Shown piece after piece: positions 1-64,000 of a stretch of 64,000 bases of DNA (the stretch's first letter is position 1; the number at the start of each line of letters is the position of its first letter). The notes beneath the pieces were generated by a model, which saw only the letters and a program-made list of their open reading frames with translations, had not been told where the DNA came from and did not search any database. This DNA is from Oricola nitratireducens (GTDB taxonomy: Bacteria > Pseudomonadota > Alphaproteobacteria > Rhizobiales > Rhizobiaceae), in the NCBI RefSeq assembly GCF_014904745.1, contig NZ_JACZCS010000035.1, forward strand, positions 1 to 64,000, read 5' to 3'. Position numbers and translations under genes: made by a program.

Positions 1-8
1 AGCTTTCC

Positions 9-1121
9 CTACTCGGCAGGATGGGTTTCAAGAGCCGGCTCTCGGACAGCCGGCTTTTCAATGTGACGATCGACTATCCAGTCGGTCACGCCGGCCGACA
101 GCCACATGGCGAACAGGGCCACCCAGGCCGTCATGGCGAATACGGATGCACCGGTGACGCCCGCGCCGACCGCACAGCCGCCCGCCAGCATGCCGCCGAA
201 TCCCATCATCGCAGCACCGAGGAGATAGCGCCGCATCGACTGGCCGTCATGGAAGCCCTGCAACTGCAACTGACCGGTGAGCCAGGCGGCGAGAAAGGCG
301 CCGATAAACACGCCGGGTACGAGACCGACGTTGAAATCGAGCATCGAGCCGGGCGGGGTGAGGAACAGCATTAGCGTGTCGGCCGAGGGACCGGTGAAGG
401 TCAGCGAATTCATCTGGACCGGCTCGAATGCGACACCGCCCATGAGATGGGTGAACAGCCAGGCGGCGGGCACCATCATGCCGACCATGAAAGCGGCAGC
501 GGCACGCCAGGGATTCACATGTTGCCTGGTGGCGACGATGACCGACAATACGAGCGCGATGCCGGCCGCCGTCACGGCCTGGATCGTATCGAGATGCGTC
601 ATGGCGAGAAGATCGTTGCCGCCGATCACGATCGTTGTCAGTGGTCGGGCAAGCGCTTCGCGCAGCGGCGACAGGAAGCCGTGCAGGCTCGCCTGGGCGA
701 CGACGGCGAAGACCAGACCCGACAGAAGTGCGCGCAGATTGCCAGTGGCGGACAGGACGAGCAGCCGGCTGGCGCAGCCACGCGCCAGGATCATGCCGCT
801 GCCGAACAGCAACCCGCCGATCGCCGCGCCGGACAGGCTCTGTGGCGAGGCGATTTGGCGCGCCTCGCTCGTGTTCAGCATGCCGGCGACTGACAGGGCC
901 TGCGTGCCGAAAACCGCGGCGGTGAAGACGACAAGCCATACAGTCGTTTTCTCGCCGATGCGACCGCGCGAGAACTCGACGGTGGCGGCGCGAAGACAGA
1001 ACCGGCTCTGCTGCGCGAACGCGCCAAACAAAGCACCGACGATCGCGCCCCCCAGAACAAGCGTCCAGTCCTCGCCGATCCGGTCGACAACAGCAATCAG
1101 AACCGATGCCAACATGTCCAT
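9..1121 (-). CDS. YeeE/YedE-family sulfur-compound transporter
   Basis: Polytopic inner-membrane protein of about 370 residues with around ten hydrophobic segments. It shows the three cysteine motifs of the YeeE/YedE (TsuA) family: an RFC motif near residue 42, GCASR near residue 116, and a C-terminal GGCAVGAG. In characterised members these cysteines pass thiosulfate or another sulfane-sulfur species across the membrane. I place the start at the ATG at 1121, because a GAGGG element lies 8 bases upstream; a TTG two codons earlier sits too close to it. It is divergent from the exported metallo-hydrolase at 1237 and is a paralogue of the transporter at 2168-3268. Import of a sulfur compound is inferred from family and context; the direction and exact substrate are unknown. 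Confidence 0.85.
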   Translation of the reverse strand: MDMLASVLIAVVDRIGEDWTLVLGGAIVGALFGAFAQQSRFCLRAATVEFSRGRIGEKTTVWLVVFTAAVFGTQALSVAGMLNTSEARQIASPQSLSGAAIGGLLFGSGMILARGCASRLLVLSATGNLRALLSGLVFAVVAQASLHGFLSPLREALARPLTTIVIGGNDLLAMTHLDTIQAVTAAGIALVLSVIVATRQHVNPWRAAAAFMVGMMVPAAWLFTHLMGGVAFEPVQMNSLTFTGPSADTLMLFLTPPGSMLDFNVGLVPGVFIGAFLAAWLTGQLQLQGFHDGQSMRRYLLGAAMMGFGGMLAGGCAVGAGVTGASVFAMTAWVALFAMWLSAGVTDWIVDRHIEKPAVREPALETHPAE

Positions 1122-1195
1122 GGGCAAACCCTCTTGGAAAACTGATGAACCAGGAGCCAGGCCTTGACGTTGACCTTGATCAAGTTGATACGCAT

Positions 1196-1202
1196 ATATT
1201 CA
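1196..1202 (+). promoter_or_regulatory. ATATTCA motif, putative ArsR (SoxR/BigR) half-site
   Basis: The motif lies in the 115-base divergent region between the YeeE/YedE transporter (start 1121) and the metallo-hydrolase (start 1237). A larger inverted pair, ATTCAAA with TTTGAAT, spans roughly 1198-1222. The same 7-mer recurs in four other intergenic or start regions of the sulfur island. Assignment to SoxR or the BigR-like protein is inference. Confidence 0.4.
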
Positions 1203-1236
1203 AATGTAGCTATGTTTTGAATGCGGGAGGAACGCA

Positions 1237-2163
1237 ATGAGCTTGAAAAAAATGACGCGGCGCGAGGCACTGGCAGTGCTCGGCGTCGCCTCGGCCCTGC
1301 CTTTCGTGCCCGGCATGAGCGGGCGGGCGGTTGCCGACATCGCGCTCGGTTCGAAGACGGTCACGACGGTCAGCGATGGCAACCTCGTCCTGCCGCTCGA
1401 TTTCGCGTTTCCCGACGTGCCGCGCGAGGACCTCATCGCGCTGCTCGAGGCGGCCGGGCTGGGCACCGACGCGGTCGAGCCTCCGTGCAATGTGACCGTG
1501 CTGAAGGACGGCGACCGGGTTGTCCTGTTCGATGTCGGTTCGGGCCCGAATTTCATGCCGAGCGCCGGCAAGATCCTCGACAATATCGATGCCGCCGGGA
1601 TCGCTCCCGAAGATGTCACCGATGTCGTGTTCACGCATGCCCATCCGGATCATATCTGGGGGCTGCTCGACGATTTCGACGAGTTCATTTTCCCGGAGGC
1701 GAACTATTTCATCAACCAGGTGGAATGGGACTACTGGCGCGCGGATGACACGCTGGCAAAGATGCCCGAGGCGCGGAAGACCTTCGTCGTCGGGGCGCAG
1801 AACCGGCTTGCCGCGCTGGAGGACGTGATCAGCTTCTTCAATTACGGTGACGAGGTGCTGCCGGGTATCGAGGCTATCGACACGGCCGGCCATACGCCGG
1901 GGCATACATCATTCGCGATCCATGACGGCAGCGACAGCGTGACAGTGATCGGCGATGCCGCGACCAGCGCGGTGATTTCTTTCGCGCATCCCGAATGGCC
2001 GTCGGGCTCGGATCAGGATACGGAGATGGGAATCGCGACGCGCACCAAGCTGCTCGACCGGCTGGCACAGGAACAGACGCGTTTTATCGGTTTCCACCTG
2101 CCGGAAGGCGGCATCGGACGGGTCGAGAAGGACGGTACGGCCTACCGGTTCGTGGCGGCTTAG
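1237..2163 (+). CDS. Tat-exported MBL-fold metallo-hydrolase (SoxH-like)
   Basis: A 308-residue protein with a twin-arginine signal (TRREALAVLG near residues 8-17) followed by a metallo-beta-lactamase fold. The metal motif THAHPDH lies near residues 130-136, and later motifs are AGHTPGHTS and GDAATS. The ATG at 1237 follows a GGGAGG ribosome-binding site with 6-base spacing. Sox clusters of Paracoccus type often contain a periplasmic zinc hydrolase called SoxH, and this protein fits in length, export and position. Its substrate is unknown, perhaps a sulfur-conjugated thiol or sulfane intermediate. It converges with the transporter at 2168, with only 4 bases between the stop codons. Confidence 0.8.
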   Translation: MSLKKMTRREALAVLGVASALPFVPGMSGRAVADIALGSKTVTTVSDGNLVLPLDFAFPDVPREDLIALLEAAGLGTDAVEPPCNVTVLKDGDRVVLFDVGSGPNFMPSAGKILDNIDAAGIAPEDVTDVVFTHAHPDHIWGLLDDFDEFIFPEANYFINQVEWDYWRADDTLAKMPEARKTFVVGAQNRLAALEDVISFFNYGDEVLPGIEAIDTAGHTPGHTSFAIHDGSDSVTVIGDAATSAVISFAHPEWPSGSDQDTEMGIATRTKLLDRLAQEQTRFIGFHLPEGGIGRVEKDGTAYRFVAA

Positions 2164-2167
2164 GCCG

Positions 2168-3268
2168 TCACTCCGCCGGCATGTTGCCGTGACCCTGCCG
2201 GCGCATGAAGCCGAAGGCCGATCCCTCGACCAGATAGCCGAGGCCGAGGCGTGCGCCGAAGGCGATGCTTATCATTGCGATCGGCGCCGACAGCGCCATC
2301 ACGGATACGGCGCTGACTCCCTGACCGATGGTGCAGCCAAGCGCGAACACGCCGCCGGTTCCCATCAGGAACGCACCGAGCAGATGCCGGCTCAGTTCGC
2401 GGGCATCGTCGCAGGCTTCCCAGCGCATGTCGTTCGACCGCCATGCGCTCAGCGTCGCGCCGAGCAGCACGCCGCCGACGAGGCCGACACCGTAGTCCGG
2501 CAGTACTCCGGTGACGGTGATGATCTGCAGCATTGCGTCGCCGAGCGGCATGACGAAAGACCCGGCTTCAAGCTGTACGGGTTCGAAAAGGTGCTGTGAC
2601 AATTGCGACGTGACGAACCAGCCGGCGGCGATGCCCGCGCCGATAATGGCGCCCGAGATCATCCGTTCGCGGTTGCGCCGGAAGGCGGCATCGCGAAACA
2701 CCCAGAAAAACAGGCCGGTGGCAGTGACGATGGCGAGCGGGAAGGAGAGATCGAAACTGGTGAGACTGGAGAGGATCGCGCCGGCCGACTGGCCGCCAAG
2801 TCCGCCGAAATCGATGGACAGCGGGTCGATCAGTGCCAGGCGCGCATGGCCGGTCAGGCCGCGCTGGGCCGCGAGCGCTGCAAGCGCGATGCCCGTCAAC
2901 ACGACGAGCGCGCGCATGTTGCCGCCGCCGAGCCGGATGATGGCGCCGAAACCGCATGTGCCGACCAGCGCCATGCCGATGCCGAACATGACGCCGCCGA
3001 GGATCGTGCCGGCGACGGGCAGCGGTTCGGTCAGATAGAAGCTCGAGGATACGTCGATCCATCCGAGCGCGATCATCGACTGGGTCAGCGCAAGGGCGAC
3101 CGCGGCGGCAAGCACCCAGGCGCGCACGCCGGAACTGTCGCCGGCATACCAATGGCGCTCGAGCGCCGACATGGTGCAGAAATGATATCGCCGCGCCGCA
3201 AATCCGATGATCGAGCCGATAACGAGGCCGGCCACTGGCAGCGACCAGGCGCTTTCCAGTAAAAGCAT
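2168..3268 (-). CDS. soxT: YeeE/YedE-family transporter, SoxT-like
   Basis: A 366-residue polytopic membrane protein with the same three-cysteine signature as the paralogue at 9-1121: FCTMS at residue 31, VGTCGFGAI, and LGCTIGQG near the C-terminus. The ATG is preceded by GGGAGG. It lies downstream of soxR on the same strand with a gap of about 100 bases, so soxS, soxR and this gene may be one transcript. Paracoccus-type sox clusters carry soxT, a transporter of this family, next to soxR and soxS, which supports the name. Transport of thiosulfate or a sulfane signal into the cytoplasm, where SoxR senses it, is the working inference. Confidence 0.82.
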   Translation of the reverse strand: MLLLESAWSLPVAGLVIGSIIGFAARRYHFCTMSALERHWYAGDSSGVRAWVLAAAVALALTQSMIALGWIDVSSSFYLTEPLPVAGTILGGVMFGIGMALVGTCGFGAIIRLGGGNMRALVVLTGIALAALAAQRGLTGHARLALIDPLSIDFGGLGGQSAGAILSSLTSFDLSFPLAIVTATGLFFWVFRDAAFRRNRERMISGAIIGAGIAAGWFVTSQLSQHLFEPVQLEAGSFVMPLGDAMLQIITVTGVLPDYGVGLVGGVLLGATLSAWRSNDMRWEACDDARELSRHLLGAFLMGTGGVFALGCTIGQGVSAVSVMALSAPIAMISIAFGARLGLGYLVEGSAFGFMRRQGHGNMPAE

Positions 3269-3372
3269 CCTGATTCCTCCCGCGCTTCTGACGGCGCATT
3301 TTTTTTTCGAAATTGCCCGTTTTCCCGGGGATTGGCAAGGCGGCCGTGGAGGACGGGCCTTGCTGGCTTTCG

Positions 3373-3717
3373 CTACACCTTGCGCACCGGGCGGCAGAAC
3401 AGCTCGTAGAGTGTCTCGACGACGGAGGCGACTTCCTTGCCCGCGACGCTATAATAGATCATCCGGCCTTCGCGCCGCGTGTGCACCAGACGGTCGAATC
3501 TGAGCCGCGCCAGCTGCTGCGAAACCGCGGCCTGCGGCATCGACAGGATCTCTTCCAGTTCCGAGACCGATTTCTCTCCTTCGGACAAAATGCACAGGAT
3601 CAGGAGACGCGTCTCGTGGGAGAGCGCTTTCAGGAGGTCGCTTGCCACGCGCGCCTGTTCGATCAACGCATTGGCGTCGGCGGCATCCATGTCCGGGATG
3701 AATTTTGGCAGAGGCAT
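3373..3717 (-). CDS. soxR: SoxR, ArsR-family persulfide-responsive repressor
   Basis: A 114-residue winged-helix protein. The recognition region reads SMPQAAVSQQLARLR (about 59-73), followed by the wing around EGRMIYYS. Cysteines occur at positions 42 and 108 only, exactly those of BigR and one off SqrR, where a tetrasulfide or disulfide forms between them and releases the DNA. SoxR of other alphaproteobacteria represses sox genes by binding the soxS-soxV and soxW-soxX intergenic regions; both regions exist here. It belongs to the leftward soxS-soxR-soxT gene set. The family and cysteine pair are seen directly; the effector and targets are inferred from homologues. Confidence 0.9.
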   Translation of the reverse strand: MPLPKFIPDMDAADANALIEQARVASDLLKALSHETRLLILCILSEGEKSVSELEEILSMPQAAVSQQLARLRFDRLVHTRREGRMIYYSVAGKEVASVVETLYELFCRPVRKV

Positions 3718-3747
3718 GAATCTGTTCCGATTTTCAACTTGCTGGCA

Positions 3748-3754
3748 TGAATAT
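3748..3754 (-). promoter_or_regulatory. ATATTCA motif upstream of soxR
   Basis: Read on the minus strand, ATATTCA lies about 30 bases upstream of the soxR start, in the 68-base gap between soxS and soxR. It resembles the element before the metallo-hydrolase and the one beside the second ArsR gene, suggesting autoregulation. The assignment is an inference from recurrence only. Confidence 0.35.
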
Positions 3755-3785
3755 AGCTACTCGTTTGCGGTTTTTACAGTCCGCG

Positions 3786-4157
3786 TCAACCGGCCTTCGG
3801 CGTATTGAGCTTTTCCAGCATCTCTCCGAGCAGAAACCAGAAAAACTGATCACCGGTATATCCGCGCATCCGTCCGATTTCCTTGCCGTTGTCTACCAGC
3901 ACGAATGTCGGCGTGAAGCGTTCGACACGGATGCCCGCAAGGTCGGCGGGCAGGGGGTCGTGGATATCGACGCGGCGCAGCGGCGCGATCTTTGCTTCCG
4001 GCGTGTTGGGATAAGCCGGGCCGATCTCCTTGTTCCAGCGCAGGCACCAAGCGCAGCCGGCCTGTTCGAACATCACCAGTTCGGCGGCCATGGCAGACTG
4101 TGGCGCCACGGCGGCGGCGACCGCGACAAACAGGAATGTTTTCAAAAAACGGCGCAT
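3786..4157 (-). CDS. soxS: SoxS, periplasmic thioredoxin-like protein
   Basis: A 123-residue protein from the ATG at 4157, beginning with a basic and hydrophobic signal peptide that ends AMA-A. A CAWC redox motif follows at residues 35-38, and the thioredoxin cis-proline is in FTPTF. SoxS proteins are periplasmic thiol-disulfide reductants that reactivate the SoxYZ carrier. An in-frame ATG at 4193 would add 12 residues in front of the signal peptide; neither start has a strong ribosome-binding site, and I prefer the one that begins at the signal peptide. The gene diverges from soxV, the CcdA homologue that would supply it with electrons. Confidence 0.85.
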   Translation of the reverse strand: MRRFLKTFLFVAVAAAVAPQSAMAAELVMFEQAGCAWCLRWNKEIGPAYPNTPEAKIAPLRRVDIHDPLPADLAGIRVERFTPTFVLVDNGKEIGRMRGYTGDQFFWFLLGEMLEKLNTPKAG

Positions 4158-4197
4158 CCGGCTGTTCCGCGTTTCACAGGACTTGATTTCCATTTAC

Positions 4198-4217
4198 ATA
4201 TCGCATTGTGTGCATAT
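4198..4217. promoter_or_regulatory. Imperfect dyad in the soxS-soxV divergent region
   Basis: The 20-base sequence begins ATATCGCA and ends TGCATAT, giving an AT-rich imperfect inverted repeat between the divergent soxS and soxV genes. In Pseudaminobacter the SoxR repressor binds this same intergenic region, so this is the best SoxR operator candidate for soxV and soxS here. The dyad is seen; binding is inferred. Confidence 0.4.
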
Positions 4218-4265
4218 TTAACAGCCCGATCTTACAGGAACGGGCGAGACTTGGGGAGGTCACAC

Positions 4266-5000
4266 GTGTTCGATATCGGCTTTGGCGCCGCATTTCTTGC
4301 GGGCTTGCTATCATTCGTTTCGCCCTGTGTGCTGCCAATCGTCCCGCCATATCTGGCCTATCTCGCCGGCGTATCCTTTTCCGACCTGCAGAGCGCGGAA
4401 ATGGAACGTGAGCGGGCGCGCCGCATCATCATCTCTGCCGTTGCCTTCGTTCTCGGCTTTTCCACGGTCTTTGTCGCGCTTGGCGCGACGGCAAGTTTCG
4501 TTGGCCAGGCAATCGCGCAGTATTTCGACATGCTGTCGATCATCGCCGGCATCATCATCGTCATCATGGGCCTGCATTTCCTCGGCGTTTTCCGCATCGC
4601 GCTGCTTTACCGCGAGGCGCGGGTGGATGTGCGCAAGAAGCCGGCGGGGGTCGTCGGCGCCTATGTGATGGGGCTGGCCTTCGCTTTCGGCTGGACGCCG
4701 TGCGTCGGCCCGGTCCTCGCGGCGATTCTCTTCATTGCCGGTTCCGAGGACACGGCGCTGCGCGGCGCCGGGCTTCTCGCCGTCTATTCGCTCGGGATCG
4801 GCCTGCCATTCCTGCTTGCCGCAGTCTTTGCGAGCCGCTTCATCGGCTGGGCCAACCGCTTCAAGCGGTACATGGGAACCGTAGAAAAAGCCATGGGCGC
4901 GTTGCTCGTGCTGACCGGCATTCTTTTCATCACGGGGCAGATGTCGCGAATCGCGCAATGGTTACTCGACACATTTCCCGGATTTGCTACCGTTGGATAG
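4266..5000 (+). CDS. soxV: SoxV, CcdA-family thiol-disulfide electron transporter
   Basis: A 244-residue, six-helix membrane protein starting at GTG 4266, with GGGGAGG seven bases upstream. The frame is open much further back, but nothing upstream resembles CcdA. The two family cysteines are seen in FVSPCVLP (Cys21) and FGWTPCVGP. SoxV passes electrons from cytoplasmic thioredoxin across the membrane to periplasmic thioredoxins, here SoxW and SoxS. It is followed after 11 bases by soxW, the usual soxVW pair. The cytochrome c maturation paralogue CcdA is the alternative, but the position in a sox cluster argues for SoxV. Confidence 0.92.
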   Translation: MFDIGFGAAFLAGLLSFVSPCVLPIVPPYLAYLAGVSFSDLQSAEMERERARRIIISAVAFVLGFSTVFVALGATASFVGQAIAQYFDMLSIIAGIIIVIMGLHFLGVFRIALLYREARVDVRKKPAGVVGAYVMGLAFAFGWTPCVGPVLAAILFIAGSEDTALRGAGLLAVYSLGIGLPFLLAAVFASRFIGWANRFKRYMGTVEKAMGALLVLTGILFITGQMSRIAQWLLDTFPGFATVG

Positions 5001-5011
5001 GAGGAGCTGAG

Positions 5012-5599
5012 ATGAGACGATTGATTGCCCTGGCAAGCCTTGCATTCATGGCGTTCGCCGTTCCCGCCGCGGCCGTTGAAATCGGTGACGACGGTCTCCA
5101 CAAGGAAGACTGGTTCTCGCTCACCTTCAAGGATATCGCCGAGGATATCGCGACCGCGAAGGAAAACGGCAAGCGTCTCGCGCTGATCGTCGAGCAGCGC
5201 GGATGCATTTATTGCAAGGAAGTGCATGAAGTCCTCCTGCAGGACCCGGAGGTGCGCGACTACATCAAGGAGCACTTCATGGTGGTGCAGTACAACCTGC
5301 ACGGCTCCGAGGAAGTCACGGATACCGACGGGGAAGTCCTGACCGAAAAGGCGGCCGCGCGGAAATGGCGCCTGCTTTTTACCCCGACGGTCATGTTCAT
5401 GCCGGAAGATCCGCCGGAAGGTATCGATGCCGCGCAGGCAGCAGTGGCGATGATGCCCGGCGCGTTCAAGAAGGGCACCTTCCTGGAGATGTTTATCTGG
5501 GTGAACGATAAGGGCTACGAAGGCGACGAGGGGTTCCAGACGTACTACAATCGCCGGTATCGGGAGCGCCATGGTGGCGCGGAGCCGGTGGAGAACTGA
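5012..5599 (+). CDS. soxW: SoxW, periplasmic thioredoxin
   Basis: A 195-residue protein with a cleavable signal peptide (roughly residues 1-21) and a thioredoxin fold with the active site GCIYC (Cys65 and Cys68) and cis-proline in FTPTV. The ATG at 5012 follows AGGAGGAGC closely. SoxW receives electrons from SoxV and keeps periplasmic Sox proteins reduced. Long acidic stretches (DPEVRDY, EEVTDTDGE) distinguish it from SoxS. A gap of 198 bases separates it from soxX; in other alphaproteobacteria this gap is a SoxR-controlled promoter. Confidence 0.9.
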   Translation: MRRLIALASLAFMAFAVPAAAVEIGDDGLHKEDWFSLTFKDIAEDIATAKENGKRLALIVEQRGCIYCKEVHEVLLQDPEVRDYIKEHFMVVQYNLHGSEEVTDTDGEVLTEKAAARKWRLLFTPTVMFMPEDPPEGIDAAQAAVAMMPGAFKKGTFLEMFIWVNDKGYEGDEGFQTYYNRRYRERHGGAEPVEN

Positions 5600-5655
5600 T
5601 GCTGGTCACAATCGGGATCATGACGCGGAAAACCCCGGAAATGCCCGCAGAAAAA

Positions 5656-5662
5656 ATATTCA
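5656..5662 (+). promoter_or_regulatory. ATATTCA motif in the soxW-soxX promoter region
   Basis: The motif sits in a strongly AT-rich patch (about 5648-5690) that contrasts with the surrounding GC-rich DNA. ATTGAAT follows about 20 bases later, giving an ATTCA...TGAAT dyad. This is the expected main promoter and SoxR operator of the soxXYZABCDEF operon. The dyad is seen; regulator binding is inferred from homologous sox clusters. Confidence 0.45.
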
Positions 5663-5797
5663 AAAAATCATATTTATGCATTGAATGATGTCAGCGTTTT
5701 GGATAGTTTCGCCCGACAGGGTGGCTTTCCAGCAGGGAGTGCCCGCGATACGGGTGCTTTCGGAGGAGTGTCCGGCAAGGAGGAGGAACGATTGCCC

Positions 5798-6265
5798 ATG
5801 GTTATCAAAGCAAGGACATGGCTTGTTGCAGCGGCGGCCGTAATGGCGTCGACAGCAGTTGCGTACAGCAGTGAAATGGCGCCGCAGGACGTCAAAATCG
5901 AAGACAACATGGTTTCGGCTTCGCTGACTGGCGGGGCGGGCGATGCTGCCGAAGGCCGCAAGATCTTCGCAAACCGCAAACTCGGGAACTGCCTTGCCTG
6001 CCATGCGGTCAGTGACCAGAGCGAGCAGCTTTTCCACGGTGATGTCGGTCCGTCGCTCGATGGCGTCGCCGACCGCTGGTCGCCGGAGGAACTGCGCGCG
6101 ATCGTCGTCAATTCGAAGGCTGTCTTCACCAAAGACACCATCATGCCCGGCTTCTACTCGCTGGATGTCGGCGTGCATGTCCGCAAGGACCTGGTGGGCA
6201 AGACGATTTTGACGGCGCAGCAGGTTGAGGATGTCGTCGCATATCTCGCGACGCTGAAAGAATGA
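5798..6265 (+). CDS. soxX: SoxX, monoheme cytochrome c of SoxAX
   Basis: A 155-residue secreted cytochrome with a signal peptide, one heme-attachment site CLACH (65-69), and TIMPGFY containing the likely axial methionine (116). SoxX pairs with SoxA to couple thiosulfate oxidatively onto the SoxYZ carrier. The start is ambiguous: a strong AGGAGG lies 5 bases before an in-frame TTG at 5792 and 11 bases before the ATG at 5798. The difference is two residues, so the protein is essentially unchanged. It is the first gene of the core operon. Confidence 0.95.
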   Translation: MVIKARTWLVAAAAVMASTAVAYSSEMAPQDVKIEDNMVSASLTGGAGDAAEGRKIFANRKLGNCLACHAVSDQSEQLFHGDVGPSLDGVADRWSPEELRAIVVNSKAVFTKDTIMPGFYSLDVGVHVRKDLVGKTILTAQQVEDVVAYLATLKE

Positions 6266-6288
6266 TCTTCCAAGGAAGGAGACACATA

Positions 6289-6744
6289 ATGACACTCACA
6301 CGGCGTTCGATGCTCACCTTGTCGGTGGGCGCAGCCATCGGGGTCGCCGCCGGCATGCGGACGGGTCCTGCCGCTGCGTCGGCCGAAGACGCAATGGCGA
6401 AAGTCAAGGAATTCGCAGGTGGCGCAGAGCCCGCAACGGGCACGATCACGCTGGATGCGCCCGAGATCGCGGAAAACGGCAACACCGTTCCGATTTCGGT
6501 ATCCGTGGACAGCCCGATGACCGATGACGACTACGTGACGTCGGTCGCGATTTACGCCGACGGCAATCCGTCGCCGGAAGTCATCACCTTCAACTTCACG
6601 CCGCTGAGTGGCGAGGCTTCGGCCACGACGCGCATGCGGCTCGCCAAGACCCAGAATGTCATCGCTGTCGCGAAGACGAGCAAGGGCGGTGTGTTCATGG
6701 ACAAAAAAGAAGTCAAGGTGACCATCGGCGGCTGCGGCGGCTGA
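6289..6744 (+). CDS. soxY: SoxY, sulfur-carrier subunit of SoxYZ
   Basis: A 151-residue protein with a twin-arginine signal (TRRSML at residues 4-9) and the diagnostic C-terminal GGCGG, whose cysteine (149) carries the sulfur chain during thiosulfate oxidation. The body is a beta-sandwich-type SoxY domain. The ATG at 6289 follows AAGGAAGGAG. SoxZ carries no export signal and would be co-exported folded with SoxY through Tat. Confidence 0.97.
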   Translation: MTLTRRSMLTLSVGAAIGVAAGMRTGPAAASAEDAMAKVKEFAGGAEPATGTITLDAPEIAENGNTVPISVSVDSPMTDDDYVTSVAIYADGNPSPEVITFNFTPLSGEASATTRMRLAKTQNVIAVAKTSKGGVFMDKKEVKVTIGGCGG

Positions 6745-6768
6745 TCGAAATCGGAGGTTAGAAAAGAA

Positions 6769-7095
6769 ATGGCAACGGTTAAACCACGCGTCAAAGTGCC
6801 GAAGTCCGCGTCCGCGGGCGAGGTTATCACCATCAAGACATTGATCAGCCATCCGATGGAATCGGGGCAGCGCAAGGACAAGGAAGGCAATCCTATCCCG
6901 CGCAAGATCATCAACAAGTTCACCTGCGAGTTCAACGGGCAGACGGTGTTCTCGTGCGATCTCGATCCGGCCGTGTCCGCAAACCCCTATCTGGAGTTTA
7001 CGGCCAAGGTCAACGAGGCGGGGACGTTCAAGTTCGCATGGGTGGATGACGACGGATCCGTCTACACGCATGAACAGGAAATCGCGCTCAAGTAA
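6769..7095 (+). CDS. soxZ: SoxZ, partner subunit of SoxYZ
   Basis: A 108-residue protein of usual SoxZ length with no signal peptide, beginning with TVKPRVKVPKSAS and containing the family stretch FTCEFNGQTVFSCDL. It forms a beta-sandwich that packs against SoxY and presents the SoxY C-terminal arm to SoxAX, SoxB and SoxCD. It follows soxY by 24 bases with its own CGGAGG site. Confidence 0.97.
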   Translation: MATVKPRVKVPKSASAGEVITIKTLISHPMESGQRKDKEGNPIPRKIINKFTCEFNGQTVFSCDLDPAVSANPYLEFTAKVNEAGTFKFAWVDDDGSVYTHEQEIALK

Positions 7096-7150
7096 AGCGC
7101 ATGGTCTGCGCTGGGAGGGCAGGCCGTCACCTTTGCCGGGAGGAAACGCA

Positions 7151-8011
7151 TTGAAAAAGCAATATCTCGTAAGTGTAGCTGCAATCGCGATGGCTGGGGC
7201 GCTCAGCACTGCAGCCGTCGCCGGCGGTCCTGTCGATGAAAAGCTGGTCATCGACGGGGAAATCGAAATGACGACGCGGACTGCCCCGCCCGAGGGGCAC
7301 CCACTCGATGAACTGATTTCGGGCTGGCACTACCGCACGGTCGAAACCCGTGCTCTGGAAACCGACTCCTTCGAGAATCCGGGCATGCTCGGTGTCGAGG
7401 ATGGCGAGCAGATCTGGAACACGGTCGAGGGCACCGAAGGCAAGTCGTGCGCGAGCTGCCATGGTGATGCGGCAGAATCGATGAAGGATGTCGGCGCGCA
7501 TTTCCCCAAATGGGATGCCGAATCCGGCCGTCCGATCAACATCGAGCTGCAGATCAACAAGTGTCGTACCGAACGTATGGGCGCGGAAGCCTACAAGTTC
7601 GACAAGGGTGGCCAGAAGCCGCTGACCGCTTATATCAAGCGGCAGTCGCTCGGCACGCCGGTCTCCATCGACCTTTCCCAGGGCGACATGCAGTCGTGGT
7701 GGGAAAAGGGCAAGGAGATGTACTACACGCGAACGGGCCAGTTGAACCTGTCGTGTGCGACCTGCCACGAGGACCACAATGGCCAGTTCATTCGTGCCGA
7801 CCACCTCAGCCAGGGGCAGATCAACGGCTTTCCGACCTACCGTCTGAAGCAGGGTGCGCTGGTTTCCGTGCACAACCGCTTCCGCGGCTGCATCCGCGAT
7901 ACGCGTGCCGAAATGCCGGCCGCCTTCTCGGACGAGTTGATGGCGCTTGAGGTCTATGTGACTTGGCGCGGTACCGGCCTTTCGGTCGAAACGCCTGCCG
8001 TCCGGCAGTAA
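7151..8011 (+). CDS. soxA: SoxA, diheme cytochrome c of SoxAX
   Basis: The protein is 286 residues from a TTG start at 7151, placed because GGGAGG lies 7 bases upstream and the signal peptide begins there (KKQYLVSVAAIAM). There are two CxxCH sites, CASCH (100-104) and CATCH (202-206), so this is the diheme form found in Paracoccus and Rhodovulum. Cys247 in the FRGCIRDTR motif is the active-site cysteine that binds heme as persulfide. SoxAX joins thiosulfate to Cys149 of SoxY. The reading frame is open upstream to 7046, overlapping soxZ, but that segment has no family similarity. Confidence 0.95.
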   Translation: MKKQYLVSVAAIAMAGALSTAAVAGGPVDEKLVIDGEIEMTTRTAPPEGHPLDELISGWHYRTVETRALETDSFENPGMLGVEDGEQIWNTVEGTEGKSCASCHGDAAESMKDVGAHFPKWDAESGRPINIELQINKCRTERMGAEAYKFDKGGQKPLTAYIKRQSLGTPVSIDLSQGDMQSWWEKGKEMYYTRTGQLNLSCATCHEDHNGQFIRADHLSQGQINGFPTYRLKQGALVSVHNRFRGCIRDTRAEMPAAFSDELMALEVYVTWRGTGLSVETPAVRQ

Positions 8012-8123
8012 TCCGGGGCAGCGATAACCGGCCGGGGCGGTTTGCCCCGGTCATACACATTGATCCTGAAAGTTCCTCTGGCTGGCGGCCGGACGGGCTT
8101 TTATTGTCCGGAGTTGGACTGAC

Positions 8124-9818
8124 ATGTTCTCACGTCGCGAATTCCTCATGGCATCCGTTGCCGCAGCCGCCGTTGCTGGCCCTGGAATGGTTGGTCAATG
8201 GTCTCGCGCCATGGCGCAGCAGGCGCTGACCGAAGACGAACTTCTTTCGTTCGACGCGACGGGCAATGTCACCCTCATCCACATCACCGACATTCACGCA
8301 CAGATAAAGCCGCTCTATTTCCGCGAGCCTTCGATCAATCTGGGCGTCGGGGAGGCGACCGGGCTTCCGCCGCATGTCACCGGCATGGACTTTCTGAAGC
8401 TCTACAATATCGAGCCGGGCACGCCGCACGCCTATGCGCTGACCTCGGAGGACTTCGTGTCGCTCGCCAAGGCCTATGGCAAGATGGGCGGGCTGGACCG
8501 TGTCGCGACGGTCATCAAGCGTATCCGTGGCGAACGTGGCGACGACAACGTGCTGCTGCTCGACGGTGGCGACACCTGGCAGGGTTCCTACACGTCGCTG
8601 CAGACGCAGGGCTCCGACATGGTCGAGCTGATGAATACGCTGATGCCCGACGCGATGACCGGGCACTGGGAATTCACCTATGGCGCGGACCGGGTGACCG
8701 AACTGGTCGAAAGCCTGCCGTTCTCGTTCCTCGGCGGCAACATCTATGACGCCGAGTGGAACGAACCGGCCTTCGAAGCCTACAAGATTTTCGACAAGGG
8801 CGGCGTGCGTGTCGCCGTCATCGGCCAGGCCTTCCCCTATACCCCGATCGCCAATCCGCGCTGGATGTTCCCGAACTGGTCGTTCGGCATCCGAGAGGAA
8901 GACGTCATTGCCAATGTCGAGGCAGCGCGCGAGGAGGGGGCGGATGTCGTCGTGCTCCTGTCGCATAACGGTTTCGATGTCGATCGCAAGCTCGCCTCGC
9001 GGGTCGACGGCATCGATGTCATCCTGACCGGCCACACGCATGACGCACTGCCCGAACCGGTAATCGTCAACGACACGCTGGTGATCGCCTCGGGATCGAA
9101 CGGCAAGTTCGTCAGCCGCGTCGATCTCGACGTGCGCGACGGCGGCGTCCAGGGCTACAAATACAAGCTGATACCGATCTTCTCCGACGTCATCACGCCG
9201 GATGCGGACATGGCGGCGCTGATCGACAAGGTGCGCGCGCCCTACGAGACGGAACTGGCGCGCGAACTCGGCAAGACGGACTCGCTGCTTTACCGCCGCG
9301 GCAACTTCAACGGCACATTCGATGACTTGATCTGCGATGCGCTGCTGTCCGAACGCGAGGCCGACATCGCGCTGTCGCCCGGTTTCCGCTGGGGCACAAG
9401 CCTGCTGCCGGGGCAGTCGATCACCGTGGAAGATCTGCATAATGCGACCTCGATGACCTATCCGGCCGCCTATCGCTCGATGATGACGGGCTCGTTGATC
9501 AAGGACATCATCGAGGACGTCGCCGACAATCTGTTCAACACCGATCCCTATTACCAGCAGGGCGGCGACATGGTGCGTATCGGCGGCATGGGCTACCGGA
9601 TCAACGTCCACGAACAGATGGGTTCGCGCATTTCCGACATGACGCTTCTCAAGACAGGCGAGGCGATCGAAGCAGACAAGGAATACGCGGTCGCAGGCTG
9701 GGCCTCGGTCAACGAAGGCACCGAAGGTTCGGCGATCTGGGACGTGGTCGAAGGCTATCTGCAGAAGAACCCGGTGGTTCAGTTGCAGGAAAACACCTCG
9801 GTCATCGTCGAAGCCTGA
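8124..9818 (+). CDS. soxB: SoxB, thiosulfohydrolase
   Basis: A 564-residue member of the 5'-nucleotidase-type metallophosphatase fold. The Tat signal starts SRREFLM. Metal-binding motifs run in order: ITDIHAQ (54-60), DGGDTWQGS (147-155), TGHWEFTYG (179-187), a SHNGFD motif, and GHTHD. SoxB hydrolyses the sulfone group from SoxY-bound S-sulfonate, releasing sulfate, and uses a dimanganese centre in characterised enzymes. soxB is the standard marker of this pathway, and all expected motifs are intact. Confidence 0.97.
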   Translation: MFSRREFLMASVAAAAVAGPGMVGQWSRAMAQQALTEDELLSFDATGNVTLIHITDIHAQIKPLYFREPSINLGVGEATGLPPHVTGMDFLKLYNIEPGTPHAYALTSEDFVSLAKAYGKMGGLDRVATVIKRIRGERGDDNVLLLDGGDTWQGSYTSLQTQGSDMVELMNTLMPDAMTGHWEFTYGADRVTELVESLPFSFLGGNIYDAEWNEPAFEAYKIFDKGGVRVAVIGQAFPYTPIANPRWMFPNWSFGIREEDVIANVEAAREEGADVVVLLSHNGFDVDRKLASRVDGIDVILTGHTHDALPEPVIVNDTLVIASGSNGKFVSRVDLDVRDGGVQGYKYKLIPIFSDVITPDADMAALIDKVRAPYETELARELGKTDSLLYRRGNFNGTFDDLICDALLSEREADIALSPGFRWGTSLLPGQSITVEDLHNATSMTYPAAYRSMMTGSLIKDIIEDVADNLFNTDPYYQQGGDMVRIGGMGYRINVHEQMGSRISDMTLLKTGEAIEADKEYAVAGWASVNEGTEGSAIWDVVEGYLQKNPVVQLQENTSVIVEA

Positions 9819-9871
9819 CGAAGCAAATGCGCATTCGACAAGCGTGTTTTTTCCTGATATATAGAAAAAAC

Positions 9872-9878
9872 TGAATAT
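9872..9878 (-). promoter_or_regulatory. ATATTCA motif in the soxB-soxC gap
   Basis: The minus-strand ATATTCA lies in an AT-rich 40-base patch (about 9842-9880) between soxB and soxC and overlaps a possible upstream ATG of soxC. A TATATA element precedes it. It may mark a secondary promoter or regulator site for soxCDEF. Only the recurrence of the motif supports this. Confidence 0.3.
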
Positions 9879-9900
9879 GTCAGCGATCCTGGAGGGACGT

Positions 9901-11181
9901 GTGAGCAAGCAATCAAGGGAAAATCTGGACAAGAAGGCGGCCTCGCGACGCCGGTTCCTGCAGGCAGGAATCGCCGGTGGCGCGACGCTCGCCGCGGCCG
10001 CAACCGCGCGTGCCGCGGGCGATCCGGCGATTACCGAGGTGCAGGACTGGAACCGCTATCTCGGCGACGGCGTCGACGCTGCGCCTTACGGCCAGCCGTC
10101 GGAATTCGAGGCGCATGTGGTACGGCGCGACGTTCCATGGCTGACCGCGGACCCGGTCTCGTCGATCAACTTCACACCGCTGCATGATCTCGATGGCATC
10201 ATCACGCCGAACGGGGTCTGTTTCGAGCGCCACCATGGCGGCACCGCGATCATCGATCCCGCCGAGCACCGGCTGATGATCAACGGCCTGGTCGACAAGC
10301 AGCTCGTCTTCACCATGGACGACCTGAAGCGTTTCCCGCGTGAAAACCGTGTCTACTTTCTGGAATGCGCGGCCAATTCCGGCATGGAATGGCGCGGCGC
10401 CCAGCTGAACGGCTGCCAGTTCACGCATGGCATGGTTCACTGCGTCGTCTACACCGGCGTTCCCCTGAAATACCTGCTCGAAGAAGCCGGCGTCAAAACC
10501 AACGGCAAATGGGTGCTCGCCGAGGGCGCCGATGCGGCGGCGATGACCCGCTCGATCCCGATGGAAAAGGCGCTCGAAGATTGCCTCGTCGCCTTCAAGA
10601 TGAATGGCGAGGCGCTTCGGCCGGAGCAGGGCTACCCAATCCGACTGTGCGTGCCGGGCTGGGAAGGCAATATGTGGGTCAAGTGGCTGCGCCGCATCGA
10701 AGTCGGCGACGAGCCTTGGGCGCAGCGCGAGGAGACCTCGAAATACACCGATCTGTTGCCGGACGGCACAGCGCGCCGCCACACTTGGGTGATGGACGTC
10801 AAGTCGGTGATCACCAGCCCGAGCCCGCAGGCGCCGATCACGCATGGCCGCGGCCGCACCGTGATCAGCGGTCTTGCATGGTCGGGCAACGGCAAGGTCA
10901 CGCGCGTCGACGTTTCGCTCGACGGCGGGCGCAACTGGCAGACGGCGCGCCTTGACGGGCCGAGCCTGTCCAAGGCGCTGCACCGTTTCTACTTCGATTT
11001 CGACTGGGATGGTTCGCCGCTGCTGATCCAGTCCCGCGCGATGGACGAAGCCGGTTTCATCCAGCCGACCAAGAACGAGTTGCGTGCCGTGCGCGGGACC
11101 AATTCGATCTATCACAACAACGGCATACAGACCTGGCATGTCAAAGGCGACGGAGTGGTTGAGAATGTTGAAGTATCTTAA
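9901..11181 (+). CDS. soxC: SoxC, molybdopterin subunit of sulfane dehydrogenase
   Basis: A 426-residue sulfite-oxidase-family protein. A Tat signal (SRRRFLQAG, 15-23) leads a molybdopterin domain whose conserved molybdenum-ligating cysteine is Cys156 in YFLECAANSG; a C-terminal dimerisation domain follows. SoxCD removes electrons from the SoxY-bound sulfane sulfur, which allows complete oxidation of thiosulfate to sulfate without sulfur globules. I use the GTG at 9901, which has GGAGGG 4 bases upstream; an ATG eight codons earlier lacks this. The stop codon overlaps soxD. Confidence 0.95.
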   Translation: MSKQSRENLDKKAASRRRFLQAGIAGGATLAAAATARAAGDPAITEVQDWNRYLGDGVDAAPYGQPSEFEAHVVRRDVPWLTADPVSSINFTPLHDLDGIITPNGVCFERHHGGTAIIDPAEHRLMINGLVDKQLVFTMDDLKRFPRENRVYFLECAANSGMEWRGAQLNGCQFTHGMVHCVVYTGVPLKYLLEEAGVKTNGKWVLAEGADAAAMTRSIPMEKALEDCLVAFKMNGEALRPEQGYPIRLCVPGWEGNMWVKWLRRIEVGDEPWAQREETSKYTDLLPDGTARRHTWVMDVKSVITSPSPQAPITHGRGRTVISGLAWSGNGKVTRVDVSLDGGRNWQTARLDGPSLSKALHRFYFDFDWDGSPLLIQSRAMDEAGFIQPTKNELRAVRGTNSIYHNNGIQTWHVKGDGVVENVEVS

Positions 11182-12259
11182 GGCGGCGCTTCTGACCGCG
11201 ACCATCGCCGCCGTCGCGGCTCCGGCATTCGCCGGCGATCCCGAGGAAGGCGCAAAGGTGTTCCGCAAATGCGCGGCCTGTCACTCGATCGGCGAAGGCG
11301 CAAAAAGCCGGGTCGGCCCGGAGCTCAACGAGTTGCTCGGGCGCACGGCCGGCACTGTTGACGGCTTCAAATATTCCGCCGCCATGGTCGCTGCGGGCGA
11401 GGGCGGAATGGTCTGGGACGAGCAGACGCTGACGCATTTCCTCGTCAAGCCGAAGGATCTCGTCAAGGGCACCAAGATGGCATTCGCCGGTCTGCGCAAA
11501 TCGACCGACGTCGCCAATGTCATCGCCTACTTGAAAACCTTCTCCGAAGGCGCCGCGGAGGCGCCGGCCGAGGGCGAAGCCGCTGCATCGGGCGGTACCG
11601 AAGTGGCGATGGCGGAAAAGCCGGCTGCCGCCGCCGACGCTCCGCTGCCCGATCATGAAGGCGTATTCGGACTTGGCCGCCTTGCGACCGATGACGAGGT
11701 CGCGGCCTGGGACATGGATGTGCGGCCTGACGGGCTCGGCCTTCCGGTCGGCAAGGGCACGGTCGCCGATGGCGAAGTGCTGTTCACCGAGAATTGCGCG
11801 GTCTGCCATGGCGACTTCGGCGAGGGCGTTGGACGCTGGCCGGTGCTTGCCGGCGGTCAGGACACGCTGACCGATGACCGTCCGGTGAAGACGATCGGTT
11901 CGTACTGGCCGTATCTGTCGACCGTCTACGACTATGTGCGCCGGGCGATGCCTTTCGGCAATGCGCGTTCGCTGTCGGATGACGACGTTTATGCTATCAC
12001 GGCCTATCTGCTCTATCTCAACGACATCGTCACGGACGAGGATTTCGAGCTCTCCAACGAGAACTTCACCGATATCCATCTTCCGAACGAGGCGAATTTC
12101 AAAGAGGATGACCGCGCTCAGGAGCCGCAATACGCGGAGAAGAAAGAGCCATGCATGAAGGACTGCAAGCCGGGTCCGGTCGAGATCACCATGACAGCCC
12201 GCGTGCTGGACGTGACGCCCGACAGTGACGAAGAAAACACCGGCGGCGGTATCGACTAG
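11165..12259 (+). CDS. soxD: SoxD, diheme cytochrome c subunit of sulfane dehydrogenase
   Basis: A 364-residue exported protein with two cytochrome c domains: the first heme at CAACH (36-40), the second at CAVCH (211-215). An Ala/Glu/Pro-rich linker (about 125-160) joins them. It overlaps the end of soxC by 17 bases, consistent with translational coupling of the SoxCD complex. Electrons taken by SoxC pass through SoxD to a soluble cytochrome. The C-terminal tail after about residue 300 is acidic and holds two further cysteines in CMKDC, whose role is unclear. Confidence 0.95.
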   Translation: MLKYLKAALLTATIAAVAAPAFAGDPEEGAKVFRKCAACHSIGEGAKSRVGPELNELLGRTAGTVDGFKYSAAMVAAGEGGMVWDEQTLTHFLVKPKDLVKGTKMAFAGLRKSTDVANVIAYLKTFSEGAAEAPAEGEAAASGGTEVAMAEKPAAAADAPLPDHEGVFGLGRLATDDEVAAWDMDVRPDGLGLPVGKGTVADGEVLFTENCAVCHGDFGEGVGRWPVLAGGQDTLTDDRPVKTIGSYWPYLSTVYDYVRRAMPFGNARSLSDDDVYAITAYLLYLNDIVTDEDFELSNENFTDIHLPNEANFKEDDRAQEPQYAEKKEPCMKDCKPGPVEITMTARVLDVTPDSDEENTGGGID

Positions 12260-12312
12260 GGAGGCAGAGCGTCCTCCGGCACGGGGCCATGCCGGCCCGG
12301 GAGAGGAGGCCG

Positions 12313-13065
12313 ATGCGCATAGGGCTTCGAAATATCCCGTTCGTCCGATCCGTGACGAAGATTTCGCTCGGCCTCTGTCTCGCTCTGCTTCCGACTGTTT
12401 CCTCCCAGGCGCTTGCCAGCGATCTTACGGATCCTGCTGGCGAGCGTCTTTTTTTCCTGTGCACGAAATGTCACGAGGTGGGCGAGGGTGCCCGCCACAA
12501 GGTCGGCCCGCATCTCGACGGGATCATCGGCCGCATCGCCGGCTCGATCGACGGCTTCAACTATTCCATGGCAATGCGCGCGGCCGGCGAGAGCGGTCTC
12601 AAATGGACGCGTGAAACGCTCGATTCCTATCTCGCAAAACCGAGCGATTTCGTTCCGGGTAACCGCATGTCATTTCGCGGCATGAGCGATGCGAAAAACC
12701 GCTCCACCTTGATCGAATGGCTCGCGGCTGTTTCGGCAAGCGCGCCCGGCAAGCCCGGTTCGGAACCGGCAGCCGCCAGTGGCGCACCGCCCGCAAGCTT
12801 TGCCGATATCGTGCTCGCGATGGAGGGCGACCCGGATTATGGCGAATATCTTGCCGGCGAATGTGTGACATGCCACCAGGCATCGGGCCATGCCGACGGC
12901 ATTCCGTCGATTGTCGGCCTGCCGCGCGCCTACTTCGTGCGAGCACTTTTCGAGTACAAGACCAATGTGCGCAGCAACGAAGTGATGAAACTGCGCGTTT
13001 CCAACCTCGCCAATGAGGAGATCGCGGCGCTCGCGGCCTATTTTTCCGGGCTCGAACCGCAATAA
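12313..13065 (+). CDS. soxE: SoxE-like diheme cytochrome c
   Basis: A 250-residue secreted cytochrome with heme sites CTKCH (50-54) and CVTCH (184-188), split by an Ala/Pro-rich linker (about 143-162). The N-terminal half resembles the first SoxD domain (GPHLDGIIGR, IDGFNYS), suggesting a shared origin. The ATG at 12313 has GAGAGGAGG immediately upstream; an earlier ATG at 12289 would lengthen the signal peptide. In Paracoccus the equivalent soxE-soxF pair follows soxD, as here. It probably accepts electrons from the flavoprotein SoxF. Confidence 0.85.
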   Translation: MRIGLRNIPFVRSVTKISLGLCLALLPTVSSQALASDLTDPAGERLFFLCTKCHEVGEGARHKVGPHLDGIIGRIAGSIDGFNYSMAMRAAGESGLKWTRETLDSYLAKPSDFVPGNRMSFRGMSDAKNRSTLIEWLAAVSASAPGKPGSEPAAASGAPPASFADIVLAMEGDPDYGEYLAGECVTCHQASGHADGIPSIVGLPRAYFVRALFEYKTNVRSNEVMKLRVSNLANEEIAALAAYFSGLEPQ

Positions 13066-13102
13066 TGTGCTGGTGTCCGGCGCAACCACAGGGAGGATTT
13101 CA

Positions 13103-14374
13103 ATGACCACGATCACCAGACGCCGTTTCGGCCTGCTGGCGGGCGCCGGGACCGCAACGCTCGCGCTGCCTCGCTACCTGCGGGCGCAGGAGAAGCCGAA
13201 AGTGGTGGTCGTCGGCGGCGGCCCGGGCGGCGCGACGGCGGCGCGCTATATCGCCAAGGATTCAGAAGGGGCGATCGACGTCACGCTGATCGACCCTGCG
13301 GAGCAATACACGACCTGCTTCTTCTCGAACCTCTTTCTCGGCGGATACCGGAGTTTCGACTCGATTACCCATTCTTATGACAAGCTGGAATCGGATTACG
13401 GGATCACCAAGGTCACGGGGATGGCCGTGGCGGTCGACCGGGATGCGCGGACCGTGCGCATGGCTGACGGTTCGACGATCCCGTATGACCGCCTCGTCAT
13501 CTCGCCGGGGATCGATCTGATCTACGATTCCGTCGAAGGCTATTCCGAGGAAGCGGCGGAGATCGCGCCGCATGCGTACAAGGCCGGGCCGCAGACGCTG
13601 CTGCTGAAGGCCGAACTCGACGCTATCGAGAACGGCCAGCAGATCGTGATCGTCCCGCCGCCGAACCCCTATCGCTGTCCACCCGCGCCGTATGAACGCG
13701 CCTCGATGATGGCGCATCTTTTGAAATCGAATGGCGTCGACGCGAAAATCATCATCCTTGATCCGAAGGAAAAGTTTTCGAAACAGGGTCTCTTCCAGGA
13801 AGGCTGGGAGAAATATTATCCCGGCATGATCGAGTGGTACGGCCCGACGGTGCATGGCGGTATCGGCGCGGTCGACGTGGTGGCCGGAACCGTCGAGACG
13901 GATCTCGACACGTTCAGGGGCGATCTTCTCAACATCATCCCGGCGCAAAAGGCCGGCGCCATCGCCTCCCAGGCAGGGCTGACGGACGAGAGCGGGTTCT
14001 GCCCGATCGACGGGGAAACAATGCGCTCGACGGAGGATGAGAATATCTACGTCCTCGGCGACGCCTCGATTGCCGGCGCGATGCCGAAATCGGCATTCGG
14101 GGCAAACAGCCAGGCGAAGGTTGCGGCGATGACCATTCGCGGCGAACTGACAGGCTCAAAGGTGTTCCCGGCGCGGTATTCGAACACCTGCTGGAGCCTG
14201 ATCGAAACCGATGATGCGGTGAAAGTGGGTGCGCAATACGTGCCGCAGGATGGCAGGATCGTCTCGACGCATTCGTTCATCAGCCAGACCGACGAGGATC
14301 CCGCCACGCGCAAGGCGAACTATGAGGAATCGGTCGGCTGGTACAAGGGGATCACGACCGATATCTTCGGCTGA
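13103..14374 (+). CDS. soxF: SoxF, sulfide dehydrogenase flavoprotein subunit
   Basis: A 423-residue FAD enzyme of the flavocytochrome c sulfide dehydrogenase family. A Tat signal (TRRRFGLL) precedes the Rossmann motif GGGPGGATAA (38-47). Cys72 in YTTCFFSN matches the covalent FAD-attachment cysteine of FccB; Cys192 in YRCPPAPYE and the C-terminal cysteine in SNTCWSL match its redox-active pair. It would oxidise sulfide in the periplasm and pass electrons to SoxE. In Paracoccus SoxF also enhances thiosulfate oxidation by acting on SoxYZ. It is the last gene of the operon and converges with the SulP gene. Confidence 0.92.
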   Translation: MTTITRRRFGLLAGAGTATLALPRYLRAQEKPKVVVVGGGPGGATAARYIAKDSEGAIDVTLIDPAEQYTTCFFSNLFLGGYRSFDSITHSYDKLESDYGITKVTGMAVAVDRDARTVRMADGSTIPYDRLVISPGIDLIYDSVEGYSEEAAEIAPHAYKAGPQTLLLKAELDAIENGQQIVIVPPPNPYRCPPAPYERASMMAHLLKSNGVDAKIIILDPKEKFSKQGLFQEGWEKYYPGMIEWYGPTVHGGIGAVDVVAGTVETDLDTFRGDLLNIIPAQKAGAIASQAGLTDESGFCPIDGETMRSTEDENIYVLGDASIAGAMPKSAFGANSQAKVAAMTIRGELTGSKVFPARYSNTCWSLIETDDAVKVGAQYVPQDGRIVSTHSFISQTDEDPATRKANYEESVGWYKGITTDIFG

Positions 14375-14396
14375 CGGGACTCGCCGACGGCCCGCT

Positions 14397-16145
14397 CTAT
14401 TCCGCGGCGGCAGCCTCTGTCTCGGCAACTAGAGTATGCACGGCCTGGTGTTGGCTGAGGAAGACCTTGCCGTTCAGGTGGCTGAAGAAGTCGCAGCGCC
14501 TGAGCCGGTCCATGACCGGGCCCTTGACCTCGCTGAGGTGAAACTGGACGCCGAGTTCCTTCAGCCGCTCGTTGATGGCTTCCAGCGATTCAAGCGCGCT
14601 CATGTCAATCTCGTTGACGGCCGGGCACATCAGGATCACGTGTTTGAGCTTCGGGCGCGCGGCGACCATGTCGTAGATGCGGTCCTCGAGATAGCGGGCA
14701 TTGGCGAAATAAAGGCTCTCGTCGACGCGCAGTGTCAGGATCCTGTCGTCTGTGATGACATCGTGGCGCAGCACGTTGCGGTAATGCTCGGTGCCCGGCA
14801 CCTGGCCGACGACGGCCATATGCGGGCGCGACGAGCGGTAGAGATGGATCAGGACCGACAGCGCGACGCCCATGGTGACGCCGATCTCGACGCCGAGCCC
14901 CAGGGTGGCGAGGATGGTCACAGAGACTGCGGCGAAGTCGGCGCGCGAATAGGCCCAGGTTTTCTTCAGGATCGAGAAATCCACCAGCGACAGGACGGCG
15001 ACGATGATGGTCGCGGCCAGCGTCGCCTGCGGCAAATGGTAGAGCAACGGCGTCAGGAACAGCGAGGCCATCAGCAGGCCCATCGCGGTGAAGGCGCCGG
15101 CGGCCGGCGTTTCCGCCCCGGCGTCGAAGTTCACGACCGAGCGGGAAAAACCGCCAGTGACCGGGTAACCGCCGGTCAGCGCGCCACCCATGTTCGCCAT
15201 GCCGAGGCCAATCAATTCCTGGTCGGGATCGATGCGCTGGCGTTTCTTGGCGGCAAGCGTCTGGGCGACGGAAACCGATTCCACGAAGCCGATGATCGAG
15301 ATCAGCACCGCCGAGCCGACGAGGCTTGCCCAAAGATCGGGCGAAAAGGACGGGGCGGTGAGCGGCGGAAGTCCTTGGGGAATCGTGCCGACCGTTCGTA
15401 CGCCGTGCTCGGCAAGCGAGAACGCCCAAGCGATGAATGTCGTGATGGCGACGACGGCGACCGGGCCGGATTTCGCCGCGATGTCGGCCATGCGCGGCTT
15501 GACCCCCCTGGCGGTCAGCAGCGGTTTCAGCCCCTTGCGCACCCAGAACAGGGTCGCGGTAGCTGCGGCGCCAATGACGAAAGTGGTCCAGTTGATTGCG
15601 CCGATCTGGCCAAACAGCGAGACCAGGAGTTCGAGCAGGTTGTGACCCGACGCCTTGACGCCGAGGATATGCTTGAGCTGGCTGGTCGCGATAATGATGC
15701 CCGACGCGGTGATGAAGCCGGCAATGACGGGATGGGACAGGAAATTGGCGAGGAAGCCGAGCCGGAACAGACCGAGCCCGAGCAGGAAGACGCCGGACAG
15801 GAAGGCAAGCGTAATCGCCGCCGTCACATATTCGGGTGTGCCCTGCTGGGCGACGTTGCCGACGGCCGCCGCCGTCATCAGCGACACCACCGCGACCGGG
15901 CCGACGGCCAGTGCCCGGCTGGTGCCGAAGATCGCGTAGAGGACGATCGGCAGGATGGAGGCATAGATGCCCATCTGCGCGGGCAGGCCTGCCAGAAGCG
16001 CGTAGGCGAGTGATTGCGGGATCAGCATGATCGTGACGATCACCGCCGCCAGCATGTCGTTGGCGAAAACGCCGCGGTCGTAGTCACGCCCCCAGTCGAG
16101 GATCGGCAGATAACGCTTGAATGCCGACAGCCCGTTGCCCCTCAT
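14397..16145 (-). CDS. SulP-family anion (sulfate) transporter with STAS domain
   Basis: A 582-residue protein. An N-terminal membrane domain contains the SulP signature around ANDMLAAVIVTIMLIPQSLAYALLAG (about 28-53), and a cytoplasmic STAS domain follows (about 450-560), with CPAVNEIDMSALESL at its phosphorylation/nucleotide-binding face. SulP transporters move sulfate, bicarbonate or dicarboxylates. Convergence with soxF suggests sulfate handling linked to Sox, and bicarbonate uptake is an alternative given the cbb operon in the window. The gene lies 61 bases downstream of the persulfide dioxygenase gene and may be cotranscribed with it. Confidence 0.9.
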   Translation of the reverse strand: MRGNGLSAFKRYLPILDWGRDYDRGVFANDMLAAVIVTIMLIPQSLAYALLAGLPAQMGIYASILPIVLYAIFGTSRALAVGPVAVVSLMTAAAVGNVAQQGTPEYVTAAITLAFLSGVFLLGLGLFRLGFLANFLSHPVIAGFITASGIIIATSQLKHILGVKASGHNLLELLVSLFGQIGAINWTTFVIGAAATATLFWVRKGLKPLLTARGVKPRMADIAAKSGPVAVVAITTFIAWAFSLAEHGVRTVGTIPQGLPPLTAPSFSPDLWASLVGSAVLISIIGFVESVSVAQTLAAKKRQRIDPDQELIGLGMANMGGALTGGYPVTGGFSRSVVNFDAGAETPAAGAFTAMGLLMASLFLTPLLYHLPQATLAATIIVAVLSLVDFSILKKTWAYSRADFAAVSVTILATLGLGVEIGVTMGVALSVLIHLYRSSRPHMAVVGQVPGTEHYRNVLRHDVITDDRILTLRVDESLYFANARYLEDRIYDMVAARPKLKHVILMCPAVNEIDMSALESLEAINERLKELGVQFHLSEVKGPVMDRLRRCDFFSHLNGKVFLSQHQAVHTLVAETEAAAAE

Positions 16146-16206
16146 GTCACGGCCCCTTGTTGTCCCGGGCCGGCGGCCAGCCGCCGCCCGGTTTGCCGGT
16201 GTGTCC

Positions 16207-17091
16207 TCAGAGTCCGTTGACCGGAACCTTCAGCATCGGACGACCGTCCTTGTCGGTCGGTACCTCTCCGGCGCGCATGTTGACCTGCAGCGACGGGATG
16301 ATGAGCTTCGGCATGTCGAGCGTCGCGTCGCGCTCGGTACGCATTCGGACGAATTCTTCCTTCGTCTTGCCGCCGCCGACATGAATGTTGTGCGCCTTCT
16401 CGTCGCCGACCGTCGTCTCCCACTGGATGTCACGGCCGTTGGGGCCGTAGTCGTGACACATGAACAGGCGCATGTCGTCGGGAAGGGCGAGAACCTTCTG
16501 GATGGAGTCGTAGAGGGTGCCGGCGTCGCCGCCCGGGAAATCGGCACGTGCGGAGCCGCCGTCGGGCATGAACAGCGTGTCGCCGACAAAGGCGGCATTG
16601 CCGATCACATGCGTCATGCAGGCCGGCGTATGGCCGGGCGTGTACATGGCGAATGCCTGCATGGAACCGATCTGGTAGGTGTCGCCGTCCTTGAACAGGG
16701 CATCGAACTGAGATCCGTCGCGCTGGAACTCGGTGCCTTCGTTGAAGATCTTACCGAAGGTGTCCTGGACGACCATGATCTTGTCGCCGATGCCGATCTT
16801 GCCGCCGAGCTTCTGCTGAATGTAGGGTGCGGCAGAGAGGTGATCGGCGTGAACGTGGGTCTCGATGATCCATTCCAGCTTCAGGCCGTTCGTCCTGACA
16901 TGGTCGATCAGCGCGTCGGCGTGGGCATAGGTGATCCGGCCTGCCGCGTAGTCGATATCCATGACGGAATCGATAATGGCGCAGGCGTCGCTATCCGGAT
17001 CCTTGACGCAGTAGCTGATCGTGTTGGTCGCCGGGTCGAAGAAAGCCTTGATCTCGGGTTCGACATCCATGTTCACGGGATAGTTCGACAT
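16207..17091 (-). CDS. blh: Persulfide dioxygenase-like MBL-fold protein (Blh)
   Basis: A 294-residue metallo-beta-lactamase-fold protein with THVHADH (78-84), a YTPGHTPACM motif, a GDTLFMPDGGSARADFPGG stretch and the CHDYGP motif, all typical of Blh/ETHE1-type sulfur dioxygenases that oxidise glutathione persulfide to sulfite with an iron centre. The start is the ATG at 17091 (MSNYPVNMD). In Agrobacterium and Xylella, blh belongs to the bigR operon for hydrogen sulfide detoxification. Here it follows the DUF2892 gene and lies near the divergent BigR-like regulator. Confidence 0.88.
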   Translation of the reverse strand: MSNYPVNMDVEPEIKAFFDPATNTISYCVKDPDSDACAIIDSVMDIDYAAGRITYAHADALIDHVRTNGLKLEWIIETHVHADHLSAAPYIQQKLGGKIGIGDKIMVVQDTFGKIFNEGTEFQRDGSQFDALFKDGDTYQIGSMQAFAMYTPGHTPACMTHVIGNAAFVGDTLFMPDGGSARADFPGGDAGTLYDSIQKVLALPDDMRLFMCHDYGPNGRDIQWETTVGDEKAHNIHVGGGKTKEEFVRMRTERDATLDMPKLIIPSLQVNMRAGEVPTDKDGRPMLKVPVNGL

Positions 17092-17149
17092 CTGCGTCTC
17101 CTTTTTCCTCGAAATATGAGCCGGTTTCACAGTGCTGCGGTTTCCGGGT

Positions 17150-17374
17150 TCAGCCCAGCCTGCACGTGCTGGCACCGAACAGGCGATAGATCGGGCAACA
17201 CCGCAGGAACGCTGTCAGCACCAGGACCGTTCCCACGATCGGGATGCCCCAGCGTGCGACTGGACTCTCCCAGAGAGCCGCATCGGAAAATAGGTAGGGC
17301 GTCGCGATCAAAAACACACCGATTGCGAAGCGGATCAACCGGTCGATTCTGCCCAGATTCGGATTGATGAACAT
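17150..17374 (-). CDS. DUF2892 (YgaP-type) small membrane protein
   Basis: A 74-residue protein starting MFINPNLGRIDR with two predicted membrane helices (about 13-30 and 38-56) and a C-terminal CCPIYRLFG motif followed by one more cysteine. This matches DUF2892, the membrane part of rhodanese YgaP, and proteins often encoded in bigR/sqr operons. Function is not established; its cysteines suggest sulfane-sulfur handling. It is transcribed with blh and away from the ArsR gene. Confidence 0.8.
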   Translation of the reverse strand: MFINPNLGRIDRLIRFAIGVFLIATPYLFSDAALWESPVARWGIPIVGTVLVLTAFLRCCPIYRLFGASTCRLG

Positions 17375-17424
17375 TCGGTGCCTCTGGCTTGCTAAGTGAC
17401 GCAACCTCACATATATTTGCGATT

Positions 17425-17748
17425 ATGAATATGCAAGAGCGCGAATATAAAATGATGGACATGAAGGCCTTCGAGGAAAAGATACTCGATGCCTCCAAGC
17501 TGCTGGAAATGATGGCGCACCATCAGCGTCTGAGGATTCTTTGCCTCCTGATGGAAGGCGAACGCAGTGTCTTGAGCCTTGCGGACGAAACCGGCCTGAC
17601 ACAGCCGGCGATATCGCATCACCTCAAGAAACTGCGTGACTCCAACCTCGTGAAGACGCGGCGTGACGCGCAGACGATCTTCTACTCCCTGCAGGGCGAC
17701 GAGGTTGAATCGGTTCTGAAGACGCTGAACGGCATCTACTGCAGCTAA
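17425..17748 (+). CDS. bigR: BigR/SqrR-like ArsR-family persulfide sensor
   Basis: A winged-helix repressor of 107 residues from the ATG at 17425; ATG codons at 17431 and 17452 are equally possible because no clear ribosome-binding site settles the matter. The recognition helix lies in GLTQPAISHHLKKLR. Two cysteines, in RILCLLM and at the end in GIYCS, are 66 residues apart, the spacing of the BigR and SqrR sensing pair; with the 17425 start they are Cys40 and Cys106. The divergent DUF2892 and blh genes are its likely targets. It is a second such sensor in the same island as SoxR. Confidence 0.87.
   Translation: MNMQEREYKMMDMKAFEEKILDASKLLEMMAHHQRLRILCLLMEGERSVLSLADETGLTQPAISHHLKKLRDSNLVKTRRDAQTIFYSLQGDEVESVLKTLNGIYCS
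17426..17432 (-). promoter_or_regulatory. ATATTCA motif with dyad at the BigR-like gene start
   Basis: The minus-strand ATATTCA faces an ATATTTGC on the plus strand at about 17412-17419, giving an imperfect 20-base dyad with AATAT ends between the DUF2892/blh genes and the divergent ArsR gene. It overlaps two possible ATG codons of the regulator, which is consistent with autorepression. BigR operators are AT-rich dyads of this general kind. Binding is inferred. Confidence 0.45.
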
Positions 17749-17766
17749 GGCAAACGAACGGTCTGT

Positions 17767-18681
17767 TCAACTGACCGTGAGCCGGCGCACGATGTCGGCG
17801 AAAATCTCGGCGCCGGGCGGCAATTCCTGCTCGGCGCGCATGTTCAGTCCGACCGACCCCATAGTCTGTTCCGTATCGACCGGCAGAACCGCGAATTCTC
17901 CGTTTTCGATTTCCGATGCGACGACGCCGCGCGAGATGATCCAGATCGCCTTGTGCCGGCGCACGAAGGCGCGGCCGAAGGAATCGGACACCGTCTCGAT
18001 TGCCTTGCGTGGCCAGGGAAAGCCCTGCTCGATGAAAACCCTGTCGACATAAGGCCGGATAATGGAGCCGACCTGCGGCACCAGGACCGGAAAATCCTGC
18101 ATCTCACCGGCCGCGATCCGCCGTCTGCCGGCAAGCGGATGGTCGCCATGAATGACGAAGACGACCTTGTCGCGATAGAGCGGTTCGAAAACGAGCCCCT
18201 GCATGTTTTCGGGCGCCGGCAGGCGGCCGATCACGAGATCGAGTTCGCCGGTGCGCAACTGGTCCAGCAGGACACGGTTCTCGCCGGTGACGATCCCCAG
18301 GCGGTTGCGGGTTCCCGTCGCCAGGAATTCGGCGACCGCTTCCGGCATGACGGTCGCCGAAACTGTCGGCAGCGCGCCGATGCGGATCGGTGTAGCCTCG
18401 GTCAGATCGAGCTGGTCGAGCGCCTCGATACCGCTGCGCGCGGCGGACAGGCTGCGGCCGGCGTGGCGCAGGAACACTTCGCCATATGGCGTAACGCGGA
18501 TGCCGCGACCGTCGCGTGCGACGAGGGGCTTGCCGCAGATCGCCTCCAGCTCCCGGATCGTCCGCGTTACCGCGGGCTGAGTCAGGGCAAGGCTCTCGGC
18601 AGCGCGGCTGACGCTTGCGTGGCGTGCCACCTCCATGAATGTCTCAAGATGGCGTAACTTGATGCGGGAAAGCTTATCCAT
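17767..18681 (-). CDS. pcaQ: PcaQ, LysR-family regulator of protocatechuate catabolism
   Basis: A 304-residue LysR protein starting MDKLSRIKLRHLETF, with the HTH at about residues 20-40 (SVSRAAESLALTQPAVTRTI) and a periplasmic-binding-protein-like effector domain. The conserved LTQPAVTRTIRELE pattern is close to PcaQ of rhizobia, which activates pca genes with beta-carboxy-cis,cis-muconate as effector. The divergent neighbour is pcaD, matching the pcaQ-pcaD arrangement of Agrobacterium and Sinorhizobium. The GalR/CbbR branch is less likely given the neighbour. Confidence 0.85.
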   Translation of the reverse strand: MDKLSRIKLRHLETFMEVARHASVSRAAESLALTQPAVTRTIRELEAICGKPLVARDGRGIRVTPYGEVFLRHAGRSLSAARSGIEALDQLDLTEATPIRIGALPTVSATVMPEAVAEFLATGTRNRLGIVTGENRVLLDQLRTGELDLVIGRLPAPENMQGLVFEPLYRDKVVFVIHGDHPLAGRRRIAAGEMQDFPVLVPQVGSIIRPYVDRVFIEQGFPWPRKAIETVSDSFGRAFVRRHKAIWIISRGVVASEIENGEFAVLPVDTEQTMGSVGLNMRAEQELPPGAEIFADIVRRLTVS

Positions 18682-18685
18682 TGCG

Positions 18686-18735
18686 ATTCCGATATGGATT
18701 AGTTCATTATTCGTATTATTAATTTCGATATGGAT
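18686..18735. promoter_or_regulatory. Direct repeat in the pcaQ-pcaD intergenic region
   Basis: Two 14-base copies, ATTCCGATATGGAT at 18686-18699 and ATTTCGATATGGAT at 18722-18735, differ at one base and lie 36 bases apart start to start. The second also begins a CGATAT...ATATCG dyad. The whole gap is AT-rich. This is the natural candidate for PcaQ binding and the two divergent promoters, although it does not clearly match the rhizobial PcaQ box I know (ATAACC-N4-GGTTAA). Confidence 0.45.
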
Positions 18736-18764
18736 ATGCAATATCGCGAAACGGAGGGCTCCAC

Positions 18765-19559
18765 ATGCAGTTCGCGTTGCTCAACGGCGTAACGATCCAC
18801 TACCAGACCATCGGCGCTCCCGCCGGCAAACCGGTGCTCGTGTTCGCGAATTCGCTCGGTTGCGATTTCCGCATCTGGCGGGATGTCATCGTGCGGCTGG
18901 CCGGCGACTATGCCATCGTTACCTATGACAAGCGCGGCCACGGCCTGTCGGATATCGGCGAGACGCCGTATTCCATGGACGACCACGTTTCCGACCTGGA
19001 AGCATTGCTCGACCATCTTCAGGTGAAGCAGGCGATCATCTGCGGCCTGTCCGTTGGCGGCATGATCGCGCAGGGGCTCTATGCACGGCGCAAGGACCTC
19101 GTGCGGGCGCTGATCCTGTGCGATACGGCGCCGAAGATCGGCGATGCGACATCCTGGAACGCGCGCATCGAGACGGTGGAACAGGACGGTATCGCCGCGC
19201 TTGCCGACGGCATCCTGGAACGCTGGTTCACGCCTGATTTCCGGCGCGACGACAATCCGGAATTTGCCGGCTACCGTAACATGCTGACGCGCTCGCCCGT
19301 CGCCGGCTATGCAGGCACCTGCGCCGCGCTGCGTGATTGCGACTACACGAACGAGGCGAAACAGATCGGCGTGCCGACGTTGTGCGTCGTCGGCGATCGG
19401 GACGGCTCAACGCCACCGGAACTCGTTCTCGCCATGGCGAAGCTGATACCCGCCGCCCGCTACGAGGTTATCGGAGGAGCAGGGCACCTGCCGTGCATTG
19501 AGCAGCCGGAGACGCTGGTCGCGATGATCCGCGCGTTCATCTCCGGTCTTTCCGATTGA
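18765..19559 (+). CDS. pcaD: PcaD, 3-oxoadipate enol-lactonase
   Basis: A 264-residue alpha/beta-hydrolase. The nucleophile elbow GLSVGGM places Ser96, with the oxyanion region at FANSLGCDFRIW and the catalytic histidine in GAGHLPCIEQP. PcaD hydrolyses beta-ketoadipate enol-lactone to 3-oxoadipate in the cytoplasm. The length matches stand-alone PcaD, not the PcaDC fusion. CGGAGGG precedes the ATG. The rest of a pcaDCHGB operon is absent; pcaF follows instead. Confidence 0.9.
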   Translation: MQFALLNGVTIHYQTIGAPAGKPVLVFANSLGCDFRIWRDVIVRLAGDYAIVTYDKRGHGLSDIGETPYSMDDHVSDLEALLDHLQVKQAIICGLSVGGMIAQGLYARRKDLVRALILCDTAPKIGDATSWNARIETVEQDGIAALADGILERWFTPDFRRDDNPEFAGYRNMLTRSPVAGYAGTCAALRDCDYTNEAKQIGVPTLCVVGDRDGSTPPELVLAMAKLIPAARYEVIGGAGHLPCIEQPETLVAMIRAFISGLSD

Positions 19560-19608
19560 GGCGATCGCGACATGTTGGAAATGGTCGACTTTTTCGCCAG
19601 CTTCGGCC

Positions 19609-19767
19609 ATGCAGACGGCGGCGATCACCGCCAGCGGCTGGACGATGAAATTCGCCACTAAATTCGACGAGACGCCTGCGCCGACGGCGCAGGAACTCAA
19701 AACCCTGCGGGACCTCAAGGCGCGCATAAAAGCCACTCACGAAGGCAAAAAGAAAGAGGCAGCATAA
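19609..19767 (+). CDS. Small hypothetical ORF between pcaD and pcaF
   Basis: A 52-codon frame beginning MQTAAITASGWTM and ending KKKEAA, stopping 2 bases before the pcaF ATG. The second half is a charged helix-like stretch (AQELKTLRDLKARIKATHEGKK). I do not recognise it. The close fit to the pcaF start suggests translational coupling, but there is no convincing ribosome-binding site of its own. It could also be non-coding leader. Confidence 0.3.
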   Translation: MQTAAITASGWTMKFATKFDETPAPTAQELKTLRDLKARIKATHEGKKKEAA

Positions 19768-19769
19768 AC

Positions 19770-20972
19770 ATGTCCGAAGCCTATATCTGCGATTACATCC
19801 GTACACCGATCGGCCGCTTTGGCGGTTCGCTCTCACCGGTTCGTGCCGACGATCTCGGCGCGACGCCGCTGAAGGCACTGATGGAGCGTCATTCCGGCCT
19901 CGACTGGGAGGCGGTGGACGAGGTCTATTACGGCTGCGCCAACCAGGCCGGCGAGGACAATCGCAACGTGGCGCGGATGAGCCTGTTGCTGGCCGGGCTT
20001 CCGCACACGGTTCCCGGCACGACGATCAACCGGCTCTGCGGGTCGGGCATGGACGCGGTCATCATGGCGGCACGCTCCATCAAGGCGGGCGAGATCGAAA
20101 TGGCGATTGCCGGCGGCGTGGAATCGATGTCGCGCGCGCCTTTCGTCATGCCGAAGGCGGATAGCGCCTTTTCACGCCATGCCGAGATCCACGACACGAC
20201 GATCGGCTGGCGTTTCGTCAATCCGGTGATGAAGAAGCAATACGGCATCGACTCTATGCCGGAGACCGGCGAGAACGTCGCCGAGGACTTCAACGTATCG
20301 CGCGAGGACCAGGACGCTTTCGCGCTACGCTCGCAGGCCAAGGCCTTCGCCGCACAGGCAAACGGCCGTCTTGCCAAGGAAATCGTCCCGGTGACGATCC
20401 CGCAACGCAGGGGCGACCCGGTGGTCGTCGACAAGGACGAACATCCGCGCGAGACCTCGATGGAGGCGTTGGCCAAGCTGCGCACGCCGTTCCGCGAAGG
20501 CGGAAGCGTCACGGCGGGCAACGCATCGGGCGTCAATGACGGCGCGGCCGCGCTGATCGTCGCCTCCGAAGCCGCCGTCAAGAAATTCGGCCTGACGCCG
20601 ATCGCCCGCGTCCTCGGCGGGGCGACGGCCGGTGTGCCGCCGCGCATCATGGGCATCGGCCCGGCACCGGCGACGAAGAAACTGTGCGCGCGCCTCGGGC
20701 TGACGCCGCAGGATTTCGACGTCATCGAACTGAACGAGGCTTTCGCCAGCCAGGGCATCGCCGTGCTGCGCGAACTCGGCATTGCCGAGGATGCCGAGCA
20801 TGTCAATCCGAACGGCGGCGCGATCGCGCTTGGCCATCCTCTCGGCATGTCGGGCGCCAGGATCACCGGCACCGCGGCGTTCGAAATGCGCGAACGCGGC
20901 GTCAAGCGGGCACTTGCGACCATGTGCATCGGCGTCGGGCAGGGCATCGCGATTGCACTGGAAGCCGTCTAG
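19770..20972 (+). CDS. pcaF: PcaF, 3-oxoadipyl-CoA thiolase
   Basis: A 400-residue thiolase of normal length. The acylated cysteine is Cys90 in INRLCGSGMDAV; the C-terminal motifs are NPNGGAIALGHPLGMSGAR and MCIGVGQGIA, which supply the histidine and second cysteine. It cleaves 3-oxoadipyl-CoA to succinyl-CoA and acetyl-CoA. The position after pcaD supports the beta-ketoadipate role over a general beta-ketothiolase. The CoA-transferase genes pcaI and pcaJ are not in the window. Confidence 0.9.
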   Translation: MSEAYICDYIRTPIGRFGGSLSPVRADDLGATPLKALMERHSGLDWEAVDEVYYGCANQAGEDNRNVARMSLLLAGLPHTVPGTTINRLCGSGMDAVIMAARSIKAGEIEMAIAGGVESMSRAPFVMPKADSAFSRHAEIHDTTIGWRFVNPVMKKQYGIDSMPETGENVAEDFNVSREDQDAFALRSQAKAFAAQANGRLAKEIVPVTIPQRRGDPVVVDKDEHPRETSMEALAKLRTPFREGGSVTAGNASGVNDGAAALIVASEAAVKKFGLTPIARVLGGATAGVPPRIMGIGPAPATKKLCARLGLTPQDFDVIELNEAFASQGIAVLRELGIAEDAEHVNPNGGAIALGHPLGMSGARITGTAAFEMRERGVKRALATMCIGVGQGIAIALEAV

Positions 20973-21001
20973 AACGGGATCGCCTCCCGAATTTCGAACA
21001 A

Positions 21002-21031
21002 CGCGCCGCGTTTTGCCGGGAACGCGGCGCG
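21002..21031 (+). terminator. GC-rich hairpin after pcaF
   Basis: A perfect 11-base-pair stem, CGCGCCGCGTT with AACGCGGCGCG, closes an 8-base loop 30 bases after the pcaF stop. It is followed by only short T runs (CGTCGTTTCG), so it is a plausible but imperfect intrinsic terminator. Confidence 0.55.
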
Positions 21032-21209
21032 CGTCGTTTCGCATTCCGCTCCGGCTTGCCGCAGAAAGGGTTTGTTTACCCTTCCTCTACGTAAGTGGGC
21101 GTAATCCCGAAGCGTCAACCAATTCCATTGCACGTGCGCGGTAAGCTGCCGTCATGAAATTGAGACGCGAGATCGCAATGGCTGAAGTGGGTTTTCCCGG
21201 GAGGTTCGG

Positions 21210-22016
21210 ATGAAAAACCCATTTTCCTCGACGGGGCGCGGCGTCGTTTACGGCACGACGATCATCGGGACCATCATATGCATCGCAATCGTATTTTTCG
21301 TCGATTATCCGAATTTCGCGAATTTTTCTGAACCGCTCTTGCGCAGTGAGATACTGCTTGATTTTCTGCTTCCGACTGGGCTTGCGGGGCCTCTGCTCTT
21401 CCTGTTTTCGTCAAAGATACGCCAGTTGAATATCGCGCGCAGGGAACTGGAGCTGATCGCTTCGACCGACAGCCTGACCCGCATTCTTAACCGGGGCGCA
21501 TTCACGATGCTGGTCGATGCCTATCTGGAAACGGTGAGCAAGAAGGATCCGGTACCGTCCGGTGCCTTTCTCGTGATCGATGCCGACCATTTCAAGCTGG
21601 TCAACGACCGGCTTGGACATGCAAACGGAGATACTGCCCTGATATCGATCGCGAACACGCTTCAGGCCAATCTTCGCGAGAGAGACCTCGTCGGACGGAT
21701 CGGCGGCGAGGAATTCGGCGTGTTTCTGCCCAATTCCGAGCCGCAGGAGGCCGAGACCGTCGCCGAGCGGATAAGGTTGGGTGTCAGGGAAATCGACTTC
21801 CGGCCGAGCGGCGACCGGTACGATCTTTCCGTGAGCATCGGAGGGATCATTTATGATCGCGGCACTTCGTATGACGAATTGTTCCAGGCCGCCGATCAGC
21901 GGCTGTATCTGGCCAAGAAGAATGGCCGAGATCAGGTGAGGCTGGGGCTCCTGGCGTCCTTCCTCGAACAGAAGAACGATATGGCGGTGGTGGCCGCGGC
22001 ATTGGGCGCATCCTGA
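21210..22016 (+). CDS. Membrane-bound GGDEF diguanylate cyclase
   Basis: A 268-residue protein with two N-terminal membrane helices (about 11-32 and 48-68) and a GGDEF domain. The active-site motif is GGEEF at 165-169, and an allosteric I-site RERD at 156-159 is correctly spaced. It should therefore be an active, product-inhibited producer of cyclic di-GMP. There is no recognisable sensory domain beyond the membrane hairpin. It stands alone, with a 237-base gap after pcaF, and converges with the MetE-like gene. Confidence 0.9.
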   Translation: MKNPFSSTGRGVVYGTTIIGTIICIAIVFFVDYPNFANFSEPLLRSEILLDFLLPTGLAGPLLFLFSSKIRQLNIARRELELIASTDSLTRILNRGAFTMLVDAYLETVSKKDPVPSGAFLVIDADHFKLVNDRLGHANGDTALISIANTLQANLRERDLVGRIGGEEFGVFLPNSEPQEAETVAERIRLGVREIDFRPSGDRYDLSVSIGGIIYDRGTSYDELFQAADQRLYLAKKNGRDQVRLGLLASFLEQKNDMAVVAAALGAS

Positions 22017-22035
22017 TCCAAACCTGTGGCCGGAA

Positions 22036-22071
22036 CGAAAAACGCGCCGACTGCTGTCCAGCCGGCGCGTT
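22036..22071 (-). terminator. Intrinsic terminator of the MetE-like gene
   Basis: Reading leftwards, a 9-base-pair stem AACGCGCCG/CGGCGCGTT with a nested CTG/CAG extension is followed by TTTTT (22036-22040). It lies 23 bases past the stop of the minus-strand gene and between two convergent genes, so it may also stop the GGDEF transcript. Confidence 0.7.
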
Positions 22072-22093
22072 CGATGTTTGATGCGGGGAAATG

Positions 22094-23212
22094 TCAGGCG
22101 GCGACGCCGCCCCAGATCGTTTCCGCGGTCTTGACGACGAGCTCCAGCTTGCGGCGCTGGTCGTCATAGGTGATCGCGTTGCCTTCCTCGGTAGAGGCGA
22201 AACCGCATTGCGGCGCGATGCCGAGCTGGTCGATGTCGGCATATTTCGAGGCTTCCTCGAATTTCTGCTTCAGCCAGTCTAGGCTTTCAAGTTCCGCGGT
22301 CTTGGTGGTGATGAAGCCCGGCAGCACGCGCTGCTTGCCCTTCGGCAGCAGCCTCAACGGTTCCAGTCCGCCGGCGCGGTCGGTATCGTATTCCATGAAG
22401 AAGATGTCGACACCGGTCGAGAAGATCGCCTCGGCAGCAAGGTCATAGGCGCCTTCGGCGGCGTGGGTCGAGCGGAAGTTGCCGCGGCACATATGCATGC
22501 CGATCACCATGTCTTCGGGCCGATCCTTGATCGCCTCACGCAGCATCCACGCATAGCGCTCGATCAGCCAGTCGGGGTCCTGACCGGCCTCGGCCTTGGT
22601 GGCGCGGTGCTTTGGATCGCAGAGATAGGCGAAGAAGATGTCGTCCATTTGCAGGTAGCGGCAGCCGGCGTCATAGAAACTGTGAACGGCCTTCTTGTAG
22701 GTCGCGGCGAGATCGTCGAACAGGACCTGCGGATCCTTGTATTCGGCCGGGCGGATGTCCTCGACCGCCGTACGGAAATGGCAGCAGGACGGGCCCGGGA
22801 TCGAAATCTTCGGCACGACCTTGGTGTTCTCGGCGACGAACTTGAAATGCTCGATCATCGGGTGATCGCCGGGAAAGTCGAGCTTGCCGGTGATGGTCGG
22901 GAAGATCGGCCGCAGCTTGACGCCGGCAAACTGCACGCCTTCGTCGCGTTCCTCGAGGTCGAGACCGGTGAGGGCGCCCATGAAATCATAGTGCCAGAAC
23001 GAACGGCGCAGTTCGCCGTCGGTCACGGCAAGAAGGCCAACCTCTTCCTGCATCTTGATCACATCGCGCACGGATGCGTCCTCGACCGCCTTCAGTTCGT
23101 CGGCGGAAATGGATTTTTCTTCGTAGAACTTCTTGCGGGCTTCCTTGACCGGTTCGGGCCGAAGCAGGCTGCCGACGTGGTCGGCGCGGAAGGGCGGTTT
23201 TGCAACGCTCAT
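22094..23212 (-). CDS. MetE C-terminal-domain methyltransferase-like protein
   Basis: A 372-residue protein starting MSVAKPPFRADHVGS, built only of the zinc-dependent TIM-barrel domain of cobalamin-independent methionine synthase. Zinc-ligand candidates are the His and Cys of HMCRGNFRS and the Cys of QCGFAST. It lacks the N-terminal folate-binding half of full MetE (about 750 residues). Relatives include core methionine synthases, epoxyalkane:coenzyme M transferase and many uncharacterised proteins, so the methyl or alkyl donor is not assignable. It follows an AraC regulator on the same strand. Confidence 0.8.
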   Translation of the reverse strand: MSVAKPPFRADHVGSLLRPEPVKEARKKFYEEKSISADELKAVEDASVRDVIKMQEEVGLLAVTDGELRRSFWHYDFMGALTGLDLEERDEGVQFAGVKLRPIFPTITGKLDFPGDHPMIEHFKFVAENTKVVPKISIPGPSCCHFRTAVEDIRPAEYKDPQVLFDDLAATYKKAVHSFYDAGCRYLQMDDIFFAYLCDPKHRATKAEAGQDPDWLIERYAWMLREAIKDRPEDMVIGMHMCRGNFRSTHAAEGAYDLAAEAIFSTGVDIFFMEYDTDRAGGLEPLRLLPKGKQRVLPGFITTKTAELESLDWLKQKFEEASKYADIDQLGIAPQCGFASTEEGNAITYDDQRRKLELVVKTAETIWGGVAA

Positions 23213-23294
23213 CAAAATCTCCACATATGAGATACGGTTATGGATGCGCGCTTGTTACCACGATGGACGGCGAGCGCAACTGCCACGCCTCACG

Positions 23295-24200
23295 TCATGG
23301 CCAGTCTGCGAAATTCGGGGGCGAAAACTCGCCGGATTCCGGATTGGCGGTTGCCATCATGCGCCGGAACCGGCCTGGCGTTATCCCGGTCATGCGGCGG
23401 AAGAAATTGGAAAAATGCGCCGGATCGCGGAAGCCGAGCGAGTAGCTCAACTGCTTGATCGAAAGAGTCGAGCGTTCGAGGCCCAGCGCGGCCTCACGCG
23501 CGAGGCGCTCGGCAATCAGGGATTTCGGCGTCTTGTCGAGTTCGCGCGTGCAGATCGCGTGCAACCGGTCATGGGTGATGCCGAGTTCCTGGGCATAGTG
23601 GCCGACGGGATGGTGGGCGCGGAAGCCCGCTTCCAGCAATTGCCGGAAGCGCTGCAGGTAGTGGGCGCTGTTGCCATGGGTGATGCCGGCGACCTCGTCA
23701 ATGCCGGAGGCCCGCAGGATCGTTACAAGGATGATCCGAAGATGGGCGACGATCATCATGCCGGTGGCGGCCTGCGGCGCCAGAAACTCGTCGAGAGTGG
23801 CGTCGAGATGCTGCTGGATCGAGTGATGCGCAATCGCGTCGTCGGCAAAGGAGCGTGTCCAGTCCGTATCGAACATTGTGTGAAGGGCCGCCGATTCGAA
23901 GAAGTCGCCGACCGCGCGGGCCAGCGTCTCCTCGGCGATTTCCGCCACATATCCGGACGAGCCGGCCTCCATGATCAGCCGGAAATCGCCGGCCGTCTGC
24001 CGCCAGGCGACCGACGGTCCCGAAAGCTGGATTTCGCCGCCGCCGCCCTCGATACGGGCATCGCCGTCGGCCAGGAGAAACAGGATGCGCGCATTGGCTC
24101 CGAGACCGCGCTTCAGGGTTTCGATGCGCCGCTGCAAGCCGCCTTCGAGGCGACTGAGATACATCGGCAGTTTTGTGAATTGGGGAAGGTCGGATGCCAT
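23295..24200 (-). CDS. AraC-family transcriptional regulator
   Basis: A 301-residue protein with an N-terminal sensing region rich in beta structure and a C-terminal double HTH (about 195-290). The diagnostic second motif reads SIKQLSYSLGFRDPAHFSNFFRRMTGITPGRFRR. It ends 82 bases before the MetE-like gene and lies divergent from the aldehyde dehydrogenase at 24390, with a 189-base gap. It is thus a candidate regulator of the transport and dehydrogenase genes to its right. The effector is unknown; N-terminal similarity cannot be judged by eye. Confidence 0.85.
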   Translation of the reverse strand: MASDLPQFTKLPMYLSRLEGGLQRRIETLKRGLGANARILFLLADGDARIEGGGGEIQLSGPSVAWRQTAGDFRLIMEAGSSGYVAEIAEETLARAVGDFFESAALHTMFDTDWTRSFADDAIAHHSIQQHLDATLDEFLAPQAATGMMIVAHLRIILVTILRASGIDEVAGITHGNSAHYLQRFRQLLEAGFRAHHPVGHYAQELGITHDRLHAICTRELDKTPKSLIAERLAREAALGLERSTLSIKQLSYSLGFRDPAHFSNFFRRMTGITPGRFRRMMATANPESGEFSPPNFADWP

Positions 24201-24389
24201 TAACCGCTTTTCCGAATACCGGTCTCAATTTGTTTCATACGCCAAAAAAGCGCAATAATCGACCAATAAATCGCATTCCCTTTCGGTGTGGGCGCGTTAT
24301 CCTCCTATCAAAGCCCGGGAAGGCATGCCGGGAGGCAAGCCGGACACATTCGGGAAGGCGGTCGAAAAGGCCGCAGCAAGGGAGGAGGA

Positions 24390-25841
24390 ATGCTGGAAGC
24401 AGCACTCCTGATAGATAGCGCGGCGGTTCCCGCCTCGAACGGAGAGACGTTCGAGCGGATTGATCCCGTTTCGCGTGAAGTTTCGACGCGTGCTTGCGCC
24501 GCGAGCATCGACGATGCCGTTCGTGCGGCGAACGCTGCCGCGCGCGCCTTTCCCGGCTGGTCCGCCACACCGCCAGGCGAGCGGCGCGAGTTTCTCAACA
24601 AGGCCGCTGACATTCTCATTCGGCGGAGCGACGATTTTGTCGAGGCGGTCGTTGCGGAGACCGGCAGCACCATGGCGTGGGGCCAGTTCAATTGCCGGCT
24701 TGCGGCAAGCATTCTGCGCGAGGCCGCCGCGATGGCGACCCAGGCGACCGGCGAGGTGATCCCGGCGGAGAGACCGGGGTCGTTCGCGATGGCGGTCCGC
24801 CAGCCATGCGGCGTGGTGTTCTCGATGGCGCCGTGGAATGCGCCGGTGATCCTTGCCGCGCGCAGCGTCGCCATGCCGCTTGCCTGCGGCAATACCGTCG
24901 TCCTGAAGGGATCGGAATTGTGCCCGCGCACGCACGGGCTGCTCGGCGAGGTGCTGAACGAAGCCGGTCTGCCCAAGGGTTGCGTTAATGTCATCCATTC
25001 CTCGCCGGAAAAGGCGCCGGAGATCGTCGAGGCGCTGATGGCGCATCCGGCCGTTCGCCGGGTGAACTTCACCGGTTCGACGCGGGTTGGCCGGATGATC
25101 GCCGAGAAGGCTGCGCGCCATCTCAAGCGGTGCCTGCTGGAACTCGGCGGCAAGGCGCCGGTGATCGTCCTCGACGACGCCGATATCGATGCGGCGGTCG
25201 ACGCGACGGTGTTCGGGGCGTTCTTCAATCAGGGCCAGATCTGCATGTCGACGGAGCGGGTCGTCATCGACGAGCGTGTCGCCGACGAATTCCTGGAAAA
25301 ATTCCGCGCCCGGGCGGACCGGATACGCGCCAGCGATCCCCGCGATCCGAACTGCGTGCTGGGCGCGATGATCACCGAGACGGCGGCGCAGCGGGTCAAG
25401 GGACTGATCAACGATGCGGAGATAAAGGGGGCGACACTGGTGACCGGCGGCCGGCAGGAAGGCGTATTCGTCGATCCGGCAATCCTCGACAATGTTTCAC
25501 CGGCCATGCGGATCTATCACGAGGAAAGTTTCGGGCCGGTCGCCTCGATCATTCGCGTCAGCGGCGACGATGAGGCGGTGTCGGTCGCCAACGACACCGA
25601 ATACGGGCTGGCTGCCGCCGTGTTCAGCCGTGATGTCGGACGGGCTTTAACCGTCGCGCAGCGCTTGGAAACCGGCATCTGCCATATCAATTCGGCGACC
25701 ATTCATGACGAGCCGCAAATGCCCTTCGGCGGCGTCAAGGCGTCGGGTTACGGCCGTTTCGGCGGCAAGGCCGGTATCGACGAATTCACCGAGCTTCGCT
25801 GGATCACCATCCAGCAGGGGAAGAACGAATACCCGATCTGA
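24390..25841 (+). CDS. NAD(P)-dependent aldehyde dehydrogenase, aromatic-aldehyde type
   Basis: A 483-residue ALDH starting at the ATG at 24390 directly after GGGAGGAGGA. The catalytic glutamate is in LELGGKAP and the cysteine in GQICMSTERV. The GQICMS-ERV form, together with [16 protein letters not shown] near the end, is typical of the vanillin, benzaldehyde and salicylaldehyde dehydrogenase branch. It precedes the ABC transporter operon by 44 bases and may be its first gene. Oxidation of an imported aromatic aldehyde is inferred; aliphatic aldehydes cannot be excluded. Confidence 0.85.
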   Translation: MLEAALLIDSAAVPASNGETFERIDPVSREVSTRACAASIDDAVRAANAAARAFPGWSATPPGERREFLNKAADILIRRSDDFVEAVVAETGSTMAWGQFNCRLAASILREAAAMATQATGEVIPAERPGSFAMAVRQPCGVVFSMAPWNAPVILAARSVAMPLACGNTVVLKGSELCPRTHGLLGEVLNEAGLPKGCVNVIHSSPEKAPEIVEALMAHPAVRRVNFTGSTRVGRMIAEKAARHLKRCLLELGGKAPVIVLDDADIDAAVDATVFGAFFNQGQICMSTERVVIDERVADEFLEKFRARADRIRASDPRDPNCVLGAMITETAAQRVKGLINDAEIKGATLVTGGRQEGVFVDPAILDNVSPAMRIYHEESFGPVASIIRVSGDDEAVSVANDTEYGLAAAVFSRDVGRALTVAQRLETGICHINSATIHDEPQMPFGGVKASGYGRFGGKAGIDEFTELRWITIQQGKNEYPI

Positions 25842-25885
25842 GGACCGGGTCGATACGAAATCAACGTTCAAAAGGGAGGAAACCA

Positions 25886-27088
25886 ATGGAACGTAGAACA
25901 CTCATGAAGACTTTCGCCGCAACGCTTCTAGCGGGTGCGGTTCTCGCGGGTCCGGCTGTCGCCGAAGGCACGATCAAGATCGGCGCCAGCGCGCCGAAAA
26001 CCGGCCCGCTCGCAGGCGGTTCGGCGGTGACCTACTGGCCCGCCATCCAGTTGTGGGTGCACGACGTCAACGAGCGTGGCGGCATCGATGTCGGCGGCAC
26101 GAAGATGAAGGTCGAACTGATCGAATATGACGACCGCACCTCAAACGAGGAGGCGATCAAGAACATCCAGCGTCTGGCAACGGTGGACAAGGTCGATTTC
26201 ATCATTCCGCCCTACGGCACCGGCATCAATCTCGCCACCGCGCCGCTGATTGCCAAATACGGCTATCCGCATATCGCCGTGACCGCGGTGACTGACGGCG
26301 TTGACGAATTCGCCGACCGCTGGCCGAACAGCTTCTGGACGCTCGGCACCTCCACGGCCTTCGCGACCACGCTGGTCGATCTGCTGAAAGGCATGCGCGA
26401 CGCCGGCCAGATCAACGATAAGGTCGCCGTCGTCAACGTCGCCGACGCCTTCGGGATCGAGCTTGCGAATGCCGGCAAGCCGGCACTCAAGGATGCAGGC
26501 TTCGACATTGTCTACGAAACCTCGTATCCGCTGCAGCAACAGGACTTCGCGCCGATCATCTCCAGTGCCAAGAACGCAAACCCGGACACTTTCATCGCCT
26601 TCTCCTATCCGGGCGACACGTTCGGCCTGACCAAGCAGGCGGCCATCGCGGACCTGCCGGTCAAGGCCTACTATGTCGGCGTTGCGACGGCGTTCCCGGC
26701 ATTTGCCGCCGCGAACGGCCCGGCCGCAAACGGCGTGCTCGGGGCCGGTGGAGTCAACGCGGCAAGCGACAAGTACCAGGACTTCATGAAGCGCCAGATC
26801 GAGGTGACCGGCAGCGCACCGGACTTCTGGGCGAGCCCGGTACAGTACGCCAGCCTCGAGGTTCTCGAGCAGGCGATAACGTCCGCCGGCACGCTGGACA
26901 AGGCTGCCGTGATCGACGCGATCAAGAACGGCACTTTCGACACGATCATGGGCGAGTGGAAATTCGACCACAACGTCATCCGCAAGTATTGGACAGTGGG
27001 CCAGTGGCAGGACGGCGTGTTCCATGGCGTCGCCTCGACAGGTGTCGGCGGCGAAGTCGCTCCGATCGTCAAGTCCGGCTGGAACTGA
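25886..27088 (+). CDS. HAAT ABC transporter substrate-binding protein (LivK-type)
   Basis: A 400-residue periplasmic binding protein with a signal peptide (about 1-27, ending VAEG) and a two-lobed type I fold starting TIKIGASAPKTGPLAGG. AGGGAGGA lies upstream of the ATG. Such proteins bind branched-chain amino acids, amides, urea or aromatic acids. Flanking aldehyde dehydrogenases point to an aromatic or aldehyde-derived ligand, which is only an inference. A strong hairpin separates it from the permease genes. Confidence 0.88.
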   Translation: MERRTLMKTFAATLLAGAVLAGPAVAEGTIKIGASAPKTGPLAGGSAVTYWPAIQLWVHDVNERGGIDVGGTKMKVELIEYDDRTSNEEAIKNIQRLATVDKVDFIIPPYGTGINLATAPLIAKYGYPHIAVTAVTDGVDEFADRWPNSFWTLGTSTAFATTLVDLLKGMRDAGQINDKVAVVNVADAFGIELANAGKPALKDAGFDIVYETSYPLQQQDFAPIISSAKNANPDTFIAFSYPGDTFGLTKQAAIADLPVKAYYVGVATAFPAFAAANGPAANGVLGAGGVNAASDKYQDFMKRQIEVTGSAPDFWASPVQYASLEVLEQAITSAGTLDKAAVIDAIKNGTFDTIMGEWKFDHNVIRKYWTVGQWQDGVFHGVASTGVGGEVAPIVKSGWN

Positions 27089-27105
27089 TCGCTTAACCAC
27101 GAAAG

Positions 27106-27129
27106 CCGGTGCGGCCTTCGCCGCACCGG
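27106..27129 (+). terminator. Intercistronic hairpin between binding protein and permease
   Basis: A perfect 9-base-pair stem CCGGTGCGG/CCGCACCGG with a CCTTCG loop lies 17 bases after the binding-protein stop, with no long T tract (TCAAAAAG follows). Such hairpins usually stabilise the upstream mRNA or partly terminate, giving excess binding protein over permease. Confidence 0.55.
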
Positions 27130-27148
27130 TCAAAAAGCATAGAATTCG

Positions 27149-28018
27149 ATGATGGACATACTGATCACGGGAACGGTGCTGGGCGGCACCTATGCGCTGA
27201 TCGCGCTCGGGCTGACGCTGCAATACGGCGTCGCGCGGATCATGAATCTCGCCAACGGGGAAAACCTCGTTTTGGCGTGTTTCTGCGCGTTCTGGCTCTA
27301 TTCGACCGCGTCCATCAATCCCGTGCTCGGTATCGTCCTGATCGCGCCCGGGGCCTTCGTCCTGAACTGGCTGATCTACGACTTCGCGATGAAGCCGCTG
27401 GTCAATCGCGCCAAGAATCGCGGTCAGCTGGAAGTCGACAGCATCCTCGCGACGTTCGGCCTGATGTTCATCATGCAGGGCGTCATGCTGCTGGTTTTCG
27501 GCGGCGGCTACTATTCCTACAACTTCCTGTCGGAACCGGTTCAAATCCTTGGCGAAAATTACGGTCTGAACCGTATCGTCGCGCTGATCGCGGCGGCGGT
27601 TATCGCCCTGGGCCTCTATGTCTTTCTCTACCGGACGCGCTACGGCACGGCGATCCGCGCCGTTTCGGTCAATCCGTCCTCGGCGAGCCTTGTCGCCATC
27701 AACGTGGAGCGTGCCTCGGCCTTTGCCTTTGCGCTCGGTGGCGCGTTGACGGCAGCCGCCGGCGCGCTGTTGTCGACTTTCTACACCTTTAATTCGTCCA
27801 TGGGCGTGATCTTCACAATGAAGGCGTTGATCATCGTCATCATGGGTGGGGTCGGCGACGTGCGCGGCGCGGTGCTTGCGGCCCTCCTGCTGGGCCTCAC
27901 CGAGACGGCGGTGGCGAGCCTGATCGATCCGGGCCTGACGCTGGCCGCGACTTACACCCTGTTCATCCTCGTATTGTTGTTCCGGCCGCAAGGCATCTTC
28001 GGGAGGCAGGAGGCATGA
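27149..28018 (+). CDS. HAAT ABC transporter permease (LivH-type)
   Basis: A 289-residue membrane protein with about eight helices, beginning MMDILITGTVLGGTYALIALGLTLQYG, the usual LivH start. The conserved GVARIMNLANGENL region and the GxxRAVSVNPSSASLVAINVERASAFAFALGG cytoplasmic loop are present. It overlaps the next permease gene by four bases. Confidence 0.9.
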   Translation: MMDILITGTVLGGTYALIALGLTLQYGVARIMNLANGENLVLACFCAFWLYSTASINPVLGIVLIAPGAFVLNWLIYDFAMKPLVNRAKNRGQLEVDSILATFGLMFIMQGVMLLVFGGGYYSYNFLSEPVQILGENYGLNRIVALIAAAVIALGLYVFLYRTRYGTAIRAVSVNPSSASLVAINVERASAFAFALGGALTAAAGALLSTFYTFNSSMGVIFTMKALIIVIMGGVGDVRGAVLAALLLGLTETAVASLIDPGLTLAATYTLFILVLLFRPQGIFGRQEA

Positions 28019-28980
28019 CGCGCCTGAGCGAAAAGGAACTGCGTATCGCGGTATTGGCAATTGTCGGCTTCGCGGCCGTGGCCACGATCCCGCTTTTCGA
28101 CGACGGCTACTATCTGTCGCTTTCCGTCAACATCGCCCTCTATGCCGTCCTGTGCACTGCCTGGACGCTGTTTTCCGGCCCGACACACTACATCTCGCTG
28201 GCGACAGCCGCCTTCTTCGGTATCGGCACCTACACGGTCGGGCTCGGCATCGACGTGCTGCCGTTTCCGGTCCTGCTCGTCATCGCTGCCATCGCGAGTG
28301 GCCTGTTGGCGGGTCTTGTCGGCGTCGCGACGCTCAGGCTGTCGGGCGTCTATTTCGTGATCTTCACGCTCGGTCTCGCCGAACTGGTGCGCCAGGTCGT
28401 GACATGGCTGCAGACGAATTTCACCAATGGCGTCGGTCTTTATGTCTTTACCGACATGGGCGAGAAGCACATTTTCTGGATGCTGCTGGCGCTGGCCGCT
28501 GTCGTTTATGTCACGGGATGGCTGATCAACCGGTCGCGGCTCGGTTTTGCCATGCGCATCATCGGCAATGACGAGTTGGTCGCGCGCCATGTCGGCATCG
28601 ACGTCGCGCGCGCAAAGGTCATCCTCTTCGTGGTCTCCGGCGCCTTCATCGGCGTGACCGGGGCGATCCTCGCGCCGCGTTTCGCCTATGTCGAACCGCC
28701 GTCCGCCTTCAACCCGGTGATTTCCTTCCAGGTCGTGATCATGGCGCTGCTTGGCGGGACCGGACGGCTGTGGGCGCCGCTACTCGGCGTCATTCCTTTC
28801 ACCATCCTGTTCGACCAGATTTCTTCGAGGTTTCCGAACCACACCAGCCTGCTGATCGGCGTCGCGTTCATGGCGATCGTCTATTTCCTGCCGCGCGGCG
28901 TCTCCGGGCTGATCGAGGATCTTCGCAAGGTGCGGGGCGATTTCGGCTCTGCTGCGAAGGCAAAGGAGGCGGTGCGATGA
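28015..28980 (+). CDS. HAAT ABC transporter permease (LivM-type)
   Basis: A 321-residue permease with the LivM loop RLGFAMRIIGNDELVARHVGIDVARAKVILFVVSG and a C-terminal cytoplasmic tail. It starts inside the previous gene (ATGA overlap) and ends inside the next one, showing tight translational coupling across the operon. It pairs with the LivH-type subunit to form the channel. Confidence 0.9.
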   Translation: MTRLSEKELRIAVLAIVGFAAVATIPLFDDGYYLSLSVNIALYAVLCTAWTLFSGPTHYISLATAAFFGIGTYTVGLGIDVLPFPVLLVIAAIASGLLAGLVGVATLRLSGVYFVIFTLGLAELVRQVVTWLQTNFTNGVGLYVFTDMGEKHIFWMLLALAAVVYVTGWLINRSRLGFAMRIIGNDELVARHVGIDVARAKVILFVVSGAFIGVTGAILAPRFAYVEPPSAFNPVISFQVVIMALLGGTGRLWAPLLGVIPFTILFDQISSRFPNHTSLLIGVAFMAIVYFLPRGVSGLIEDLRKVRGDFGSAAKAKEAVR

Positions 28981-29711
28981 GCAGCCGTTCGCTCCTTTCC
29001 GTAGAGACCGTGCGCAAGGCGTTCGGTGGCCTGGTCGCCGTCAACGATGTCGATTTCTCCGTCAAGGAGAGCGAACTGATCGGCCTGATCGGGCCAAACG
29101 GATCCGGCAAGACGACGATGATGAACCTGATTTCCGGCGCGTTGAAACCGACATCGGGCACGATCCGTCTCGACGGCGAGGTCATATCCGGCATGCCGGC
29201 GCACCAGATCGCGCGACGCGGCGTCGCGCGCACCTTCCAGCTGGTGCGTATCCTGCCGTCGCTGTCGGCAATCGAGAATGTGATCGCCGGCGCGGTCTTC
29301 GGACATGTGCGGGCGTGGGGCGACGATGCCTACCGGGAAGCCGAAGTGCTGCTCGACCGGGTCGGGCTCGGCAGGCGCGGCGGCGCGCCGACGGGATCGA
29401 TGACCTATATTGACCAGAAACGGCTCGAACTGGCACGTGCGCTGGCTTCCAACCCGCGCCTGCTGCTACTCGACGAGTGGCTCGCCGGTCTCAATCCGAG
29501 CGAATTGAAAATCGGCATCGAACTGATCCGCGATCTGCGCGAGGACGGGCGCACGATCATCATGGTCGAACACGTGATGGATGCCATCCGCTCGTTGTGC
29601 GACCGCTGCGTGGTGATGTCGAGCGGCGTCAAGATCGCCGACGGCTCGGTGCATGAGGTGTTGTCCCGGCCGGAAGTCGTGACCGCCTATCTGGGAGCGG
29701 ACGATGCTTGA
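28977..29711 (+). CDS. HAAT ABC transporter ATPase (LivG-type)
   Basis: A 244-residue ATPase with Walker A GPNGSGKTT (about 38-46), a Q-loop region at RTFQLVR, and Walker B LLLLDEWLAGL. The signature region reads MTYIDQKRLELARAL, without the usual LSGGQ; this divergent form occurs in the LivG branch of some aromatic-uptake systems. The Walker B aspartate-glutamate pair is intact, with tryptophan in place of the usual proline after it. ATGA overlaps connect it to the neighbours. Confidence 0.88.
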   Translation: MSSRSLLSVETVRKAFGGLVAVNDVDFSVKESELIGLIGPNGSGKTTMMNLISGALKPTSGTIRLDGEVISGMPAHQIARRGVARTFQLVRILPSLSAIENVIAGAVFGHVRAWGDDAYREAEVLLDRVGLGRRGGAPTGSMTYIDQKRLELARALASNPRLLLLDEWLAGLNPSELKIGIELIRDLREDGRTIIMVEHVMDAIRSLCDRCVVMSSGVKIADGSVHEVLSRPEVVTAYLGADDA

Positions 29712-31059
29712 GGTCGAACATCTCACCGTCTCCTACGGCGCGCACCGGGCGCTGGAAGACGTTTCAGTCCGCGTCGCGGCCGGCGAAATCTGCGTGATCC
29801 TCGGTGCCAACGGTGCCGGCAAGAGTTCCCTCCTGAACGCGATCGGCGGCATGGTGCAGGCGGCGCCCGGCGCGCGGATCATCATCGACGGCAGGGACAT
29901 CACGCAGGCCAAGCCGCACAAGGTGGTCGAGGCGGGTCTTGCGCTGGTGCCGGAAGGCCGCGGCATATTCGGCGACCTGACCGTTGCCGAAAACCTCCAG
30001 CTTGGCGCCTACGGGCCGCAGGCCCGGACCGATGAGGCAAGACGCCGCGAGCAGGTGCTGACGCTGTTTCCGCGGCTTGCCGAACGCCGCAGCCAGATAG
30101 CGCGCACGATGAGTGGCGGCGAACAGCAGATGGTAGCGATCGGTCGCGCGTTGATGTCCAATCCGACGATCCTGATGTTGGACGAGCCGTCGCTCGGCCT
30201 GTCGCCTCTGCTGACGAAAGACCTGTTCAAGTCGCTCAAGGCGGTGCGCGAGACCGGTGTCGGCATCCTGCTGGTCGAGCAGAACGCCAAGCAGAGCCTG
30301 GCGATCGCCGACAGGGGCTATCTGATCGAAAACGGCCATATCACGGGCGAGGGGACCGGCGAGGAACTGGCGCGCGACCCGGCTGTGCAGGCGGCTTATC
30401 TTGGCGGTGCGGCCGGCGAAACGCCGCGCGCCGACAGGCAGCGGCCGTCGGAGGAGGCGACGACCGCTGCCGCCGCCGATATGTCCGCCCGGGCGCTGGC
30501 CGAACGCGCGGCGCGCATTCAGCGCGATCATGTGAATGCAGTGAGGACCGGCGTGCGGCATGTCAACGGACATGCCAATGGTCATGGACACCCCTTAGCG
30601 GAAACACTGACCACAAGCGGAGAAGTGATCACCATGTCGAGCCAAGCCCATGAACTGAGCCTGCAGGCAGCCGAATTCGTCAAGAAGGCGACGCGCATCC
30701 AGCGCGAATATGTCGAAGCGCAGCGCGTGGACTATCATTTGACGGCCGCATCGAACCTCTTGGCGCCAGAACCGGGCGACAAACCGGCCAAAGCGGAGGC
30801 GCAGGCACCGTCGGGTGACCCTGCTCGGAATCTGGGCCGGCAGGCGGCCGATTTCGCGGCGCGCGCCGCTCGAATCCAGCACGACCATGTCGTCGCCACA
30901 CGCGAGGCCTATGTTCCTCACGAAGACGGCGGGAGCGACACGAACCGCCGCGGCAAGCGCAAGCTGACAGGCCGTGGCAAGAAACTCGCGAAAAAGGCCG
31001 AAAAACTGGCCCGAAGAGCGGAAAAACTCGCCGAAAAGGCGATGCGGATTAGCGATTGA
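29704..31059 (+). CDS. LivF-type ATPase with a repeat-bearing C-terminal extension
   Basis: A 451-residue protein; ordinary LivF proteins have about 235. Residues 1-235 are a complete ATPase: Walker A GANGAGKS (34-41), signature MSGGEQQ (136-142), Walker B ILMLDEPSLGL (156-166). The remaining ~215 residues hold a His-rich linker (four histidines in 286-296), three repeats centred on RIQ-D/E-H/Y-V at 271, 331 and 390, and a lysine/arginine-rich helical tail (427-449) of KKAEKLARRAEKLAEKA type. There is no stop or frameshift between the parts. An internal in-frame ATG at 30634 follows AGCGGAGAAG and could make a separate 141-residue product. The function of the extension is unknown. Confidence 0.88.
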   Translation: MLEVEHLTVSYGAHRALEDVSVRVAAGEICVILGANGAGKSSLLNAIGGMVQAAPGARIIIDGRDITQAKPHKVVEAGLALVPEGRGIFGDLTVAENLQLGAYGPQARTDEARRREQVLTLFPRLAERRSQIARTMSGGEQQMVAIGRALMSNPTILMLDEPSLGLSPLLTKDLFKSLKAVRETGVGILLVEQNAKQSLAIADRGYLIENGHITGEGTGEELARDPAVQAAYLGGAAGETPRADRQRPSEEATTAAAADMSARALAERAARIQRDHVNAVRTGVRHVNGHANGHGHPLAETLTTSGEVITMSSQAHELSLQAAEFVKKATRIQREYVEAQRVDYHLTAASNLLAPEPGDKPAKAEAQAPSGDPARNLGRQAADFAARAARIQHDHVVATREAYVPHEDGGSDTNRRGKRKLTGRGKKLAKKAEKLARRAEKLAEKAMRISD

Positions 31060-31083
31060 ACCAGACGATGAATGGAGAGTGAC

Positions 31084-32541
31084 ATGGCACGCGTATTGGA
31101 CGGCATGTATATCGGCGGTGGCTGGACCACCAAGTCGCAAACCTTCCCGGACTACAACCCGTCGGACGGGTCGATCTGGGCGAATATCCCGGATGCTTCG
31201 GTCGAGGATACCCGCCGCGCCATCGAGGCGGCGCATGAGGCATTTCCCGAGTGGGCGGAGATGCCGTTCACGAAGCGCTCGCAGATCATGATCAAGGCCG
31301 GCGAGATCTTCGAAAAGCGCCGCCAGGAAATCGCCGAGGCGGTGATGGCGGAAGGCGGCGGCTGGTTCGGCAAGGCGATGTTCGAGACCGGTTACACGGC
31401 CGAAATATTCCCTGCCGCCGCCGCCGCGAACTACGGTTCGATCGGTGATGTGCTGCCGTCCGAATACGGCAAGCTTTCGATGGCGGTGCGCCGCCCGATG
31501 GGCGTCGTCTCGGTGATCAGCCCGTGGAACTTCCCGCTGATCCTCACCGGCCGCGGATTCCTGTTCCCGCTTGTCGCCGGCAACACGATCGTGCTGAAGC
31601 CGTCGGAAGACACCCCCTATATCGGTGGCCTTCTGTGGGCGGAAATCTTCGAGGAAGCGGGGCTGCCGAAGGGCGTGCTCAATGTCGTGACCTGCTCGCG
31701 CGACAACGTCGCGGCGGTCGGCGACGAACTGATCGAGAATCCTCTGGTCAAGGGCATTTCCTTCACCGGCTCGACGGCGGTCGGGCGTGTGATCGCCGCA
31801 AAGGCGGGCGCGCATCTGAAGAAATGCTGCGTCGAACTCGGCGGCAAGAACTCGATGATCGTGTGCGACGACGCCGACATGGAACGCGCCGTGCAGGCAG
31901 CCAATTTCGGCGCTTTCATGCACCAGGGGCAGATCTGCATGTCCATCGAGCGCGTGATCGTGCACGAGGACGTCTATGACGAGTTCATCGAAAAGTTCAT
32001 TCCGCGCGTCAAGAAATTGACGGTCGGCGACACGACGGACAAGGAAAATATCCTCGGTCCGGTCATCAATGACCGTGCGGCCGAGCGCCTCAAGCGCCAT
32101 TTCGACGATGCCAAGGCGAAAGGCGCCAAGGTGCTCGCGGGCGGCGATGTCGACGGCCGGTTCATTGCGCCGACGGTGTTCGCCAATGTGACGCCGGACA
32201 TGCTGCTCTACCAGGAGGAATCCTTCGGTCCGGTCTGTTCGGTCTTCAAGGTGAAGAACGACGAAGAGGCCATCCGTCTCGCCAATGACAGCGAATACGG
32301 ACTGACCGCCGGCGTCATGTCGGAAGACGAGGGCCGGGCGATGGAGATCGTCAATCATCTCGACACCGGCAACTGCCACGTCAACTGCTCGCCGGTGAAT
32401 GACGAACCGCATGTCCCGTTCGGCGGCTTCAAGGCCTCCGGCCTCGGCAAGCACGGCGGCAAGTGGTCGATGGAAACATTCACGGAGACCCGCTGGATCA
32501 CGCTCGATCGCGGCGGCCGTCCGTTCCCGCCGGTGTTCTGA
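31084..32541 (+). CDS. Aldehyde dehydrogenase, vanillin/benzaldehyde type
   Basis: A 485-residue ALDH from the ATG at 31084, preceded by GGAGAG; an ATG at 31072 overlaps that site. The catalytic residues are in VELGGKNSM (Glu) and GQICMSIERV (Cys), with NFPLILTGRG and FGGFKASGLGKHGG at expected places. It is clearly paralogous to the enzyme at 24390-25841, and the pair brackets the five-gene transporter in the same direction. Conversion of an imported aromatic aldehyde to its acid is inferred. Confidence 0.85.
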   Translation: MARVLDGMYIGGGWTTKSQTFPDYNPSDGSIWANIPDASVEDTRRAIEAAHEAFPEWAEMPFTKRSQIMIKAGEIFEKRRQEIAEAVMAEGGGWFGKAMFETGYTAEIFPAAAAANYGSIGDVLPSEYGKLSMAVRRPMGVVSVISPWNFPLILTGRGFLFPLVAGNTIVLKPSEDTPYIGGLLWAEIFEEAGLPKGVLNVVTCSRDNVAAVGDELIENPLVKGISFTGSTAVGRVIAAKAGAHLKKCCVELGGKNSMIVCDDADMERAVQAANFGAFMHQGQICMSIERVIVHEDVYDEFIEKFIPRVKKLTVGDTTDKENILGPVINDRAAERLKRHFDDAKAKGAKVLAGGDVDGRFIAPTVFANVTPDMLLYQEESFGPVCSVFKVKNDEEAIRLANDSEYGLTAGVMSEDEGRAMEIVNHLDTGNCHVNCSPVNDEPHVPFGGFKASGLGKHGGKWSMETFTETRWITLDRGGRPFPPVF

Positions 32542-32565
32542 CGCCGCAAGTTTGCGATATCTCTC

Positions 32566-32593
32566 GGGCCGGGGCTGATTTCAGCGCCGGTCC
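32566..32593 (+). terminator. Imperfect hairpin after the aldehyde dehydrogenase
   Basis: An 11-of-13 paired stem, from GGGCCGGGGCTGA to TCAGCGCCGGTCC, lies 24 bases after the stop codon. There is no T tract, so termination is only plausible. It separates the operon from the convergent HxlR gene. Confidence 0.4.
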
Positions 32594-32677
32594 AAAGGCG
32601 GCTACATAATCGTGGTTGCCTGATCGGCAGCCGATCCAGAACAGGCTATGCGCGATCGGTGGGCGAAAACGTTTCGA

Positions 32678-33442
32678 CTACAAATTTGCGGTCGCGGTTC
32701 GTCCGATCGTCGCGAAGCCGTCGGCGTCGTCTCGCGACACTTCGGTGGCGCTACCCTTTTTCTTCACTGTCGAAAAACTACTCCGGATCAACCACTTTGT
32801 CAGATTGCGCGCCATCAGTTCGTGGCCAATAAGCGTGATGTTGCCGGCCTCGATCTCGTGCTCGAAACGCGTGTGCCCCATCCAGGCAGATGTCAGCGCG
32901 CGCAACTGACAGACGATGAACAGGTCGATATCGAAGCGCGGATTTGTGAAACACAGATCGGTTTCCATGCCGGGTTTGATGACCAGCCAGTAGTTGGCGA
33001 TGTCTCCGGGCGGATTCTTCAGGGTGAACTGGATTGCGCATTTTTGCTTGGGTAGTTCCAGCCGGTTTATCTTGCGGCGTATGTTCCACATCAACATTCG
33101 CGCATCGAGATTTTGAAGCGAGACCTCGCTGTCAATGTTCCGATGCGCCCATTCTCCCAATTGGCGCACAAGCGGTTCAAGTTCATCGGCCAACGGCGTC
33201 GTGAGGTATTCGAACTGGCCGGTCGCTGGATTGTTCACGCGGCTGATCAGACCTTTTGTTTCCATGTCCTTCAGTCGTTTCGAAAGAAGCCCTGGCGACA
33301 TACCGGGTACGCCGCGTTGTATTTCGCTGAACCGCGATGAACCCGACCACATTTCGCAAAGAACCAACATCGTCCACCGTGGTTCGATCATCTCGGCGGC
33401 CATCGCGACAGGGCAAAATCGGGGATAGGCTGTTTCAGGCAT
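32678..33442 (-). CDS. HxlR-type winged-helix regulator with C-terminal extension
   Basis: A 254-residue protein. Residues 1-105 form a HxlR winged helix (CPVAMAAEMIEPRWTMLVLCEM, GVPGMSPGLLSKRLKDMETKGLI). Classical HxlR regulators stop near 120 residues; here about 150 more follow, resembling the SCP2-like ligand domain of some long HxlR proteins (residues about 130-225). The gene has visibly lower GC content than its neighbours (many 60-base rows near 50 percent), hinting at transfer. Its target may be the tautomerase or the dehydrogenase beside it. Confidence 0.78.
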   Translation of the reverse strand: MPETAYPRFCPVAMAAEMIEPRWTMLVLCEMWSGSSRFSEIQRGVPGMSPGLLSKRLKDMETKGLISRVNNPATGQFEYLTTPLADELEPLVRQLGEWAHRNIDSEVSLQNLDARMLMWNIRRKINRLELPKQKCAIQFTLKNPPGDIANYWLVIKPGMETDLCFTNPRFDIDLFIVCQLRALTSAWMGHTRFEHEIEAGNITLIGHELMARNLTKWLIRSSFSTVKKKGSATEVSRDDADGFATIGRTATANL

Positions 33443-33590
33443 GGTTCCGCCTCCATGCCAAAGGTCTCACAAGCGAAGGACAGGCGTCCAGTTCAAAAAC
33501 TGTAGCGGTTTTCCTACTGTTTCCGGACTGGCCGCGCACTTCGCCTGTTTGGCAGGATCGGGCTGTTCGCAAACAGCAAGGAGACGCGAC

Positions 33591-33806
33591 ATGCCTTTAG
33601 TGGATATCGAAGTGATCGAGGGCGTTTTCGACAAGGGCCAGATAGGCCAGATGATCGAGAAGGTGACCAATGCGATGGTCGAGGTCGAAGGCGAGGCCAT
33701 GCGCGGCGTGACATGGGTCCGTGTAAAAGAGGTGCGCAGCGGCCAGTGGGGCATCGGCGGCAATACGCCGAGCGCGGCCGACATCAGGGCGATGGCGGCC
33801 AGCTAA
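33591..33806 (+). CDS. 4-oxalocrotonate tautomerase-family protein
   Basis: A 71-residue protein starting Met-Pro-Leu-Val, so that removal of Met exposes the catalytic Pro1 typical of the family. The beta-alpha-beta core reads VDIEVIEGVFDKGQIGQMIEKVTNAMVEVEGE, followed by WVRVKEVRSGQWGIGG. AAGGAG precedes the ATG. Family enzymes isomerise enols in aromatic meta-cleavage or dehalogenate acrylates; no meta-cleavage genes are seen here, so the substrate is unknown. It diverges from the HxlR gene, 148 bases away. Confidence 0.83.
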   Translation: MPLVDIEVIEGVFDKGQIGQMIEKVTNAMVEVEGEAMRGVTWVRVKEVRSGQWGIGGNTPSAADIRAMAAS

Positions 33807-33863
33807 CGCTTCTATCGGGCAGTCGTAATCCGGCTGCCCGGATCCCTGGTCCCATCATCCGGA

Positions 33864-35576
33864 TCAGTCCGGCAGGACGCGGACGTCCAGAAGCGCCACG
33901 CGGCGGTTTTCGCGCACGACGCGCAACGCCTGTTCCAGCACCTTCGGCAGTTCATCCGGATCCGTCACCTTGCGCGCCCAGGCGCGGCTGGCGGCGGCGG
34001 TGTTGGTGAAGTCGGGCGAGGGCTTCAGCGCCGTCAGAGGCATTTCATTGGCGCGCGAGGCAAATCCGTTCGGATACATGCCTGTGACGGAGGCGCGCAC
34101 GGCGCCCCATTCCTCGTTGTTGAGGACGATGATCAGAACCGGCAACTCCAGCGCCTCGGCGATCTGGTGGCAGACCGTCGGATTGGCGAACATGTAGGAG
34201 CCGTCGCCCATGGTGGCGACGCAGACGCGGTCCGGCTCGGCGAGTTGAGCACCGAGCGCGGTCGGGAAACTCCAGCCGAGGCCGCCGGAATGCGGTTCCT
34301 GGAACCACGACTTGTGGTCGGTGCGTTTCAACGTACCGAGCGACGTGCCGAGTTCGGAAAAGACGCTCGACTTGATGCCGTCCAGCGCTTCGCCGAGGCA
34401 ATGGCTGACATAGGCCTTGGTGATGCCGCGGGCGGTATCCGACGTGGCGCGGTCGGCGAGCGCGGCGCGCATGTCGTTTGATGCCTTCGCCAGCCTGTCG
34501 CGGCGGGCAGAGATCGCGTGTTCGTCGCGGCGCAACGGCTCCATCGCTTCGACCAGCGCCGGGACGGTGAGGGCGGTTTCGCCTGCTATCGTCAGATCGG
34601 AGCGGAAATTGCGCACCGGGAATCGGCTGAAGACCGGGTCCGGGCCGATATTGATGACCTTCGCGCCGTCTGCCAGCTTGTGCTTGTCCGGCCACCAGGG
34701 TGCGATGCAGTTGAGCACGACGACGACATCGGCCTCGGCCATCCAGGGGCCCGGGTCGGAGCCGACATGGCAGGGATGTTCGGTGGAAATGGCAAGATGC
34801 GTCGCCCACCATGAGCAGACGGCAATGCCCCATTTCTCGGCCCATTCGGCGAAGGCGCGGAAGCTCTTTTCGTCGCCGGCGCCGCGCTGGGCGATGACAA
34901 GCGGCGCCTTCGCCTCGGCAAGCCAGCGCGCTGCGGTTGCGATCGCGTCCGGATTGGGCGCGCCGGTGACCGGCTGGATTGTCGCCGGGCCTTCCAGGCC
35001 CTCGCGCGGCGTCGGCTCGCACAGCGTCTCGCGCGGCAGCGACAGATAGACCGGGCCTTTCGGCGTCGAATTGGCGATGGCGTGGGCGCGGTCGAGCAGG
35101 CCGGCGATCTGCTCCGGAAATTTCAGTTCGTAGTCCCACTTGCAGGATTCGCGCACCAGCGCGGTCTGGTCGCGCATCTCCTGGCCCCAACCGATGGGAA
35201 CGGTTCGCGCGCCGAATCGGTCGCCTTCCATGACCGGCGTACGGCCCGACATCAACAGCATCGGGATCTGCTCGCAGGCGGCGTTGATCGCGCCGGTCGC
35301 GCCGTTGGACAGACCGACATTGGTGTGCAGCATGACCGCCTGCGCCTGTCCGGTCATCAGATAGTATCCATGCGCCATGCCGAGCGCGGCATGCTCATGC
35401 GGGATGATGACCGGCTTCGGCAGGTCGATGTTCTTGGCTGCGGCTTCGGCCAGGCCTTCGATGATCGGCGGAAAATCGGTGCCGGAATTGGTAAAAACGT
35501 AATCGACCCCGAGCGCCTTGAGGCGCGTGAAAATTGCGCCGCCAGCGGTAATGTCGCCTGAAACCGTGTGTTTCAT
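33864..35576 (-). CDS. ThDP-dependent enzyme, benzoylformate decarboxylase-like
   Basis: A 570-residue member of the acetolactate synthase/decarboxylase family. The cofactor-activating glutamate is Glu61 in PHEHAALG, and the ThDP-Mg motif runs from GDGSYMFANPTVCHQ to LIIVLNN. The run HTNVGLSNGATGAINA replaces the serine-rich loop of acetolactate synthases, pointing to a 2-oxoacid decarboxylase such as MdlC. I start at the ATG at 35576; a TTG two codons upstream is better spaced from AGGGA and is possible. It follows the TRAP transporter genes on the same strand after a 25-base gap, so it may act on the TRAP substrate. Confidence 0.78.
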   Translation of the reverse strand: MKHTVSGDITAGGAIFTRLKALGVDYVFTNSGTDFPPIIEGLAEAAAKNIDLPKPVIIPHEHAALGMAHGYYLMTGQAQAVMLHTNVGLSNGATGAINAACEQIPMLLMSGRTPVMEGDRFGARTVPIGWGQEMRDQTALVRESCKWDYELKFPEQIAGLLDRAHAIANSTPKGPVYLSLPRETLCEPTPREGLEGPATIQPVTGAPNPDAIATAARWLAEAKAPLVIAQRGAGDEKSFRAFAEWAEKWGIAVCSWWATHLAISTEHPCHVGSDPGPWMAEADVVVVLNCIAPWWPDKHKLADGAKVINIGPDPVFSRFPVRNFRSDLTIAGETALTVPALVEAMEPLRRDEHAISARRDRLAKASNDMRAALADRATSDTARGITKAYVSHCLGEALDGIKSSVFSELGTSLGTLKRTDHKSWFQEPHSGGLGWSFPTALGAQLAEPDRVCVATMGDGSYMFANPTVCHQIAEALELPVLIIVLNNEEWGAVRASVTGMYPNGFASRANEMPLTALKPSPDFTNTAAASRAWARKVTDPDELPKVLEQALRVVRENRRVALLDVRVLPD

Positions 35577-35601
35577 AGCCAAATTCGTCCCTGTTTCTTC
35601 G

Positions 35602-36960
35602 TTATCCGCCCAAGAGCCTAGGCAACCAGAGCGTTATCGCCGGGAACGCCACGAGAACGGCGACCCGGAGGATCTCTGCGACGAAGAATGGCATAACACC
35701 CTTAAAAGTTTCACTCATGGGTGTGTCTTCGGCGAGCGCGGAGATGACGAAGACGTTCATGCCGACTGGTGGCGTGATCAGTCCAAGTTCAACGACTATG
35801 AGCGCCAGAATGCCGAACCAGACTTTCAGTTCTTCAGTGCTCATGCCGAATCCGGCTCCGTCCGCGATCTGGTAGAGACCGCCGTTCAGTTCGACCAGAA
35901 CCGGCCAGAAGAACGGGATGACCAGCAGGATCATGGACAGGCTGTCCATCAGGCAGCCGAGCACGATCAGGGCGAGGAGAAGCATGATCAGCACGGCCAT
36001 CGGCGAGAAGCCGGAATTGACCATCCATTCGGCGGCGGCCTGCGGGACCCCGGCGCGCGACATGAAGATTTTCAGCATCTCGGCGCCGAGCAGGATCAGG
36101 TAGATCATGCCGGCGGTTTGCGCCGTTTCGAAGATCGCATCCTTCATGCCGCGAAGATCGAGCCGGCCGCGGACCGTGGCATAAAGCCAGACGAGGAAGA
36201 CGCCGATCGCAGCCGCGGGCGTCGGATTGTACAGGCCGGCATAGATGCCGCCGATTACCAGCAGGAAGATCAGCAGGACCGGGATGACGCCGATCGTTGC
36301 GGCAACGAATTCCTCGCGGCTACCCGATCCGCCGCGCGGGCCGGCTTCCGGCCACACCAGCACGTAGATGGCGATGGTCAGCAGGAAGAGCAGGACAGCG
36401 ATGATGCCCGGAATGAGCGCTGCCATGAACATCGTGACGATGTTGGCTTCAACGATGATGGCGTAGATGATCAGCACCACCGAGGGCGGGATCAGGATGC
36501 CGAGCACACCGCCGGCGGCGAGCGTTCCGGTGGCAAGCGATCCCTGGTAGTTGTAGCGTTTCAGTTCGGGCAGGGCGACCTTGCCCATCGTCGATGCAGT
36601 CGCCAGCGACGAACCGCAGACCGCGCCGAAAATGGCGCAGGCGGCGATGGCGGCCATGGCGGTTCCGCCGCGCAGCCAGCCGAGCCACGCATTGGCCGCC
36701 CGGAACATGTCCTGACTGAGCCCCGCGCGTGTGGCGAGGGCGCCCATGAAGACGAACATGGGGACGACGGAGAGATCGAAGATGGAGAACTGGCCATAGG
36801 CGAGCGTCTTCAACTGGGCCATGAAGATCGCGCTGCCATTCAGCAGCGTCACGCCGACGCCGCCGACAAGGATCATCGCATAGGCGATCGGCATGCGGAT
36901 GGCGATCAGCAGGACAAGGACGATGAGACCGGCAAGACCCGTCAGGAGTGCATCAGCCAT
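35602..36960 (-). CDS. TRAP transporter large permease (DctM-type)
   Basis: A 452-residue protein with about twelve membrane helices and family motifs: MFVFMGALATRAGLSQDMFRAANAWLGWLRGG near residue 70, the SGSS-like GAVCGSSLATASTMGKVALPEL, and ILIPPSVVLIIYAII. It forms the sodium-coupled transport subunit. The small permease gene ends 3 bases upstream, in the order dctP-dctQ-dctM. Confidence 0.93.
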   Translation of the reverse strand: MADALLTGLAGLIVLVLLIAIRMPIAYAMILVGGVGVTLLNGSAIFMAQLKTLAYGQFSIFDLSVVPMFVFMGALATRAGLSQDMFRAANAWLGWLRGGTAMAAIAACAIFGAVCGSSLATASTMGKVALPELKRYNYQGSLATGTLAAGGVLGILIPPSVVLIIYAIIVEANIVTMFMAALIPGIIAVLLFLLTIAIYVLVWPEAGPRGGSGSREEFVAATIGVIPVLLIFLLVIGGIYAGLYNPTPAAAIGVFLVWLYATVRGRLDLRGMKDAIFETAQTAGMIYLILLGAEMLKIFMSRAGVPQAAAEWMVNSGFSPMAVLIMLLLALIVLGCLMDSLSMILLVIPFFWPVLVELNGGLYQIADGAGFGMSTEELKVWFGILALIVVELGLITPPVGMNVFVISALAEDTPMSETFKGVMPFFVAEILRVAVLVAFPAITLWLPRLLGG

Positions 36961-36963
36961 CGC

Positions 36964-37473
36964 TCAGGGTTTCCTAATCTTTTTGATGTCTTCGAGGAGC
37001 GTGATTGTCGCCGCGACGGCAAGCAGGGCGAGCGAAATCAGGATCGGAATGAAGGCAACCCAGTGGGGAAACTGCAGGATTGCGGTCGTGTAGTTGTAGG
37101 CTTTCTGGTCGAGCATACCGAAATACATGCGCGACAGCAGCAGAAGGCTGAAGCCGAGCGCCACGATGGACGCGAGAAGCGAGAAGACCGCCACCAGCCG
37201 ATAGGGCGCACGGGCGGTAAAGATGTCGGCCGTCACATTGGCGCCGACCATCTGGCAGTAGGGCAGAAAGGCGAAGGCGGCGACCGCCACGCCGATCTCG
37301 GTCATCTCGAAATCGCCCGGAAACGGCTTCCAGACAACGCCGCCGATGACGGAGATCACGTTGATGGCGACGACCAGTGACAGGATGATGCCGCCGAAAA
37401 ACGCCCAGCCGATAATCGCATTGCGGGCGAGGCCTTCCAGCCCCGCCCGCTTTTCTGAAATCACTTCGGACAT
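36964..37473 (-). CDS. TRAP transporter small permease (DctQ-type)
   Basis: A 169-residue protein with four predicted membrane helices and the DctQ-like pattern (GGVVWKPFPGDFEMTEIGVAVAAFAFLPYCQ). Its ATG overlaps the stop of the binding-protein gene by one base (TAATG), so the two are translationally coupled. It stabilises the large permease. Confidence 0.9.
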   Translation of the reverse strand: MSEVISEKRAGLEGLARNAIIGWAFFGGIILSLVVAINVISVIGGVVWKPFPGDFEMTEIGVAVAAFAFLPYCQMVGANVTADIFTARAPYRLVAVFSLLASIVALGFSLLLLSRMYFGMLDQKAYNYTTAILQFPHWVAFIPILISLALLAVAATITLLEDIKKIRKP

Positions 37474-38519
37474 TACATTCCGCTGCTGTGCTTGGCGATC
37501 AGGGAACGGGCCTTTTCAACCAGCGCCGCGCCGTCGATGCCCTGGGCCGAAACCTCTTCGATCCAGCGGCCGACAACCGGCTCTTCCTTCTGGCGGAAGG
37601 CTTCTGTCTGTTCCTCGGTCAGGGTGATGTGTTCGTTGCCGGCATCGGTCGCGACCTTGATGCCGTGCTCATCCGACGCGCGCCAGATGTCGCCGACCTT
37701 GCCCCACCATTCCGGTCCGGAAGCGTCCTTGAAGGCCTTCTTGATGTCGTCCGGCAGGCTGTCCCAGCGCGCCTTGTTCATCGAGACCTGGAACGTCGTC
37801 GTGCCGAAGCGTTCCTTGTCGTAGCCTTCGATCTGGTACTTGGTCTGCTCCTGAATGTTCAGGGCCGGGATGATTTCCCAGGGGATGAGCGCGCCGTCGA
37901 CGACGCCCTTGGAGAGTGCCTGCGGCAGTTCCGGCACCGGCATTGCGGTCGGAGCGGCGCCGAGCGCCTCGATCAGCCATGCACCAGTCCGGGTCGGGAT
38001 GCGCAGCTTGGTGCCGACGACATCGTCCGGCGTGTGGACCGCTTTTTCGCGCATGTGGAAGGCCTGGCCGGCATGGACATGCAGGAACATGACCTCGAGA
38101 CCCTGGTATTCCTGCTTCAGGTCGCTCTCGAACATGTCATACATGGCGAGGTTCGCGGCCTTCGGGTCGTTCTTGAAGACGCCCGGTAGCTCGAAGACTT
38201 CGGTGCGCGGGAACAGGCCCGGCGTGTAGCCGTTCACGGTCCAGATCAGGTCGACCACGCCATCGCGGGCCTGCTGGACGAGTTCCGGCGGACGGCCGCC
38301 AAGCGACATGGCCGGGTAGATCTCGATCTTCACGCGACCGCCGGAATTTTCCTCGACCTGCTTCGCCCACGGCTCGAGCATCTGGGTCTGCGCGGGCGCT
38401 TTTGCGCCGAGCAGGTGGTGCAGCTTGAAGGTGAACTCCTGCGCCGACGCGAGCGACGTGCCCGCCATCGCGATGGCCGCGCCGAGAAGTGCAGCCCCCG
38501 CAAGTTTCAATGTTTTCAT
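37473..38519 (-). CDS. TRAP transporter substrate-binding protein (DctP-type)
   Basis: A 348-residue secreted binding protein. The signal peptide ends near ASA-QEF, and the DctP fold begins FTFKLHHLLGAKAPAQTQML. The conserved arginine that salt-bridges the ligand carboxylate is in the KLRIPTRTGAWL segment (about 175-186), so a carboxylate substrate is likely. A strong AGAGGAGG precedes the ATG. Adjacency to the decarboxylase gene suggests a 2-oxo or aromatic acid; this is inference. Confidence 0.92.
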   Translation of the reverse strand: MKTLKLAGAALLGAAIAMAGTSLASAQEFTFKLHHLLGAKAPAQTQMLEPWAKQVEENSGGRVKIEIYPAMSLGGRPPELVQQARDGVVDLIWTVNGYTPGLFPRTEVFELPGVFKNDPKAANLAMYDMFESDLKQEYQGLEVMFLHVHAGQAFHMREKAVHTPDDVVGTKLRIPTRTGAWLIEALGAAPTAMPVPELPQALSKGVVDGALIPWEIIPALNIQEQTKYQIEGYDKERFGTTTFQVSMNKARWDSLPDDIKKAFKDASGPEWWGKVGDIWRASDEHGIKVATDAGNEHITLTEEQTEAFRQKEEPVVGRWIEEVSAQGIDGAALVEKARSLIAKHSSGM

Positions 38520-39179
38520 GATTTCCTCCTCTGGATGGATATTATTGCGTTAGCGGGCCGGCTTTAGGGCCTGCCTGATCTCCCTCACGGCAACGCGAGT
38601 CATGTAGCGGACCCGATCGTTGCAGCCTGATATCGTGTCGGTATTTCAAGCCCTTTTTTCGCAGGATGTCACTAACAAGTCGCCACCGGATTCAGCGAAG
38701 CCCCCGGTTCCGGGTTTCTAGCGCAATTCACCCTGCAAAAACTTGGGAAAAAAATGTAAAAAACCGGCAGTTTCCGCAATGGTTGATTTTGTCGCAGTCT
38801 CATAATGCGAGAACCAGAAGCGCTTCTCCTGGTTAAGGGCGCATGGGGGGTGCCTGATCGTAATCGTGGTTGGCCAGCGCGGGCCTGCCGTTGCGGCAGA
38901 TCCTCGTCCGCCGGGATTAATGCTTTTTTATTGAATATCGTGCCTTGTAGAGGCTGCAATTACTGCATGAGGCATCCGCACGGATGCATCGACATGATGT
39001 CGTTTCGCCAGCTTTGCGCGCCAAGGGTACGAAACAGATGTCGTGTGAAATCCTTTCGTACAGTCTGAGCGTGTGAACCGGCCCGGTTGTGCAACCGGCC
39101 GCTGGCGATCAGGGCGTTCGTCGAGGCGGATGTTCCGGCGATGCCTCATGACGACCGGTGTGGTTCAGAGAGGATTTTG
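38520..39179. other. 660-base intergenic region without a supported gene
   Basis: This gap lies between the divergent TRAP operon and chemoreceptor gene, so it should hold both promoters. Base composition is more AT-rich than the coding DNA, with A tracts at about 38738-38763. A 12-base perfect palindrome AGAAGCGCTTCT (about 38817-38828) is nested in AACCAG/CTGGTT arms, and a CCGGTTG/CAACCGG hairpin lies near 39084-39098. No open frame here has family features, codon bias or a convincing ribosome-binding site, and I see no tRNA or riboswitch. Confidence 0.6.
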
Positions 39180-41150
39180 ATGGGTTTCCTGTCCCGATTT
39201 GGCTTGGTGCGCGTTGTCTCGGTATCGACGGCGCTTATTATTGCGCTCGCGCTGATGGCTGTTTCGGCCGCGGTCTACATGATTGTTTCCGACCGGATCG
39301 CATCGGACGCCGTTGCGCGCCAGGATGCGAGCCTGCGGGTTGCAGCGACCATTGTCGAGCGGGATTTGCCGGGCACCGAAGTGACGTGGACAAAAGACGG
39401 CAATGTCGACCGGATCGTCATGGATTCGGTTCCGAATTCCTTTCAGACGCATGACATGATCGATACCGTCGGCCGGATGACCGGCGAGACGGCAACGGTG
39501 TTCGCCTGGGACTCTGAATCGAAGGATTTCTGGCGCCGTACGACCAATATCGTCAAGCCGGACGGCAAGCGCGCGGTCGGCACGCAGCTTGGCCAGAAGG
39601 GCGCGGTCTATCCGGTCGTTACCAAGGGCAAGACGTTCCGCGGCGAAGCTGTCATTCTCGGTGTTCCCTATTTCACCATCTACCAGCCGATTTTTTCGCC
39701 GGCGGGTGATATCATCGGGATCCTCTATGCCGGCGTGAAGAAGTCAGTGATCACGGCACTCGCCACGGAGATGTCGAGCGCCCTGGCAGTCGCCTCGCTG
39801 CTGGTTCTTATTGTCGCCGTGGCTGCCATGACCTTGCTGGCGCGTGCCATCATGCGCCCGATTCCGCGCCTGACAGAGACCGCCCAGGCGCTTGCGGAAG
39901 GCCAAGCCGACGTTACGGTGCCCTATACGGATGCGCGTAACGAGATCGGCGGATTCGCCCGGGCACTGGAAGTGTTTCGCGAGAACGCGCAAGCCAAGCT
40001 GCGCATTGAACGCGAGGCGGAAGAAACGCGTTCAATGAGCGAAACCGAACGTCAGGAGCGCGATGCCGCAAGGCGCGCGGAAGCCGACCGCGTCGATGCC
40101 GCGGTCGAGCGGCTGGGCGAGGGGCTGCACCGCCTCGCCGAGGGCGATCTTTCGGTTCACATCGAAACGCCATTTATCGACAATCTCGACAAGCTGCGGA
40201 TCGACTTCAACGCATCCGTGGGAAAACTGCGCGCCGCATTGGGCGATGTCCGCGACAATTCCGAATCGATCGAGGGTGGTTCCGCCGAAATACGCAGCGC
40301 CATCGACGAACTGTCGCGTCGCACCGAACAGCAGGCCGCGTCGCTCGAGCAAACCTCGGCCGCAGTCGAGGAGATCGCCGCAACCGTCACCAGCGCGGCG
40401 GAAATGGCGCATGACGCCAGCGAGAAAGTCGCCTCCACCAAGACCGATACCGAGAACTCGAGCCAAATTGTCTCCGATGCGGTCGCCGCGATGGGGCAGA
40501 TCGAACAGGCCTCCGGCGAAATTTCCAACATTATCAACGTGATCGACGAGATTGCTTTCCAGACGAACCTGCTCGCGCTCAATGCCGGCGTCGAAGCCGC
40601 CCGCGCCGGCGATGCGGGCAAGGGCTTTGCGGTCGTCGCGCAGGAAGTCCGCGAGCTTGCGCAACGCTCGGCGGGGGCAGCAAAGGAAATCAAGGATCTC
40701 ATCACGAAGTCCACGCGCGAAGTGTCGACCGGAGTCGACCTCGTCAACCGCACGGGCGAGGCGCTGTCGGGCATTTCCGCCAAGGTGATCGACGTGAATG
40801 ACCGGATCCAGTCGATCGCCAAGGCGGCAAGCGAGCAGTCCACGGGCATCAAGGAAATCTCGGTCGCGGTCAATCAGCTCGACGAAGTCACGCAGAAGAA
40901 CGCCGCCATGGTCGAGCAGACCAATGCGCTGACGCACAGGCTCTCCGACGAGGCGTCGAACATGCGATCGAAAATTGCCCATTTCGGACTGGGCGCGGCA
41001 GCCAAGGCTCCGCCTGCTCGTCCGGCATCCGCCACCGACAATGCCCGGCCGGTCGCTTCGCCGGCCCGCGCAATGGTCGGCAGCATCACACGCGCATTCA
41101 GCAAGAAAACCAACCTCGCAACCAACACCGATGAGTGGGAGGAATTTTGA
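39180..41150 (+). CDS. Methyl-accepting chemotaxis protein with Cache sensor
   Basis: A 656-residue receptor. A membrane helix (about 12-35) precedes a periplasmic single-Cache domain (about 36-190) with [23 protein letters not shown] second helix (about 200-222) and HAMP regions follow, then the signalling domain with the hairpin tip [27 protein letters not shown]. The last residues, DEWEEF, match the xWxxF pentapeptide that tethers CheR and CheB. The ATG at 39180 has AGAGAGGA upstream. It is coupled to cheW. The ligand is unknown; the divergent TRAP system suggests a shared carboxylate. Confidence 0.92.
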
Positions 41151-41647
41151 TGAGGGATAACACCAATATGAGCTCTTCCGAGCCGACACTGAAAATTATT
41201 TCGTTCCGGCTTGGTGATCAGGTCTTCTGCCTGGACATCATGGTCGTTCGCGAGATCCGCGTCTGGGTGAAGGCGACGCCGTTGCCACATTCGCCGGATT
41301 ACGTGCTCGGTTTCATCAATCTGCGCGGCCGCGTGATCCCGGTCGTCGACATGGCACTGCGCCTCGGCCTGCCAGCGGTTCAGCCGACAGAGCAGAGCGC
41401 CATCATCGTCATCGACGAAGGCGAACGCGGCGTCGGCATCCTGGTCGAGAGCGTTTCCGACATGGTCAGCGTCAAGCCGGAAGAGATGCAGCCGGTTCCA
41501 GACGTCATGAGCGACGAGGAAAAGGCACTGACCAAGGGCATTGTCCCGGTCGGGGACGACATGATCTGCTTCCTCGACCTGAAGGGCCTGTTTGACAGTG
41601 TCGACGATGTCGAAGAGGCCGCTGTCGAGGCCGCAGCCGCGGCCTGA
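41150..41647 (+). CDS. cheW: CheW chemotaxis scaffold protein
   Basis: A 165-residue single-domain CheW. Features are KIISFRLGDQVFCLDIMVVREI, the VLGFINLRGRVIPVVDM motif that contacts CheA and receptors, and VGILVESVSDMVSV. The ATG overlaps the chemoreceptor stop (TGATG), giving a coupled receptor-CheW pair. GGGAGGAA lies upstream within the receptor gene. No cheA, cheY or cheR occurs in the window, so the pair must join a core system encoded elsewhere. Confidence 0.94.
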   Translation: MRDNTNMSSSEPTLKIISFRLGDQVFCLDIMVVREIRVWVKATPLPHSPDYVLGFINLRGRVIPVVDMALRLGLPAVQPTEQSAIIVIDEGERGVGILVESVSDMVSVKPEEMQPVPDVMSDEEKALTKGIVPVGDDMICFLDLKGLFDSVDDVEEAAVEAAAAA

Positions 41648-41669
41648 CGGCTGACACGCATTCGCGTTT

Positions 41670-41695
41670 ATTCGGACCGCGTCAGCGGTCCGAAT
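41670..41695. terminator. Bidirectional hairpin between cheW and betA
   Basis: A perfect 11-base-pair stem, ATTCGGACCGC/GCGGTCCGAAT, with a GTCA loop. The loop contains the betA stop codon, and the right arm is the last coding part of betA. Short T runs (TTTATT) precede it on the plus strand. It probably ends both convergent transcripts. Confidence 0.6.
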
Positions 41696-43343
41696 CCCTC
41701 CAGCGCGGATTGATCCATGGCTCGGAATTTTCCGGGGGCAGAGGCGTGCGATCCAGAATGTGATCGGACGCCTTTTCGCCGACGAGGATCGACGGGCCGT
41801 TGAGATTGCCGTTGGTGATGCGCGGGAAGATCGACGAGTCGGCGACGCGCAAGCCTTCCACACCGATCACACGGCATTGCGGATCGACGACGGCGTTTGG
41901 GTCGTCGGCGCGGCCCATCCGCGCGGTTCCGCATGGATGGTAGGCACTTTCGACATGTTCGCGGATGAAGGTGTTCAACTCGTCGTCCGACTGGACGGCT
42001 GATCCGGGCTGGATTTCCTTGCCGCGGTATTCGTCGAAGGCCTTCTGACCGAAAATCTCGCGGGTCAGGCGGATGCAGTGGCGGAAATCGGTCCAGTCCT
42101 GTTCGTGGCTCATATAGTTGAACAGGATTTTCGGGGCATCCTTCGGATCGTTCGAGGCAAGTGTGACCGTGCCGCGCGAGGGTGAGCGCATCGGCCCGAC
42201 ATGGGCCTGGAAGCCGTGCCCCTCGGCTGCCGCCTTGCCGTCGTAGCGCACGGCGATCGGCAGGAAGTGGTACTGGATGTCGGGATATTCGACGCCCGCT
42301 TTCGAGCGCAGGAAGGCCGCGCTTTCAAACTGGTTCGAAGCGCCGACTCCGTTCTTTGTGAACAGCCATTGCGCGCCAACGAAGGCCTTTCCGAACAGGT
42401 TCCAGTACTTGTAGAGGGTGATCGGCTTCACGCAAGCCTGCTGGATATAGAGTTCCAGATGGTCCTGCAGGTTTCGACCGACGCCGGGCCTGTCGGCGAT
42501 GACGTTGATGCCGCGTTCGGCGAGATGTGCGGCCGGGCCGACGCCGGAGAGCATCAGGATCTTCGGCGTATTGATGCTGGACGCCGCGACGATGACTTCA
42601 CGGCGCGCGGTAAGGATCTCGGTCCGTCCGCCGCGCTCGACTTCGACGCCGGTCGCGCGATTGCCGTCAAAGACGACGCGGCGTGCAAAGCCGCGCAGGA
42701 GCGAGCAGTTCTGCCGCTTGAGCGCCGGGCGCAGATAGGCGTTTGCCGTCGACCAGCGGCGGCCCCGCCAGACCGTCTGCTCCATTGGGCCGAAGCCTTC
42801 CTGCTTCTCGCCATTGTAGTCGGGCGTGACCTCGAAGCCTGCCTGGCGGCCCGCCTCGACGAAGGCCGCGTGGAGAGGATTGTCGCGTTTGCCTCGCGTT
42901 ACGTGCAGCGGGCCTGACTTGCCGCGCCATTCCGGATCGCCGCCATGGCCGCAGGAATGCCAGTTCTCCATGCGTTTGAAATAGGGGAGGACGTCGGCAT
43001 AGGCCCAGCCGGTCGCACCGGTATCGGCCCAGTGATCGTAATCGCGGGCATGGCCACGCACATAAACCATGCCGTTGATTGAAGACGATCCGCCGATGAC
43101 GCGGCCGCGCGGTGTCGCAAGGCGCCGGCCGTCGAGATGGGGTTCCGGCTCGGACTGGAAACCCCAGTCGTAGCGCTTCATGTTCATCGGATAGGACAGG
43201 GCGCCGGGCATCTGGATGAACGGGCCGATATCGGTGCCGCCAGCCTCGACCACGACAACGGAATGCTTTCCGTCCTCGGAAAGCCTGTGGGCCATAGCCG
43301 ATCCCGCCGAGCCGGACCCGATGATGATGAAATCCGCTTCCAT
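41682..43343 (-). CDS. betA: BetA, choline dehydrogenase
   Basis: A 553-residue GMC flavoenzyme. The FAD motif is [16 protein letters not shown] (about 8-23), followed by the GMC signatures [25 protein letters not shown] and [16 protein letters not shown], and a C-terminal catalytic histidine in [10 protein letters not shown]. It oxidises choline to betaine aldehyde at the membrane. It is the last gene of betICBA, 15 bases after betB. Confidence 0.95.
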
Positions 43344-43358
43344 GTCAGAGCTGTTCCA

Positions 43359-44822
43359 TCAGTAGGGGCTCTCGACCGGGCCGAGCCCGACATAGACGCT
43401 CTTGATCTGACTGTAGCTCTCGATGGCGGCCGCCGCGTTTTCGCGGCCGAAGCCCGACGCCTTGACGCCGCCGAACGGCATGCCGGCGGGTGTCAAATTG
43501 TAGGCGTTGATCCAGCAGGTGCCGGCCTGCAATCGGGCGATCGTGCGGTGGGCGCGAGCGAGATTTCCGGTGAATACGCCGGCGGCCAGGCCGAATTCGG
43601 TGGAATTGGCGCGAGCGATCACCTCATCCTCATCATCGAAATCGAGCACCGACATGACCGGGCCGAAGATTTCCTCGCGGGCGATGGTCATGTCGTCGGT
43701 GACGCCGGTGAAGACAGCGGGCTCCATGAAGAATCCGTTGTCGAAGCCCTGAATATTCGGGATGCCGCCGCCGATTTCCAGCGCCGCGCCTTCCTTCTTG
43801 CCGGTTTCAACGTAGCCCCGAACCTTTTCGCGCTGCGCCGCCGAAATCAGCGGGCCCATCTGCACCGCCTCGTCCATCGGATCGCCGATGACGATCGCGC
43901 GCGTCCGTTCCACCAGCCGCTCGACAAAGCGGTCGCGGATCGAACTGTGGACAAAGACGCGGGTGCCGTTGGAACAGATCTGGCCCGACGAATAGAAATT
44001 GCCGAGCATCGCCCCGCCGATGGCGCTCTCGATATCAGCGTCATCGAAGACGATCAGCGGCGACTTGCCGCCGAGTTCCAGCGTGACGTGGTGCAGCCCC
44101 TCGACCGCGCCGGCATAGACCTTTTTACCGGTCGGCACCGAACCGGTGAGCGAGATCTTGGCGACGCGTGGATCGCCGGTCAGCTTCGCGCCGACATCGC
44201 CATAACCCTGGACGACGTTGAACAGGCCGGCGGGCGCGCCGGCGTCGATCAGAATCTCGGCCAGCTTCAGCGCCGAAAGCGGCGTCATCTCTGACGGCTT
44301 GAAGATCATGGCGTTGCCGCAGGCAAGCGCCGGGGCGGCCTTCCAGCAGGCGATCTGGATCGGATAGTTCCACGCGCCGATACCGACGCAGACGCCGAGC
44401 GGTTCGCGCCGCGTATAGGCGAAGTCGGCGCCGAAACCGACGGTCTCGCCGCCAATGGTCGCAGCGATACCGCCGAAATATTCGAGCGCGTCGGCGCCGG
44501 AGAGGGCGTCGGCGACGAGCGTTTCCTGCAGCGGCTTGCCGGTATCGAAGGTTTCCAGTTCAGACAGTTCGCGATTGCGCTCGCGGATGATGTCGGCGGC
44601 GCGGCGCAGCACCCGGCCGCGCTCCGTTCCGGTCAACGCTGCCCATTCCGCCTGCGCGCGCATGGCGCTCTCCAGCGCCTGTTCGATGATGGCGTCCGTC
44701 CCCGCGTGGACGGTGGCGATCGTCTCACCAGTCGCCGGATAGATGACCTCGATCGGTCGTCCGGCCGGGTCCTCTATTGGTTTGCCGTCGACGAAATGGC
44801 TGGCCGCAGGTTGTTGTGTCAT
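43359..44822 (-). CDS. betB: BetB, betaine aldehyde dehydrogenase
   Basis: A 487-residue NAD-dependent enzyme starting [19 protein letters not shown], with [16 protein letters not shown] (Glu) and [13 protein letters not shown] (Cys), the SNGTRV form characteristic of BetB. The start codon overlaps the stop of betC (TGATG). An upstream open stretch to 45017 lies wholly inside betC and is ignored. The product is glycine betaine, an osmoprotectant or carbon source. Confidence 0.95.
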
Positions 44823-46339
44823 CAGTCTCCCCTGGGAAAGCGCTGGCTTTCCTCGAGCACGTTCAGGTCCATGTGGTTGCGCATGTAGCGCTCCGATGCT
44901 TTCTGCAGCGGCTGGTAATCCCACGGGTAATAACTGCCGTTGCGCAGCGCCTCGTAGACGACCCAGCGGCGCGCCTGGCTCTGGCGCACCTCGGCGTCGA
45001 AAGCGGCCATGTCCCAATACTCGCCGGCCATCCGTGCGAAGTCGGACGCTGTTGCGGCATGATCCGGTTCGTGCGCGAGGTTCTTCAGTTCGAGCGGGTC
45101 CGCGTCAAGATCGAAAAGCTGCGGCTCGTCCAGCTCGCAATGGGTGTATTTCCACTTGCCCTGACGCAGGCAGACGAGCGGGGCGTAGGACCCCTCGGCG
45201 GCATATTCGATGCGTACCGGATTGTCCCGCGAACCGCCGGTCATGAGCGGCACCAGGGTTTCCCCGTCCGTCCACGGATGTATCTCGGAGATGTCGATCT
45301 TAGCGAGGTCGCACACGGTGGGGGTGACGTCCATCGTGCTGACCGGCGTCTTGACCAGGGCAGGCGAGACGCCCGGCGCGGCGATCATCAAGGGAACGCG
45401 CGAGGAGCCCTCGAAGAAGCTCATCTTGAACCACAGGCCGCGCTCGCCGAGCATGTCGCCGTGGTCCGACACGAACAGGATGATAGTGTCGTCTTCCTGG
45501 CGGGTGCTCCGCAGCGCTTCGAGGATGTCGCCAATCTTGTCGTCGAGATAGGAAATGTTGGCGAAATAGGCGCGCCGCGAGCGGCGGATGTTCTCGGTCG
45601 TGATGTCGAAGCTGCGCCAGTCGTTTGCGTCGAAAATACGCTTCGAGTGGTCGTCCTGTTCCTCGTAGGGAATTACCGGAACCTCCGGCTCGAGATGCTC
45701 GCAATCCTCGTAGAGATCCCAATATTTGCGGCGTGCGACATAGGGGTCGTGCGGATGGGTGAACGAAACGGTCAGCATCCAAGGGCGTTCGTCCTTGCCG
45801 CGGGCGAGGTCGTAGACCTTGCGCACGGCGTGATAGGCGACCTCGTCGTCATATTCGAGCTGGTTGGTGATCTCGGCGACGCCGGCGCCGGTGACCGAGC
45901 CCATGTTGTGATACCACCAGTCGATGCGCTCGCCGGGCTTGCGGTAGTCCGGCGTCCAGCCGAAATCCGCCGGATAGACATCCGTCGTCAGGCGTTCCTC
46001 GAAGCCGTGCAATTGGTCCGGTCCGACGAAATGCATCTTGCCGGACAGGCATGTCTGGAAACCGGCTCGGCGCAGGTGATGGGCATAGGTCGGAATGTCG
46101 GAACAGAACTCGGCGGCGTTGTCGTAGACGCGCGTGCGCCGCGGTAATTGTCCGGCCATGAAGCTCGCCCGTCCGGGGGCGCAAAGCGGCGAGCCCGTAT
46201 AGGCGTTGGTGAACCGCACCGACCGGTCGGCGAGTTTGCGCAGGTTGGGAACGTGCAGCCAGTCGGCCGGCCCGTCGGGAAACAATTTTCCGTTCAATTG
46301 GTCGACCATGACGATCAGGATGTTGGGAGCGGAACTCAC
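44822..46339 (-). CDS. betC: BetC, choline-O-sulfatase
   Basis: A 505-residue sulfatase. The formylglycine site is Cys53 in [11 protein letters not shown] (CxPxR form). Metal ligands occur in [13 protein letters not shown] at the N-terminus and [14 protein letters not shown] in the middle. It hydrolyses choline sulfate to choline and sulfate. Inclusion of betC between betI and betB is the rhizobial form of the operon. An anaerobic- or formylglycine-generating maturation enzyme is not encoded in the window. Confidence 0.95.
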
Positions 46340-46926
46340 GTGCGCGTTTCCTTTTGGAGGCAGAGTTCGAGATATTCGCAGACGAGGCGCTTGGTGGCGT
46401 CACGATCGGGAACGCGATCCTGAAGGGCGTGGCGGATGTAGAAACCGTCGATCATCGAGGAAAGGCCCTGCGAAATCTTGCGCGCGGCCTCCTCGCTGAC
46501 GATCTGGCGAAGGTTGAAGACCAGGTTGCTGTCGAGCCTCTGCGCATAGACCTTGAGCAACCGCGCCGCTTCCGGCGACTTCTGCGCCTGGACATAGAAG
46601 GCCAGCCAGGCGGCAACGATCTCGCGATCGAACTGTTCCGGACCGAAGCTTGCGGCGATGATGCCGTGCAGCCGCTCGACCGGTCCGGTCGCGGCTTTCA
46701 GCCTTACCTGCACGTCCACGCCGAAATCGCTCAGGATACGGCGCATTGCGGCCAAAAAGATCTGGTCCTTGGAGCCGAAATAGTGATGGGCGAGCGCGGG
46801 GGAGACGCCGGCACGGCGCGCAATCTGGCTAACGGTCACCTCGAGCGATCCGGATTCTCCGATTTCCGCGATGGTCGCGTTAACCAGGGCTTCTCGGCGG
46901 ATCGCCTCCATCCCGAGCTTGGGCAT
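46336..46926 (-). CDS. betI: BetI, TetR-family repressor of choline genes
   Basis: A 196-residue TetR protein starting MPKLGMEAIRREALVNATI, close to the standard BetI start. The HTH is VSQIARRAGVSPALAHHYFGSKDQIF (about 28-53). GGAG lies 7 bases before the ATG at 46926. It overlaps betC by four bases. BetI represses its own operon and releases on binding choline or betaine aldehyde; the facing choX promoter is a probable second target. Confidence 0.93.
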   Translation of the reverse strand: MPKLGMEAIRREALVNATIAEIGESGSLEVTVSQIARRAGVSPALAHHYFGSKDQIFLAAMRRILSDFGVDVQVRLKAATGPVERLHGIIAASFGPEQFDREIVAAWLAFYVQAQKSPEAARLLKVYAQRLDSNLVFNLRQIVSEEAARKISQGLSSMIDGFYIRHALQDRVPDRDATKRLVCEYLELCLQKETRT

Positions 46927-46972
46927 TGCAATCTCCAAACATCGCTTGCCATTTATCCCTAGTTATTTTTTA

Positions 46973-46986
46973 ATTGATCCGTCAAT
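46973..46986. promoter_or_regulatory. Putative BetI operator
   Basis: A perfect inverted repeat ATTGA-TCCG-TCAAT lies in the 104-base divergent region between betI and choX, in an AT-rich patch. BetI sites in other bacteria contain ATTGA/TCAAT half-sites with a short spacer, which this matches. Its position would allow control of both operons. Confidence 0.6.
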
Positions 46987-47030
46987 CAAGAAAAATCCGT
47001 CACGCCCGGATAACTGACAGGAGCGACTCA

Positions 47031-47963
47031 ATGACATTCTTCAAGTCTACCCTGGCCGCTTTGGCTGCGCTTGCCGCAAGCACGAGCCTGGCCTTTGCCC
47101 AATGCGACGAGGTGACGTTCTCCGATGTTGGATGGACGGATATCACCGCGACGACCGCCGCCACCAAGACGATGCTCGAGGGGCTCGGCTACAAGGTCGA
47201 CGTGAAAGTCCTCTCCGTGCCGGTGACCTATGCCTCGATGAAATCGGGCGATGTCGACGTTTTCCTCGGCAACTGGATGCCGACGATGGAAGCCGATATC
47301 AAGCCGTACCGCGACGATGGCAGCGTGGAAACGGTGCGCGAAAACCTTGAAGGCGCGAAATACACGCTGGCCGTCAACAAGGCGGCGGCCGACCTCGGCA
47401 TCAAGGATTTCGCCGACATCGCCAAACACAAGGACGAGCTCGGCGGCAAGATCTACGGTATCGAGCCCGGCAATGACGGCAACCGCCTGATCATCGACAT
47501 GATCGATTCCGGGGCATTCGGCCTGAAAGGCTTCTCGCTTGCCGAGAGCTCCGAGCAGGGCATGCTGGCGCAGGTCGACCGCGCCACGAAACGCGGCGAG
47601 CCGATCGTGTTCCTCGGCTGGGAACCGCATCCGATGAACGCCAATTTCGACATGACCTACCTGACCGGCGGGGATGACTATTTCGGTCCGGATTTCGGTG
47701 GCGCGACTGTCTACACCAACACCCGCGCGGGCTTCTCGAAAGAATGCCCGAATGTCGGTGCGCTGCTTTCCAACCTGAAGTTCACGCTTCCGATGGAAAA
47801 CGAGATCATGGGCGCGATCCTCAACGACGGCGCCGATCCGGACAAGGCCGCGGCTGCCTGGCTCGCCAAGCATCCGGACATGCTCGACGGCTGGCTGAAG
47901 GGCGTGACGACCAAGGACGGCGGCGACGCCATGGCCGCGGTCAAGGCGAAGCTTGGCCTTTAA
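47031..47963 (+). CDS. choX: ChoX, choline-binding periplasmic protein
   Basis: A 310-residue OpuAC-family binding protein with a signal peptide ending AFA-QCDE. Aromatic-box candidate residues lie in FSDVGWTDITA, LGNWMPTME and FLGWEPHPMN, and a disulfide probably joins Cys24 to a C-terminal-lobe cysteine (ECPNVG). It delivers choline to ChoWV. GACAGGAG precedes the ATG. It is divergent from betI, as in Sinorhizobium loci where cho and bet genes are physically linked or coregulated. Confidence 0.93.
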   Translation: MTFFKSTLAALAALAASTSLAFAQCDEVTFSDVGWTDITATTAATKTMLEGLGYKVDVKVLSVPVTYASMKSGDVDVFLGNWMPTMEADIKPYRDDGSVETVRENLEGAKYTLAVNKAAADLGIKDFADIAKHKDELGGKIYGIEPGNDGNRLIIDMIDSGAFGLKGFSLAESSEQGMLAQVDRATKRGEPIVFLGWEPHPMNANFDMTYLTGGDDYFGPDFGGATVYTNTRAGFSKECPNVGALLSNLKFTLPMENEIMGAILNDGADPDKAAAAWLAKHPDMLDGWLKGVTTKDGGDAMAAVKAKLGL

Positions 47964-47970
47964 GTCCTTG

Positions 47971-48001
47971 AAATGCCCCGGGCATTCGGCCCGGGGCATT
48001 T
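47971..48001 (+). terminator. Strong intercistronic hairpin between choX and choW
   Basis: A perfect 13-base-pair stem, AAATGCCCCGGGC/GCCCGGGGCATTT, with an ATTCG loop lies 7 bases after the choX stop. No T tract follows (CTGATTGCC). It probably protects the choX message or causes partial termination so that binding protein exceeds permease. Confidence 0.65.
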
Positions 48002-48062
48002 CTGATTGCCAATCCCGCAGTAGCGCAGCAGACTGCACGCCTGCGTGGGAGGAACAACATCC

Positions 48063-48902
48063 ATGGAATGGCTGACTGACGCCAAGATCCCGGTGGGCCG
48101 CTCTGCCAAGGCGGTTTTCGACTGGCTGCAAGCGCATGCCGGCTGGTTTTTCGACGGGCTCGCGGTGGCGATGGAATGGCTGATCAACGCGTTGCTCTGG
48201 ATATTGCAGACACCGCCGCCGCTTGTCGTCGTGCTCGCCATCGTTGCGTTCACCTATGCGATGCAACGCAACTGGAAAACCGCGCTGTTCGTGTTTGCCG
48301 GGTTCCTGTTCATCCTCAACCAGGGATACTGGGAGGAGACGACGGAAAGCCTGACGCTGGTTCTCTCGGCCTGTGTCGTATGCATGGCCGTCGGTGTGCC
48401 GATCGGGATCGCCGCAGCGCACCGGCCGCGCTTGTTCCAGGTCATGCGCCCGGTCCTCGACCTGATGCAGACGCTGCCGACCTTCGTCTATCTGATCCCG
48501 GCCATCGTGTTCTTCGGCATCGGCATGGTGCCGGGGCTGATCGCGACGGTGATCTTTGTCGTGCCGGCACCGATCCGACTGACGCATCTGGGCGTCTCCT
48601 CGACCCCGGAACCGCTTCTGGAAGCCGCCGATGCTTTTGGTGCGACACCGTCGCAGAAATTGTGGAAGGTCGAGCTTCCCTATGCCCTGCCGCAGATCAT
48701 GGCCGGCCTGAACCAGACCATCATGCTGTCCTTGTCGATGGTGGTGATCGCCGCGCTGGTCGGCGCCGACGGGCTCGGGGTGCCGGTGGTGCGCGCGCTC
48801 AACTCGGTCAACACATCGCTCGGCTTCGAGAGCGGATTCATCATCGTGGTGCTTGCGATCATGCTGGATCGCATGCTGCGCATCGAACGTCAGGATCGGT
48901 GA
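48063..48902 (+). CDS. choW: ChoW, choline ABC transporter permease
   Basis: A 279-residue ProW/OpuAB-type permease with about six membrane helices and the EAA-loop region EPLLEAADAFGATPSQKLWKVELPYALPQIMAG. The start is the ATG at 48063, with GGGAGG 10 bases upstream; an in-frame GTG at 48045 precedes that site. It forms a homodimeric channel with two ChoV ATPases. Confidence 0.93.
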   Translation: MEWLTDAKIPVGRSAKAVFDWLQAHAGWFFDGLAVAMEWLINALLWILQTPPPLVVVLAIVAFTYAMQRNWKTALFVFAGFLFILNQGYWEETTESLTLVLSACVVCMAVGVPIGIAAAHRPRLFQVMRPVLDLMQTLPTFVYLIPAIVFFGIGMVPGLIATVIFVVPAPIRLTHLGVSSTPEPLLEAADAFGATPSQKLWKVELPYALPQIMAGLNQTIMLSLSMVVIAALVGADGLGVPVVRALNSVNTSLGFESGFIIVVLAIMLDRMLRIERQDR

Positions 48903-48907
48903 GCGGC

Positions 48908-49942
48908 ATGAGTGCGGCAGTCATTTTCGAAAAAGTCTCCATCGTCTTCGGCAATTCGCCCCATGAGGCGCTTCCGCTGATGGACGAGGGCAAGGACCGG
49001 GCGGAAATCCAGCAGGCGACCGATCAGGTGCTCGGCGTGCATGATTGCGACCTGACAGTGGAGGCCGGTGAAATCCTCGTTCTGATGGGGCTGTCGGGGT
49101 CCGGAAAGTCCACGCTGCTACGCGCCGTAAACGGTTTGAACAAGGTCGCGAGGGGCAGGGTTCTGGTCGATGGCGGGGACGGTCCCGTGGACATCACCAA
49201 TGCCGATGCGGCGCAGTTGCGCCAGATGCGGCGCGAGTGCATTTCGATGGTTTTCCAGCAGTTCGGGCTTCTGCCGTGGCGCAACGTGCTCGACAATGTC
49301 GCGTTCGGGCTCGAGCTTTCGGGCATGCCGCATGCCGAGCGCGAGGAAAAAGCTCGTGCGCAGCTGGAGCTGGTCGGTCTGACCGACTGGGCGGACCGCA
49401 AGGTCGCGGAACTGTCAGGCGGCATGCAGCAGCGCGTTGGCCTGGCGCGCGCCTTTGCCACCGAGGCGCCGATCCTGCTGATGGACGAACCTTTCTCGGC
49501 ACTCGATCCGCTGATCCGCACACGGCTGCAGGATGAATTGCTGGAACTGCAGGCCAATCTGAAGCGCACAATCGTCTTCGTCAGCCACGATCTCGACGAG
49601 GCGTTCAAGATCGGCGGGCGTATCGCCATCATGGAAGGCGGACGAATCGTCCAGTGCGGTACGCCGCAGGAAATCATTCGCGATCCGGCAAACGACTATG
49701 TCGCCGACTTCGTCGCGCATATGAATCCGCTTGGCGTGCTGTGCGCGGAAGATGTCATGGAAGCCGGAACAGCGCCCGGTGGCGCGCGCGCAGTCGAGCT
49801 CGACACCAGCGTAGCCGACATCATGAACATGTTCCTCTCCAACGACGAACCGCTGCTGGTGCTGCGCGACGGCCAGCCGGCCGGCGTCGTCACGCCGCAG
49901 AGCTTCATGTCGGGTCTTGCGGGAAAACCTGCGGCATCGTGA
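48908..49942 (+). CDS. choV: ChoV, choline ABC transporter ATPase
   Basis: A 344-residue ATPase of the ProV type with Walker A LSGSGKST, Q-loop VFQQFGLLPW, signature ELSGGMQQR and Walker B ILLMDEPFSALD. A glycine-betaine-transporter-like C-terminal region (about 275-344) follows the nucleotide-binding domain but is shorter than tandem CBS domains. It begins 5 bases after choW stops. Confidence 0.93.
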   Translation: MSAAVIFEKVSIVFGNSPHEALPLMDEGKDRAEIQQATDQVLGVHDCDLTVEAGEILVLMGLSGSGKSTLLRAVNGLNKVARGRVLVDGGDGPVDITNADAAQLRQMRRECISMVFQQFGLLPWRNVLDNVAFGLELSGMPHAEREEKARAQLELVGLTDWADRKVAELSGGMQQRVGLARAFATEAPILLMDEPFSALDPLIRTRLQDELLELQANLKRTIVFVSHDLDEAFKIGGRIAIMEGGRIVQCGTPQEIIRDPANDYVADFVAHMNPLGVLCAEDVMEAGTAPGGARAVELDTSVADIMNMFLSNDEPLLVLRDGQPAGVVTPQSFMSGLAGKPAAS

Positions 49943-50049
49943 CCGTGCAATAGATGCGAATTTGAGTCAGCAATTGCGCTTACCCCATTGGACGCGCTTC
50001 CCAAATCGCCTATCTGCGGTGTGAAGATACCAGACAAAAGGGGAAAGCG

Positions 50050-51171
50050 GTGGCCATCAAGGACCTCGTTGTCGAACAGTTGAAGCGCGTCAAGGGCCCG
50101 GATCTGACGGGGAACATCGTCGATCTCGGTCTCGTTTCGGAGATCGTCGCCGCGGACGGCAAGGTGTTTTTCTCGATCACGGTTCCCTCGGATCGTGCGG
50201 AGGAACTGGAGCCGCTGCGCATCGCCGCCGAAAAGGCCGCGATGTCCGTCGAAGGCGTCCAGAAGGCCGGCGTCGTGCTGACGGCGGCGAAGCAGGGCGG
50301 CGGGCCATCGTCCGGAGCCGCGCGTCCTTCGCCGCAACCCGCGCCGAAACCGCAGGGCGGTCCGCCCAAGCCCGCCGGCATTCCCGGTATCGGCGCGATC
50401 ATCGCGGTGGCGTCCGGCAAGGGCGGCGTCGGCAAGTCGACGACGGCGGTCAACCTCGCGCTCGCCCTGCATGGGCTTGGCCTCAAGGTCGGCATCCTCG
50501 ATGCGGATATCTATGGGCCGTCGATGCCGCGTCTCCTGCACATCACGGGCCGGCCGCAGACGGTCGACGGGCGTACGCTCAAGCCGATGGAAAACTACGG
50601 CCTGAAGGTCATGTCTATGGGCTTCCTCGTCGAAGAAGATACGCCGATGATCTGGCGCGGCCCGATGGTGATGTCTGCGCTTAACCAGATGCTGAAGGAG
50701 GTCGAATGGGGTGAACTCGACGTGCTCGTCGTCGACATGCCGCCGGGAACCGGCGATGCGCAGCTGACGATGGCGCAGAACGTGCCGCTCGCCGGCGCGG
50801 TCATCGTTTCTACGCCGCAGGACCTCGCCCTGATCGACGCGCGCAAGGGAATGAGCATGTTCCGCAAGGTCGAGGTGCCTGTGCTCGGGATCGTCGAGAA
50901 CATGAGCTATTTCATATGTCCGGATTGCGGATCGCGGCATGACATCTTCAGTCATGGCGGCGCCGAAAAGGAAGCCGAACGTCTCGGTGTTCCGTTTCTC
51001 GGCGCAATTCCGCTGGCCATGGACATCCGCGAAACCTCGGATTCCGGCGCGCCGATCGTCGTTTCAGATCCCGATAGCCCGCATGCCGAGGTCTATCGCG
51101 CGATCGCCAAGACAGTGTGGGAAGGGGCTACTGCGTCGAAGCAGGAAGCGCCGAGTATCGTGTTCGACTAG
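50050..51171 (+). CDS. mrp: Mrp/ApbC-type Fe-S cluster carrier ATPase
   Basis: A 373-residue protein from a GTG at 50050 with GGGGAAAG upstream. An N-terminal MIP18/DUF59 domain (about 1-90) precedes a Pro/Ala/Gly-rich linker (about 80-115). The Mrp P-loop domain holds ASGKGGVGKSTTAVNLA, and CPDCGSRHDIF supplies the bridging CxxC. Mrp/ApbC proteins bind and transfer [4Fe-4S] clusters in the cytosol. It is a stand-alone housekeeping gene with no functional tie to its neighbours visible here. Confidence 0.93.
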   Translation: MAIKDLVVEQLKRVKGPDLTGNIVDLGLVSEIVAADGKVFFSITVPSDRAEELEPLRIAAEKAAMSVEGVQKAGVVLTAAKQGGGPSSGAARPSPQPAPKPQGGPPKPAGIPGIGAIIAVASGKGGVGKSTTAVNLALALHGLGLKVGILDADIYGPSMPRLLHITGRPQTVDGRTLKPMENYGLKVMSMGFLVEEDTPMIWRGPMVMSALNQMLKEVEWGELDVLVVDMPPGTGDAQLTMAQNVPLAGAVIVSTPQDLALIDARKGMSMFRKVEVPVLGIVENMSYFICPDCGSRHDIFSHGGAEKEAERLGVPFLGAIPLAMDIRETSDSGAPIVVSDPDSPHAEVYRAIAKTVWEGATASKQEAPSIVFD

Positions 51172-51194
51172 GTTTGGCGAAAGTGCCGGAATTT

Positions 51195-51224
51195 CGGGCG
51201 CGCGGCTTCAATGCCGCGTGCCCG
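51195..51224 (+). terminator. Hairpin after mrp
   Basis: A 12-base-pair stem with one G-T pair, CGGGCGCGCGGC against GCCGCGTGCCCG, closes a TTCAAT loop 23 bases after the mrp stop. A T-rich stretch (AAGTTTTAAG) comes only about 20 bases later, so it is a moderate terminator candidate. Confidence 0.5.
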
Positions 51225-51346
51225 GCAGGGCCTGAAGAAAAAGTTTTAAGCTTGAAATTTCTCGGTTGCTTTTCTGATCCCAATCTTCAAGGATAGGCTT
51301 GCTGTCAGGCCGGCCATTTGCCGGAGCGTGTAAGGGGAAGCGTTCG

Positions 51347-51583
51347 ATGAATTGCGTATTCGTCCAGTTGCGGTGCCATCCGGGGCAGACCTACAAGGTG
51401 GCCGACAAGGTCTATGAGCGTGAAATCGCATCCGAGCTCTATTCCACGAGCGGCGACTTCGATCTCCTTATGAAGATCTACGTGCCGAGCGACGAGGATA
51501 TAGGCAAGTTCATCAACGATCATATCCTCGACATCGAGGGCATTTCGCGCTCGCTCACCACGCTGACTTTCAAAGCTTTCTGA
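51347..51583 (+). CDS. Stand-alone Lrp/AsnC-type ligand-binding (RAM) domain protein
   Basis: A 78-residue protein consisting only of the alpha-beta sandwich domain of Lrp/AsnC regulators (VFVQLRCHPGQTYKVADKVYE, STSGDFDLLMKIYVPSDEDIGKFI, SLTTLTFKAF). It has no HTH. TAAGGGGAAG precedes the ATG. Such single-domain proteins form ring oligomers and may bind small effectors or sequester full Lrp proteins. The neighbouring amino-acid-type ABC operon 53 bases downstream could share the ligand, but a terminator-like hairpin lies between. Confidence 0.83.
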   Translation: MNCVFVQLRCHPGQTYKVADKVYEREIASELYSTSGDFDLLMKIYVPSDEDIGKFINDHILDIEGISRSLTTLTFKAF

Positions 51584-51607
51584 CCCGCTCCGGCTTCGGC
51601 GCGGGTC
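51582..51607 (+). terminator. Intrinsic terminator after the RAM-domain gene
   Basis: Stem GACCCGC/GCGGGTC with an inner CCG/CGG extension and GCTT loop, followed by CCTTTCGTTTC. It starts within the stop codon of the RAM-domain gene and ends 29 bases before the next start, so it likely isolates the downstream transporter operon. Confidence 0.6.
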
Positions 51608-51635
51608 CTTTCGTTTCTAGTTGGAGGGAGACCAC

Positions 51636-52775
51636 ATGAATCTGATAACCAAATCGCTCGCCGCGCTGGCGGTTCTCGGCATGACGTCTGCCGCATTCGC
51701 TGAGCCGGTGAAGGTCGGCATGATCACGACGCTTTCGGGCGGCGGCGCGAGCCTCGGGATCGATGCCCGCGACGGCTTCATGCTCGCGATCAAGCAGTCG
51801 GGCAACAAGGACGTGGACGTCGTCATCGAGGACGACCAGCGCAAACCGGACGTTGCGGTCCAGATCGCCGACAAGATGATCCAGTCCGACAAGGTCGACA
51901 TCCTGACCGGCATTATCTGGTCGAACCTGGCGATGGCCGTGGTTCCGGCAGCGGTCGCGCAGGGCAAATTCTATCTTTCGGTCAATGCCGCGCCGTCGCA
52001 GCTCGCCGGAAAGGGCTGCAATGCCCATTATTTCTCGGTTTCCTACCAGAACGACAATCTGCACGAGGCCGCCGGCGCCTATGCGACGGATGCGGGCTAC
52101 AAGAACACCTTCATCCTCGCGCCGAACTATCCCGCCGGCAAGGATTCGCTGACTGGATTCAAGCGCTTCTACAAGGGCGAGCTTGCCGGGGAGGTTTACA
52201 CCCAGCTCGGCCAGACCGATTATGCCGCCGAGATCGCGCAAATCCGCGCGTCCGGCGCCGACAGCGTGTTCTTCTTCCTGCCAGGTGGCATGGGCATCGC
52301 CTTCATGAAGCAGTATGCGCAATCCGGCGTCGACATCCCGCTGATCGGACCGGCCTTCTCGTTCGACCAGGGCATCCTGCAGGCCGTCGGCGACGCGGCG
52401 CTCGGCGTCAAGAACACAGCCAACTGGTCTAAGGACATCGACAACGCGGCCAACAAGGCATTCGTGGAAGGCTTCCAGGCTGAATACGACCGGTTGCCGT
52501 CGATTTACGCATCCTACGGCTACGACACGGCCAACCTGATGCTGTCGGCGCTTGCCAAGGCATCTCCGTCCGACGCCGACGCGTTCCAGAAAGCGCTCGA
52601 AGCCGCCGATTTCAATTCGGTGCGCGGCAAGTTCTCGTTCGCCTCGAACCACCATCCGATCCAGGACATTTATGTGCGCGAGGTCGTCAAGGAAGGCGAC
52701 ATCCTGACCAACAAGATCGTCGGAACGGCGATGACAGACCGCAGCAATGCCTATGTCGACGACTGCAAGATGTAG
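51636..52775 (+). CDS. HAAT ABC transporter substrate-binding protein, second system
   Basis: A 379-residue LivK-type binding protein with a signal peptide ending AFA-EPVKVG and GGAGGGAG before the ATG at 51636. It differs markedly from the binding protein at 25886: the ligand region reads TGIIWSNLAMAVVPAAVAQGKFYLSVNAAPSQLAGKGC. That pattern resembles binding proteins for aromatic or amide ligands. It is the first of five transporter genes in order K-H-M-G-F. Confidence 0.87.
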   Translation: MNLITKSLAALAVLGMTSAAFAEPVKVGMITTLSGGGASLGIDARDGFMLAIKQSGNKDVDVVIEDDQRKPDVAVQIADKMIQSDKVDILTGIIWSNLAMAVVPAAVAQGKFYLSVNAAPSQLAGKGCNAHYFSVSYQNDNLHEAAGAYATDAGYKNTFILAPNYPAGKDSLTGFKRFYKGELAGEVYTQLGQTDYAAEIAQIRASGADSVFFFLPGGMGIAFMKQYAQSGVDIPLIGPAFSFDQGILQAVGDAALGVKNTANWSKDIDNAANKAFVEGFQAEYDRLPSIYASYGYDTANLMLSALAKASPSDADAFQKALEAADFNSVRGKFSFASNHHPIQDIYVREVVKEGDILTNKIVGTAMTDRSNAYVDDCKM

Positions 52776-52790
52776 TCGATGAGTGTCCGG

Positions 52791-52820
52791 CGGGCCGCGC
52801 GGTGAAGCAGCCCGTTTTTT
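52791..52820 (+). terminator. Hairpin plus T tract between binding protein and permease
   Basis: CGGGC pairs with GCCCG across a 14-base loop and is directly followed by TTTTTT (52815-52820). It lies 15 bases after the binding-protein stop and before the permease start, so partial termination could set a high binding-protein to permease ratio. The stem is short. Confidence 0.4.
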
Positions 52821-52848
52821 CGCTCCTCGTAATCCGGATGCCGTTTCC

Positions 52849-53769
52849 GTGAGCGCAGCCCTTTTGATCGAACAGGTCCTCAATGGCCTGCAACTCGGCG
52901 TCATGCTGTTCGTGATGGCGGCGGGGCTGACGCTGATCTTCGGCGTCATGGGGCTGATCAATCTCGCGCATGGCTCGCTCTATATGGTCGGCGCGTTCGC
53001 CTGCGCGGCGGTTGCCGCCGCGACCGGTTCGTTCTGGCTCGGGCTGGCGGCGAGCCTCGCCGCCGCGGCGATCACGGGAGCAATCGTCGAAATCGTCGTG
53101 ATCCGGCGGCTTTATAGCCGCGACCATCTCGATCAGGTTCTCGCGACCTTTGCGCTGATCCTGATCTTTTCTGAAGGCACGCGCTGGCTGTTCGGCTCGT
53201 TCCCGCTTTACCTCGACGTCCCGCCGATCCTGTCGGGCGCGGTGCCGCTGCCGGGCGGCGGGGCCTATTCGCTCTATCGCCTTGCGATCATCGGCGCGGG
53301 AATTCTCGTCGCGGCGGGGTTGTTCCTGCTGATCGGCAGGACGCGGCTCGGCATCCGCATTCGCGCCGGCGAGGCGGACCGGGAAATGATCGCGGCTCTC
53401 GGCGTCGATATCGGGCGGCTCTACACGATGGTCTTCGCGCTCGGCGCGGCGCTTGCCGGCTTCGCCGGCGCGCTTGTCGGCACCATCCAGTCGGTTCAGG
53501 TCGGCATGGGAGAGCCGGTGCTGATCCTTGCCTTCGTCGTGATCGTCATCGGCGGGATCGGCTCGATCAAGGGCGCTTTCATCGGCGCGCTGCTGGTCGG
53601 TATTACCGATACGCTCGGACGGTTCCTGCTGCCGATCGCCTTCGGCACCGTGATGAACGCGTCCGACGCCACCGCCGTCGGTTCGGCGCTCGCCTCGATG
53701 CTGATCTACATCCTGATGGCGGTGGTGCTTGTTGTGCGTCCCGGCGGCCTCTACGGGACGGCGACCTGA
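52849..53769 (+). CDS. HAAT ABC transporter permease (LivH-type), second system
   Basis: A 306-residue permease from a GTG at 52849; the N-terminus SAALLIEQVLNGLQLGVMLFVMAAGLTLIFG fits LivH. No strong ribosome-binding site marks this start, and a GTG at 52783 in the same frame is possible but falls before the hairpin and T tract. The GVMGLINLAHGSLYMVGAF and RLGIRIRAGEADREMIAALGVDIGR motifs are present. It overlaps the next gene by one base. Confidence 0.87.
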   Translation: MSAALLIEQVLNGLQLGVMLFVMAAGLTLIFGVMGLINLAHGSLYMVGAFACAAVAAATGSFWLGLAASLAAAAITGAIVEIVVIRRLYSRDHLDQVLATFALILIFSEGTRWLFGSFPLYLDVPPILSGAVPLPGGGAYSLYRLAIIGAGILVAAGLFLLIGRTRLGIRIRAGEADREMIAALGVDIGRLYTMVFALGAALAGFAGALVGTIQSVQVGMGEPVLILAFVVIVIGGIGSIKGAFIGALLVGITDTLGRFLLPIAFGTVMNASDATAVGSALASMLIYILMAVVLVVRPGGLYGTAT

Positions 53770-54749
53770 TGCTGCGCGAGACACCGGTCAATATCGCTCT
53801 TGTCCTGCTGCTGCTCACGGTTCCCGTGGCGGCATCGGCAATGGACGAACCCTTCATCGTCACGCTGGCGACCAAAGTCGCGATTTTTGCTACGGCGGCG
53901 GTTGGGCTCAATATCGCGCTCGGCCATGGCGGGCTGGTCTCCTTCGGGCACGCCGCTTTTTTCGGCATCGGCGGCTACGGGGCCGGGATCCTGGCCAGCC
54001 ACGCCCAGAATTACGAACCCCTGATGACATGGCCTTTCACGGTCGAGGGCACGCAGCAGATGCTGATCATCTGGCCGGTGGCGCTCCTCGCTGGCGGGAT
54101 CGCCGCGTTGGCGATCGGGGCGCTCAGCCTGCGCACATCCGGCGTCTATTTCATAATGATCACGCTCGCCTTTGCGCAGATGGTTTTCTATTTTGCGGTT
54201 TCATGGCCGGCCTATGGCGGCGAGGACGGATTGCCGATCTATGTGCGCAACTCATTTCCCGGGCTGAACACGCTCAGGCCGCTGGATTTCTTTGCCGTCG
54301 CTTTCGTGTGGTTCCTCGCGGCCACGCTGTTCTCAATCCTGCTGTCGCGGTCGCGCTTCGGCCTTGCCTTGCAGGGCGCGCGCCAGAACGTCGAGCGCGT
54401 GCGCGCCGTCGGCATCGATCCTTATCGCCTGCGCCTCGTCGCCTTCACCATCTCCGGCATGATCACCGCGCTGGCAGGCGCGCTCTATGCCGATCTCAAC
54501 CGTTTCGTCAGCCCGTCGATGCTATCGTGGCAGACATCGGGCGAGATCATGGTGTTTATCATCCTCGGCGGAGTGGGCCGACATTTCGGCCCGCTGGCGG
54601 GCGCGGCGCTGTTCATCCTGCTGGAATACGCGCTCGGCGGTGTCAGCGAATACTGGAAGTTCTTGCTCGGCGTGCTGTTGCTGCTGGTCGTTCTGTTCGC
54701 CCATGGCGGCCTGATCGGCGTCGTAACGCGGAGGCGGCACCATGGCTGA
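53769..54749 (+). CDS. HAAT ABC transporter permease (LivM-type), second system
   Basis: A 326-residue permease with the LivM motifs LNIALGHGGLVSFGHAAFFGIGGYGAG and RSRFGLALQGARQNVERVRAVGIDPYRLRLVAFTISG. It overlaps both neighbours. The C-terminal tail ends in RRRHHG. It partners the LivH-type subunit. Confidence 0.9.
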   Translation: MLRETPVNIALVLLLLTVPVAASAMDEPFIVTLATKVAIFATAAVGLNIALGHGGLVSFGHAAFFGIGGYGAGILASHAQNYEPLMTWPFTVEGTQQMLIIWPVALLAGGIAALAIGALSLRTSGVYFIMITLAFAQMVFYFAVSWPAYGGEDGLPIYVRNSFPGLNTLRPLDFFAVAFVWFLAATLFSILLSRSRFGLALQGARQNVERVRAVGIDPYRLRLVAFTISGMITALAGALYADLNRFVSPSMLSWQTSGEIMVFIILGGVGRHFGPLAGAALFILLEYALGGVSEYWKFLLGVLLLLVVLFAHGGLIGVVTRRRHHG

Positions 54750-55491
54750 ACCGATCCTCGAAATTCGGGACCTGACGAAATCGTTTGGCGCGCTGACCGT
54801 AAGCGACCATATCTCGCTCGACCTCCGTGCCGGCGAAATCCATGCGCTGATCGGGCCGAACGGGGCCGGAAAATCCACTCTCATCAAGCAGATATGCGGT
54901 GAGCTTCAACAGGATAGCGGATCGATCCGTTTCGCGGGGCGCGATCTTGCCGGAACTGGCACGGTGGAGCGGGCGCGGCTCGGCCTGGCGCGGACCTTCC
55001 AGGTCTCCTCGGTGGCGCCGGAATTCACCACTCTGCAGAACGTCGTGCTGGCGGTGCAAGGGGCGAGCGGGAGAAGCTTCGGCTTCCTGCGCCCGGTGCT
55101 GTCCGACCCGTCATTGACGGGACCGGCCCGCAGGCACATGGAGCGGGTCGGCCTGACGGGGCGCGAGAACATCCTGGCATCGATCCTGTCGCATGGCGAG
55201 CGGCGGCGGCTGGAACTGGCGATGGCGCTCGCCATGGAACCGCATGTCTTCCTGCTCGACGAGCCGATGGCCGGGCTCGGGCCGGAAGGGTCGGTGGAAT
55301 TGACGGCAATCCTCGCCAATCTGCGCCACGAGGCGCCAATCCTGCTCGTGGAGCACGACATGGACGCGGTCTTTGCGCTCGCCGACCGGATTTCGGTGCT
55401 TGTCTATGGCCGTATCATCGCCACCGGTAACGTCGACGACATCCGCTCCAATCCGGAAGTCCAGAGCTCCTATCTCGGGGAGACGGCATGA
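54742..55491 (+). CDS. HAAT ABC transporter ATPase (LivG-type), second system
   Basis: A 249-residue ATPase with Walker A GPNGAGKST, Q-loop RTFQVSS, signature LSHGERRRLELAMAL and Walker B VFLLDEPMAGLGPEG. The LSHGE signature is a known LivG variant. It begins 8 bases inside the LivM gene. Confidence 0.9.
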   Translation: MAEPILEIRDLTKSFGALTVSDHISLDLRAGEIHALIGPNGAGKSTLIKQICGELQQDSGSIRFAGRDLAGTGTVERARLGLARTFQVSSVAPEFTTLQNVVLAVQGASGRSFGFLRPVLSDPSLTGPARRHMERVGLTGRENILASILSHGERRRLELAMALAMEPHVFLLDEPMAGLGPEGSVELTAILANLRHEAPILLVEHDMDAVFALADRISVLVYGRIIATGNVDDIRSNPEVQSSYLGETA

Positions 55492-56177
55492 GCGCGCTGC
55501 TCGAAGTCTCCGGCCTTACGGCCTTCTATGGCGCTTCGCAGGCGCTTTTCGGCGTCGATCTGACGGTCGGGGACGGCGAGTGTGTCGCTCTGATGGGGCG
55601 CAACGGCATGGGCAAGACGACCACCGTTCTGACGATCATGCGGATGCTTCGGCACAGCGGTGGCAGTATCCGTTTCCGCGGGCGGGACCTCGGGCCGTTG
55701 CCGTCACACAAGGTCGCGCAGGCGGGGATCGGGCTCGTGCCGGAGGGCCGGCGCTGTTTCGGACCGCTGACGGTGGAGGAAAACCTCGTCGCGGCGGCGC
55801 GGCCTGGAGAGTGGGACCTCGGGGCGGTTGAAAAGCTGTTCCCGCGCCTGGGCGAGCGGTTGTCGCAAAAGGCGGGGCTATTGTCCGGCGGCGAACAGCA
55901 GATGCTGGTGATCGGCCGCGCGCTGATGACCAATCCGCAGTTGCTCATTCTGGACGAGGCGACGGAGGGGCTGGCGCCCGTCGTGCGGCACGAAATATGG
56001 GCGGCGATCGGTGTGCTGAAGACGTCGGGCCTGTCGATCCTGGTGGTCGACAAGTCGATCGGCGAACTGGCAACGGTCTCGGACCGCTGCGTCGTTCTGG
56101 AAAAGGGCGCAACGGTGTGGACGGGGACGCCCGCGCAATTGTCGCCGGATGTGACGGCGCGCTATCTCGGGGTTTGA
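55488..56177 (+). CDS. HAAT ABC transporter ATPase (LivF-type), second system
   Basis: A 229-residue ATPase of normal LivF length, in contrast to the extended paralogue at 29704. Walker A is GRNGMGKTT, signature LSGGEQQML, Walker B LLILDEATEGLAP. It overlaps the LivG gene by four bases and precedes the hydrolase gene by 11 bases. Confidence 0.9.
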   Translation: MSALLEVSGLTAFYGASQALFGVDLTVGDGECVALMGRNGMGKTTTVLTIMRMLRHSGGSIRFRGRDLGPLPSHKVAQAGIGLVPEGRRCFGPLTVEENLVAAARPGEWDLGAVEKLFPRLGERLSQKAGLLSGGEQQMLVIGRALMTNPQLLILDEATEGLAPVVRHEIWAAIGVLKTSGLSILVVDKSIGELATVSDRCVVLEKGATVWTGTPAQLSPDVTARYLGV

Positions 56178-56188
56178 GGAGAACGGGA

Positions 56189-57010
56189 ATGACCTTGTTT
56201 CGCGTCGAGGACTGGGACAACGCTTATGCCAATGGGGCGAACATCGCCGGCGGCGACCGCTGGCCGGAGGCGTGGGTGAAGTCCGCCGCCGAGTTCCGCG
56301 CCGCCATGTCGGAGCATGCGCAGCTCGATATCGCCTATGGCGGCAATGCGCGCGAGAAATTTGACCTGTTCCGGCCCGAAGGCGAGGCGAGGGGGCTGTT
56401 CGTCTTCGTGCATGGCGGTTTCTGGCTACGGCTCGACAAGTCCTATTGGTCCAACCTCGCCGCAGGCGGCCTGGCGCAGGGCTGGGCGGTGGCGATGCCG
56501 TCATATCCGCTTTGCCCGGAGGTAAGGGTGCGCGACATTGCGCGTTCGGTCGCCACGGCGGTTACGAAGGCAGCGGGCATGGTCGACGGACCGATCAGGC
56601 TTGCCGGTCACTCGGCCGGCGGCCAGGTCGTGACGCGGCTTGTCTGTAGCGGAACCGGTCTGTCCGGCGATGTCCTGAAAAGGATCGATCGGGTGATGTC
56701 GATCTCCGGCGTGCATGATCTGCGCCCGATGCTGCGTACCGCCATGAACGGATCGCTGCACCTCGACATGGAGGAGGCGAGGGCGGAAAGCCCGGTCCTG
56801 CTCGAACCCGTCGCTGATGTGCCGGTGATTTGCTGGGTCGGCGCGACGGAACGGTCCGAATTCGTGCGCCAGAACACGTTGCTCGCCAATATCTGGCGCG
56901 GGCTGGGCCTGGCGACGGAGGCGGTCGAGGAGCCGGACCGGCATCACTTCGATGTCATAGAGGGTCTGGCCTCGGCATTGTCACCGATAACGCGGGCCTT
57001 GTTTTCCTGA
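56189..57010 (+). CDS. Alpha/beta-hydrolase, arylformamidase-like
   Basis: A 273-residue hydrolase starting at ATG 56189 (AGGAGAACGGGA upstream). The oxyanion motif is HGGFW and the nucleophile elbow is GHSAGGQ; the C-terminal histidine lies in DRHHFDVIEG. HGGxW plus GHSAGG is typical of kynurenine formamidases and related amidases or esterases. It is the last gene of the second transporter operon, suggesting that the imported compound is an ester or amide, possibly N-formylkynurenine. No other tryptophan-degradation gene is present, so this stays open. Confidence 0.8.
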   Translation: MTLFRVEDWDNAYANGANIAGGDRWPEAWVKSAAEFRAAMSEHAQLDIAYGGNAREKFDLFRPEGEARGLFVFVHGGFWLRLDKSYWSNLAAGGLAQGWAVAMPSYPLCPEVRVRDIARSVATAVTKAAGMVDGPIRLAGHSAGGQVVTRLVCSGTGLSGDVLKRIDRVMSISGVHDLRPMLRTAMNGSLHLDMEEARAESPVLLEPVADVPVICWVGATERSEFVRQNTLLANIWRGLGLATEAVEEPDRHHFDVIEGLASALSPITRALFS

Positions 57011-57013
57011 CTG

Positions 57014-57982
57014 TCAGCGCTTCATCGGCGTGATGCCGAAGCTCCCGATCATTTCGGCCGGGTAGGTTTTCGGGATTAGCGGCAGGTATTTTGCGCCCTC
57101 CCGGATCAGGAACTCCTGGAATATCCGCATCACTGGCGAGGGGGTGCGGTCCGAACGCGACACGGAGAACCACTGGCGGCGGATCGGCATGCCCTCCACG
57201 TCGAGGATGACGAGACGGCCCATCTGCAATTCCTGCTCGATCGTGTGGGCGGAAATGAAGGCGATGCCGAGGCCGGCCATCACGGCCTGCTTGATCGTCT
57301 CGTTCGATCCCATCTCGGTGCCGAGATTGTCGAGCTTGCCCGGCACGTCGGCGAAGAAGACCTCCAGCGATGTGCGGGTGCCAGAGCCGGCTTCGCGCAC
57401 GAGAAACTTTTCGGCTGCGATTTCCTCTTTCGAGATGTCGCGTTTTTTCGTCAGCGGGTGGTCCGGCGGGGCGACGATGACCAGCGGATGGTCGCCGAAC
57501 AGGAATGCTTCGACCTCGATGTCGCGGGGCGGACGGCCCATCAGGACGATATCGACCATCTGGTGGCGCAGGGCATCGATCGTCTCGGCGCGGTTGCCGA
57601 TGAACAATTCGATGTCGATGTCGGGATTGTACTTCTGGAAGGCGGCGATCATGCGCGGCGTAAAATATTTCGCCGTCGAGACCGCGCCGAGTTTCAACGT
57701 TCCCTGCTTTCCGCCGCTGATGGCGGTGACCTCTTCCTCAAGTGCTCGCAAACGTTCCTGAACCGCATGTGCAGCATCCAGCACGGCCGTACCTGCGGCG
57801 GTCGGACGCATGCCGTCCGGCGTGCGGTCGAACAAAGCCAGTCCAATCTCGTCCTCGATCTGCTTCAACTGCATCGTGATGGCCGGTCCGGTCAGCCCCA
57901 AACTGTTGGCCGCCATGGATATTTTGCCGGTCTGTTCGATGGCGAGGAGGGAGCGCAGCTGGCGAAGGGTAATGTTGAGCAT
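57014..57982 (-). CDS. cbbR: CbbR, LysR-family regulator of the Calvin cycle
   Basis: A 322-residue LysR protein. The HTH region (about 18-37) reads GKISMAANSLGLTGPAITMQLKQIEDEIG, with the GPAITMQ variant typical of CbbR. The effector domain contains VSTAKYFTPRMIAAF, a CbbR hallmark. The ATG at 57982 is preferred over a TTG two codons upstream. It is divergent from cbbF across 124 bases and converges almost end to end with the hydrolase gene. CbbR activates cbb operons in response to reduced-metabolite signals. Confidence 0.93.
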   Translation of the reverse strand: MLNITLRQLRSLLAIEQTGKISMAANSLGLTGPAITMQLKQIEDEIGLALFDRTPDGMRPTAAGTAVLDAAHAVQERLRALEEEVTAISGGKQGTLKLGAVSTAKYFTPRMIAAFQKYNPDIDIELFIGNRAETIDALRHQMVDIVLMGRPPRDIEVEAFLFGDHPLVIVAPPDHPLTKKRDISKEEIAAEKFLVREAGSGTRTSLEVFFADVPGKLDNLGTEMGSNETIKQAVMAGLGIAFISAHTIEQELQMGRLVILDVEGMPIRRQWFSVSRSDRTPSPVMRIFQEFLIREGAKYLPLIPKTYPAEMIGSFGITPMKR

Positions 57983-57984
57983 GT

Positions 57985-58036
57985 TCAATATTAGTTTTTC
58001 TTACTCTAGAAATAAAGAAAATAAATTTTACTAACT
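57985..58036. promoter_or_regulatory. AT-rich cbbR-cbbF control region
   Basis: A strongly AT-rich island in GC-rich DNA lies just upstream of cbbR. It includes TTAGT (57991) and ACTAA (58030) as widely spaced inverted arms and a TTACTCTAGA stretch with several T-N11-A candidates, the LysR recognition pattern. It is the natural CbbR-binding region for both genes. The exact site cannot be fixed by eye. Confidence 0.45.
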
Positions 58037-58106
58037 CATCCATATCCGCGATGTAACGGCAAGGCGGTTTCGATTTGGGCCGCGTTCCCGATGGGAGGAT
58101 CGGACT

Positions 58107-59144
58107 ATGACGGCTGCAACGCTCGACGCTTATCTCAACACGTTTACCAGTTCGAACGATCCGGTGAAGATCCAGATCGCCGAGACCATCCGCGCCTTCA
58201 CGGCAGCGGCCGTTCTCGTTCGCAAATCCATCAACGAGGGCGCGCTCGGCGCCGCTTTCGCGGAAGCGCGCGGCAGTTCAAATGCCGGCGGCGACACGCA
58301 GAAAGACCTTGATGTACATGCTGACAATCTTTTCCTCGAAGGCGCACGAAGGGCGGGCATCGCCTATTACGCGTCGGAGGAACTCGCCAATCCGGTAACG
58401 ATCAATCCGGAATCGCCGATTGCCGTCGCCATCGACCCGCTCGACGGTTCGTCGAACATCGACACCAATGTCTCGATCGGCACGATCTTCTCGATCCTTC
58501 CCCGCAAGGAAGATGCCGCAACGACTTTCGCCCAGCGCGGGTCCGACCAGCTGGCCTCGGGCTTCTTCATCTACGGCCCGCAAATGGCGCTCGTCCTGAC
58601 GAAGCGCAACGGCACCCGGATCTTCGTCTTTTCGAGCCGTCTCGGCACATTCGTCGAAGCCTATCCGGCGGTCAGCATTCCGCAGTCGGCAAGCGAATTC
58701 GCGATCAATGCATCGAACTACCGGCACTGGGACGAAGCCATGCGCCTCTATATCGACGATTGCCTGGCGGGCACCGAGGGGCCGCGCGACAAGGATTTCA
58801 ACATGCGCTGGATCGCCTCGCTGGTCGCGGACACCTACCGCATCCTGATCCGCGGCGGCGTGTTTCTCTATCCGCGCGACGGCCGCAAGGGCTATGCCCA
58901 CGGACGGTTGCGGCTCGTCTACGAGGCCAATCCGATCGCGCTTCTGATCGAGGAAGCGGGCGGGGCGGCGACCGACGGCGTCAGTCGCATCCTTGAGCTC
59001 GTGCCGAGCGATATCCATCAGCGCACCCCGCTGATCTTCGGCTCCAAGAAGGAAGTCGAGAAGATCACGCGTTACCACACCGATCCCTCGGCCATCGGCA
59101 CACGTCATCCGCTGTTTGCGAACCGCGGTCTGTTCAGGGCCTGA
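58107..59144 (+). CDS. cbbF: CbbF, class I fructose-1,6-bisphosphatase
   Basis: A 345-residue enzyme with the metal-binding motif DPLDGSSNID (about 112-121), an AYYASEEL metal-ligand region and the substrate region GRKGYAHGRLRLVYEANPIA. It dephosphorylates fructose-1,6- and probably sedoheptulose-1,7-bisphosphate in the Calvin cycle. GGGAGG lies 8 bases before the ATG. It is the first gene of the cbb operon. Confidence 0.95.
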   Translation: MTAATLDAYLNTFTSSNDPVKIQIAETIRAFTAAAVLVRKSINEGALGAAFAEARGSSNAGGDTQKDLDVHADNLFLEGARRAGIAYYASEELANPVTINPESPIAVAIDPLDGSSNIDTNVSIGTIFSILPRKEDAATTFAQRGSDQLASGFFIYGPQMALVLTKRNGTRIFVFSSRLGTFVEAYPAVSIPQSASEFAINASNYRHWDEAMRLYIDDCLAGTEGPRDKDFNMRWIASLVADTYRILIRGGVFLYPRDGRKGYAHGRLRLVYEANPIALLIEEAGGAATDGVSRILELVPSDIHQRTPLIFGSKKEVEKITRYHTDPSAIGTRHPLFANRGLFRA

Positions 59145-59163
59145 ACGAGAAAGAACAAAAACA

Positions 59164-60036
59164 ATGTCGCACAAGCACCCCATCATCGCGATCACCGGCT
59201 CTTCGGGCGCCGGCACGACGACCGTCAAGGACACGTTCGGGAAAATCTTCAATCGCGAGGGCGTCACCGCAGCCTTTATCGAGGGCGACGCATTTCACCG
59301 CTACGACCGCGCCGGCATGAAGGCGAAAGTCGCCGAAGAGGAAAAGAAGGGCAACGAGCATTTCTCGCATTTCAATCCCGAAGCCAACGAACTCGAGATC
59401 CTGGAAGCCGTGTTCGAGGAATATGGCCGCAAGGGCAAGGGCAAGACCCGCCACTACGTTCATGACGACAAGGAAGCGGAAGTCTTCGGCTCGGCGCCCG
59501 GCACCTTCACGGACTGGGAAGACCTGCCGGAAAGCGATCTCCTGTTCTATGAAGGCCTGCACGGGTGCATCAAGACCGGCAAAGTCGATTTGCCGAAACA
59601 TGTCGATCTGAAGATCGGCGTCGTGCCGGTGATCAATCTAGAGTGGATCCAGAAGATCCATCGCGACAAGTCCCTGCGCGGCTATTCCACCGAGGCGGTC
59701 ACGGAAACGATCCTGCGCCGCATGCCGGACTATGCGCGCTATATTTGCCCGCAATTCTCCGAAACCAACATCAATTTCCAGCGCATTCCGACGGTCGATA
59801 CGTCGAACCCGTTTGTCGCGCGCTGGATCCCGACACCATCGGAATCAATGCTGGTGATCCGTTTCGCCAATCCGCGCGGCATCGACTTCCCCTATCTGTT
59901 GTCGATGCTCGACGGCGCTTTCATGTCGCGCGCCAATTCCATCGTCTGCGCGGGCGAAAAGCTCGATCTTGCAATGCAGCTCATTTTCACGCCGCTGATC
60001 CACAAGCTGATGGATCTGAAACGCCGCGCGTCCTGA
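59164..60036 (+). CDS. cbbP: CbbP, phosphoribulokinase
   Basis: A 290-residue proteobacterial (octameric-type) phosphoribulokinase. Its P-loop is [10 protein letters not shown] (12-21), followed by [20 protein letters not shown] and the family C-terminus. It makes ribulose-1,5-bisphosphate, the step specific to the Calvin cycle. The start is the ATG at 59164, 20 bases after cbbF ends. Confidence 0.96.
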
Positions 60037-60058
60037 CATGCGACCTGAGGAGGAACAG

Positions 60059-62074
60059 ATGAATATCCAGGCATCGGGTAAGTTGCAGTCGGACGTCGGC
60101 GAACGCGACATGGCGAACGCCATCCGCGCGCTCGCGATGGATGCCGTGCAAAAGGCGAATTCGGGTCATCCTGGCATGCCGATGGGCATGGCCGACGTGG
60201 CGACGGTCCTGTTCAATCGCTTCATCAACATCGATCCGTCGAATCCGGACTGGCCGGACCGCGACCGCTTCGTCCTGTCGGCGGGTCACGGTTCGATGCT
60301 GCAATACGCGATCCACTATCTCCTCGGCTATGACGACATGCCGATCGAGGAACTGCAGCGTTTCCGCCAGCTCGGCAGCCATACGGCCGGCCATCCCGAA
60401 TATGGCCATACCAAGGGCGTCGAGACGACGACCGGGCCGCTGGGGCAGGGACTCGCCACCGCCGTCGGCATGGCGCTCGCCGAGCGCATGATGGCCTCGC
60501 GCTTCGGCACCAAGCTGGTCGATCACTACACCTATGTCATCGCGGGCGACGGCTGCCTTCAGGAAGGCATCAGCCACGAAGCGATCGATCTCGCCGGGCA
60601 TTTGAAGCTGAATAAGCTGATCGTCTTCTGGGACAACAACCACATCTCCATCGATGGGCCAACCTCCCTGTCCACATCGATGAACCAGCCGGCGCGGTTC
60701 AAGGCCGCCGGCTGGGACGTTCACAGCGTCGACGGTCACGACATGAATCACGTCGCTGAAGCCATTGAAAAAGCGCGCAAATCAAGAAAGCCGTCATTGA
60801 TCGCCTGCCGTACGACAATCGGCAAGGGCGCGCCCAACCTGGAAGGCTCCGAAAAGACTCACGGCGCACCGCTCGGTGCGGACGAGATTGCCGCGACGCG
60901 CGCCAATATCGGCTGGCCCTACGATCCGTTCGTCGTTCCGGACGCGATCATCGACGCATGGCGCACCGTCGCCACGCGCGGCAAGGACCAGCGCGCCGCA
61001 TGGGAAGGCCGGCTGGAGACCAGCGCCCGGCGCAAGTCGTTCACGGCCGCTGTCTCCGGCGAGTTGCCAGCCCGCGTGACGCGCGAACTCGCCGCGTTTC
61101 GCAAGGAACATGTCGAAAAGGCGACCAAGGTCGCGACCCGCAAGGCTTCGGAAATGGCGCTGGGCGTGATCAACGCCGCCACCAATTTGACCGTGGGCGG
61201 GTCTGCCGACCTGACGCATTCGAACCTGACGATCACCAAGGATCTCGGCTCTATCGGGGCGGGAAACTTCAAGGGCCGCTACATCCACTACGGCATCCGC
61301 GAACACGGCATGGCCGCGGCGATGAACGGTATCGCGCTACATGGCGGCTTCATTCCCTATGGCGGAACGTTCCTGGTGTTTACCGACTATGCGCGGGGCG
61401 CGATACGCCTGTCGGCGCTGATGGGGCAGCGCGTGATCTACGTGATGACGCATGACTCCATCGGTCTTGGCGAAGACGGTCCGACGCACCAGCCGGTCGA
61501 ACATCTCGCCATGCTGCGCGCTACGCCGAATATCAACGTTTTCCGCCCGGCCGACATCATCGAGACGGCGGAAGCCTGGGAACTGGCCTTAACGACAACG
61601 GACCGGCCGAGCGTGCTGGTGCTGTCCCGCCAGGGGCTGCCGATGCTGCGCGCGGCGCATTCGAAGGAAAACCGCTCGGCGCGCGGCGCCTATGTGCTGC
61701 AGGACGCGACGCGCGGGCGTGACATCACCCTGATGGCGACCGGCTCGGAAGTGGAGATCGCGAAAGCTGCGGCCGACCGGCTTCTTGCCGACAATGGCAT
61801 CAAGGCAGCGGTCGTCTCGATGCCGTCCTGGGATCTCTTCGAAACACAGGACGCCGCCTATCAGAACGCCGTGCTCGGCGATGCGCCGCGCATCGCTGTC
61901 GAGGCTGCGGCACGGCTTGGCTGGGACCGCTGGATCGGCGGCAACGGTTCGTTCATCGGCATGAAGAGCTTCGGCGCCAGCGCGCCGGCCGCCGATCTCT
62001 ACCGCCATTTCGGAATCACGACGGATGCGATCGTCGCGGAAGCCGTCCGGCTCACCTCCGAGGGAGGTGCGTGA
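60059..62074 (+). CDS. cbbT: CbbT, transketolase
   Basis: A 671-residue transketolase. The N-terminal ThDP domain has [24 protein letters not shown] and [13 protein letters not shown]; the pyrimidine domain has [15 protein letters not shown] and [16 protein letters not shown]; a C-terminal domain follows. It rearranges C3-C7 sugar phosphates in RuBP regeneration. GAGGAGGAAC precedes the ATG at 60059. Its stop overlaps the next start (TGATG). Confidence 0.96.
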
Positions 62075-62580
62075 TGCTTTCGGCGCGGCATACGGAAGAT
62101 ACGATCCGCGGCAAGACCGCGATCATCCGCATCAGCCTGGACGGCGGCGTCAGTCACACCGCGGTGCCGCTGATCAACCGGCTGGCGGACGCCGGCGCGC
62201 GCGTCGTCGTCGTCGCCGGACTCGGCAATCCGGCCGGCGACATCAATCCGGCGCTCAGCCTGCGCCCGTTCACGGCAATGCTGCAGGAGATGACGGGCAA
62301 GCCGATCACCTTCGTCAATGAAAGCCTCGGCACCGGAGCGGAAGGCAAGCTGGCGCAGGTGCCGTTCGGCGAAATCGCGCTGATGGAAAACCTGCGGTTC
62401 CATTCCGACGAACGCCGCCGCGAGCAGGTGTTTGCCATGCGTCTATCGGTGCTCGGCGACTATTTTATCGACGCTGGCGATCCGCCGCTCAACGCGGAAG
62501 GCTGGCAAGCCGCGCTGAAGAAAATCCTGCCGGAACCCGATCTTTCGGCACCCCCGCAAAAATCCAGAGAGGAGGCTTGA
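62074..62580 (+). CDS. Orphan phosphoglycerate-kinase N-domain-like protein
   Basis: A 168-residue protein that aligns along its length with the N-terminal domain of phosphoglycerate kinase: [15 protein letters not shown] matches [26 protein letters not shown] matches GAKVMVTSHLGRP, and [11 protein letters not shown] matches the kinase LENLRFH motif. The substrate-binding residues are changed: Asp and Asn of the first motif became Ser21 and Asp23, His and Arg of the second became Gly49 and Asn52, and the DAFGTAHR motif is lost. The nucleotide-binding C-domain is absent, with the stop just before cbbA. It starts by TGATG overlap with cbbT and has GAGGGAGG. It cannot be a normal kinase; a regulatory or scaffolding role is possible. 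GAPDH (cbbG) occupies this slot in the Rhodobacter form II operon. Confidence 0.85.
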
Positions 62581-62582
62581 AC

Positions 62583-63662
62583 ATGGCCCGTATCACCCTT
62601 CGCCAATTGCTCGACCACGCGGCCGAAAACGCCTACGGCGTCCCGGCATTCAACATCAACAACATGGAGCAGGGGCTCGCGATCATGGAAGCGGCCAAGG
62701 CATGCGACGCACCGGTCATCATCCAGGCGTCGCGCGGCGCGCGCTCCTATGCCAACGACATCATGCTGACCCGGATGATCGACGCGCTGGTCGACATCTA
62801 TCCCGATATCCCGGTGTGCATGCACCAGGACCACGGCAACAACGAAGCCACCTGCATGACCGCGATCCGGCACGGCTTCACCTCGGTGATGATGGACGGC
62901 TCGCTCGAGGCCGATGCCAAGACGCCTGCTTCCTACGACTACAATGTCGAGATCACGGAGCGCGTTTCGCGCATGGCCCACTGGGTCGGCGCGTCCGTCG
63001 AGGGCGAACTCGGCGTACTCGGTTCACTTGAGACGGGCGAGGGCGAGGCCGAGGATGGTCACGGCGCCGTCGGCAAGCTCAGCCATGACCAGCTCCTGAC
63101 CGATCCCGACCAGGCCGTCGATTTCGTCACCCGCACTAAAGTCGATGCGCTGGCGATCGCCTGCGGCACGTCGCACGGCGCCTACAAGTTCACCCGCAAG
63201 CCGACCGGCGACATTCTCGCCATGCGCGTGATCGAGGAAATCCACGCCAAGCTGCCGAACACCCATCTCGTCATGCACGGCTCGTCCTCGGTGCCGCAGG
63301 AACTGCAGGACATCATCAACGAGTTCGGCGGCGCGATGCCGCAGACCTTCGGCGTGCCGGTGGAAGAGATCGTGCGCGGCATCAAGCACGGCGTGCGCAA
63401 GGTCAACATCGACACTGACTGCCGCATGGCTATGACGGGCCAGTTCCGCAAGATTGCCCAGGAAAACCCGGCGGAATTCGATCCGCGCAAGTTCCTGAAA
63501 CCGGCGATGGACGCGATGCGCGACCTCTGCCGCGACCGCTTCGAGGCCTTCGGCACCGCCGGGAACGCCGCGAAGATCAAGGTCATCCCGATGGACGAGA
63601 TGGCCAAGCGCTATGCCGCCGGCATGCTCGATCCGCAAACCGCGACCGCAAAGGCCGCGTGA
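62583..63662 (+). CDS. cbbA: CbbA, class II fructose-bisphosphate aldolase
   Basis: A 359-residue zinc aldolase of the Calvin-cycle type, starting [26 protein letters not shown]. Metal and catalytic residues lie in CMHQDHGNN (79-87) and in [13 protein letters not shown]. It condenses triose phosphates to fructose- and sedoheptulose-bisphosphate. AGAGGAGG sits at the end of the previous gene, 2 bases from which this one starts. Confidence 0.96.
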
Positions 63663-63693
63663 CCCCCAAGCCACAAACGGAAGGAAAACGACC

Positions 63694-64000
63694 ATGGACC
63701 AGTCCGGACGTTACGCAAATCTCTCGCTGAAGGAAAAGGACCTGATCGCCGCCGGCAATCACGTGCTTTGCGCCTACATCATGAAACCGAAGGCGGGTTA
63801 CGGTTATCTGGAGACAGCCGCCCACTTCGCAGCCGAGTCCTCGACCGGCACGAATGTCGACGTTTCGACGACAGACGACTTCACCCGCGGCGTCGACGCG
63901 CTCGTCTACGAGATCGATGAAGCCAAGGAGCTGATGAAGATCGCCTATCCGATCGAATTGTTCGACCGCAACATCACCGACGGCCGTGCGATGATCTGCT
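63694..64000 (+). CDS. cbbM: CbbM, form II RuBisCO large subunit (5' part)
   Basis: The first 102 codons are present before the window ends. The N-terminus [19 protein letters not shown], then [34 protein letters not shown] and [12 protein letters not shown], matches form II RuBisCO of Rhodospirillum rubrum nearly residue by residue and not the form I start. AAGGAAAACGACC precedes the ATG. Form II enzymes work without a small subunit and favour high CO2 and low O2. Confidence 0.95.

Follow-up and report, generated by a model that had tools for sequence, protein, structure and literature searches.

A stand-alone phosphoglycerate kinase N-domain, probably non-catalytic and kept by selection, ahead of cbbA in Calvin-cycle operons of Oricola nitratireducens and its relatives

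Introduction

Pseudoenzymes are dead relatives of enzymes that serve as regulators or scaffolds, and in cyanobacteria and plants the protein CP12 binds and switches other enzymes. The gene described here encodes a stand-alone N-terminal domain of phosphoglycerate kinase (PGK) within the cbb operon of Oricola nitratireducens, and shares with pseudoenzymes in general the loss of an active site with fold and selection kept, but differs from them in that only one of two domains is retained. To CP12-like Calvin-cycle regulators it may be analogous in role, as a small non-catalytic protein made beside Calvin-cycle enzymes, although no sequence resemblance to CP12 is claimed. Its closest relative is the N-terminal domain of PGK itself (PF00162), with which it has in common the fold, a sequence core, one substrate arginine and descent, whereas the nucleotide domain is missing, the substrate loop is deleted, and six of seven bisphosphoglycerate residues are changed or gone in the O. 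nitratireducens protein. Other genomes (G028, G307, G367, and others) have a full-length cbbK in this position between cbbT and cbbA, in some of them along with a glyceraldehyde-3-phosphate dehydrogenase (GAPDH) gene, but it encodes complete proteins of 401–409 aa with the invariant residues present.

For human PGK, the available text of PMC3900376 gives Arg122, Arg65, Arg170, His62, Asp23, Asn25, and Arg38 as the bisphosphoglycerate residues, and that of PMC7729029 names Arg65, Arg122, Arg170, Asp23, and Asn25. In the literature searched, which consisted of titles and the beginnings of abstracts and had most subscription papers and preprints outside it, we found no description of a PGK-derived pseudoenzyme of this kind, nor of a stand-alone PGK N-domain in cbb operons of rhizobia, including in the available portions of PMC11397080 and PMC7895386.

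Results

The window, i.e., the whole 64,000-nt stretch that we analyzed (contig NZ_JACZCS010000035.1, positions 1 to 64,000, forward strand), contains a cbb operon in the order cbbF-cbbP-cbbT-[orphan PGK N-domain]-cbbA-cbbM, with cbbR divergent. The cbbR-like LysR regulator lies on the minus strand (57014..57988; Pfam LysR_substrate and HTH_1) and is divergent in relatives too. On the plus strand follow cbbF, encoding fructose-1,6-bisphosphatase (58107..59144; Pfam FBPase), cbbP, encoding phosphoribulokinase (59164..60036; Pfam PRK), and cbbT, encoding transketolase (60059..62074; Pfam Transketolase domains), the starts of the latter two having been picked by eye. Downstream of the orphan gene are cbbA, encoding a class II fructose-bisphosphate aldolase (62583..63662, plus strand; Pfam F_bP_aldolase), and cbbM, which leaves the window and continues in L036 (63694..64000, plus strand; open reading frame and tblastn maps) and which we take, from recognizing its sequence, to be a form II RubisCO. 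Ahead of cbbR (51621-56177), the translations were recognizable by eye as components of branched-chain amino-acid ABC type, with two permeases, two ATPases, and one substrate-binding protein, and similar ABC genes adjoin cbbR in G002 (L038).

The orphan gene (62074..62580, plus strand) encodes a pseudo-PGK of 168 aa, assigned by open reading frame, Pfam, phmmer, AlphaFold2/Foldseek, and selection analyses. As the preliminary description of this locus had stated, the gene is intact and closely coupled between cbbT and cbbA: its frame is open from the ATG at 62074, which shares 1 nt with the cbbT stop, to the TGA at 62578-62580, which lies 2 nt ahead of the cbbA ATG at 62583. An alternative in-frame GTG start is present at 62071, and an AGGAGG motif within the 3′ end of the gene (62570..62575, plus strand) is the likely cbbA ribosome-binding site.

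Homology to the PGK N-domain, likewise claimed at first from the letters alone, was upheld by profile, sequence, and fold. The protein matched Pfam PGK with an E-value of 3.1e-20 (73 bits; cut-off 27), and the top phmmer match in the PDB was a PGK (9e-17). The Pfam match spans only profile positions 35-138 of 379 and the frame stops near the boundary between N-domain and hinge, so the ATP-binding C-terminal domain is indeed absent. The best AlphaFold2 model, with alternating strands and helices, had a mean pLDDT of 74.7 and a pTM of 0.75, from an input of four sequences and with the other four of five models at mean pLDDT 52-57; all 50 Foldseek matches listed for it were PGKs, the best with an E-value of 7.8e-11 and a TM of 0.71 on the query. 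NCBIfam holds no dedicated model for such proteins, and eight of eight orphan members matched only a bifunctional PGK model, far under its cut-off. The O. nitratireducens genome has two PF00162 matches, namely the pseudo-PGK and a full PGK on another contig (398-aa frame) that retains the usual motifs in the alignment. A separate PGK C-domain gene was not found in this genome by the PF00162 search, and a split, two-piece PGK is thereby ruled out, the genome having no partner gene for the missing domain.

Residue equivalents were set by motif and spacing in an alignment with 28 full-length PGKs that did not include the human chain itself; by motif, all seven bisphosphoglycerate residues are invariant in 28/28 of these. 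The window protein keeps one of the seven, the Arg122 equivalent R108 (codon 62395..62397, plus strand; residue list from the available text of PMC3900376), each of the other six having been replaced or deleted. The initial claim that every 3-phosphoglycerate (3PG)-binding residue is altered thus holds for six and fails for R108, while the loss of the active site, as read from sequence, stands. A gap of ~10 residues that removes the Arg38 region of the substrate loop, located between codons 29 and 30 (62158..62163, plus strand), is common to all 20 members of the orphan clade described below when compared with the 28 full-length PGKs. Within this clade, Asn25 and Arg65 are retained in none of the 20 members, His62 likewise (Gly in 17, Ala in 3), Asp23 in 7, the Arg170 equivalent in 2 (the alignment being uncertain at this site), and the Arg122 equivalent in 17, with Ala in the other three. 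Given that the bisphosphoglycerate residues are mostly lost, catalysis and canonical 3PG binding by the pseudo-PGK appear very unlikely. Residues that differ from full PGKs and are near-invariant in the clade (G49 in 17/20, G135 in 19/20, W144 in 17/20, and P155 in 17/20) are located in the remodeled active-site loop and on the hinge side, and would fit a protein that exists as one domain; T15 is also near-invariant, but G028 and G130 have it too.

A search for orphan PGK N-domains and their neighborhoods, a check proposed in the preliminary description, yielded at least 21 genomes (nine genus codes) with a stand-alone PGK N-domain gene, in every case immediately ahead of cbbA; the carriers were taken from the best-scoring matches listed, which may not include strongly diverged stand-alone cases (the score of G130, for one, is like that of a full PGK), and the count leaves out short frames in G048, G017, G106, G061, G765, G803, G814, and G937. 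At least 20 carriers, with eight genus codes, belong to one family (searches of 151 genomes and of 394 same-family genomes). The twenty-first, G130, belongs to a different family of the same order, and it was the only stand-alone case seen outside the family among the matches listed for 397 order genomes and 385 class genomes. In a plasmid collection (E <= 1e-8), three records matched, none of them spanning 80% of the query. Four of the short frames (G048:C248:3273-3584, G061:C92:562-936, G017:C14:339-653, and G106:C454:58-372; 191-259 aa), each the sole listed PGK match of its genome, were taken for fragments of the housekeeping PGK gene.

The orphan frames of the carriers are 159–190 aa long with script-chosen starts. 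In G130 (L045), G194 (L097), and G398 (L103), the latter two being fragmented assemblies, cbbT is missing or mostly deleted after cbbP, and the orphan and the cbbA start remain. The gene had been presented as belonging to a form II operon, but it is not a mark of one: the carriers have form II RubisCO in 5/21 cases (downstream RubisCO 83-100% identical to the form II of the window) and a form I-like large subunit in 15/21 (27-31% identity to the form II of the window and, where seen, a cbbX gene), with RubisCO off the contig in one (G398). Within one genus, the cbbF-P-T-orphan-A block stays constant while the RubisCO behind it differs, being form I-like in L037 and L039 and form II in L036 and L038, which suggests that RubisCO was exchanged.

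Operon-bearing genomes, defined by a phosphoribulokinase match at E <= 1e-60, numbered 106 among the 394 same-family genomes, and 19 of the 106 have the orphan gene; G368, the remaining carrier of this family, is not among the 106, since a contig break leaves it without a phosphoribulokinase match. A full-length PGK stands at the place of the orphan in ten (G028, G181, G196, G229, G268, G307, G367, G381, G417, and G446; the contigs of G181 and G446 lack one flank), and the operon PGK of G196 and G268 may be the housekeeping copy of the genome. A GAPDH gene without PGK lies between cbbT and cbbA in three (G168, L161; G239, L175; G300, L191), and GAPDH and full PGK were observed there together in G367 (L109), G196 (L167), and G268 (L184). 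The contig ends before the junction in five (G039, G260, G262, G315, and G389). No PGK piece was detected at the junction in 69/106 genomes, where the best tblastn match in the fetched stretches had an E-value of 0.002, and given this number of operons without it, the orphan gene is dispensable and not essential to the cycle. In G186 (L163), at about 3036-3415, cbbA yielded just two short matches, as if broken.

In a tree of N-domains (49 rows), for which the program warned of long branches, including G368 and G130, the 20 orphans of the family form one side of a branch with support 100/99.9, and operon PGKs adjoin this clade. G130 has no gap and grouped with full operon PGKs (support 92/83), so a single origin of all 21 orphans is disfavored, even if a tree constraining them together was not rejected (AU p 0.17), and a second truncation likely lies behind G130. 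Given the full-length PGK at the same place in ten other genomes, the orphan originated from an operon cbbK cut near the interdomain hinge. In a phosphoribulokinase tree made by a quick method (105 rows), carriers are scattered, with eight changes, at least five of them forced by starred branches; together with the shared gap and the N-domain tree, this pattern points to a single old truncation, after which the gene was repeatedly lost or operons were exchanged. Relatives with an intact pgk in this position had been named beforehand as a sign of recent truncation; such genes do occur in the ten genomes, but the truncation is old. Recent truncation and pseudogene formation are ruled out by the shared deletion, the single clade, and the dN/dS values reported below.

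Pairwise codon models (GY94, own script) rejected dN/dS = 1 in 11/11 orphan pairs, with 2 delta lnL from 4.1 to 128.5, the lowest value, for G342-G382, only just rejecting. Relaxed selection, against which the gene was to be checked, was therefore not borne out, and with the deletion shared by the 20-genome clade, the early impression of a maintained rather than decaying gene was confirmed. Ratios ranged from 0.096 to 0.317 in the nine pairs with finite dS (G000-G004 and G002-G004 had unbounded dS, and their ratios were left unused). For cbbA, cbbP, cbbT, and cbbF, dN/dS was 0.014-0.093 in pairs where available, and in matched pairs the orphan ratio exceeded that of these genes by a factor of 1.3 to about 10. 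Pooled Nei-Gojobori estimates, from pairs that share branches and are non-independent, gave a core dN/dS of 0.188 for orphans (10 pairs) vs. 0.152 for intact operon PGKs (4 pairs). Toward the C-terminus (134-155), orphans were about twice as relaxed (0.212 vs. 0.104), and the N-terminus had 0.62 vs. 0.45. The orphan tail has a ratio of 0.55, compared with 0.118 in the part of intact enzymes beyond this point, and is weakly constrained; in the window it also carries the cbbA ribosome-binding site. Given that the core resembles that of intact operon PGKs while the tail has 0.55, constraint follows the fold and not merely the frame. Neither a broken frame nor neutral evolution, either of which would mark a pseudogene, was found; as a relative kept by selection and, judging from its residues, non-catalytic, the orphan PGK N-domain would be a pseudoenzyme, a known kind of protein.

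Discussion

We propose, with a probability of about one half, that the orphan is an old, selectively kept pseudo-PGK that acts as a non-catalytic binding partner of Calvin-cycle or PGK/GAPDH enzymes. Sequence comparison shows that a full cbbK between cbbT and cbbA was cut near the interdomain hinge, with its nucleotide-binding domain gone, and that the substrate loop and the majority of the bisphosphoglycerate residues disappeared as well. The N-domain that was left passed down through several genera under purifying selection, while other operons lack it. The pseudo-PGK may fold alone, as reported for isolated PGK domains in the available text of PMC10526189, and would be non-catalytic. It could bind an enzyme at the stretch of the Calvin cycle that leads from 3PG through BPG and triose phosphate to FBP, tuning or scaffolding it, with CbbA, CbbF, and the housekeeping PGK/GAPDH as candidate partners, and its synthesis would be tied to that of cbbA through the closely spaced frames.

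Given the constraint on the fold, the lost active site, and the constant place before cbbA, as well as the indifference to RubisCO form and the survival of the orphan without cbbT, binding of a Calvin-cycle or triose-phosphate enzyme fits best. Against this reading count the 69 of 106 operon-bearing genomes with no PGK piece at the junction, a dN/dS above that of the operon neighbors, the relaxed C-terminal part (134-155), the low pLDDT of four of the five structure models, and a comparison of distances that singles out no partner. Since a half-enzyme with its active site nearly lost has been preserved across several genera, the orphan probably has a new job. Across 16 genomes, the distances between orphan proteins correlate with the distances found for each of the five operon genes compared; partial r values were 0.44 for CbbF, 0.28 for CbbA, 0.12 for CbbP, about 0 for CbbT, and -0.25 for CbbR, and no single partner stands out among these five proteins by this comparison. 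A bolder version of our proposal, and an improbable one at present, is that a half PGK became a dedicated proteobacterial regulator of the Calvin cycle, switching an enzyme of the BPG, triose-phosphate, or FBP steps much as CP12 does.

The reading that ranks next to an enzyme-binding pseudo-PGK, though we consider it unlikely, is a translational relay, in which the frame is kept since ribosomes leaving cbbT pass through it to cbbA and the protein is idle. The orphan stop lies 0-13 nt ahead of the cbbA ATG in 21/21 carriers, 15 of which have the ribosome-binding site of cbbA within the orphan gene, as a relay would have it. However, a relay would not need the amino-acid constraint seen in the core, the orphan is retained where cbbT is gone, and a relay can be dropped altogether, as cbbT is directly ahead of cbbA within 135 nt in 51 of the 69 orphan-less operons (within 31 nt in 33).

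Slightly less plausible again is a metabolite sensor, whose N-domain pocket, made of the Arg122 equivalent and new residues, would bind a phosphorylated metabolite and report to a partner. In its favor, G130 and 17/20 clade members retain that arginine, and the former His62/Arg65 motif stretch is itself conserved (P53 in 20/20, G55 in 17/20, and N58 in 20/20). The deletion of the Arg38 region, the absence of His62, Arg65, and Asn25 from every clade member, and the three members with Ala in place of the arginine argue against it, and sensing of 3PG via the canonical site in particular seems unlikely; G130, for its part, retains the Asp23, His62, and Arg122 equivalents.

Doubtful, too, is the idea that the orphan targets the housekeeping PGK, as a partner or a competitor, binding for instance its C-domain or C-terminal peptide and altering its activity. 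In whole PGK, the C-domain makes contact with the N-domain, and the O. nitratireducens genome has one full PGK for the orphan to act on, but few parts of the orphan have changed as much as the hinge-side motif (DAFS...AHRAH). A slowly decaying relic without function is already disfavored and has little probability left, for although the gene is a truncation product under weaker constraint than its operon neighbors and is missing from many operons, its frame is open in 21/21 carriers (chosen from listed matches, none with internal stops), dN/dS is below 1 in 11/11 pairs, and the core constraint is almost that of a working enzyme.

In these operons, an enzyme of central metabolism has been cut to one domain, has lost most of its active site, and has then been retained by selection inside the operon of its own pathway. 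Relatives have the full enzyme, half of it, or nothing at one and the same place, so that its role can be probed by swaps and deletions. If the pseudo-PGK does bind a Calvin-cycle enzyme, CO2 fixation in proteobacteria would gain a new control point.
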